IMG/VR virus record: IMGVR_UViG_3300046001_002667
Coordinates: 1-29,945 of that record
Source: a virus
DNA length: 29,945 nucleotides
Strand: one strand, 5' to 3'
Part shown: positions 1-29,945 of the stretch, one piece after another
Numbering within the stretch: the stretch's first letter is position 1
Layout of the letters: every line of letters begins with the position of its first letter
Notes under the pieces: generated by a model
Seen by the model: the letters and a program-made list of their open reading frames with translations, nothing else
The model's database searches: none
Told to the model about the DNA's origin: nothing
Position numbers and translations under genes: made by a program

Positions 1-126
1 TCGAGTCGAATAGAGTCTGCGCCGTGATGGTGCCTGTCGCAATTTCAAACCCATAGGCGAAGTCAGTTCCAGATGTTGCGTTCGGCGTTGCGAGGATTCC
101 ACCGCCATAAAGCCATGTGCTGATAC
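1..126. repeat. Left copy of the terminal direct repeat (circular-genome overlap)
   Basis: This segment is identical to 29817-29942. It lies inside an open reading frame that continues in frame through the join, so it is best read as the overlap of a circular or circularly permuted assembly, not as a biological terminal repeat. Removing one copy leaves a circle of 29,816 bp. Confidence 0.93.
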
Positions 127-2035
127 CAGTTCCACCATTCAGGAAACAGTCGCGCAATGGCGGTTGTGACACGCTACAGGTACCACTGCCCGGGTACGCC
201 ACACTGTTCGTGGCAGTCCAGCCAGGATGTCGGACAATCGAATCATCGGACGCGTTGACTTGACCAGCGAGGTCGCTGATCGAGAGCGGCGTGACACTGT
301 ATGTCGTGACACCAGTCGCACCGCCGACAGTCTTCTGCCACCAGTAGTCGCTCTCCTCTTCATCGCGCCCATCGTTCTTCTGTTGCCAGAAGCGTCGTGA
401 ATAGTAATACGTGGTCGTGTCAACTTCGGCGACAATCGCTGGTGTGATGCGTTCGTGCTCATATCCCAGACCAGATGGAACATAGTGTGAGTTCGTGAAG
501 CCGTTGGTCGTGTCCTGCTTGAGTGTCGTTGTTCCGAGGTCAATCGCCCCTGTAGCGATGCGGAGACGCTGGCATGACGTAACACCCCAATATGCCGAAT
601 CGACGCTCTCTGAGCCAGCGTACGAACTGCTAGAGGTATTCTTGCGGGGGTAGGGGTTGTCCTTGCCGTCAGTGAGCGGAAGCGCAGACACAGACCATGC
701 ATCAGGACTGCAGAGGTCGATGGTCACTGTCTGATACGACGTCGTTGCAGCTGTGATGTTCCACGTTTTTGTGTTGCCATGGTAGTCGGTTATGACGAAG
801 GTCCCCGCCACGCCTGTCCCGCTTTGCGCCTTGATCTGGATGTCAAGGTAGCGATATCCCGACATGCCCTCGTATGGCGCGAAAAGTCGGTCGTTCGTCG
901 TTCCAGCGATACTCCTGGTCGTGTTGTATGCCAGTGACCAACCATTGAACCTAAAGCCACGGAACATGCACCGCGTCTCGGTTGATGCTTCACCTACAGC
1001 TGTAAGTGATGCCGAAGTAATGGCACATGAGATGCTGATTGGAACGCTATCGAGAGCAGTGGTTTTTGAATCACTTGAACTATTCTTGACAATGTCGCTG
1101 ACTGAGGAATATTGATAGAAGGTGTCAGATGATGAGATAGAGCCCGTACCAGATACATCTCTGTATCCTGTTGTTTCATGATCGAATCCAGTTATCCGAC
1201 AAGTAAGACTGTCAGGATAGGAAGCAGACCAGGCGCGAATGCGACCATTTAATGCACATGTTGCGGCAATCCTAGCATAACTGGTTAGGTCTACAGTTAT
1301 ATTGTCCAATGTGCCGGCAGTCATTGATACTGACCAGTTTGTGGTTGATTGACCCAGATAAGAGTGTGTGTGCGAAGCAGCGTATGGAGTCACACCATTA
1401 ACCAGATAATTTGTAATCGATGCCGATGCTGTTGCTTCGTCCTGGCAGACACCAGCAAACGATGCGCCAAAAATGTACAGCATTCTGTGACGAGCTCCGG
1501 ATGCATAGGCTCCAGTTGCTGTACACGCTGTACCACCAATCGTCAAATTGCACGAAGGAGTGCTGCCATACCGTGAAAGTTCATACCATTCGTATGACGT
1601 AGAAGGTGGGAACACAGTTGGTGCGGATGAGATTGAATATGATGTTTCAGCTATATTCCATAGTTTGTCAGTGCCAACAGTACACGACCATGATCCTGTT
1701 AGTGTTGCTGCAACATCTACCCATTCAGTCGCGAAACTCTCTGTACCACTGGCGACAGTTTTGACCACAGTCGTCGAATGACCATAACCATCATTCGATG
1801 TCATCGTCAGGTATATGAACCATTGCCAGTTTGGCGCGTGTGGTGTGCTTGTCCATGACCAGGTCCATGTACTATATGCACCTGTATGTGAACCTGGCCC
1901 ACCGATGCTTCCATCCACATAACCGAGTTTTAGTGCTACAAAAGGAACCAGATCATTTGGATAGACGAGGATGTTGTAGCTCAGCGACAGATCACATTGA
2001 GCGGTAGCACTTCGTGTGCCATCGATGTAGGCCAT
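1..2035 (-). CDS. Large fibre-like tail protein, N-terminal two thirds (gene continues at 29816)
   Basis: The frame opens at an ATG at 2035, which shares one base with the stop of the upstream tail hub gene (TAATG). It stays open to base 1 and continues in frame at 29816 to a stop at 28918, for 2934 nt and 977 residues in total. The visible part is rich in Ser, Thr, Gly, Trp and Tyr with almost no charged clusters, as expected of beta-sandwich tail proteins. I see no signal peptide or membrane segment. Its place as the last structural gene after the tape measure and hub suggests a tail-tip fibre or receptor-binding protein on the virion. About 1000-2030 looks lower in GC than the tape-measure genes, which may mean the N-terminal part was acquired separately. 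The exact family is not recognised. Confidence 0.85.
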   Translation of the reverse strand, partial: MAYIDGTRSATAQCDLSLSYNILVYPNDLVPFVALKLGYVDGSIGGPGSHTGAYSTWTWSWTSTPHAPNWQWFIYLTMTSNDGYGHSTTVVKTVASGTESFATEWVDVAATLTGSWSCTVGTDKLWNIAETSYSISSAPTVFPPSTSYEWYELSRYGSTPSCNLTIGGTACTATGAYASGARHRMLYIFGASFAGVCQDEATASASITNYLVNGVTPYAASHTHSYLGQSTTNWSVSMTAGTLDNITVDLTSYARIAATCALNGRIRAWSASYPDSLTCRITGFDHETTGYRDVSGTGSISSSDTFYQYSSVSDIVKNSSSDSKTTALDSVPISISCAITSASLTAVGEASTETRCMFRGFRFNGWSLAYNTTRSIAGTTNDRLFAPYEGMSGYRYLDIQIKAQSGTGVAGTFVITDYHGNTKTWNITAATTSYQTVTIDLCSPDAWSVSALPLTDGKDNPYPRKNTSSSSYAGSESVDSAYWGVTSCQRLRIATGAIDLGTTTLKQDTTNGFTNSHYVPSGLGYEHERITPAIVAEVDTTTYYYSRRFWQQKNDGRDEEESDYWWQKTVGGATGVTTYSVTPLSISDLAGQVNASDDSIVRHPGWTATNSVAYPGSGTCSVSQPPLRDCFLNGGTGISTWLYGGGILATPNATSGTDFAYGFEIATGTITAQTLFDS

Positions 2036-4275
2036 TATTCAGGTCCACCGGATAAGTACACGCCACGATAGACAGCCTTCCGGAACTGGACCGCGCCATT
2101 CTCCACGACGAACTCGATGGTCGGAATCGCGATGATTCGATAGACACCCTTCACTGTCGTTCCGTCCGGTTGCATAATGGTTACCACATCACGCACCCAC
2201 AGAGGTCGGTTGTTCGACGACAACACCAGGAAGTCGCTCTCCCACTCGATGAGAATGCGACCAGTCATCAATCGGTCCTTGAGCGCGACGGTTGCCTGAT
2301 AGGCCACGTTGCCGCTTGTGATACTCGGATCAGAGAGAATGTAAGGTACAGGTCGACCGCGCCAGTTATACGGTCGGTCTGCTGGGAGCGTGTCTGCTGT
2401 CTGACTCGCCGAATCTGCATCGTAGGAATAGATGAGGTCGCCATTCCTCGGGTCCTGCCCGATGACTGTTACCTGATTACATTCTGGACTCTCATAATGC
2501 GCCGTCATACGACGCACGACACGCTTGTTCTGCAGTGCTCCAGACACGCCTGCTGCAGCTGCTGCCGCCACGCTTTGGTACAAAGTCATTGCGCTGGTCG
2601 TTGTCAAGTCGATAGGATTCGCCCACTGGAACTTGTACCCACTTGTCGTCGGACTCCAGCCCGTGATGAAGTTCGCGCAGTAGTCGGTCTTGAGTTTCTG
2701 AAGCATCGATGCGATGGTGTCGCCACGCTGTGGAACGAAGGACGAATAACCACGAGCGATGTCTGGACTTCGCGAGATCTCTGTCCCTGTCGCGTCGTTG
2801 TATTCGAGATAAGTGGCTGGAGGGTAACCAGCCAGTGTCATCATGTCGCCGATTGCATCCTCGCCTGTATACCCGTCGTACAGGATTCCGTCCTGGAAGT
2901 AATACAGCTCGAAGTCGCGTGAGCGGTCCTGTCCCTCGAACTGAAGTTTTGAGAAGTTCAGCGACAGGTCAGCCTGCTCATACTGAATCTGCGGAGGAGC
3001 GAGCGTTCCACGGAAGATGTCGATGTATGTAGGTGTCGGCGTTGCGCTGTTCGAGATCGCCACACGAATCGGTCGGTCGCTGGTGATCTGTGGCTGTTGA
3101 ACGCCTGCCGCTAGAAGTGCCGCACGTCTCGCTGTCATGCGAAGCGTCGTCCGCGAAGTTTCATCGACCGACAGCGTGAGGTCATCGATGTACTCTGTGA
3201 TGTCCACGGGTTCATCTGCTGTCGCTGTCGCAGCAGGCGTGTATGTGGCCATGGCTGCAGCCACACCAGACGTCTTCGTATATGGCGACGGAGTGGTCAC
3301 CGTGAGTTTGAGGCGCACTGTGTCGATGACACCATCTGGCGTGTACGGTGAGTTTCCAAAGTCGACAATCGTCACCGCTTCTGTAATGGTTCCGGTAGAA
3401 GTTCCAGCCACATCAGACCAGACAGTGCCCGTGAAGGTCGCTCCCGTCGGAGGAGGATATCGGAGTTTGATTGGCTTCGAGTAAAAGACACCAGTCTCCT
3501 CGAATGCGATTGGTGCAATCTGAACCGTTGGTCGACCATAAGGAACACGCCATGCGAAACTTCCGGATGGCACGATAGTTTGTCCAGGTAAGTCATTCAC
3601 ATCCTCGAAGAGGTGTGAGAAGTTGGCGCCGAATGTAGATGTAACCAGCAGCTCGCGACGCTTGAATGGAATCATCATCAGCGCGATGTTGCGCTGTCCT
3701 ACAGCACTCGCGCTTGCGACGCTTCGTCCAGGAGTCTTGTTCGTGTCTGACTGGTCATAGACGCCCTTCTGGATTCCGTTCTTATAGACGATGCAGGAAC
3801 CATTCGCACGGAATACCAGCTCGACAGTGTTCGCTCCGCCATAGCCCCACTGAACGCGAAGGATAGGCAGTGGCGAAGCATCGACCCAGTTCGGGACGTA
3901 GGCGGAGATGTACCATCCCTGATTGACACCATACGACGCCGTGGTCTGAACCCACTGCGTGTTTGCTGTTCCGAGAGACGTTGCAGTCAGGTAATAATCA
4001 CCTGCCGCGTTTATCTCCATCTGCTTCCATATCGAGCCTGTGATGAGCGTGTAGGCGCTTCGTGGCACACGAGCATAGAGTCCAGCGTAGTTACTGGACC
4101 ATGCCTCAGTGACAGGTAGAGGCGCAGGCATGGCCGTGTTTGTCACATTGTCAAACCATCCAGTCGAATACTGTCGGTCCCAGCAGGTTCCATCAGCACC
4201 GACACACACGCGTCCGAGGTCAGGACGTGGCTCAGGACAGTCGACTTCGACCAACAGTGGCCAGTTTGTCGCCAT
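2035..4275 (-). CDS. Tail hub / minor tail protein
   Basis: This 746-residue protein follows the tape measure directly; its ATG at 4275 shares a base with the tape-measure stop, and AGGAGA provides the ribosome site. The N-terminal half (to about residue 350) is Gly, Thr and Ser rich and probably made of beta domains. The C-terminal half has the hub-like pattern of an Asp-rich strand region around residues 365-470 (a stretch beginning VDITEYIDDL) and a later part with a phage baseplate or tail-hub appearance. In siphoviruses the genes just after the tape measure encode distal tail and hub proteins that close the tube and carry fibres. Only one further structural gene follows, so this protein probably combines distal-tail and hub roles. 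The assignment rests mainly on position and size. Confidence 0.7.
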   Translation of the reverse strand: MATNWPLLVEVDCPEPRPDLGRVCVGADGTCWDRQYSTGWFDNVTNTAMPAPLPVTEAWSSNYAGLYARVPRSAYTLITGSIWKQMEINAAGDYYLTATSLGTANTQWVQTTASYGVNQGWYISAYVPNWVDASPLPILRVQWGYGGANTVELVFRANGSCIVYKNGIQKGVYDQSDTNKTPGRSVASASAVGQRNIALMMIPFKRRELLVTSTFGANFSHLFEDVNDLPGQTIVPSGSFAWRVPYGRPTVQIAPIAFEETGVFYSKPIKLRYPPPTGATFTGTVWSDVAGTSTGTITEAVTIVDFGNSPYTPDGVIDTVRLKLTVTTPSPYTKTSGVAAAMATYTPAATATADEPVDITEYIDDLTLSVDETSRTTLRMTARRAALLAAGVQQPQITSDRPIRVAISNSATPTPTYIDIFRGTLAPPQIQYEQADLSLNFSKLQFEGQDRSRDFELYYFQDGILYDGYTGEDAIGDMMTLAGYPPATYLEYNDATGTEISRSPDIARGYSSFVPQRGDTIASMLQKLKTDYCANFITGWSPTTSGYKFQWANPIDLTTTSAMTLYQSVAAAAAAGVSGALQNKRVVRRMTAHYESPECNQVTVIGQDPRNGDLIYSYDADSASQTADTLPADRPYNWRGRPVPYILSDPSITSGNVAYQATVALKDRLMTGRILIEWESDFLVLSSNNRPLWVRDVVTIMQPDGTTVKGVYRIIAIPTIEFVVENGAVQFRKAVYRGVYLSGGPE

Positions 4276-5849
4276 TAGATTCTCCTCATCTCAGTGACCA
4301 GATTCTGTCGTCCAGCCTGAATCATCATCTTCCGCATCGACCGCTCGAGGTCCGTGCTTGCAGGGATAAGCGTCTGTGGAATGATTCCGACGCCACCGAC
4401 ATTCGTCGGGTTGTTTCCAGCCGTCGCAATCTCCGAAGCGGTCACACCAATGGCGCCCAGGCGTCCGCCTCCGAATGTTTGTTTTCGAAGGTCGAGCAGG
4501 TCTCGAGTGGACCCAGTGTTCTTCGCGATCTCGAATAGGTGTCCCTCCATCGACTTCGCCATGTCGACGAATGCGGCCTGCATTCTAGCGGCGTATTCAG
4601 CGATGGCGACCATCGTCCCAATGAGTCCGCCTCCACCCTTGCCTTCGGTCGATTTGCCTGCCTTCGCAGCTGTGTCTGCTGCATTACCGATGCCAGACAT
4701 TTGTGGCAATGGTGCGAGTGGAGCACCAGCCGTGTTCCCAGTCGCTTGAACTTGTGGAACACCTGGTGTTTTGAACATCTTGTCCATGATTGCGAATGCG
4801 CCAATGGTAAGACCAGTCGCCGCGATGATTCCCGCAATCGATGCCGCCGCCGCTGCCGGGTTCGCAGCTGCCTTCGCGACAATCTCTGCTATTGTCAATG
4901 CACGAAGCGCTGTCACCGTTGCATATATCGCTTTGACAAACATTCCAAACTTTACAGACACATCGACAATGAAAGCAGCGAGCCCAATGGCGATTAATGC
5001 TTTAAACATGGCATTCGCCGCTGTCCCTGCTTTGGTCATTTCTTGAATCAGTTTCGTCGTGCCTTCAAGTGCAGATGTAACAGCCGGACCAAACGCGACA
5101 AGCATCGAAGCCATGACGTTTCCGACTGCGACCTGTAACTGATTGTATGTGTCTGCTACATTGTCGACAGCCGTTTGAAGTCCGGCAGATGCCTTCGGCA
5201 TAGCGTTGAAGGCATCGGCGATACGCTTGGCCGCATCTGCACCACTGATGCCCATCGCACGAATCTTCTCAGCGTTCTGTGTTCCGAATGCCGCCTCCAT
5301 CGCTTTTCCAAACGATGGCAATGCTTCGCGAAGTTGATTCAGTTCTTCCTGATTTACTTGCGTTCCGTTGGCGAGCTGGCTCATTGCAGTGATGACACGC
5401 TCGACTGTATCGGCAGATGCACCAACAGAAGCCACAGCATTCGCCACACCTGCGAGTGCCTTCTCTGCTGTGTTCGCGTCAAACTTTGCTGATCTCAGGC
5501 GGATGAAGCCCTTCACAGTCTGCTCGAGGTTAATACCTGGAAGGAGCGCAATCTTGCGGAGGCGGTCCATCTCAGCCGTCAGTTCGGATGTAGAACCGAC
5601 AGTCGTGGCGAGAGCACGCTGCAGCGAGTCGTAGTTCACAGCTGCATCGAGTGCAGACTTTGCGAAGCCAGCGATGGCCGCTCCTGCGAGGAGACCTTGA
5701 AACTGTTTGCCGAGTGCGTCAGAGGATTGTTTCGTCTGGTCGAATGTATCGGCGGCCTGCTTCGCTTCAGACTTGATGTTCCGAAGTGCCTGAACAGCAT
5801 CGCCGGCGCCTGTAACTTTGAAAACGATGTCGAAGATGCCGAGCGCCAT
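4275..5849 (-). CDS. Tail tape measure protein
   Basis: The 524-residue protein carries the classic tape-measure N-terminal domain at about residues 70-200. The pattern includes VNYDSLQRAL, TSELTAEMDRLRKIA, a GFIRLRSA segment and NGTQVNQEELNQLREALPS, followed by FGKAMEAAFG. Hydrophobic Ala- and Ile-rich segments occupy about residues 245-360, consistent with membrane-active segments. The protein is short for the family. At the usual 0.15 nm per residue it predicts a tail near 80 nm. The ATG overlaps the stop of the frameshifted chaperone product (TAATG), so the gene is coupled to the chaperone genes as in lambda-like phages. Confidence 0.95.
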   Translation of the reverse strand: MALGIFDIVFKVTGAGDAVQALRNIKSEAKQAADTFDQTKQSSDALGKQFQGLLAGAAIAGFAKSALDAAVNYDSLQRALATTVGSTSELTAEMDRLRKIALLPGINLEQTVKGFIRLRSAKFDANTAEKALAGVANAVASVGASADTVERVITAMSQLANGTQVNQEELNQLREALPSFGKAMEAAFGTQNAEKIRAMGISGADAAKRIADAFNAMPKASAGLQTAVDNVADTYNQLQVAVGNVMASMLVAFGPAVTSALEGTTKLIQEMTKAGTAANAMFKALIAIGLAAFIVDVSVKFGMFVKAIYATVTALRALTIAEIVAKAAANPAAAAASIAGIIAATGLTIGAFAIMDKMFKTPGVPQVQATGNTAGAPLAPLPQMSGIGNAADTAAKAGKSTEGKGGGGLIGTMVAIAEYAARMQAAFVDMAKSMEGHLFEIAKNTGSTRDLLDLRKQTFGGGRLGAIGVTASEIATAGNNPTNVGGVGIIPQTLIPASTDLERSMRKMMIQAGRQNLVTEMRRI

Positions 5850-6402
5850 TAGATAGTCCTTTTCGCCAGCACCGACATCACGGCCTTGACGATTTCAACA
5901 ATTTGATTTTCCCAGACTTCGCCAGCCCATGCGACTTCGGCGAACTCGTCCAGGCTCAAATCGGTCTCGCTGGGATGGCGCTTCAGATGCCTTACTGAAC
6001 AGTAGAGTATCTTCTGCGCCACCCCGCCTAGTCGTTTGGGACTTCGTCCACCGCTGCTTCGATGTCAATCGGGAATGCTTTGGCAAACTCTCCAACCACG
6101 TAGAGGTAAATGTCCGAGCGGTCTCGAGCGAGCTGTGCAAACCGACGCGATGGATTGATTTCACCGTCTCCAGGCTGAATCACATAGCATCGTGCCATGA
6201 TCATCAGAATCTGGAGCATCTGGTCAGGAAACTCCGGAAATGCAATCTTCAAAGCCTTCTGAACTTCAGGTCGAGGAAACAAATCAGCGGCCTTCGGTTC
6301 ACGGAATGTGAACGAACCAGGTGCACCGATGAAGCGCTCGATGTCGACTACGTGATTCGGTCGACCTTCTGTTTTAGGAATGGCGTCGAAGATTGAACTC
6401 AT
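5849..6402 (-). CDS. Tail assembly chaperone, long form by -1 frameshift (gpGT-like)
   Basis: A ribosome starting at 6402 can slip at the heptamer CCCAAAC (plus-strand 6034-6040) instead of ending at the in-frame TAG (6028-6030). In zero frame the heptamer reads C CCA AAC, the canonical X XXY YYZ layout. After a -1 slip the reading continues RLGGVAQKILYCSV and so on, for 61 further residues, to a TAA at 5849-5851. That TAA overlaps the tape-measure ATG. The product is 184 residues: 123 shared with the short form plus 61. This is the conserved G/GT arrangement of long-tailed phages, in which a minor fusion binds both tape measure and tail tube protein during assembly. No separate start for the extension is evident, which supports frameshifting. 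Confidence 0.85.
6028..6402 (-). CDS. Tail assembly chaperone, short form (gpG-like)
   Basis: This 124-residue protein starts at an ATG that overlaps the stop of the tail tube gene (TAATG). It is mixed alpha in character, with an acidic C-terminus ending DEVPND. Its size and its place between the tail tube and the tape measure are those of the gpG class. The sequence itself has no diagnostic motif. The assignment rests on synteny and on the slippery site seven codons before the end of the frame. The short form should be the major product. Confidence 0.82.
   Translation of the reverse strand: MSSIFDAIPKTEGRPNHVVDIERFIGAPGSFTFREPKAADLFPRPEVQKALKIAFPEFPDQMLQILMIMARCYVIQPGDGEINPSRRFAQLARDRSDIYLYVVGEFAKAFPIDIEAAVDEVPND
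6034..6040 (-). promoter_or_regulatory. Programmed -1 ribosomal frameshift site CCCAAAC
   Basis: The minus-strand heptamer CCCAAAC is positioned in the zero frame as C CCA AAC, one codon before the GAC-TAG end of the short chaperone. The -1 frame is open for 61 codons and ends exactly at the tape-measure start. A GC-rich run (GGCGGGGTGGCGC) follows after about 5 nt and could form a stimulatory structure, though I did not identify a clear pseudoknot. Confidence 0.85.
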
Positions 6403-6854
6403 TATGATCCTGACAGACCAGTGATTCCGCTCACACCGAGTTTGATGGTCGCGGTCTCGGTCTGTGTCTCCTCTGGGGTTAGACTTAGTCCTGCCTCAGT
6501 AACCATGCCGAAGTACTTGACGACGTTACCGGCAACAGATGCAGCACCATCCAAGTCTACATCAATCTCACAACCGAATCCGACTTTGCTCTGGAAGAGA
6601 GGTCCAGTGGTGTTGTCGATGTACAGTTCGAGGTTCACTGTTCCGGTTTGTGTCGTCGGCAGGGATGCTTCGTAGACCGCGCACAATGCCGTGGCGTTAA
6701 CCATGTTTTGACTGACAGTCGAGGAGAACGACTTTGCCAGACAGACGATGCTGGTTGCGGTCGTTGTCGGAAGTGCAGTCGTGTCACCCGTGAGTGCAGC
6801 TGCGGTGAATGTGATCGTCAGTGTGACGTCTTTTGCGAGTAGTGGACGAGCCAT
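6402..6854 (-). CDS. Major tail (tube) protein
   Basis: This 150-residue protein is rich in Thr, Val, Ala and Gly with alternating beta-strand patterns, typical of siphovirus tail tube proteins. It lies between the tail terminator and the tail chaperones, the standard place for the tube gene. AGAGG stands about 9 nt before the ATG and gives a good ribosome site. No charged or catalytic motif is visible. The role, self-assembly into the hollow tail tube, is inferred from size, composition and order. Confidence 0.85.
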   Translation of the reverse strand: MARPLLAKDVTLTITFTAAALTGDTTALPTTTATSIVCLAKSFSSTVSQNMVNATALCAVYEASLPTTQTGTVNLELYIDNTTGPLFQSKVGFGCEIDVDLDGAASVAGNVVKYFGMVTEAGLSLTPEETQTETATIKLGVSGITGLSGS

Positions 6855-6866
6855 TGATAGTTACCT

Positions 6867-7343
6867 CTATGGAGTTATTGTGGCTGTGTACAGTTGCACT
6901 ATGCCATTGTCGACGCGACCATCCTGGCTCACGTCTACCGATGAGCTCACGCTCGTTCGATTCAGGAAAAATGGAGGAGTGGTCGAATCGACTGTCTGCT
7001 TGTTTAGAAGCGTGTCAATGCGGTCCACGATGCCCTTGATACGCGCCATCGATACCGCGCCGGACTGTGTATCCCAGCACCACACCTGATGGCTTGATGT
7101 CGTCACGATACGGCCACCACACATTGACTGTTCGTCAGTCTGTCCACCATCAGTGTGACGCACCACGATGTAGGGAACTTGTGGCTGCCGCAGGGATATA
7201 GGGTCCTTCTCAGGAGCGAGGTACAGATAGATTCCCTGCTGATAGTTTGGTGCGCGATTGTCCACCGCTAGCAGTCCCTGGAGCGTCGCATCTGCTGTGA
7301 GTGTGTCATAGATCCACTCGTCGACGACTAGACTCTCAACCAT
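6867..7343 (-). CDS. Tail terminator / tail completion protein
   Basis: This 158-residue protein begins with MVESLVVDEWIYDTLTADATL, resembling tail completion proteins that open with a helix carrying WIYxxL, and it includes a PYIVVRHTDGG strand near residue 80. Its start lies 8 nt inside the 3' end of the gp10-like gene. In gene order it comes just before the tube gene, where tail terminators of the gpU / DUF3168 type are found. These form a ring that stops tube growth and joins the tail to the head. The family is inferred, not proven. Confidence 0.72.
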   Translation of the reverse strand: MVESLVVDEWIYDTLTADATLQGLLAVDNRAPNYQQGIYLYLAPEKDPISLRQPQVPYIVVRHTDGGQTDEQSMCGGRIVTTSSHQVWCWDTQSGAVSMARIKGIVDRIDTLLNKQTVDSTTPPFFLNRTSVSSSVDVSQDGRVDNGIVQLYTATITP

Positions 7344-7722
7344 TGAAGTATCTCCTCACAACGCTCGTGAATGCCGCCCATGCCTTGTCGGATGCAGGAA
7401 TCGCGAATGGTCTGTTCTTCACGAACTCGAGAATCTTCCCGTATGGCGCGGCGATACTCACGACGTACTCGTAGTCATTGACGCGACCTACAGTGATGGA
7501 CGAACGCAAAGCGCCTGTGAGTACAGCTGGTGCTTGTCCTGGCGCGGATGCCTGATGCGTCCTGTTCTTCCCGATCTTGTAAACCCGACCAGACTTCTGA
7601 CCAGTCATCGATGCAATCATCAGACGCATAGCCTTCGCCGCCGTCTCCTGAAGCCAGATAGACAGCACACGAAAACGATGCTCAGCATCGTCGAAGCCAG
7701 ACAGGTCGACCTTGACTGTCAC
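7336..7722 (-). CDS. HK97 gp10-like head-tail / tail completion protein
   Basis: At 128 residues, it has the recognisable gp10 pattern: a basic SGRVYKIGKNRTHQASAPGQAPAVL-type segment around residues 43-67, then TGALRSSI, then a YGKILEF motif and a RPFAIPA segment near the C-terminus. The GTG start at 7722 overlaps the upstream TGA (GTGA), which fixes the start. Family members sit at the head-tail interface and help complete the tail. Its neighbour downstream is the tail terminator. Confidence 0.87.
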   Translation of the reverse strand: MTVKVDLSGFDDAEHRFRVLSIWLQETAAKAMRLMIASMTGQKSGRVYKIGKNRTHQASAPGQAPAVLTGALRSSITVGRVNDYEYVVSIAAPYGKILEFVKNRPFAIPASDKAWAAFTSVVRRYFNG

Positions 7723-8075
7723 GGAGCGAGGACCTCGATGAGCAGTGGACCGAAGCGTCGCACCGTGGTCGACACAGTGAGCGACAATGTCAAGCGAATC
7801 ACAGCTGCTGTCGGGTACGCAGCCGGGTTAAGAATCGTGACGATACCTTGTGACGACAGTGACTTTGTGAGCGTCACGGAACCAGTCACGAAGGAATACG
7901 CCACGCCTGTCGCTGCGTTCGTGTACGTCGCTGACAGCGTGCCTGTAGTGATGTCAATCGGTGAGCCGTTCTCATCGACCAGACGCACGACGAATGTGTG
8001 CCAGTCACCGACCCATGCAGCCACCTGGACAACCTGTTCTGGGTCCTCGGTGATGTTGATGATGTTCACACTCAT
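7719..8075 (-). CDS. Ig-like / BppU-N-like structural protein
   Basis: At 118 residues, this protein has a GDWHTFVVRLVDENGSPIDI start of the type seen in BppU-like and other Ig-fold phage baseplate or decoration domains. It ends in RRFGPLLIEVLAP. The C-terminal domain of the preceding 698-residue spike shows the same plan (VTDANGTGIDITGATVSAKVY and then a VFGPLKLYVRPV end), so the two are probably paralogous domains. The ATG overlaps the stop of the spike gene (ATGA). It may be an adaptor or decoration domain that binds next to the spike. I did not identify the exact family. Confidence 0.65.
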   Translation of the reverse strand: MSVNIINITEDPEQVVQVAAWVGDWHTFVVRLVDENGSPIDITTGTLSATYTNAATGVAYSFVTGSVTLTKSLSSQGIVTILNPAAYPTAAVIRLTLSLTVSTTVRRFGPLLIEVLAP

Positions 8076-10168
8076 ACTGGCCTCACATAGAGTTTCAATG
8101 GTCCGAATACCTGCGTGTCGCTTGCGCCTGTTGTCCTGGTCACAGTCACAGTGTACGTGCCTGAAGTGTTTGTCACCGTAGTCGTAAGACCGAAGGATAG
8201 GCGCCCATTGTCCGCATACGTCGCAGTGCCGGCATACGTTGCGACCAGCGTTCCACCAGAGTTGTATACCTTCGCGCTGACTGTTGCACCAGTGATGTCG
8301 ATGCCAGTGCCGTTCGCGTCTGTTACCTGGACATCGATGCTGGTCGCGGTTCCGACGTTCACATCGAGCGGCTGGTCTGCTCCGAGGCCATCAGCCAGGA
8401 GTTGATAAGGGCCGATGTGTACGCTCGTTGCAGCTGACACTGGCGTCAACAGATCTGCGGAGATGTAGTCTGTGCCATTGTGAAGGAGCGCACCCTTGAG
8501 TTCCGTGGCGGCGTCCGTGTCGTTGGCGATTGCATGAACATCAGCATCGACACGATTGACATTGCCAGAAGAATGCAGCGTGACATTTCCTGCTTTGTTC
8601 TGCTGATCTGCACGAAGGACGTTCAAGCCGAATGAACCATTATTCGTATACGAAGCAGTCGCGGCATCCCATACAGCCGATGCAGTTTGTGCAGATGTCA
8701 AGCCACCAGAGGACAGTTTGATTGTCATCACCGCACCGTTAGTACCGCTTGCACCACGTACAACAATCGTGACATCGTCAGCACCAGCCGCCAAAGCAGC
8801 ATCAGGAAGGTCGAGGCGATACACGCCCGGCATATTGGTTGCGTCTACCTCCGCAAAGCCACCATCAGTCCACGCCTGAGCGATTGTACGGGCTACCAGC
8901 GGGATAGATACGCTTGCTGTGCGTGTGCGGTTGTAGCGGGCTGAGAGACCAGAGGACGATGAGGTCAAACCGGTTACACCTAAGTACAACTCAATACTCT
9001 GTGAAGTGCTACCGGGTGCAATCGTTATTACACCAGCGTTGCGCTCTGTTGGTTCATATGCGCCGACAGATGCGTTGTACGTTCCAGCTCCGATGTCAGG
9101 ATTTGGCCCAGTCCACGCTACGCCGTATATATCGGTAGACGGTGCGCCTGTTGATGTTCCAGCGTTTGCGTTTGGACTTAGATAATAACTCTGTAAAGCC
9201 GACAGATTTGGGAGTCCAACTAGCCGAGAATAGTTTAAATCTATACCGTACGCACCAGCAGTTATTGTATTTGCTCCAAATGATGAGATGTTAAAACCTG
9301 TTGATGCTCCTCGTATTTTGTTGTAATTTTCAGTCAAAACGTTTGCAAACTCTAAATATATTCCAACAGAACTGGCTGATAAACCTAAAAGCAACGTGTT
9401 GTAAAGTGTTGTTTTAGTGGATGTGTTTGATGTTGCCATACGCAAAACAAGGTTTTGTGCAACAAGAGTGCAGTTGTAAACATTTACACCATTACTGGTT
9501 GATGTATTAGTACCTACACCACCAATAAAAAGTGCAGTAGCATTGCCAACCATATGACAGTTCCGAATCATTACCTGTGGATTATAAACTGTGCCTGATG
9601 TTGGCATCTCAATCATCAATGGAACAGAACTTTGGAAATAACTACGTTCTACAACAACGTTTGTGTTATTTGAAGAAACTGAAATGTAACCAGCACAAGC
9701 GTACGTCACTGTAGAAGTATTGACCACTGAGCATTTACGAATCGTTACATTGGTAGCATTTGATGCTTGAACCATTCCCGAATCAAAGGTTCCGCTATTG
9801 TGAAAACCGTCTATGAATAAATTCTCTAATGTGAAATACGATTTACTTGATGCGAAAAATACACGACTCGACGTAGGGTTAGCGGTATCAGTAGCAAAGT
9901 TTGTGAGCCGAACAACACCTTGTGTCACGCCACTAAACTGTGCCGCTGTTGGGTCTCCTGAAATGACCAAAGTATTCGATGATGTCGGAGTGATGTTCAG
10001 AGTCAATGATTCACGATAAACGCCGGGTGCAATGTAGATATAGTTCACACCAGTGGTTAGAGTGGCATTAGTTAGTGCATATTGCACCGTTTGCCACGCT
10101 TGCCCTACGGTCGAACCAGTCCCTGCGTTGGCATTGTTTCCATCGGGTCTCACATAGTAAGTAGCCAT
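8072..10168 (-). CDS. Right-handed beta-helix spike protein with Ig-like C-terminus
   Basis: The 698-residue protein starts MATYYVRPDGNNANAGTGS, followed by a WQTVQYAL segment, the N-terminal pattern of DUF1565/pectate-lyase-like beta-helix proteins. About residues 40-350 show repeated beta-helix coils rich in N, S, T and V, such as NVTIRKCSVVN, NTNVVVERSYF and NPQVMIRNCHM. About residues 380-470 form a separate domain, and the last 90 residues resemble an Ig-like domain shared with the next gene. Beta-helix phage proteins usually bind or cleave surface polysaccharide. I cannot assign catalytic residues. The helix-coding part (about 9180-9960) is clearly more AT-rich than the flanks. Its place between the connector and tail genes is unusual for a receptor-binding protein. 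The start ATG at 10168 shares a base with the upstream stop (TAATG). Confidence 0.82.
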   Translation of the reverse strand: MATYYVRPDGNNANAGTGSTVGQAWQTVQYALTNATLTTGVNYIYIAPGVYRESLTLNITPTSSNTLVISGDPTAAQFSGVTQGVVRLTNFATDTANPTSSRVFFASSKSYFTLENLFIDGFHNSGTFDSGMVQASNATNVTIRKCSVVNTSTVTYACAGYISVSSNNTNVVVERSYFQSSVPLMIEMPTSGTVYNPQVMIRNCHMVGNATALFIGGVGTNTSTSNGVNVYNCTLVAQNLVLRMATSNTSTKTTLYNTLLLGLSASSVGIYLEFANVLTENYNKIRGASTGFNISSFGANTITAGAYGIDLNYSRLVGLPNLSALQSYYLSPNANAGTSTGAPSTDIYGVAWTGPNPDIGAGTYNASVGAYEPTERNAGVITIAPGSTSQSIELYLGVTGLTSSSSGLSARYNRTRTASVSIPLVARTIAQAWTDGGFAEVDATNMPGVYRLDLPDAALAAGADDVTIVVRGASGTNGAVMTIKLSSGGLTSAQTASAVWDAATASYTNNGSFGLNVLRADQQNKAGNVTLHSSGNVNRVDADVHAIANDTDAATELKGALLHNGTDYISADLLTPVSAATSVHIGPYQLLADGLGADQPLDVNVGTATSIDVQVTDANGTGIDITGATVSAKVYNSGGTLVATYAGTATYADNGRLSFGLTTTVTNTSGTYTVTVTRTTGASDTQVFGPLKLYVRPV

Positions 10169-10395
10169 TATTCAGCAGCCCCCACCACGATTTCCTGCGC
10201 CATAATTACCGAAAATTGGGTGCAGTAATTCTGTTGAAAGAATGAATCTTGCAACGCCCACCAACCGAACACACTTGTACCATTCTCGCCAAACGTGCCG
10301 AGCAGGTTACCTTGGTCATCGTAGATGTCACCAAAGACAATCCAATCACCTGGTACGTTCGGATTAGGCTCTAAGCGGAAGTTTTGCAGATTCAT
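10168..10395 (-). CDS. Small unknown protein, possibly structural
   Basis: This 75-residue protein is coupled to the preceding holin-like gene by an ATGA overlap and to the spike gene by TAATG. It has a DWIVFGDIYDDQGNLLGTFG strand pair and an aromatic GTSVFGWWALQDSFFQQ segment. It has no predicted membrane segment or catalytic motif. The tight coupling to the spike gene suggests a function with it. I do not recognise a family. Confidence 0.7.
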   Translation of the reverse strand: MNLQNFRLEPNPNVPGDWIVFGDIYDDQGNLLGTFGENGTSVFGWWALQDSFFQQNYCTQFSVIMAQEIVVGAAE

Positions 10396-10643
10396 TTACC
10401 CACCTTTAGCGCGTTCATGTCCGTACCCTTGAAAGGCATCGTCAAGAACGCCAGCACACTACTCACCGCAGCGGAGACACCCGCCGCTACTGCCTTACTT
10501 CCGTACAGTGCCATCACTGCTCCCAGCTCGGCGAGCGTGTCTGCTTCAGCGGTACGGATGCCGTCACCGAATACAGTCGAGAAGCTCGCAACGAAGGCGA
10601 TCAGGACAACCACGACCAGCCGACCGATTGATATTGAATTCAT
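10392..10643 (-). CDS. Small two-segment membrane protein, holin candidate
   Basis: At 83 residues it shows two hydrophobic segments: one at about residues 8-26 (IGRLVVVVLIAFVASFSTVF) and one at about 43-69 (ALYGSKAVAAGVSAAVSSVLAFLTM), then a short basic tail ending VGK. This is the plan of class II holins. The ATG overlaps the stop of the preceding membrane/coiled-coil gene (ATGA), so the pair are co-translated. It lies far from the endolysin in linear order, but both are on the same late strand. The lysis role is inferred from topology only. Confidence 0.6.
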   Translation of the reverse strand: MNSISIGRLVVVVLIAFVASFSTVFGDGIRTAEADTLAELGAVMALYGSKAVAAGVSAAVSSVLAFLTMPFKGTDMNALKVGK

Positions 10644-10867
10644 CTTTGCAAACTCCCCTCGATCATAGCGACACGACTCTCGAGTTTACCGAGGCGCTCC
10701 TCGATGCGTCGCACTTCCTGTGCCTGTCCGGACAATGTGGCATTCACGTTCTCGAGCTTCACTGTCAGCACGTTGATGCTTACCTGCAGTTTGGTATAGG
10801 TTCCAATGACGGCCCCCAATACCAGGACAAGTTGTCCGATCAGCGCTACAACGACCTCTAATGTCAT
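10640..10867 (-). CDS. Membrane-anchored coiled-coil protein (lysis-accessory candidate)
   Basis: This 75-residue protein has one N-terminal transmembrane segment (about residues 4-23, VVVALIGQLVLVLGAVIGTY) followed by heptad-like coiled-coil sequence to the end (NVLTVKLENVN, EVRRIEERLGKLESRVAMI). Phages often pair such proteins with a holin, as in XhlA-like accessory proteins or an inner-membrane spanin. The orientation here (membrane segment first) differs from XhlA. GGAGTG precedes the ATG. Its coupling to the two-segment membrane protein points to a lysis pair, but this is inference. Confidence 0.6.
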   Translation of the reverse strand: MTLEVVVALIGQLVLVLGAVIGTYTKLQVSINVLTVKLENVNATLSGQAQEVRRIEERLGKLESRVAMIEGSLQR

Positions 10868-10937
10868 ACCATCACTCCACTGTACATCTTCACTCTAATA
10901 TGGTGGCACAGTCGGATATCTCGCATCACGCAGTCGG

Positions 10938-11318
10938 TTAACCGTTTGACCTCGAGCGGAGCGCGATTGTTTGACTGACTTCGTTCGAATGTCCCCAATC
11001 GCTTCCGATCACTTCGTAGTATGGCGCGAGGTTCTGCGGATTCCCTGATGTGTAGATTCGGTCATCGGCCTTCACTTCGACTTCAGGTGAACAGGTCAGC
11101 GTCCATGTGCCAGCCTGTTCAATCATGCCGCCGACAATGCCTTCAGAATCGCCTGTGTTGGCGATTGTGGCGCGAATCTCAGCCACCTGTATCCAGTGTT
11201 GGCTGATGCCTCCGATACCGTCAGACTGGTTCACGTTTCGCCAGATCTGCACACGGTCGCTGTAGGCGTAGTTCGCGAGCGCCACTTTGAGCGCGGTGAC
11301 GTATGGTGCTGGAATCAT
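10938..11318 (-). CDS. Head-tail joining protein (SPP1 gp16-like)
   Basis: This 126-residue protein shows the head-tail adaptor pattern: YSDRVQIWRNVNQSDGIGGISQHW near residues 18-42 and a late segment with DRIYTSG, Y-E-V-I-G and IALRSRS. Proteins of this class close the portal channel after packaging. The ATG overlaps the stop of the other connector (ATGA). A 70-nt gap follows before the membrane proteins, and the stop codon lies inside the 10-bp palindrome CGGTTAACCG. Confidence 0.84.
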   Translation of the reverse strand: MIPAPYVTALKVALANYAYSDRVQIWRNVNQSDGIGGISQHWIQVAEIRATIANTGDSEGIVGGMIEQAGTWTLTCSPEVEVKADDRIYTSGNPQNLAPYYEVIGSDWGHSNEVSQTIALRSRSNG

Positions 11319-11803
11319 ACGAACACCATCGGGCTGTATCGCTTAGCCTGGTCGAGACAATGCTCGCGGAGTGCTGACATCTTCGCGTCGACTTGTCCAT
11401 CCTTGACATCGATGAGATGCGTGATGCTCGATGCTTTGCGTATCCATCCCTGTCGCGCAGCTGCGCGGATGTCATATCGTTCGTTATTGGCTGGACCGAT
11501 GTCCTGCCACAGAAGGTCGCCGGCACCGTCGTTCACCGTGTAGTTCAGCGTCTGCGTCCACTGTGGGAACTGTGGTTCGGTGGCGCTCGATGTCCCTGCG
11601 ATAACGCACTGGTACAGTCGACCATTCGCGACGGTCGGAATCACGATGTCGCCAACCACGTAGGCTGTGGAAGCAGTCCAGACCGACCAGCGTGCGTGGT
11701 CGTCGACGAGCTGCTGAAGTGCAGTCGAATCGAGCTGTGGATACTGGTCACTGGCGACCATCCATGCGAGGCGTTCAAGTGCTTGTGTCCGTGTGTATGG
11801 CAT
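11315..11803 (-). CDS. Head-tail connector with an inserted carbohydrate-binding-like segment
   Basis: The protein has 162 residues. Its N-terminal helices (MPYTRTQALERLAWMVASDQ) and C-terminal helices (HLIDVKDGQVDAKMSALREH) look like gp6/gp15-type connector ends. Between them, at about residues 38-90, lies a beta segment with WTASTAYVVGDIVIP, then NGRLYQCVIAGTSSATEPQFP. That pattern is common in small phage virion domains related to chitin-binding type modules. So a surface-exposed binding module seems to be inserted in a connector. A TAGGA site precedes the ATG, and the gene follows the post-capsid terminator. Confidence 0.75.
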   Translation of the reverse strand: MPYTRTQALERLAWMVASDQYPQLDSTALQQLVDDHARWSVWTASTAYVVGDIVIPTVANGRLYQCVIAGTSSATEPQFPQWTQTLNYTVNDGAGDLLWQDIGPANNERYDIRAAARQGWIRKASSITHLIDVKDGQVDAKMSALREHCLDQAKRYSPMVFV

Positions 11804-11816
11804 GAGCGATTCCTAG

Positions 11817-11853
11817 TAAAACAAAAAGGGAACGGGAATGGTATCCCGCTCCC
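11817..11853 (-). terminator. Intrinsic terminator after the capsid gene
   Basis: On the minus strand a 10-bp stem (GGGAGCGGGA with TCCCGTTCCC, one G-T pair) with a short loop is followed directly by TTTTTGTTTT. It lies 22 nt after the capsid stop. Partial termination here would make capsid mRNA more abundant than the connector and tail mRNA. Confidence 0.88.
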
Positions 11854-11875
11854 CTTGACTGCGAAGTCAGACAGC

Positions 11876-13171
11876 CTACGAAGCGGCAGCCTGGAGAACG
11901 ATGATGGAACCAGGAACCTGATCGGCCACGGTTGCGGTGACGTTTCCGACGTCGAAGCAGTTGAACGCATAACGCTCGGTCGCCTTGAACGTGAGTGCAT
12001 CCTCGACGAACTTCACCTGGTCAGAAACTTCGACCGTGACTCCACGACGATCACCGAACGCGACACCCTTCGAGAGGTCTCCGAGGACTGCAAGCGTCTT
12101 AGATACGCCGGTTGCACTTGGCATGTTCTGAACGAACGAGATCGGGATTCCGAACAGTGTTGGTTCAGGACCGTATGCATTCTGGATGTCCATGATGGAG
12201 TTTCCAGAGAGTGCAATCAACTTGTCTGCGACAGCGTTGTAGAAAACATTCTTGTGCATGTACCAGCGTGGGTTCGTGGCGTATGGCTGAAGTTTGCCGA
12301 CCATGGACTGGAAGTTCGCGAGCGTGAAGCTCGAGAGGTTGGTCTGTGAGCCGGATGGTCCGACAACCATGGAAGCGATGCTCGAGAAGGTTCCGGAGAG
12401 AGCCTTGATGCGAGGCATGATTCCAGTGATGGAGCCATACGTGGAAGTACCGTCGCCCTGGAATGCAGCTGCATCTTCAGCGAGTGCGAGACCGTATGCG
12501 AAGTCCTGTGCCAAAGTAGCACCGAAGTCGATGACGGTATCCTCGTTGAGTTCCTTGGACACGATGGTCAGGATGGCGAGTTTCTTGGCTGCGAGTGCGA
12601 CCTGCGTGAATGCGATGTCGGATGCAGTGATTGCAGTGGCTTCACCAGGATAATAAGTCGTGGTCGAAGTCGATGCATTCGGGACATTGAGGACATCAGA
12701 TGTCATCGGGTAAATACGGGAGAAGCGACGTGCTACACCGTACTCGTTGCGAAGCCAGATGAGGCTGGACGAAACGATTTCAGGGACAGTGTATCCACCC
12801 TGTCCGTTGTCGCCTTCGGTCTGTGACTTGACGCCATTCTCAGCGCACCATCGTGCAGCCTTAGCATTTCCAAGGACTTCGCCACGGACCCACTGTCCGA
12901 AGGCGTATGCCTTGAAGTTTGCCTCTTCACGAGTACCAGGGAATGGGTTACGGGTTACACCGCCGGACTTCCATGGCTCAGCCTTATGCGCTTCAGAAGC
13001 GACAGGAGCAGGCACGTTGCCGAACTCCTTGAGCATCTCGATGCGCTCAGAGAGGGACTTTGCATTTGCATGGAGGCGAGTGGCTTCGGCCATATCTCCA
13101 CCGTTGATGAGGACTTCCTTAGCGGCAGCGATAGTCGACTGGCGCTGTCCTTCGAGTTGTTCGATTGTCAT
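11876..13171 (-). CDS. Major capsid protein, HK97 fold
   Basis: At 431 residues, this is the usual length of an HK97-type capsid precursor. Residues 1-52 are a helical, coiled-coil-like delta region (starting MTIEQLEGQRQSTIAAAKE) that should act as internal scaffold and be removed by the protease encoded just upstream. The body contains typical phrases such as GGYTVPEIVSSSLIW, FSRIYPMTSDVLNVPNAS and AILTIVSKELNEDTVIDF. A further phrase is WYMHKNVFYNAVADKL. The ATG overlaps the protease stop (ATGA). A strong terminator follows it. The protein forms the icosahedral head. Confidence 0.95.
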   Translation of the reverse strand: MTIEQLEGQRQSTIAAAKEVLINGGDMAEATRLHANAKSLSERIEMLKEFGNVPAPVASEAHKAEPWKSGGVTRNPFPGTREEANFKAYAFGQWVRGEVLGNAKAARWCAENGVKSQTEGDNGQGGYTVPEIVSSSLIWLRNEYGVARRFSRIYPMTSDVLNVPNASTSTTTYYPGEATAITASDIAFTQVALAAKKLAILTIVSKELNEDTVIDFGATLAQDFAYGLALAEDAAAFQGDGTSTYGSITGIMPRIKALSGTFSSIASMVVGPSGSQTNLSSFTLANFQSMVGKLQPYATNPRWYMHKNVFYNAVADKLIALSGNSIMDIQNAYGPEPTLFGIPISFVQNMPSATGVSKTLAVLGDLSKGVAFGDRRGVTVEVSDQVKFVEDALTFKATERYAFNCFDVGNVTATVADQVPGSIIVLQAAAS

Positions 13172-14160
13172 TGACTTAACTCCAAGATCATGAGCTCACG
13201 GAGGAGAGCGGACTTCGCTTCCTCGATATCGCTCGTATATTCGACGATAGAAACATCTTCGCTCGATACTTCGTCCCGAAGCTCGTTCCAGATGGTTTTG
13301 GCGAATCTTGTCGATTCAGCCCTGGAGAGACGGACTGCATCCCGCAGGCGTCGCTCCACTTCGCGGATGGACGTAGGACGCTCGAGCATAGCCTTCAGGC
13401 TTTGCGCTTCAGCGACCGGGTCCTTCACTTTGCTGTTCAGTTCCTTCGCACGGTTGGCGAATGCATCGATGATGGCATCCACATGTCCACTGCCGAGTCC
13501 ACTGTCATATGCAGCTGTAACACCAGCACACAGACGCTCGTAGAGCGCCTCGAGTCCTTCGTGGACCATCTCCTTGTCGAGGTCGCCGTAGACAGACTCG
13601 ACGAATGTCGCCACGTCTTCTCCTGGCGCGACAGGGATAATCATCTCTTCTTCTTCCATGCCTTCTCCATCCATCTCGCCATACATGTCCTTAAGTGACT
13701 TGACCATGTTCATCGGTTCAGCCGGCGTTGGTGTGAGCGATGCCTCACCGATTGGCCAGCGTGTGATTTCATATCGGCCATCAGCAGACTTCTTACGCTC
13801 GACCATGTGACCAGTCGCTCCGGAGGAATATCCGAGTTTGCCAGACTTCGCGAGGTCGGCGATCATCTTCTGATATTCATCAGCCATCTCGACCTGTGCT
13901 TCGTACCAGAGACCTTTTTCATCCATGGTGATGTAGCCGGTACCGATGCGAGACTTCCCGATTGTTCGGTCCTGTCCGTGATGATAGTACAAGTTCATCG
14001 GGACACGATCTCCGGACTTCATTGGTCGACCGAAGTCGGTCTCCTTCGTGAAGTAGTCGCCCTCGAGGTCCTGACCGCCGAAGCGTACCAGGTAACCACG
14101 CACACGACCGGAATCGTCCGCCTTGATTGCACTCCCGAAGTTCACCAGTGTCTGCATCAT
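13168..14160 (-). CDS. HK97-type prohead maturation protease
   Basis: The 330-residue protein has its protease domain in the first 170 residues: LEGDYFTKETDFG, LYYHHGQD with the likely catalytic His, and GKLGYSSGATGH with the likely catalytic Ser. An ITRWPIGEASLTPTPAEP segment, typical of the family, comes next. The second half is helical and acidic and may act as scaffold. I chose the ATG at 14160 because it overlaps the upstream stop as ATGA; the longer open frame upstream runs into the MuF-like gene. It cleaves capsid delta domains during head maturation. Confidence 0.93.
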   Translation of the reverse strand: MMQTLVNFGSAIKADDSGRVRGYLVRFGGQDLEGDYFTKETDFGRPMKSGDRVPMNLYYHHGQDRTIGKSRIGTGYITMDEKGLWYEAQVEMADEYQKMIADLAKSGKLGYSSGATGHMVERKKSADGRYEITRWPIGEASLTPTPAEPMNMVKSLKDMYGEMDGEGMEEEEMIIPVAPGEDVATFVESVYGDLDKEMVHEGLEALYERLCAGVTAAYDSGLGSGHVDAIIDAFANRAKELNSKVKDPVAEAQSLKAMLERPTSIREVERRLRDAVRLSRAESTRFAKTIWNELRDEVSSEDVSIVEYTSDIEEAKSALLRELMILELSQ

Positions 14161-15182
14161 AAATCCCTCAATGGCACAACGACTGCCTGTGGACCCCATA
14201 GGTCGTTTGGAACAACCTTCCCGAAGTCCGACAGACTGGTGCCTGTTTCCCACATCCTATACCGTGACGGTCCGAGCACCTGTCGACGTTGCGCTTCTGT
14301 CAACATCATAAACTGCTCATCCCTCGTCGGAAGTTCCGGCGCTTCGTCGAACGCATCCGGGTCGAGCCCAGCGAGTTCAGCATACGTCGGAGTGATTGGG
14401 ACTATCGTACACCTACAGTTTGGATGCGATGGAACGATTGTTGCAACAGGGTTCGGTTGTCCATGCAATGCCCAGCATACGGGACACACGTTAACATCAC
14501 CAGCAGACACGCGAGACCAGCCACGCACGATGGACAGATTCGCTTCGAATGTCTGTCGCTGTGCTTCGCGGTTGGCTCGAATCATCTCTGTTCGTGCGAT
14601 GGTTGCAGCTCGTGATGGTGCAAGCGTCTCATACGTCCGCGCCATACGACGAGCGACCTGTAGCGGGTTCATTCCCTGGGCGACACCGATGGTAACGTGG
14701 TCGCGTGCAAATGGTCCGATGGCTTCGTATAGTGCCGCGAGCGGTGAACCATCAGCCGCGAAGCCGACCACATTCGTGATGGCTTCGACCGGTAGTCGGT
14801 TCCAGTTGAGATCGATGGCCATGCTCACCGAATCAGGGACACCAGCCACAGCACGCACGAGGTCCTCCTGCATTTCCAGGGAAAGTTGAATCGCGCTTCG
14901 CTGTCCGTTGCTGGCGATGTCGGTCGCTCGAGGAGCGAACTCTGCGACCTGTCTCGCCATCTGCTCATTCAATGCCGCGAGGCGCACCTGGTAATCATTC
15001 AGTGCCGTGACATCTTCGCCTGCTGCCTGTGCTTCCTCGATTGCCTGAGTTATCTCCTCGAGGCGCTGGAGGTTGTCTGCTTGCATAACGCCATACGTCC
15101 TCCGCATCTCAGCGAGCGCGGAATCTTCGCGAGCACGAAGCCGGTTCCGATACCGCTCATTGACTTGATAGATGTCAGGCAT
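14157..15182 (-). CDS. MuF / SPP1 gp7-like head morphogenesis protein
   Basis: This 341-residue protein begins with a long helical region (residues 1-110). The family core is at about residues 190-262: IARTEMIRANREAQRQTF, then CPVC at 233-236 and HPNCRC at 253-258. This Cys/His arrangement is typical of the domain and probably binds a metal ion. Such minor head proteins bind the portal and enter the prohead, sometimes with injected DNA. Its start lies 8 nt inside the portal 3' end. Confidence 0.9.
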   Translation of the reverse strand: MPDIYQVNERYRNRLRAREDSALAEMRRTYGVMQADNLQRLEEITQAIEEAQAAGEDVTALNDYQVRLAALNEQMARQVAEFAPRATDIASNGQRSAIQLSLEMQEDLVRAVAGVPDSVSMAIDLNWNRLPVEAITNVVGFAADGSPLAALYEAIGPFARDHVTIGVAQGMNPLQVARRMARTYETLAPSRAATIARTEMIRANREAQRQTFEANLSIVRGWSRVSAGDVNVCPVCWALHGQPNPVATIVPSHPNCRCTIVPITPTYAELAGLDPDAFDEAPELPTRDEQFMMLTEAQRRQVLGPSRYRMWETGTSLSDFGKVVPNDLWGPQAVVVPLRDL

Positions 15183-16914
15183 CGGCGTCTGTCAGCTCGT
15201 AACCATAGTACGGATGATAGGACTTCCCGTTCTCCTTCGGCGCCATGCGCTTCAGAATCTCTTTGCGTGCAGCTGTGGCCCAGCGATATCCAGCATTACC
15301 GCCCCATGCAGCCCATGCTACGCGACCAGCGGATGGATAACCTTCTTCACCTGGTCGGAATCCTTCCGCTTCCTTGTCTACTTCATGACGTCGGAAAAAG
15401 GAATACATCCGAAGGACAGTCGACTCGCTGAGTTTCTCGCCAGCGATGATCTGATTCGCTCGAGCCCATGCGACAGCAGTGCCACCATCACGACCAGCAT
15501 CACGCCACTCGATGGCGCGTTGCGCTTCTTCCTTCATCTCTTTGGACGGGAAGAACTTCAGCCCGGGTTCGTCTGGAGTCTGCTCGATGGCGTACGCCTT
15601 CGCTGGAGGCTGAACTGGAATGAGAAGTTCCTGACCATCCTTCTGCACTGGAACAGCTGTCGGATGGTAATAACCTTCGTCATCGTCCGATGGTGTCACA
15701 CCTGCGACACGCTTCGCGGTTGCGAGGTCCACGATACCAGCCTTATACAATCGCTCAGCACGCTCAGCGTCTTCGTTCAAGTCAGCCTGGAGCGCAGGCA
15801 CATTCGCCACATCAAACTCGAGATAATCGCCCGGTTGCGTTTCTTCGTAGTCTGGAAGGAGCGCGATGGTCAACGCTTCAGCCATCTGACGCATCAGCGG
15901 AATCATTCCGTCAGTCCATGCCGAACGCGTGGCCTGCTCAAGGTTGGAATAGGTAGCACGCTCGAGACCGCTGCCGAGTTGAAGGACGAGCGGATTGAGT
16001 CCGAGAGCTGCACACACGCGCTCTTCTGGTTTGCGTCTGATTTCATCGAACGCCATCTCACTTGGTTTGTGCGAAACTTGCTCGACCTTAAATGGTCCAG
16101 TCATTACCAGAACAGAACCAGCGTTGTCGCCCGTGAAGTCCTGCTGTAGTTTCCGCTTCGTCTGACGTGCATCGTCTTCGGACAGGTCTTCGACTCCGCC
16201 CTTGTAGTCTGGTCCGACCATGATGGAAGGCATTCCACCGTTTCGCACCATGCCGAACGCAGCTGATGCAGCGACGTTGTCTGTCGCGATCTCACGAAGG
16301 ACAGACGTGACAGGAGAGCGACCGAAGCGAGAGTCCTGCGGATCTCGACCGTATCGGATGTGAATCATGTCCTCGAGCGGAATGTCGTACGACGTGCCAT
16401 CGACCGTGTACTGATACTTGATAAGAGGATTCACCTTGTTTCCGACTGGCCTCACCATGTCAGCTGCGAGGTATTGCAGACCAACGACACGACCAGCGAC
16501 ACGGACCTTGCGGAAGTAAGCATTTCCGAGGAGTTGATAGTCTGGAAGCACCCACGACCAGACGAGCGAAGGTGGGACATTCGGTGTCGGTTGCGCGAGG
16601 AGTTGAAGAATCGGATGGTCTGCGACTGTCTCGACCTGTCCATCAGGCATCGGTCTGCGGACCGCTGGGACACCTTGTGACCAGTTCCTGATGTACCAGT
16701 CCATGCCAATCGCGACGATGCTGTTCAGCATCAAGTCTCCAGCCTGGTTTCTCCAGTTGAAACTTGAGCCTGGAAGGTTACGTGTCAGCAGGGACCAGAA
16801 GTCGCCGTTTCCTGTGCCAGTGAAGTAGGACGTCTGTCGCTGAATCAGCGGAGGCGGAAGGAGTGCGGATGGTGCGGCAGTTGCTTTGCCTCGCAGGCGG
16901 TCAAAGAGTCCCAT
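15175..16914 (-). CDS. Portal protein (HK97 family) with an extra C-terminal domain
   Basis: The 579-residue protein carries an HK97-type portal core in about residues 1-430: N-terminal MGLFDRLRG, IVAIGMDWYIRNWS, LLGNAYFRKV, DMIHIRYG and a clip/wing part with GAGSVL-like VLVMTG. Residues 440-579 form a different domain: EAQRAIEWRDAGRDGGTAVA, then ARANQIIAGEKLSESTVLRM, FFRRHEVDK and a GYPSAGRVAWAAWGGNAGYRWA end. I know this domain from separate phage proteins, and a fusion to the portal is not usual. The portal forms the dodecameric DNA channel. The ribosome site is AAGGACA, 13 nt before the ATG. Confidence 0.93.
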   Translation of the reverse strand: MGLFDRLRGKATAAPSALLPPPLIQRQTSYFTGTGNGDFWSLLTRNLPGSSFNWRNQAGDLMLNSIVAIGMDWYIRNWSQGVPAVRRPMPDGQVETVADHPILQLLAQPTPNVPPSLVWSWVLPDYQLLGNAYFRKVRVAGRVVGLQYLAADMVRPVGNKVNPLIKYQYTVDGTSYDIPLEDMIHIRYGRDPQDSRFGRSPVTSVLREIATDNVAASAAFGMVRNGGMPSIMVGPDYKGGVEDLSEDDARQTKRKLQQDFTGDNAGSVLVMTGPFKVEQVSHKPSEMAFDEIRRKPEERVCAALGLNPLVLQLGSGLERATYSNLEQATRSAWTDGMIPLMRQMAEALTIALLPDYEETQPGDYLEFDVANVPALQADLNEDAERAERLYKAGIVDLATAKRVAGVTPSDDDEGYYHPTAVPVQKDGQELLIPVQPPAKAYAIEQTPDEPGLKFFPSKEMKEEAQRAIEWRDAGRDGGTAVAWARANQIIAGEKLSESTVLRMYSFFRRHEVDKEAEGFRPGEEGYPSAGRVAWAAWGGNAGYRWATAARKEILKRMAPKENGKSYHPYYGYELTDADA

Positions 16915-16939
16915 GCTTCTATTGTGTCCTTATCATGTA

Positions 16940-18382
16940 TCAAACTGCACCCCAGCCACCGCCACGACCGACGAGCTCGTCGTAGGCATCGGTGAGCGCG
17001 TCGACGATGTCGTCATTCTTGCCGAGTGGAAACACTCGAAGTTCATCCAACAGTGTACGGTTCCAGTCGGCAGTGACCATGTACACGTTTCCACCAGCGA
17101 CCTGTGAAGCGAATGGTTCAGCGCGTACATCCTTCGCTCCTGTGACCGGCAGGATGTTGACTGCGCTTCCGTGCAGGAGTCGAAGCATGTGCATCGCTTG
17201 ACTTTTACCAGCCTGTCCCGGGTCCTGTGGAAGGCGCACACGCACACCACGTCCATCAAGTGCAGCTGTCTGTTTGATGAGTTTGTCTCGCTGATCTGTC
17301 TCGAACTGTCCTCGAACGACATCGAGAATCCAGATGCGACCATCAGCATCGCGACCCATTTTCACACCGACCGTGAAGTCTCCGCTCCCTGCTGTGGCTG
17401 CGAGGTCCCAGGCGCGTGACATCTTCTGACAGTTTGGCGTGGATGCTTCGATGGTGATGCGTTCGGTACGGAAGAAACTTCCCTCGCGTGGCGTCGGTCG
17501 TTGCTGGTATAGCGCACTCCAGCCGTAGTCTCCGGAGTTTGCGACCATGACCTCCTTGATGCGTCCGAGTTCCTTCGTGTCGTAGCGTTCAGGCCAGAGA
17601 GCTTCGCCAGGCATTCGCCCGATCTGGTCAGACTCCTCCGCAATGGCCGGCAGGTTCAACACTGTCCAGCGATGCGGTTCGGATGAGATCGCCCTGCTGG
17701 TGATGTCGTCGTGGTGCCACCTTGTCGAGACGATGATGAGAGCACCCTTCGGTTCGAGGCGCGTGTAGAGGTCGTCCGTGTACCAGTCCCATGCTTTGTC
17801 GCGGAACAGCGCGGATTCAGCATCCTCGCGACTTCGAATCGGGTCATCAATGATAATGCGCCTGAAGCCAACACCAGTCGGAGGAGAGCCAACACCACGC
17901 GCCATGAAGGTTCCTCCTTCAGGCATTGACCATTCATCCTGTGCGGTGTTATCCTTCGAGAGTTTAGTCCTGGACGAAACAATCTGTCTGGACTTCCGTG
18001 AGAAGCGTCTCGCGATGCGTTCATTGTAAGCAGTGACCAGCACGTTCGCGAACGGGTCTCGCTCGATGCAATAGGCGCCATAGCGCACGGTGACTGTCTC
18101 AGTCTTACCGTGGCGTGGTGGCATGTGAATCGCGAGTCTGTCAATCTCACCGCGTTCGACTGCGTCCAGGTGCGACGCGATGGCGATGAGATGCCGAGCG
18201 GTGTACGACCAACCATTCGGGAGCGTGTCCCGAAGGTAGTCCAGATAACAGACGGCTGTCTGTGCGCTAGTTACTGTCCGGAGGTTCGGCAGCTGCGGTG
18301 AGAAGTTGAATCGAGAAGTTCGCAATGCGCTCATGGAGAGCTGCAATTTGGGCAGCTGATTGGCCATTGATGTAACGCTCAC
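16940..18382 (-). CDS. terL: Terminase large subunit
   Basis: The 480-residue protein is the packaging motor. Walker A is MPPRHGKT at residues 87-94, and Walker B is IIIDDP at 176-181. An LIIVSTRWHHDD segment (about 215-226) is the coupling region. The C-terminal nuclease (RNase H fold) has likely acidic residues at D326 (RAWDLA), D387 (QDPGQAGKS) and D461 (GKNDDIVDALTDA). The N-terminus overlaps the small terminase gene by up to 116 nt. The farthest start is GTG at 18382, and ATG codons at 18367 and 18334 are possible. None has a clear ribosome site, so translation is probably coupled to the small subunit. Confidence 0.95.
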   Translation of the reverse strand: MSVTSMANQLPKLQLSMSALRTSRFNFSPQLPNLRTVTSAQTAVCYLDYLRDTLPNGWSYTARHLIAIASHLDAVERGEIDRLAIHMPPRHGKTETVTVRYGAYCIERDPFANVLVTAYNERIARRFSRKSRQIVSSRTKLSKDNTAQDEWSMPEGGTFMARGVGSPPTGVGFRRIIIDDPIRSREDAESALFRDKAWDWYTDDLYTRLEPKGALIIVSTRWHHDDITSRAISSEPHRWTVLNLPAIAEESDQIGRMPGEALWPERYDTKELGRIKEVMVANSGDYGWSALYQQRPTPREGSFFRTERITIEASTPNCQKMSRAWDLAATAGSGDFTVGVKMGRDADGRIWILDVVRGQFETDQRDKLIKQTAALDGRGVRVRLPQDPGQAGKSQAMHMLRLLHGSAVNILPVTGAKDVRAEPFASQVAGGNVYMVTADWNRTLLDELRVFPLGKNDDIVDALTDAYDELVGRGGGWGAV

Positions 18383-18653
18383 TTTGCGCTGTGCGTGCTA
18401 TCGCCTGTAGCGCCTTCAGGCTGTCCTCGAGCACAGATGTCAGAAGGTCATCGAGTGACTTCGTTGGAAGTATCGTCGAGGTGATATCGTGTCGACTGCC
18501 TTCGACAGGTGCCTTCATTCTGTCCCGAATCGAGATGATGGTCGTGCGTGGTAACCCACACGACCGTGCAATAACCGAAGGACTTTGACCAGCAATCAAA
18601 GCCGACTCAACCTGTGCGAGAATCTCTGGATCTGTTGTGTTACCCCGTGCCAT
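18267..18653 (-). CDS. terS: Terminase small subunit
   Basis: This 128-residue protein has an N-terminal helix-turn-helix at about residues 8-40: EILAQVESALIAGQSPSVIA, then RSCGLPRTTIISIRDRM. Then comes a helical oligomerisation region (SLDDLLTSVLEDSLKALQAIARTAQ). The ATG at 18653 follows the HNH stop by 4 nt, with GGAAGAGG upstream. An open frame extends further upstream inside the HNH gene but has no plausible start. It sits directly before the large subunit and should recognise the packaging site. Confidence 0.87.
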   Translation of the reverse strand: MARGNTTDPEILAQVESALIAGQSPSVIARSCGLPRTTIISIRDRMKAPVEGSRHDITSTILPTKSLDDLLTSVLEDSLKALQAIARTAQSERYINGQSAAQIAALHERIANFSIQLLTAAAEPPDSN

Positions 18654-18657
18654 GATT

Positions 18658-19014
18658 CTATTCTGCCTCTTCCTGGCGAACTCTGCGCCGGTAGTGCATC
18701 TGTCCGTGGCACAGATAACACAACACCTGGACATCCTCCATTTGTTCGCCACCCAATCGAATGTAGGTCAGGTGATGGACATCGAGCTTGTATCCATCCT
18801 CCTGACGCTTCCCACACTGCTCACATGTCCGACCGGACCGCTCGAGTGCTTTGGTCCGAATATCCTGCCATCGCTGAGATCGCATGTACTTGCGACGATA
18901 GTCTCGCCATGTCTCATCGATGACCGCGCTGGAGGCGCCTATGGCCTTCAGGAGAGAGTAAGTGTTCGCCCATGGCTTCGCCATGACCGACGTTATGATT
19001 TTGTCTGTGTCCAC
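18658..19014 (-). CDS. HNH endonuclease next to the terminase genes
   Basis: At 118 residues, this is an HNH nuclease with zinc ligands CEQC (64-67) and CYLCHGQMH (99-107) and the HH of the catalytic motif at 80-81 (LDVHHLTYIR). The GTG at 19014 has AAGGA 9 nt upstream and is the preferred start; ATG at 18984 is the alternative. HNH proteins encoded beside terL in HK97-like phages assist packaging-site cleavage, so a cos-type mechanism is plausible. It resembles the C-terminal half of the plus-strand HNH protein at 27226-27888, including the ARW/QRW, HxTYxR and EQMxD positions. Confidence 0.9.
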   Translation of the reverse strand: MDTDKIITSVMAKPWANTYSLLKAIGASSAVIDETWRDYRRKYMRSQRWQDIRTKALERSGRTCEQCGKRQEDGYKLDVHHLTYIRLGGEQMEDVQVLCYLCHGQMHYRRRVRQEEAE

Positions 19015-19241
19015 TTGATTTCGTCCTTGACCGGATGAAACTCACCCCACATCCAATCGTCCGCGTACAACGATTCTGGATCGAGTGTGAGGCCCTGTAG
19101 AGTCTTTGATTCAGTGTCTGACGTGTGCATCACGAATGCCTCGTATAGATCGACATACCGAATATGGACATCATGGTCAAAACATGCTCGAGTGATTGGT
19201 TTGCCATTCATCAATGGCTCGATAACTTCTGCGAACTTCAT
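18993..19241 (-). CDS. DUF2829 / Tad2-like small protein (third of three)
   Basis: The 82-residue protein starts MKFAEVIEPLMNGKPITRACF and ends its core with LYADDWMWGEF. This matches the DUF2829 plan of an N-terminal F-x-E-x(5)-G-x(3)-R helix and strand and a C-terminal A-x-DW. The ATG at 19241 overlaps the stop of the previous gene (ATGA), with GGGAGG upstream. Tad2, the characterised member, binds cyclic ADP-ribose-type signals and blocks the Thoeris defence. Whether this divergent copy binds a nucleotide is unknown. It lies between another copy and the HNH gene in one translational chain. Confidence 0.65.
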   Translation of the reverse strand: MKFAEVIEPLMNGKPITRACFDHDVHIRYVDLYEAFVMHTSDTESKTLQGLTLDPESLYADDWMWGEFHPVKDEIKWTQTKS

Positions 19242-19489
19242 TCGAATACCTCCCAATCGTCTCGCAAAAACAAAGATGCATCTACAAAGTTGCCGTACTC
19301 ATAAGTTGACGGGTTGGTAATTACTCGTTCACCTGTTGTGCTTAACCAGACCATCTCCGGAACAAAACGAACAAACTCACAAACCTGAACGTAAAACTCT
19401 TCTTCGGAATCTACATCCATTTTCCTAATGTCAGGAATCGTCAATTTTTTGCCATCCAATAGAGCCTGCAATGCTTCATGACCGGTCAT
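19238..19489 (-). CDS. DUF2829 / Tad2-like small protein (second of three)
   Basis: At 83 residues, it runs from MTGHEALQALLDGKKLTI to FLRDDWEVFE, again the helix with G-K-K and the final DW motif of DUF2829-type proteins. The middle part is longer and lacks the usual Arg after GKK, having an Ile-Pro instead, so the signal pocket may differ. The ATG at 19489 overlaps the upstream stop (ATGA); a longer frame to 19558 exists but would sit wholly inside the previous gene. By eye the gene is lower in GC than its neighbours, suggesting a separate origin. Confidence 0.6.
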   Translation of the reverse strand: MTGHEALQALLDGKKLTIPDIRKMDVDSEEEFYVQVCEFVRFVPEMVWLSTTGERVITNPSTYEYGNFVDASLFLRDDWEVFE

Positions 19490-20049
19490 TCGACCACCGT
19501 CCAATCTCGCGCCAGGACATCGGTCCCTGTCAGCGTCGCGAATCCCTTCGAGATCCATTGGTTGCTCCCAGTGAGCTCATAACGCATCAGCGCACCTTCG
19601 ACGAGTCTTAGTTTCCAGCGTGCTCCATCACGCTGCACAGCTGCACCAGCGCGAATCGATTCCATGATGGTGTCGAATGTCTTACGCGTATAGCCGACAT
19701 TCACACCTTTTCCGCAGATCAGGAAATAATCGACGCGAAGCGATGGCTCAGTCGATAACCACTTATTGAAGCGTCGTGTGTCGATGCCATGTGATGCAAC
19801 AGCCTCGCGACGGTCGATTCCCTGGACAACCATGTCTGCGACTTTGGCGACGATGTCTCTCTTCTGGTCGAGCGTGTGCATGATGTCTCGTGGTGTCGAT
19901 TCGCCACCATGACCAGCTTCGTTCAGCCACTTCGAGATGATGGCTCGTGGCATTCCGATTTGAGCTGCTGATTTGCTGATGCTGTGTCCTTCAGCCATCA
20001 GTGCGATAACCTTCGCCAGCATCTCAGCCTTCTGTTCCTTTTTGTACAT
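19486..20049 (-). CDS. Double helix-turn-helix protein fused to a DUF2829-like domain
   Basis: At 187 residues, it shows two homeodomain-like helix-turn-helix units: residues about 12-42 (ALMAEGHSISKSAAQIGMPR) and about 65-95 (QGIDRREAVASHGIDTRRF). The C-terminal 60 residues read TFDTIMESIRAGAAVQRDG and, after a short divergent part, TDVLARDWTVVE, the DUF2829 plan. The ATG at 20049 has AAGGGG upstream; the same AAGGGGTAAA layout precedes the primase gene. A 33-bp near-perfect inverted repeat stands 20 nt upstream and could be its operator or a terminator. The combination suggests a DNA-binding protein with a small-molecule sensor domain. I know of no described example, so this is inference. 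Confidence 0.7.
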   Translation of the reverse strand: MYKKEQKAEMLAKVIALMAEGHSISKSAAQIGMPRAIISKWLNEAGHGGESTPRDIMHTLDQKRDIVAKVADMVVQGIDRREAVASHGIDTRRFNKWLSTEPSLRVDYFLICGKGVNVGYTRKTFDTIMESIRAGAAVQRDGARWKLRLVEGALMRYELTGSNQWISKGFATLTGTDVLARDWTVVE

Positions 20050-20065
20050 GTTTACCCCTTCAAGT

Positions 20066-20102
20066 AAAACACCAGGCACATTCGGCGGGAATGTACCTGG
20101 TG
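20066..20102 (-). terminator. Inverted repeat before the HTH-DUF2829 gene: terminator or operator
   Basis: CACCAGG, one mismatch, ACATTC, a 5-nt loop, GAATGT, one mismatch and CCTGGTG form a near-perfect hairpin between the SSB stop and the next gene's start. On the minus strand it is followed by TTTT, as in an intrinsic terminator separating replication from late genes. As double-stranded DNA it could equally be an operator for the helix-turn-helix protein that follows. Confidence 0.7.
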
Positions 20103-20128
20103 CGACAGCGAGTGTGAAAGCGCAGAAG

Positions 20129-20629
20129 TTACTCGCTGGCGTCTTCACCGAATGGATCTTCGATGTCGTCGGTCTTGATGGTTGGCTGTGCGATCTTCGT
20201 GAGTTTCTTCTTTGCACTCACTGGAGCGACCGACACGATGGCATTCGTCATGTTGCCGCGTGTGTTCAGTTTGGCGTCGACTGTGACCATCCACTGCTTT
20301 GCGAGCATGTCGTCAACGTCGAGCTGGTGAAACTCAGCCTGTGTCAGGCGGCGTCCGAGCATACCGTCGAGAAGCACTGTGAGTGCTTGGCGGTCGTTGC
20401 CGTATCCCTGACGCGTGTACTTGAAGAAGCGGTAAGCGTTACCAGCCGAGTCGCCATACTCTGTCGTTTCGAAGGTGAACTTAAAGTTCGGAAGCATGAC
20501 GTTTGGGTCATCGTACGATGGACGGTCGACCGACTCGAGGTTCGCCAAACGACAGACGTATGCACCTGCTGGTGCTGCTTCAAATTGTGAGGACCCGTCA
20601 CTGAAGGACGCGTTAGAAAAGAAACCCAT
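20129..20629 (-). CDS. Single-stranded DNA-binding-like protein
   Basis: This 166-residue protein starts MGFFSNASFSDGSSQFEA and then has PAGAYVCRLANLESV, a strand pattern (LPNFKFTFETTEYGDSA) and LDGMLGRRLTQAEFHQLDVDDMLAKQW. The layout resembles phage SSB-like (DUF669-type) OB-fold proteins. A basic linker (KKKLTKIA) and an acidic tail DDIEDPFGEDASE close it, as in SSBs that recruit partners by an acidic tip. AGGAG lies 9 nt before the ATG. A strong promoter candidate lies about 90 nt upstream. Confidence 0.75.
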   Translation of the reverse strand: MGFFSNASFSDGSSQFEAAPAGAYVCRLANLESVDRPSYDDPNVMLPNFKFTFETTEYGDSAGNAYRFFKYTRQGYGNDRQALTVLLDGMLGRRLTQAEFHQLDVDDMLAKQWMVTVDAKLNTRGNMTNAIVSVAPVSAKKKLTKIAQPTIKTDDIEDPFGEDASE

Positions 20630-20726
20630 ATCTCGATACTCCTTTGGTCATAAGACCACTCTGTTGATGACAGTGCTGGATCAATCACCAATCCAGTAAG
20701 TTATTCTCCCAGCACCGTCACGGTTG

Positions 20727-20755
20727 ACATTACCAAACATCAAACCATCTGTCAA
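20727..20755 (-). promoter_or_regulatory. Promoter candidate for the SSB-like gene
   Basis: On the minus strand TTGACA (20750-20755) is followed by a 17-nt spacer ending TGG and by TAATGT (20727-20732), giving an extended -10. Transcription would start near 20720, leaving a leader of about 90 nt. The -10 box overlaps a GTTGACA half-site like those of the central operator. Confidence 0.6.
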
Positions 20756-20830
20756 ACATTTAGTCGATGCTGTTCCGTGTGCCAGCGTTAGCGCCCGGCA
20801 CGCAGGAACAGTTTCGACTTATACCCCTAA

Positions 20831-20856
20831 GCCAGCACGCGTCTAAACATGCTGGC
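20831..20856. repeat. Hairpin in the putative origin
   Basis: GCCAGCA (20831-20837) and TGCTGGC (20850-20856) pair over a 12-nt loop. Outer CCCC (20824-20827) and GGGG runs could extend the stem with a small bulge. No T-run follows on either strand, so it does not look like a terminator. Confidence 0.5.
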
Positions 20857-20885
20857 AGGGGGGTTTCCAAAGGGGGGATTTTCCT

Positions 20886-20950
20886 GACCTGTTCCCGTTT
20901 TCTTATCCTTAAGGGCGGAACAGGTCGGGAACAGGTCACGGGAACAGGTC
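20886..20950. repeat. Iteron-like repeats GGAACAGGTC (three direct, one inverted)
   Basis: Exact copies stand at 20917-20926, 20928-20937 and 20941-20950, with an inverted copy at 20886-20895. The direct copies start 11 and 13 bp apart, about one helical turn, so proteins bound to them would lie on one face. This is typical of iterons at replication origins. The set ends 6 bp after the helicase stop. Confidence 0.75.
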
Positions 20951-20956
20951 AAACGC

Positions 20957-22264
20957 CTATAAAAGACCAGTCGGACGGTACAGTTTTGCGTTCCGTGGAC
21001 CCTTGTCAAACGCCACGATTCGACTCGCTTCGAGGTCCGCTAGTGTCGCAGCCACGACCGATTTTCGACCACCACATAACTCCGCCAGACGTGCCTGTGA
21101 GATGCCTGGTGAATCGCTGATGAGCTCGATGAGTTTCGCCCGAACTTCCTGTGTGATGGCTTCTGAACGCGCACCAGCGTCGAGCGTTCTGACCTTCGTG
21201 AGACCTTCCTCGTCACGAATCTCGAAGGTCACATCGATGGCGTCCTCGTCGCTGATTAGACGGCCCTTCGTGACGTACATCCGGTAGAGTCCGTTCGCCT
21301 GCTTCTCGACCGAATATGCCATGTCAGCAGCTGCGACAATCTCCGCAGCGCCTCGCATACCTTCGTGCTTGACTGTTCCGTCCGTGCCACCTTTACGGTT
21401 GTGGTGTGCGATGAGCACAGTGATGCCGACGTCCAGGAGTTTCTTGAACGAATCGTAGAGTCGACGCATCTGTGAGTTGTCATTCTCGTCCAGACCATGG
21501 ACGCGCACCAGAGAGTCAATCATCACCAATCCGATGTCATTCGCTTGACAATGTTTCACGATGCGTTCGACATCGAGCACATTGTCGAATCTGATGCCGA
21601 CACGGTTCAGGTAGCCCATTCCCTCAGCCGAGCGCATTCCGAGCTTCCTGAGGCGTTGTAGGACCTTCTGGACGCCCATCTCTTCATCGATGTACAAAAC
21701 CTTAGTCTGTGGAATGTCAAACTCTGATAACCACTTATCGCCGTAGACAGCTGCACGAATGAGATCGCACATCACCCACGTTTTTCCACTGCCCGGAGGT
21801 GACGACAGGTAGTGAAGTCCACCAGTCGAGAGGATGTTCGGAATCAGCCAGGACTGAGCACCGAGTTTGCCTTCCTCGACTTCCATTCGAGTCCAGTCCC
21901 ACACCTCCCATGGTGCGATGGTCTCACCGCCAGGAAGGTCATCCGGCACATTACCCTGCGCCCATTGAACCCAGAATCGACCAGTGGTCTCGAGGATAGT
22001 CTCGTGGTCGAGTGCTGGTTCGCAGTAAGTGTCAGACCACCATGTGCTGAATACGTTCGCCTGGTCAATGCTGAATCGCTTCGCCCGGAGGAATCCGAGC
22101 AGTGTGACCAGCGCATTGTTTCGTCCGCCGAATGGTCCACCTGATGCTGGATGCGGTTGGAACAGTCTGTCCCAGTGATGCTCACCGTGAGCTACGACGC
22201 GAGCGTGCGTCGACATGTCTCCGGCCACCATGAGCCGGAGATCGTCTAGTGAAAGTTCTTCCAT
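20957..22264 (-). CDS. RepA-like replicative helicase (AAA_25 type)
   Basis: The 435-residue protein has a PriCT-like segment at about residues 45-100 (GGRNNALVTLLGFLRAKRF and onward). The ATPase follows with Walker A SSPPGSGKTW (154-163), Walker B LVMIDS (246-251) and the sensor IAHHNRKG (285-292). RGAAEIVAAADM (304-315) is also characteristic of RepA/DnaB-like ATPases. A C-terminal winged-helix-like part (about 375-435, SDSPGISQARLAEL) follows. GAGGATTAG directly precedes the ATG. With the adjacent primase it forms the replication unit and would load or unwind at the origin just downstream. Confidence 0.88.
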   Translation of the reverse strand: MEELSLDDLRLMVAGDMSTHARVVAHGEHHWDRLFQPHPASGGPFGGRNNALVTLLGFLRAKRFSIDQANVFSTWWSDTYCEPALDHETILETTGRFWVQWAQGNVPDDLPGGETIAPWEVWDWTRMEVEEGKLGAQSWLIPNILSTGGLHYLSSPPGSGKTWVMCDLIRAAVYGDKWLSEFDIPQTKVLYIDEEMGVQKVLQRLRKLGMRSAEGMGYLNRVGIRFDNVLDVERIVKHCQANDIGLVMIDSLVRVHGLDENDNSQMRRLYDSFKKLLDVGITVLIAHHNRKGGTDGTVKHEGMRGAAEIVAAADMAYSVEKQANGLYRMYVTKGRLISDEDAIDVTFEIRDEEGLTKVRTLDAGARSEAITQEVRAKLIELISDSPGISQARLAELCGGRKSVVAATLADLEASRIVAFDKGPRNAKLYRPTGLL

Positions 22265-22272
22265 CTAATCCT

Positions 22273-23109
22273 CTATTCCGAAAAGTCCTGCGTGTCCAGC
22301 GCAGTCATCAACAATACACTGACATCTCGAGCATGGTCAACCATCCCCATGACTCGCATCTGTTCGACACCGACGATAGCGTGGTTGAAACAGTAGAGCA
22401 GGTAGTCGCCGTGTTTGTATCGACCCAGATTCCAGTTGCCCCGCTCGCGCTTCGGAAGGTCTCCTGCTTTGGCAGCGATAAGCAGACGCGACCACTCATC
22501 ACCCCATGGATGAGCGGTTTGTGTCTCCTTGACGATTCTGGAGGCTTCTGTGGGGAACTTCGCGAGTTCGACGAGTTTCGGGAGTTCGCGATTCTTCCAG
22601 TTTAGAGTTCCAGGAACTCGTAGGATTCTTGACGGGTTCTTGCACTTGATGTCTGCGGCACTCGAGAGTGTGAGCATCCATCGTTCAAGCAGCTGCACGA
22701 ACTCGCGTTGTTCTGTTGGCTTAGTCCCAATACCAGCCACTTTGAGTCTTCGGTAGCAGTGGAGTCCCTTGCCTGATCTGACAGCGACTGTGACTTTATC
22801 AAGCGTTGCAGTCTGGTCCAAACCAGTAAGGTCATCGATGTCGCACCAAAGTACACCAGCAGTATGGACGTCATTGTCTCTTCCTCCTTTGCGCCAGCGT
22901 GGCAACACACCGACGTACACGTCATTTCCTTCGTCGCTCCATTGGACGCACGCCTCGCCGATTCCAGTCCATTCATCTTCCGTCCTTGGAAGTTGCCAGA
23001 AGCGCATCTGCACCTTGCCTTGATTCATCGTCCGAATCTCGACAAAGCCGTCGACGTATGGCTCGAACAGCCATGACAGAAATGTTACGGCCTGCGATAC
23101 ACGATTCAT
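22273..23109 (-). CDS. Archaeo-eukaryotic-type DNA primase
   Basis: At 278 residues, it shows the AEP signature motifs. WCDIDD (88-93) gives the D-x-D metal site, SGKGLHCY (112-119) the second motif, and RILRVPGTLNWK (161-172), preceded by D153, the third. The C-terminal part (about 190-278) has no clear motif. It makes primers for the host polymerase, since no phage polymerase gene is present. AAGGGG, 5 nt before the ATG, gives translation initiation. Its promoter may lie within the start of the divergent DUF3310 gene, but the boxes there are weak. Confidence 0.86.
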   Translation of the reverse strand: MNRVSQAVTFLSWLFEPYVDGFVEIRTMNQGKVQMRFWQLPRTEDEWTGIGEACVQWSDEGNDVYVGVLPRWRKGGRDNDVHTAGVLWCDIDDLTGLDQTATLDKVTVAVRSGKGLHCYRRLKVAGIGTKPTEQREFVQLLERWMLTLSSAADIKCKNPSRILRVPGTLNWKNRELPKLVELAKFPTEASRIVKETQTAHPWGDEWSRLLIAAKAGDLPKRERGNWNLGRYKHGDYLLYCFNHAIVGVEQMRVMGMVDHARDVSVLLMTALDTQDFSE

Positions 23110-23119
23110 TTTTACCCCT

Positions 23120-23131
23120 TACAATCCCTGC
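23120..23131 (+). promoter_or_regulatory. Promoter candidate giving a leaderless DUF3310 mRNA
   Basis: TACAAT (23120-23125) stands 6 nt before the ATG, so transcription would begin at the first base of the start codon. A -35 candidate (GATACA, 23096-23101) is weak. No Shine-Dalgarno sequence is visible before this ATG, unlike nearly all other genes here. Confidence 0.45.
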
Positions 23132-23383
23132 ATGTCCAAGCAGGTTCCGACACATTACCGTAAACAACCGATTCAGCCCATCGAGATAATCGACGCCTAC
23201 GGCCTCGACTTCAAGCGTGGCAATGCTCTCAAATACCTTCTCCGCGCAGGTTCTAAACATGGCGAGGAGAAGACAGACGACCTACAGAAGGCCATCTGGT
23301 ATCTCGTCTGTGAACTTCACGGCATCGAGCTCGCAGACGAAATCAATGAGCATATCTCAACTCATCCCGCTTTGGATGCCTAG
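23132..23383 (+). CDS. DUF3310 protein
   Basis: This 83-residue protein follows the DUF3310 plan closely: THYRKQPIQPIEIIDAYGLD, then FKRGNALKYLLRAGSK and a DDLQKAIWYLVCEL end. Such small phage proteins are annotated as nucleotide kinase-like, but the activity is not well established. It is the only plus-strand gene in a minus-strand block, reading away from the primase gene. Its last 27 nt overlap the 3' end of the nuclease gene tail to tail, which could let the two transcripts interfere. Confidence 0.88.
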   Translation: MSKQVPTHYRKQPIQPIEIIDAYGLDFKRGNALKYLLRAGSKHGEEKTDDLQKAIWYLVCELHGIELADEINEHISTHPALDA

Positions 23384-23719
23384 ATACTGGCATGTGGCTT
23401 CGACTGCTTCCTCCCACGAGTAAGCGACGAACCAGAGGTAAGCATCACCGACAGACTCACGGAAGGAAACTTGTCCTGGCGTGAGTTTGTTTTTGCCTGC
23501 CTTCATCTCGATCCACATTCCACAGTGCTGTCCCATCTGGACCGGAATAAAGATGTCCCAGACGCCAGCCTTGAGGCCTTCAGACTTCAAACGACCGGCA
23601 GTAGCCTTGCTTCGGTATCCACCGTTTGGAATGGCGTGGATAGTGTCAAGGCGTGGATGTCGTCCACCCATCACTCGGCACCAGTTGAAAAACGCAATCT
23701 GATGTTCTGATTCTGTCAA
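23357..23719 (-). CDS. VRR-NUC nuclease
   Basis: At 120 residues, this is a stand-alone VRR-NUC (PD-(D/E)xK) domain. It shows HAIPNGGYRSKATAGRLKSE, then GLKAGVWDIFIP with D55, and MWIEMKAGKNKLTPGQVSF with E71, K73 and Q83. These are the metal-binding and catalytic positions of the family. The start is a TTG at 23719 that overlaps the sigma factor stop (TTGA). Viral VRR-NUC proteins cut branched DNA such as junctions, so a role in recombination or packaging-ready DNA is likely. Confidence 0.9.
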   Translation of the reverse strand: MTESEHQIAFFNWCRVMGGRHPRLDTIHAIPNGGYRSKATAGRLKSEGLKAGVWDIFIPVQMGQHCGMWIEMKAGKNKLTPGQVSFRESVGDAYLWFVAYSWEEAVEATCQYLGIQSGMS

Positions 23720-24624
23720 AGTTCTATTCCTTCCAAAGTCTCGAAAAGCACCTCCGCTTCAGGCAGTCCACGAAGTTTCTCGAGCGCTCGCGACTGTATC
23801 TGCCTGATTCGCTCGCGTGAATATCCGACCAGGAGACCAACGTCCTCGAGCGAGCGTCCATCGATGAGACCATCGAATCCGAAGCGTAGCCGGATGCACG
23901 CCATCTCGCGGTCCGTCAGATGTTCCATCAGTTTGTACAGCTGCGCGTAGAGTGCTTCGCGGTCGAGAGCATCACCAGGCTGAGGAGTATCGGTGGCCAC
24001 GTATTCGCTGAAACTCTGACCGTATGCGTTCGGTTCATCGAGCGACTTGATGTCCACACGCTCCATCGAGGTGATGTCAGACAGATACTGGACGTCGAGA
24101 GTTTTGAGCTGATGGCGGAGATACTTCGGAAACTCATCGATGCGCGACTGTATCCACTCGAGCAGTTCCGGCATCGATGGCGATTCACCGTGTTTGAGGA
24201 CGTATGCCTGGCGCGAGATGCGGATGTGCGTGATCTTGGCAATGACGTGTGATGGTAGTCGAATCTCGCGACCACGATTCTCGACTCCTCGACCGATGGC
24301 CTGTCGAATCCAGTTCGTGGCATACGTGCTGAATCTGTAGCCCTTGTTCGGGTCGTACCGCTGAATGGCGTGATGTAGTCCGAGCATCCCGTCAGTCATC
24401 ATGTCTTCGTGAGTGCATCCACGGCCCTTGAAGCGTTTCGCGATGATGGAGATCAGGCGCTGGTTGTACGTCATCAGTTCTTCTGTCGCACGCTTGATGT
24501 CTCGCTCGGTCCCTGCCTGCACCATGCGACCTAAGAAAAACTCCTCCTGTGGAAGGAGGAGTTCTTGACCACTGGCGAGTCTACTGGAGCGGTATTGGCT
24601 CCATGTGTCGATGCGCTTAGTCAC
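23716..24624 (-). CDS. Sigma-70 family RNA polymerase sigma factor
   Basis: The 302-residue protein resembles primary or group 2 sigma factors. Region 2 (about residues 48-125) has NQRLISIIAKRF, RYDPNKGYRFSTYATNWIRQAI and REIRLPSHV. Region 3 follows, with a helical insert up to 230. Region 4 (about 233-290) has LTDREMACIRLRFGF, then SLEDVGLLVGYSRERIRQIQ. The start GTG at 24624 overlaps the upstream gene's stop by about 8 nt; an ATG at 24525, preceded by AGG, is an internal alternative. A phage with a full sigma factor can redirect host polymerase to late or middle promoters. Codons 20-29 carry a terminator-like hairpin. Confidence 0.9.
   Translation of the reverse strand: MTKRIDTWSQYRSSRLASGQELLLPQEEFFLGRMVQAGTERDIKRATEELMTYNQRLISIIAKRFKGRGCTHEDMMTDGMLGLHHAIQRYDPNKGYRFSTYATNWIRQAIGRGVENRGREIRLPSHVIAKITHIRISRQAYVLKHGESPSMPELLEWIQSRIDEFPKYLRHQLKTLDVQYLSDITSMERVDIKSLDEPNAYGQSFSEYVATDTPQPGDALDREALYAQLYKLMEHLTDREMACIRLRFGFDGLIDGRSLEDVGLLVGYSRERIRQIQSRALEKLRGLPEAEVLFETLEGIEL
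24533..24563 (-). promoter_or_regulatory. Terminator-like hairpin inside the sigma gene
   Basis: On the minus strand AACTCCTCC pairs with GGAGGAGTT across a 7-nt loop, and the right arm runs into TTTTTCTT. The left arm is an anti-Shine-Dalgarno sequence and the right arm a Shine-Dalgarno sequence, 23-29 nt before the internal ATG at 24525. It could stop transcription early, or hide a ribosome site. It also encodes QELLLPQEEFF. Confidence 0.6.
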
Positions 24625-24877
24625 GAGCGGCCATCGCCTGATGTGCTTTGTGGTCTGCGCTGTTTGGTGTGTTCCAGCTGTGAGCCATCGCACACGCCAT
24701 CCACGTAAACATCACGACCAGGACGAATCCTCCGAGTGTCTGGATGCGTCGCTGTGTCTTCTTCCGGCGCTCACGCTTGAGCTCACGCTGGGAGCAGATT
24801 GTGCAGATGCGATGACCACGGCCATAAGGCACAGCGTTCGGGCGGTTGCATTCGATGCAGGTTACTTTGATGTCCAT
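24617..24877 (-). CDS. Zinc-ribbon membrane protein
   Basis: At 86 residues, it has a zinc ribbon at the N-terminus with CIEC (C7, C10) and CTIC (C25, C28). A basic stretch (KRERRKKTQRR) and one membrane segment at about residues 47-66 follow. The topology would put the zinc ribbon in the cytoplasm by the positive-inside rule. AGGAATAGGA precedes the ATG. It lies between the HTH and sigma genes. Function is unknown. Confidence 0.8.
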   Translation of the reverse strand: MDIKVTCIECNRPNAVPYGRGHRICTICSQRELKRERRKKTQRRIQTLGGFVLVVMFTWMACAMAHSWNTPNSADHKAHQAMAARD

Positions 24878-24903
24878 TTGAGTTTTCCTATTCCTTATTG
24901 TTG

Positions 24904-25101
24904 TTATTCGGGGAGTGTTTGTCCCATGCGTTTACACAGGATCCATTGAGCGACCTCATATTCGGTTCGACCGATAGCATCAGCGATGCGCTTGATGGTC
25001 GACTGCCTGACAGCATGTCCACCGGAGAGCATCCGACAGACGGCTGATTTGTGGATGCCGAGCTTCTCAGCGATTTCCACTTGTGTATGTCCGTAAATCA
25101 T
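24904..25101 (-). CDS. Small HTH regulator (Cro/CI-like)
   Basis: The 65-residue protein carries one XRE-type helix-turn-helix: QVEIAEKLGIHKSAVCRMLSG and then RQSTIKRIADAIG, the usual five-helix spacing. I chose the ATG at 25101, because the divergent -10 box lies 6 nt before it, which would make the mRNA leaderless. A GTG at 25119 would add six residues but would lie within the promoter. It is the first gene of the leftward operon and sits beside a 19-bp palindrome that fits a dimeric operator, so it probably represses both divergent promoters. Confidence 0.85.
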   Translation of the reverse strand: MIYGHTQVEIAEKLGIHKSAVCRMLSGGHAVRQSTIKRIADAIGRTEYEVAQWILCKRMGQTLPE

Positions 25102-25107
25102 GACCTC

Positions 25108-25137
25108 AATATTCCACACGTTGACACATTATGTCAA
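25108..25137 (-). promoter_or_regulatory. Leftward promoter of the HTH-sigma-nuclease operon
   Basis: Reading leftward, TTGACA (25132-25137), an 18-nt spacer and AATATT (25108-25113) form a sigma-70-type promoter. Transcription should start at about 25101, the first base of the HTH gene's ATG. The -35 box is one arm of the central palindrome. Confidence 0.65.
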
Positions 25138-25138
25138 C
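25120..25138. promoter_or_regulatory. Central 19-bp palindromic operator
   Basis: GTTGACACATTATGTCAAC has two perfect 7-bp arms around a 5-bp centre at 25129. Each arm contains the -35 hexamer of one of the two divergent promoters, so a bound dimer would block both. It is the likely operator of the adjacent HTH protein. Confidence 0.75.
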
Positions 25139-25150
25139 CCGTGCTAGGAT
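25121..25150 (+). promoter_or_regulatory. Rightward promoter of the ERF-ThyX operon
   Basis: TTGACA (25121-25126), an 18-nt spacer and TAGGAT (25145-25150) form a good sigma-70-type promoter. It is the exact mirror image of the leftward one about 25129. The start would lie near 25157, and GGAAGGATTAGGA provides a ribosome site before the ATG at 25190. Confidence 0.75.
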
Positions 25151-25189
25151 GTTTGTGTAGTTGGACGCTACATCGGAAGGATTAGGACA

Positions 25190-25672
25190 ATGAACCAGGA
25201 ACGGATTGACCTGAAGTGGAAGTGCGGACACACCGCCTTCATCATGGTCGGATTCTCACAGGCTGACCTGCGCTACAAAATGGCCATGATGGCCTCGACG
25301 CTCGAGATCTGTGCTAGTTGCGAGAACAAACTTGCAATCGAACGCGCATGGAAGGTCACGCAGATGATTCTCCAGCCGACACCAGTCGCGCTGAGTGGGT
25401 CCGAGAAACAGATTGAGTGGGCACGCTCGATTCGCACCACGAAGTATGAAGCACTCGCACATGTGCTTGACTGTCTACGCCATGCACACGAAACACGCCA
25501 GGACGAATGGCCAGCAATTGCACAAGCAATTACACACGTGGTCAATGACGTGTCTATTTGGCGGTCTTATACGCAGTCGGGCGCCATCATCGACAGGCGG
25601 AACATCAACTGGACGACAGCGTTTAGGAATGCCTTGAGTCGGGCAGGATTACATTTGGGAGGATTAGGATAA
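25190..25672 (+). CDS. Zinc-ribbon phage protein of unknown function
   Basis: At 160 residues, it shows a likely zinc site of C12, H14 (KCGH) and C41, C44 (CASC). A later LSGSEKQIEWARSIR segment (about residues 69-83) recurs in phage early proteins. The rest is helical. It is the first gene of the rightward operon and its stop overlaps the ERF start (TAATG). It may act on host transcription or DNA, but no activity can be assigned. Confidence 0.8.
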   Translation: MNQERIDLKWKCGHTAFIMVGFSQADLRYKMAMMASTLEICASCENKLAIERAWKVTQMILQPTPVALSGSEKQIEWARSIRTTKYEALAHVLDCLRHAHETRQDEWPAIAQAITHVVNDVSIWRSYTQSGAIIDRRNINWTTAFRNALSRAGLHLGGLG

Positions 25673-26220
25673 TGACAATGTCGGAGACAATCGGTGCAAT
25701 CGCGCCGGCGCTTGTGAAGGCACAGGCGGAAATCAAACCAATCGTGAAGGATTCGACGAATCCAGCGTTTCGCTCGAAGTACACTTCACTCGATGCCATC
25801 ATGGAGGTCGTTCGACCAGTGATGGCGAAACATGGTCTGTTCGTCGTTCAGTCGGTGCTGGACACCATCGACGGAGAGCACAGCACCAGCATCACCGTCG
25901 AGAGCCGTGTGATTCACAGCTCAGGTGAATGGATTGCTGGTGTCGTGCAGGTTCCGGTGATGCAACAGACATCGCACGGATTCGGGTCAGCACTCTCGTA
26001 TGGTCGACGTTACAGCCTCAGTGCGCTCCTATCGCTCGCATCTGACGAGGATGACGATGGCAATGGTGCGATAGGCCAACAGCCACAAGCACGGCCACAA
26101 ATCAAGCCAGGACCGCCACAGACCACGACGTTGAAGAAACTCGCACCACAGGCGAAACCGATACCTGGTTATCACAACGGTTCACACTTTGTTATCGGTG
26201 AAGAGGACCCGAACGCATGA
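25672..26220 (+). CDS. ERF-family single-strand annealing protein
   Basis: At 182 residues, it has the ERF core in the first 130: KDSTNPAFRSKYTSLDAIME, VVRPVMAKHGL and SAYSYGRRY-like FGSALSYGRRYSLSALLSLASDEDDDG. The C-terminal part is Pro- and Gln-rich and probably disordered. The ATG at 25672 overlaps the previous stop; ATG at 25678 is also possible. ERF proteins anneal complementary single strands and support recombination-dependent replication, which matches the nearby VRR-NUC and SSB-like proteins. Confidence 0.93.
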   Translation: MTMSETIGAIAPALVKAQAEIKPIVKDSTNPAFRSKYTSLDAIMEVVRPVMAKHGLFVVQSVLDTIDGEHSTSITVESRVIHSSGEWIAGVVQVPVMQQTSHGFGSALSYGRRYSLSALLSLASDEDDDGNGAIGQQPQARPQIKPGPPQTTTLKKLAPQAKPIPGYHNGSHFVIGEEDPNA

Positions 26221-26603
26221 CATTTCCGACTGTTCTCTTCACTCACTTTTTAGCCGACTTTGTTTATCAATCTCGTGAGATTGCAACGACGAAGTCAAGT
26301 AACAACATCTCGCTACTCAAGCACGTCGGCATTTATGCCGGCGTGTTTGGAATCGCGACATCTGTAGATATTGGATTTGCATTCTTTGGATGGCCTGACA
26401 AGTATAAAGCCAGTATCGGCAAACAAATCGCATTCATCATCTTCAATGTCGTCATGCACTTTGTGACTGATTACTTTACGAGCCGTGCAAGCACTAAAGC
26501 ATATAAAGCCGGCGATCTACATCGATTCTGGTGCATCATTGGATTTGACCAGATGATTCACGCCACAACACTCTACTGGTCATGGAAGGCAATGACGACA
26601 TGA
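26217..26603 (+). CDS. DUF3307 membrane protein
   Basis: This 128-residue protein follows the DUF3307 pattern: FTHFLADFVYQSREIA, then LLKHVGIYAG, an NVVMHFVTDYFTSR helix and FDQMIHATTLYWSW. The H-x(2)-ADF, H-x(4)-D and DQ-x(2)-H residues are spaced like metal or catalytic ligands. About three membrane segments are likely. Its ATG overlaps the ERF stop, and its stop overlaps the ThyX start (ATGA). Function is unknown. The gene is lower in GC than ERF. Confidence 0.85.
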   Translation: MTFPTVLFTHFLADFVYQSREIATTKSSNNISLLKHVGIYAGVFGIATSVDIGFAFFGWPDKYKASIGKQIAFIIFNVVMHFVTDYFTSRASTKAYKAGDLHRFWCIIGFDQMIHATTLYWSWKAMTT

Positions 26604-27229
26604 CGAAACTTGTATGGATAACGCCCGATGCCGAAAAGGTCATCGGGTATTGCGCTCGAGTCTCAAACCCGGGAAACCAGGACAATCCGGATGTCACCAG
26701 GTTGCTTCGGTATTGTGTCGGTCATGGACACTGGTCAATATTTGAAATGGCCAGCATGTGTGTCGAGATAAAAACCACGAGGGCGATTGCAGCTCAGATT
26801 CTTCGACATCGGTCGTTCTCGTTTCAGGAGTTCAGTCAACGATACGCCACCGTGGTCGAGGACATCGATGTCCCAGAGATGCGCCTTGCTGGCTCCTACA
26901 ATCGGCAATCCAGCCTGCCATTACCTGCGATGGAGGAACTGACCAAAGAACAGCAGGACGCGCTGTATTTGGTCAATAGCACCATCGAGTTCGCGACCGA
27001 CGTGTATCGCGATCTGTTAAAGAACGGCATGGCTGCGGAGACTGCTCGCATGGTCCTACCGCTTTGTACTCCGACCACGATGTACATGAGTGGAAGCATT
27101 CGCTCGTGGATTCATTATGTGCAGTTACGAACGCGCCAGGACACACAGCTCGAGCATCGTGACATCGCGCAAAGCATCCAGAACATCATGCTGGAACATC
27201 TGCCAATAACGATGGAGGCGCTCGGTTGA
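26600..27229 (+). CDS. thyX: Flavin-dependent thymidylate synthase
   Basis: The 209-residue protein has the ThyX signature RHRSFSFQEFSQRY (residues 69-82), an H-x-S-x-x-E site (HWSIFE, 44-49) and a C-terminal RTRQDTQLEHRDIA helix with the usual QxE pattern. It methylates dUMP to dTMP with FAD and NADPH. That raises the dTTP pool for replication, for which the phage depends on the host polymerase. I chose the ATG at 26600 because it overlaps the previous stop (ATGA); an ATG at 26582 adds six residues. Confidence 0.96.
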   Translation: MTKLVWITPDAEKVIGYCARVSNPGNQDNPDVTRLLRYCVGHGHWSIFEMASMCVEIKTTRAIAAQILRHRSFSFQEFSQRYATVVEDIDVPEMRLAGSYNRQSSLPLPAMEELTKEQQDALYLVNSTIEFATDVYRDLLKNGMAAETARMVLPLCTPTTMYMSGSIRSWIHYVQLRTRQDTQLEHRDIAQSIQNIMLEHLPITMEALG

Positions 27230-27888
27230 AACTATCTGACATGATGCCAGATGGAGACCTTCCTTCATGGGATGATTACGTCACAGAGTGGGAAGAAGTA
27301 CACAAACCAAAGTATCCATCATTTGAAGAATGCCTCCACGAGTCCACTGTCATGACACAAAAGATAGATTCTCTTGGAAGAGACCATTATCGAATGCGAT
27401 GTTTACGTTGTGGACACATGGTCAAGCCCATTAAGAAACTCCAGGCACTGAAGATTCTAAATGGCGATCGCGCATCAGATGATGGCCACATTTACGCTCA
27501 GGTTCGGTATGACCCAGATAATGACTACTTCCGAAACCGTGAGTATTTACGCGAGGAATACTATCGGTTACGTGCGGAATATCCTTATAAACTGAACGAA
27601 CAAAAGAGGATTTACCATTCCAGGTATCTCAAAACAGCACGGTGGATGAAGCTTAGAGCAGCTGTGTTTGAACGTGACAACCATACATGTCAGTCGTGTG
27701 GTGCGACTGATCTATTACATTGTCACCATAATACCTATGTACGTCATGGTGCAGAACAAATGACAGATCTCATAACATACTGCGCCGAGTGTCACAAAAA
27801 TCATCACATTGACCATGACATGGAAAGAGAACGGGAACAAATATGGCGAGAAAACCAGCTGAGAATAAACCAACAATCGAGCGAGTAG
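27226..27888 (+). CDS. HNH endonuclease with N-terminal zinc ribbon
   Basis: At 220 residues, it has a zinc pair CLRC (59-62) in the N-terminal half, a helical linker and a C-terminal HNH domain. The HNH domain has CQSC (155-158), the HCHHNTYVRHG motif (165-175) and CAECHKNHH (186-194). TTG at 27226 overlaps the ThyX stop (TTGA) and is the likeliest start; ATG at 27241 is the alternative. It is lower in GC than ThyX. Its HNH domain resembles the terminase-side HNH protein, so one may derive from the other. Confidence 0.88.
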   Translation: MKLSDMMPDGDLPSWDDYVTEWEEVHKPKYPSFEECLHESTVMTQKIDSLGRDHYRMRCLRCGHMVKPIKKLQALKILNGDRASDDGHIYAQVRYDPDNDYFRNREYLREEYYRLRAEYPYKLNEQKRIYHSRYLKTARWMKLRAAVFERDNHTCQSCGATDLLHCHHNTYVRHGAEQMTDLITYCAECHKNHHIDHDMEREREQIWRENQLRINQQSSE

Positions 27889-28064
27889 AGGAAAAGCCTG
27901 AAGGACTCTTGTGGCTCCTGAAGGCCAGTGAGCATGAGATTCTGGAACGCTTGAATGCTGAGGATGCAATCATCTTCATTCACCCTGCGCTCGATGGCGT
28001 CGTGAGTTTCCGAATCGAGGAGAATCCAGCACACGAACAAAAAGTGGTGCATGTCTGGCGGTAA
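27843..28064 (+). CDS. Small unknown protein at the end of the rightward operon
   Basis: At 73 residues, it starts MARKPAENKPTIERVEEKPE and continues with a helical and strand part (LKASEHEILERLNAEDAIIF) ending HVWR. It overlaps the HNH gene by 46 nt in another frame; GGGAACAA precedes the ATG. It has an ordinary amino acid mix and no membrane segment. Function is unknown. Transcription probably ends at the hairpin after it. Confidence 0.65.
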   Translation: MARKPAENKPTIERVEEKPEGLLWLLKASEHEILERLNAEDAIIFIHPALDGVVSFRIEENPAHEQKVVHVWR

Positions 28065-28124
28065 ATGTATAAAGGATTTGCCAGTCCTCCCAGGCTGGTA
28101 AATACCGAACAACCAACCAAACAG

Positions 28125-28184
28125 AAACCATCTGTCGCATGGCCCCGGGTTACCGGACGAAGCCCATGTATACAGATGGTTTTT
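28125..28184 (+). terminator. Long stem-loop terminator between convergent operons
   Basis: AAACCATCTGT (28125-28135) pairs perfectly with ACAGATGGTTT (28172-28182), and the stem runs into TTTTT (28180-28184). The 36-nt loop has room for an inner ATGG/CCAT stem. It lies between the plus-strand operon and the endolysin stop, so it can close the rightward transcript; on the minus strand the T-run is poorer. Confidence 0.65.
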
Positions 28185-28190
28185 GGTTTG

Positions 28191-28736
28191 TCAGAAGTTT
28201 ACGAAGCCGAAGCCTCCAAACTTGCCCAGCTCGTGCCAGTTTCGCTTTTTCGCATACAGTCCATCACCATCCCGCTCGACTGAAAGTTCATCGGATGGTT
28301 CCGGCGATGTGTTTCCTTCGACTGTGTACACGCCCCACTCCTCGACTCTGGTCACGATGCCGATGTGAGCGATGCGACTGAGCGCGGAGAAGTAGAACAG
28401 CGCTAGGTCTCCACGACGTGGACGCTTCGTGGTTGTTCCATCGCGGATGTGCTGGACAGGAAGCCACAGGCTGTTTGCCTTGAACCATCTCGACCAGTCG
28501 GGACAATACGCACTGCGAGGAAAAGTCTCGTCGTACACGATGCCGAGCTGCGTGGCTGCTTGCTTGTGGCGGAAGCGAACGTGTGCCGCGCACCACGGAG
28601 AGCCAGCAGGGACAGGCGGTTTGCAGGATGCTTGATACGCTTCGACTGCCTTCCCGCGATTCTCGCCGACTTCCTGGACGCCTATGTTCGCGATGGCCAG
28701 TTCAGTCGACAGTAATGCTATTCGGCGTTCATCCAT
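28191..28736 (-). CDS. CHAP-domain endolysin
   Basis: This 181-residue protein has a CHAP (NlpC/P60-like) hydrolase domain: GENRGKAVEAYQASCKPP, then SPWCAAHVRF with the catalytic Cys49. The domain continues with PRRGDLALFY, and RIAHIGIVTRV holds the catalytic His124. TVEGNTS may hold the third polar residue. It lacks a signal peptide, so a holin should release it to cut cell-wall peptide bonds. AGGAG stands 8 nt before the ATG. It is the last gene of the late strand. Confidence 0.92.
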   Translation of the reverse strand: MDERRIALLSTELAIANIGVQEVGENRGKAVEAYQASCKPPVPAGSPWCAAHVRFRHKQAATQLGIVYDETFPRSAYCPDWSRWFKANSLWLPVQHIRDGTTTKRPRRGDLALFYFSALSRIAHIGIVTRVEEWGVYTVEGNTSPEPSDELSVERDGDGLYAKKRNWHELGKFGGFGFVNF

Positions 28737-28781
28737 GATGTATACTCCTAACGTCCAACCGGGTTCTAAACCTAATCCTCA

Positions 28782-28816
28782 CGCCTCCAGACCCCTTCCT
28801 GGAGGCGTTTCCTTTT
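28782..28816 (+). terminator. Plus-strand intrinsic terminator
   Basis: CGCCTCCAG (28782-28790) and CTGGAGGCG (28799-28807) form a perfect 9-bp stem over an 8-nt loop, followed by TTTCCTTTTT. It is oriented against the late operon and may be a backstop for rightward transcription that escapes the earlier terminator. Confidence 0.8.
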
Positions 28817-28822
28817 TCAGTC

Positions 28823-28890
28823 GTCAAGCATTCCTTGACAACTCACAAGGAATCCTTGTCACATCAACTTGTAAGGATTTCTTACAAGTT
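28823..28890. repeat. Three dyad repeats upstream of the endolysin gene
   Basis: GTCAAG-N5-CTTGAC (28823-28839), ACAAGGA-N1-TCCTTGT (28845-28859) and AACTTGTAAG-N5-CTTACAAGTT (28866-28890) share a 13-bp core. The cores start 21 and 26 bp apart. They look like sites for a dimeric protein. Confidence 0.65.
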
Positions 28891-28917
28891 CACCATTTTT
28901 TGACGTCACCAAAAAGG

Positions 28918-29945
28918 TCAGGAGAACGTCTCAGCATCGTCGCTCGATGACACGATGGTGATTCCATTCGTCGTGTGCGTGTAAATGAGATACACGACTC
29001 CGAGGCGCCAGTAGCACGCAATCTCATCATCCGACACATTACCTGTCACCACGTTCGACGCAGATGTGATGACGTTACCCATCGGGTCACGCTTCACGCG
29101 CTGGATGTTCGACGAGCTCGTGCGGAAGAAGATATATTCCATTCCATTCGGGGAGACACAGACTGTTCCGTGTGCCCCGGTCCCGATTGTTGTTGCCACG
29201 CTGACTGTGTTCCCTTCGTCGTCGGTTGTGTACCGCTTCACTTCACCGCTGGTCGTGTCCACGATGATGATGAGACTCATCGCACCACTGTGCTTCTGGT
29301 ACGCCAGGCTGAGACATTCCGCGTTCGTGATCGGCGTCGTGACCTCGTCCCAGTTCGTTCCGTTATGTGCTCGCGAGTGGTACAGCTTCACGCCACCAGA
29401 TGCAGTGATGACACCATAGGTCGCCTGCTGTGCTGGAGATACGTCCGCAGCGGTGCAGTTTCCTGCCTGAGTTTCTTCGCGGAATACAGCTCGCTGACGC
29501 TTCGCGGAGTACATCGGATTGACACCGACACTCGATGCTCCGATGACGATGGAATGATTCGCTTTGCCGAGTCCGTATGGTGAGCCGGTCTGGTAGTTTC
29601 CAAGCGCATCGAATGTCGAGTCTGTTCCCCTGGACGAGGAATCGCTCGAGAGCTGAAGCGTCACTGTTCCAGTAGTCGCTGGGTCTCCTGATGTATCGAA
29701 GACAATGCCATGCGCTGGTCCACGAAGGATGGTGCCGAATGGAAGGTACAGCGCTGAGTCTGTCCCGCCATTGACATCGAACGGGTCGTACAGATCAGGA
29801 ATGAAATCACCGTTTATCGAGTCGAATAGAGTCTGCGCCGTGATGGTGCCTGTCGCAATTTCAAACCCATAGGCGAAGTCAGTTCCAGATGTTGCGTTCG
29901 GCGTTGCGAGGATTCCACCGCCATAAAGCCATGTGCTGATACTTT
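28918..29945 (-). CDS. Large fibre-like tail protein, C-terminal part (gene begins at 2035)
   Basis: This is the rest of the 977-residue protein that starts at 2035; the part after the join is 899 nt, 28918-29816, and the remainder repeats the left end. The C-terminal 250 residues show beta-propeller-like blades with strand-turn repeats such as IVIGASSVGVNP, KLYHSRAHNG, SLIIIVDTTSGEVKRY and YIFFRTSSSNIQRVKR. The final SSSDDAETFS is an Asp-box-like S-x-D-x(3)-T-F turn. Asp-box propellers are common in carbohydrate-binding or sialidase-like proteins, so the tip may bind surface glycans. There is no proof of enzyme activity. Confidence 0.8.
   Translation of the reverse strand, partial: SISTWLYGGGILATPNATSGTDFAYGFEIATGTITAQTLFDSINGDFIPDLYDPFDVNGGTDSALYLPFGTILRGPAHGIVFDTSGDPATTGTVTLQLSSDSSSRGTDSTFDALGNYQTGSPYGLGKANHSIVIGASSVGVNPMYSAKRQRAVFREETQAGNCTAADVSPAQQATYGVITASGGVKLYHSRAHNGTNWDEVTTPITNAECLSLAYQKHSGAMSLIIIVDTTSGEVKRYTTDDEGNTVSVATTIGTGAHGTVCVSPNGMEYIFFRTSSSNIQRVKRDPMGNVITSASNVVTGNVSDDEIACYWRLGVVYLIYTHTTNGITIVSSSDDAETFS
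29817..29942. repeat. Right copy of the terminal direct repeat
   Basis: It is identical to bases 1-126. The following three bases (TTT, 29943-29945) differ from CAG at 127-129 and look like an assembly end error. Confidence 0.93.

Follow-up and report, generated by a model that had tools for sequence, protein, structure and literature searches.

Coupled Tad2-like genes form a variable array, probably anti-defensive, in a group of phages

Why would a phage carry, one after another, three genes for divergent versions of what appears to be a single small domain? Tad2 (Thoeris anti-defence 2; Pfam family PF11195), known as a phage protein that mops up signalling molecules of bacterial immunity, includes SPO1 Gp34.65, ModTad2 and SptTad2. 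A preliminary description of a virus DNA record had proposed that three divergent DUF2829/Tad2-like domains are encoded there in one coupled gene chain. We analyzed the whole record, 29,945 bases from a small environmental phage, referred to below as the window, and found that profile and fold evidence bears this proposal out.

The three genes, here called A, B and C, are consecutive on the minus strand. Gene A (19486-20049) encodes 187 amino acids, with two helix-turn-helix (HTH) domains followed by a Tad2-like domain. Gene B (19238-19489) encodes a Tad2-fold protein of 83 amino acids, and gene C (18993-19241) encodes 82 amino acids, with a Tad2-like domain (residues 1-64) and a conserved C-terminal tail. 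The genes are joined by ATGA overlaps, exactly as had been described: the stop codon of A overlaps the start codon of B at 19486-19489, and the stop codon of B overlaps the start codon of C at 19238-19241 (both on the minus strand). These junctions are kept in relatives. The acidic-aromatic motifs noted at the ends of the domains are also present, as LARDWTVVE in A, LRDDWEVFE in B and YADDWMWG in C. That of C is not terminal; approximately 17 more tail residues follow it. The start of each domain has the helix, then Gly and a basic or polar strand, that had been noted (helix followed by Gly/Lys and strand: FDTIMESIRAGAAVQRD in A, GHEALQALLDGKKLTI in B and FAEVIEPLMNGKPITR in C), and the AlphaFold2 models for A and B agree. 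All three genes are under purifying selection, with dN/dS of ~0.06-0.16 for A, 0.04-0.20 for C and 0.2-0.46 for B.

We compared each protein to PF11195, which has a curated Pfam cut-off of 25 bits. No protein in the window reaches this value: C scores 18.1 (E=0.0039 by itself), the domain of A scores 17.1, and B has no direct Pfam match. Because all three fall under the cut-off, we use the term Tad2-like on grounds of homology and fold, and do not count A, B and C as curated members of the family. Among their relatives, the slot insert of locus L016 (28.7) and L150 (25.8) are above the cut-off. The PF11195 alignments of C and A cover nearly the whole model. The A domain alone (the last 63 residues) aligns in register to positions 2-73 of 73 (E=0.0083). 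In the alignment of the C family, 26 of 26 members match PF11195, the best at 2.9e-7. One homologue of B, 51% identical to it, matches PF11195 at 0.013, and another, 28% identical, is above the cut-off.

We also used profiles from which one family at a time had been left out, with reversed or shuffled ORFs as decoys. The B-free profile recovered the B of the window at E=1.8e-4 and the C-free profile recovered C at 1.4e-7, in both cases among 12,760 ORFs; decoys reached 0.12 at best. On full ORFs the A-free profile was weak (best 0.07; window A 3.6), and it was clear only at the domain level, where 82 of 82 A-domain homologues scored at least 8 bits compared to 2 of 1,640 shuffles. A relation to DUF2829 was therefore found for all three proteins by the leave-out profiles, and for C and A also directly.

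Known structures gave a similar result. A profile that pooled 18 array members, with B left out, found the Tad2 structures 8V3E (1.1e-8), 9EIB (1.1e-8), 8WJD (1.1e-6) and 8SME (7.3e-6). Its best match in the PDB was 8KBI (4.1e-9), annotated as an inhibitor of type II CRISPR-Cas, and it also found AcrIIA7 (9KZR, 4.8e-7), so that the range over Tad2 and AcrIIA7 structures was 4e-9 to 9e-6. The AlphaFold2 model of B had a pLDDT of 91.6. When it was used to search the PDB with Foldseek, ranks 1-8 were all Tad2 structures (probability 0.97-1.00), with nothing credible below them. The B-only profile, the C-family profile and C alone found no Tad2 among PDB sequences. The links of B and C to Tad2 rest for this reason on intermediate homologues, Pfam and folds, and the membership of C in the Tad2-like family rests on profiles. 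Two features set these proteins apart from other members. The domain of C is ~64 amino acids, shorter than known Tad2 (88-90), and B is without the R-x-x-W that most other members carry in their first loop. Because this motif is missing, the pocket of B may be altered or lost.

Gene A fuses an HTH DNA-binding domain to an anti-defence-type domain, an architecture of the Aca/AcrIIA15 type. PF13384 matches the N-terminal ~112 residues in two stretches (E=5.5e-7, Pfam). Together with the helices of the model, these matches place the two HTH domains at about residues 4-44 and 60-100 (19750-20040, minus strand). The Tad2-like domain, residues 125-187 (19489-19677, minus strand), ends in ARDWTVVE. 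The AlphaFold2 model of A has two HTH domains and then the order helix-four strands-helix-strand. In a Foldseek search of a viral library with this model, the top named matches were Tad2-like proteins; a fold search of the PDB with full-length A gave poor HTH-type matches only. The predicted folds of the A domain and of B, each taken alone, are thus both Tad2-like, and neither is a differing fold.

The preliminary description took three genes as the arrangement. There are indeed three in the window, but comparison to relatives indicates a conserved core of A and C, with B as one of several exchangeable cassettes. Among 77 distinct related loci, 62 have two Tad2-like genes, 14 have three and one has four. 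A and C occur together in every evaluable related locus, and in related contigs they mostly abut, through ATGA or an 11-nt overlap. The slot between A and C in these contigs holds zero, one or two genes, mostly Tad2-like: B types, C-type paralogues (beginning MKFEH... or MKFEN...), a further Tad2-like type (L029), or two together (L056). In two loci (L026:4721-5014 and L027) the slot holds a 97-aa ORF, MIYEPGDNEF..., that has no Tad2, Pfam or NCBIfam match and is apparently unrelated cargo.

B is also found in an otherwise unrelated phage (L071) that is without A or C. The DNA homology of the B region there (89% identity) begins and ends at the ATGA junctions. One related locus (L028) has a clean A-C junction and no B. 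The homology ending at the junctions and this clean junction show B to be a mobile cassette in an ATGA-bounded slot.

The junctions appear suited to stacking, with DWEV codons supplying a candidate ribosome-binding site. The candidate Shine-Dalgarno sequence for C, GGGAGG (19249-19254, minus strand), is 7 nt before the C ATG and is formed by the W-E-V codons of the terminal DWEV motif of B. Of 29 coupled genes, 23 use GAG for the Glu of the terminal W-E, compared to 140 of 415 other Glu codons; the genes are related to one another, so the p-value is no more than indicative. The leader of A, between the SSB-like gene and A, has a hairpin and a T-run (20069-20103, minus strand). The 14-nt inverted repeat is conserved in the leaders of relatives, where changes keep the pairing. 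This hairpin could be an intrinsic terminator or attenuator, or an operator for the HTH protein; the repeat carries the T-run, and fits a terminator as well as an operator.

The array is downstream of the SSB-like gene (20129-20629) and upstream of an HNH gene (18658-19014), a gene for a TerS-like HTH protein, TerL and portal. The SSB-like assignment was made from the sequence, with no Pfam assignment for this gene. The stretch that separates the AAA_25 helicase gene from the SSB-like gene holds direct and inverted copies of CGGGAACAGGTCA (20885-20951), which resemble operator sites or the iterons of a replication origin. Farther away, the phage encodes a sigma factor of the sigma-70 type that contains regions 2 and 4 (23716-24693, minus strand) and that might control late transcription or that of the array.

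Using B-type sequences as queries, we found a second phage group, with 37 loci. Here Tad2-like genes form clusters of up to seven, which include an HTH-Tad2 gene with one HTH, and thyX stands among these genes. A count using Pfam only, over 30 records of this group, agrees, with up to six matches per record. The gene swapping among relatives and the presence of up to seven genes per cluster suggest an exchangeable anti-defence toolkit. One ORF of 182 amino acids (L168:4408-4956) has two Tad2-like domains and is possibly a tandem fusion. The tail motif of C, G-x-FHPVK(D/N)E-x-x-W (18996-19049, minus strand), is shared with a paralogue of this second group (L154:6047-6283). There is also a second variable site, just before thyX, which in close relatives (L191-L196) is occupied by a Tad2-like gene or by two of them. 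In the window a DUF3307 gene takes this place (26217-26603, plus strand), beside thyX (26582-27229). No close relatives were found among annotated phages, NCBIfam has no model for the array proteins, and neither of two scans of bacterial and archaeal genomes turned up a relative. For lack of relatives in those genomes, we do not name a host.

What do these genes do? On balance we favor, with a modest degree of confidence, an anti-defence array of modular build, made up of sponges for nucleotide signals and headed by a DNA-binding Tad2 fusion, with A and C as its core and B as a mobile part. What the data show is that the proteins share a fold and are homologous, that the genes are coupled and under purifying selection, that genes come and go at exact junctions, and that B occurs in a phage otherwise unrelated. 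Ligand binding, the specificity for signals, regulation by A and the make-up of any oligomers are its putative parts. A, with its HTH and Tad2-like domains, and C would be the conserved core of the translationally coupled array. The stand-alone Tad2-like proteins would capture and sequester the nucleotides that serve the host as immune signals. Their divergent pockets would fit different signals, and the slot would turn over with the defences met by each lineage. A would bind DNA and control the array, by repressing itself or as a sensor with its DNA binding altered by ligand or by Tad2 partners. The divergence of the copies, their exact exchange and their rapid turnover are in keeping with a set of sponges that follows the host signals as these change.

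Published work provides precedents for several of these steps. Tad2 from SPO1 binds gcADPR and MoTad2 binds His-ADPR (PMC13299392), and Tad2 homologues also bind cyclic dinucleotides (PMC12043709). The suggestion made earlier, that the copies might act on distinct signals or form mixed complexes, would fit with this diversity of ligands. The anti-defence protein AcrIIA15 represses transcription of its own gene (PMC10901769). It is also conceivable, although we think it unlikely, that the locus represents a new type of phage counter-defence, in which diversified Tad2-fold sponges, each tuned to a different nucleotide immune signal, make up an expandable array that regulates itself. Phages would swap cassettes at ATGA junctions, the terminal DWEV codons of one cassette would double as the ribosome-binding site of the next, and the HTH-Tad2 fusion would itself sense the immune signal and turn the array on.

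Several findings weigh against the sponge reading: no protein of the window reaches the PF11195 cut-off, B is without R-x-x-W, C is short, and the family includes the anti-CRISPR AcrIIA7. One alternative is that the resemblance to Tad2 is due to chance and that A, B and C are unrelated small phage proteins. The absence of a direct Pfam match for B, the failure of the B-only profile to find Tad2 in the PDB and the weak result of shallow profile-profile comparisons among the A, B and C families would be in keeping with this. However, the leave-out profiles, the intermediate homologues and the fold searches all concur, and chance resemblance was rejected on the strength of the reversed and shuffled ORFs and the leave-one-family-out profiles. 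This alternative is nearly excluded, and we give it very little credence. The proteins could be AcrIIA7-like inhibitors of CRISPR-Cas or of another protein target, and not nucleotide sponges. AcrIIA7 has a DUF2829 domain (PMC6739104), and the best PDB match of the pooled profile was the CRISPR-Cas inhibitor 8KBI, with AcrIIA7 itself also found. The same profile matched four sets of Tad2 structures just as well, though, and AcrIIA7 homologues are hardly tied to type II-A self-targeting genomes (PMC6739104); we regard inhibition of a protein target as quite improbable.

The constant presence of A and C could also mean a core phage function. The Tad2-like proteins might be housekeeping proteins that sense or buffer nucleotides in replication, or cofactors of replication or packaging, with A as a transcription or packaging factor. 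Consistent with this, A and C are in every evaluable related locus, the core lies between the SSB-like and helicase genes and the HNH, TerS-like and TerL genes, and both the second group and the second site have Tad2-like genes next to thyX. On the other hand, the non-core copies differ in number and sequence between close relatives, the slot can be empty, and the nearest characterized proteins are anti-defence proteins. A housekeeping role is possible but seems to us doubtful. The co-occurrence and translational coupling of A and C would also be explained if the proteins worked mainly as one mixed complex, an obligate hetero-oligomer of A and C in which slot proteins shift the specificity and no protein by itself acts as a sponge. 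In the tetramer of known Tad2, the pockets are built from two protomers (PMC12043709). The phage that has B without A or C argues against this, and we consider such a complex rather improbable.

If the sponge reading is correct, the arrays would be useful beyond this phage. In the accessible literature, Tad2 homologues with different signals are described one at a time. Up to seven stacked and swapped Tad2-like genes would be a natural library of the host signals of one habitat, the arrays supply many sequences for mapping specificity on the Tad2 fold, and the HTH-Tad2 fusion offers a direct test of the sponge fold as a signal-responsive regulator. The Tad2 domain family and anti-defence islands are already known (PMC11722364). 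We found no earlier description of Tad2-like cassette arrays or of an HTH-Tad2 fusion in the accessible literature; key subscription papers were beyond our reach.

The array resembles several known systems and differs from each. It shares a homologous domain with Tad2, as seen in PDB ranks 1-8 for the B model and in the pooled profile (1e-8 to 9e-6). Unlike Tad2, it has several diverged, mostly shorter, coupled copies, one of them fused to HTH and all three below the Pfam cut-off. AcrIIA7 belongs to the same domain family (PMC6739104); nothing seen here points to CRISPR, and inhibition of Cas9 by the array proteins is hypothetical. AcrIIA15 and the HTH-containing Aca (anti-CRISPR-associated) repressors pair a DNA-binding domain with an anti-defence domain, either by fusion or by being encoded together (PMC10901769, PMC9410906), and A is alike in this. 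Their anti-defence domain is unrelated to that of A, and autorepression by A is putative. CPT_Parlo_009 of Serratia phage Parlo (239 aa) has a C-terminal Tad2-like domain that is over the cut-off (44.3 bits); in contrast to A, it has no Pfam HTH in its N-terminal part. Finally, phage anti-defence islands such as the acb4 region of SPO1 are also clusters of small, variable anti-defence genes (PMC11722364). These islands mix unrelated families, whereas the array described here repeats one fold, exchanged at ATGA junctions.
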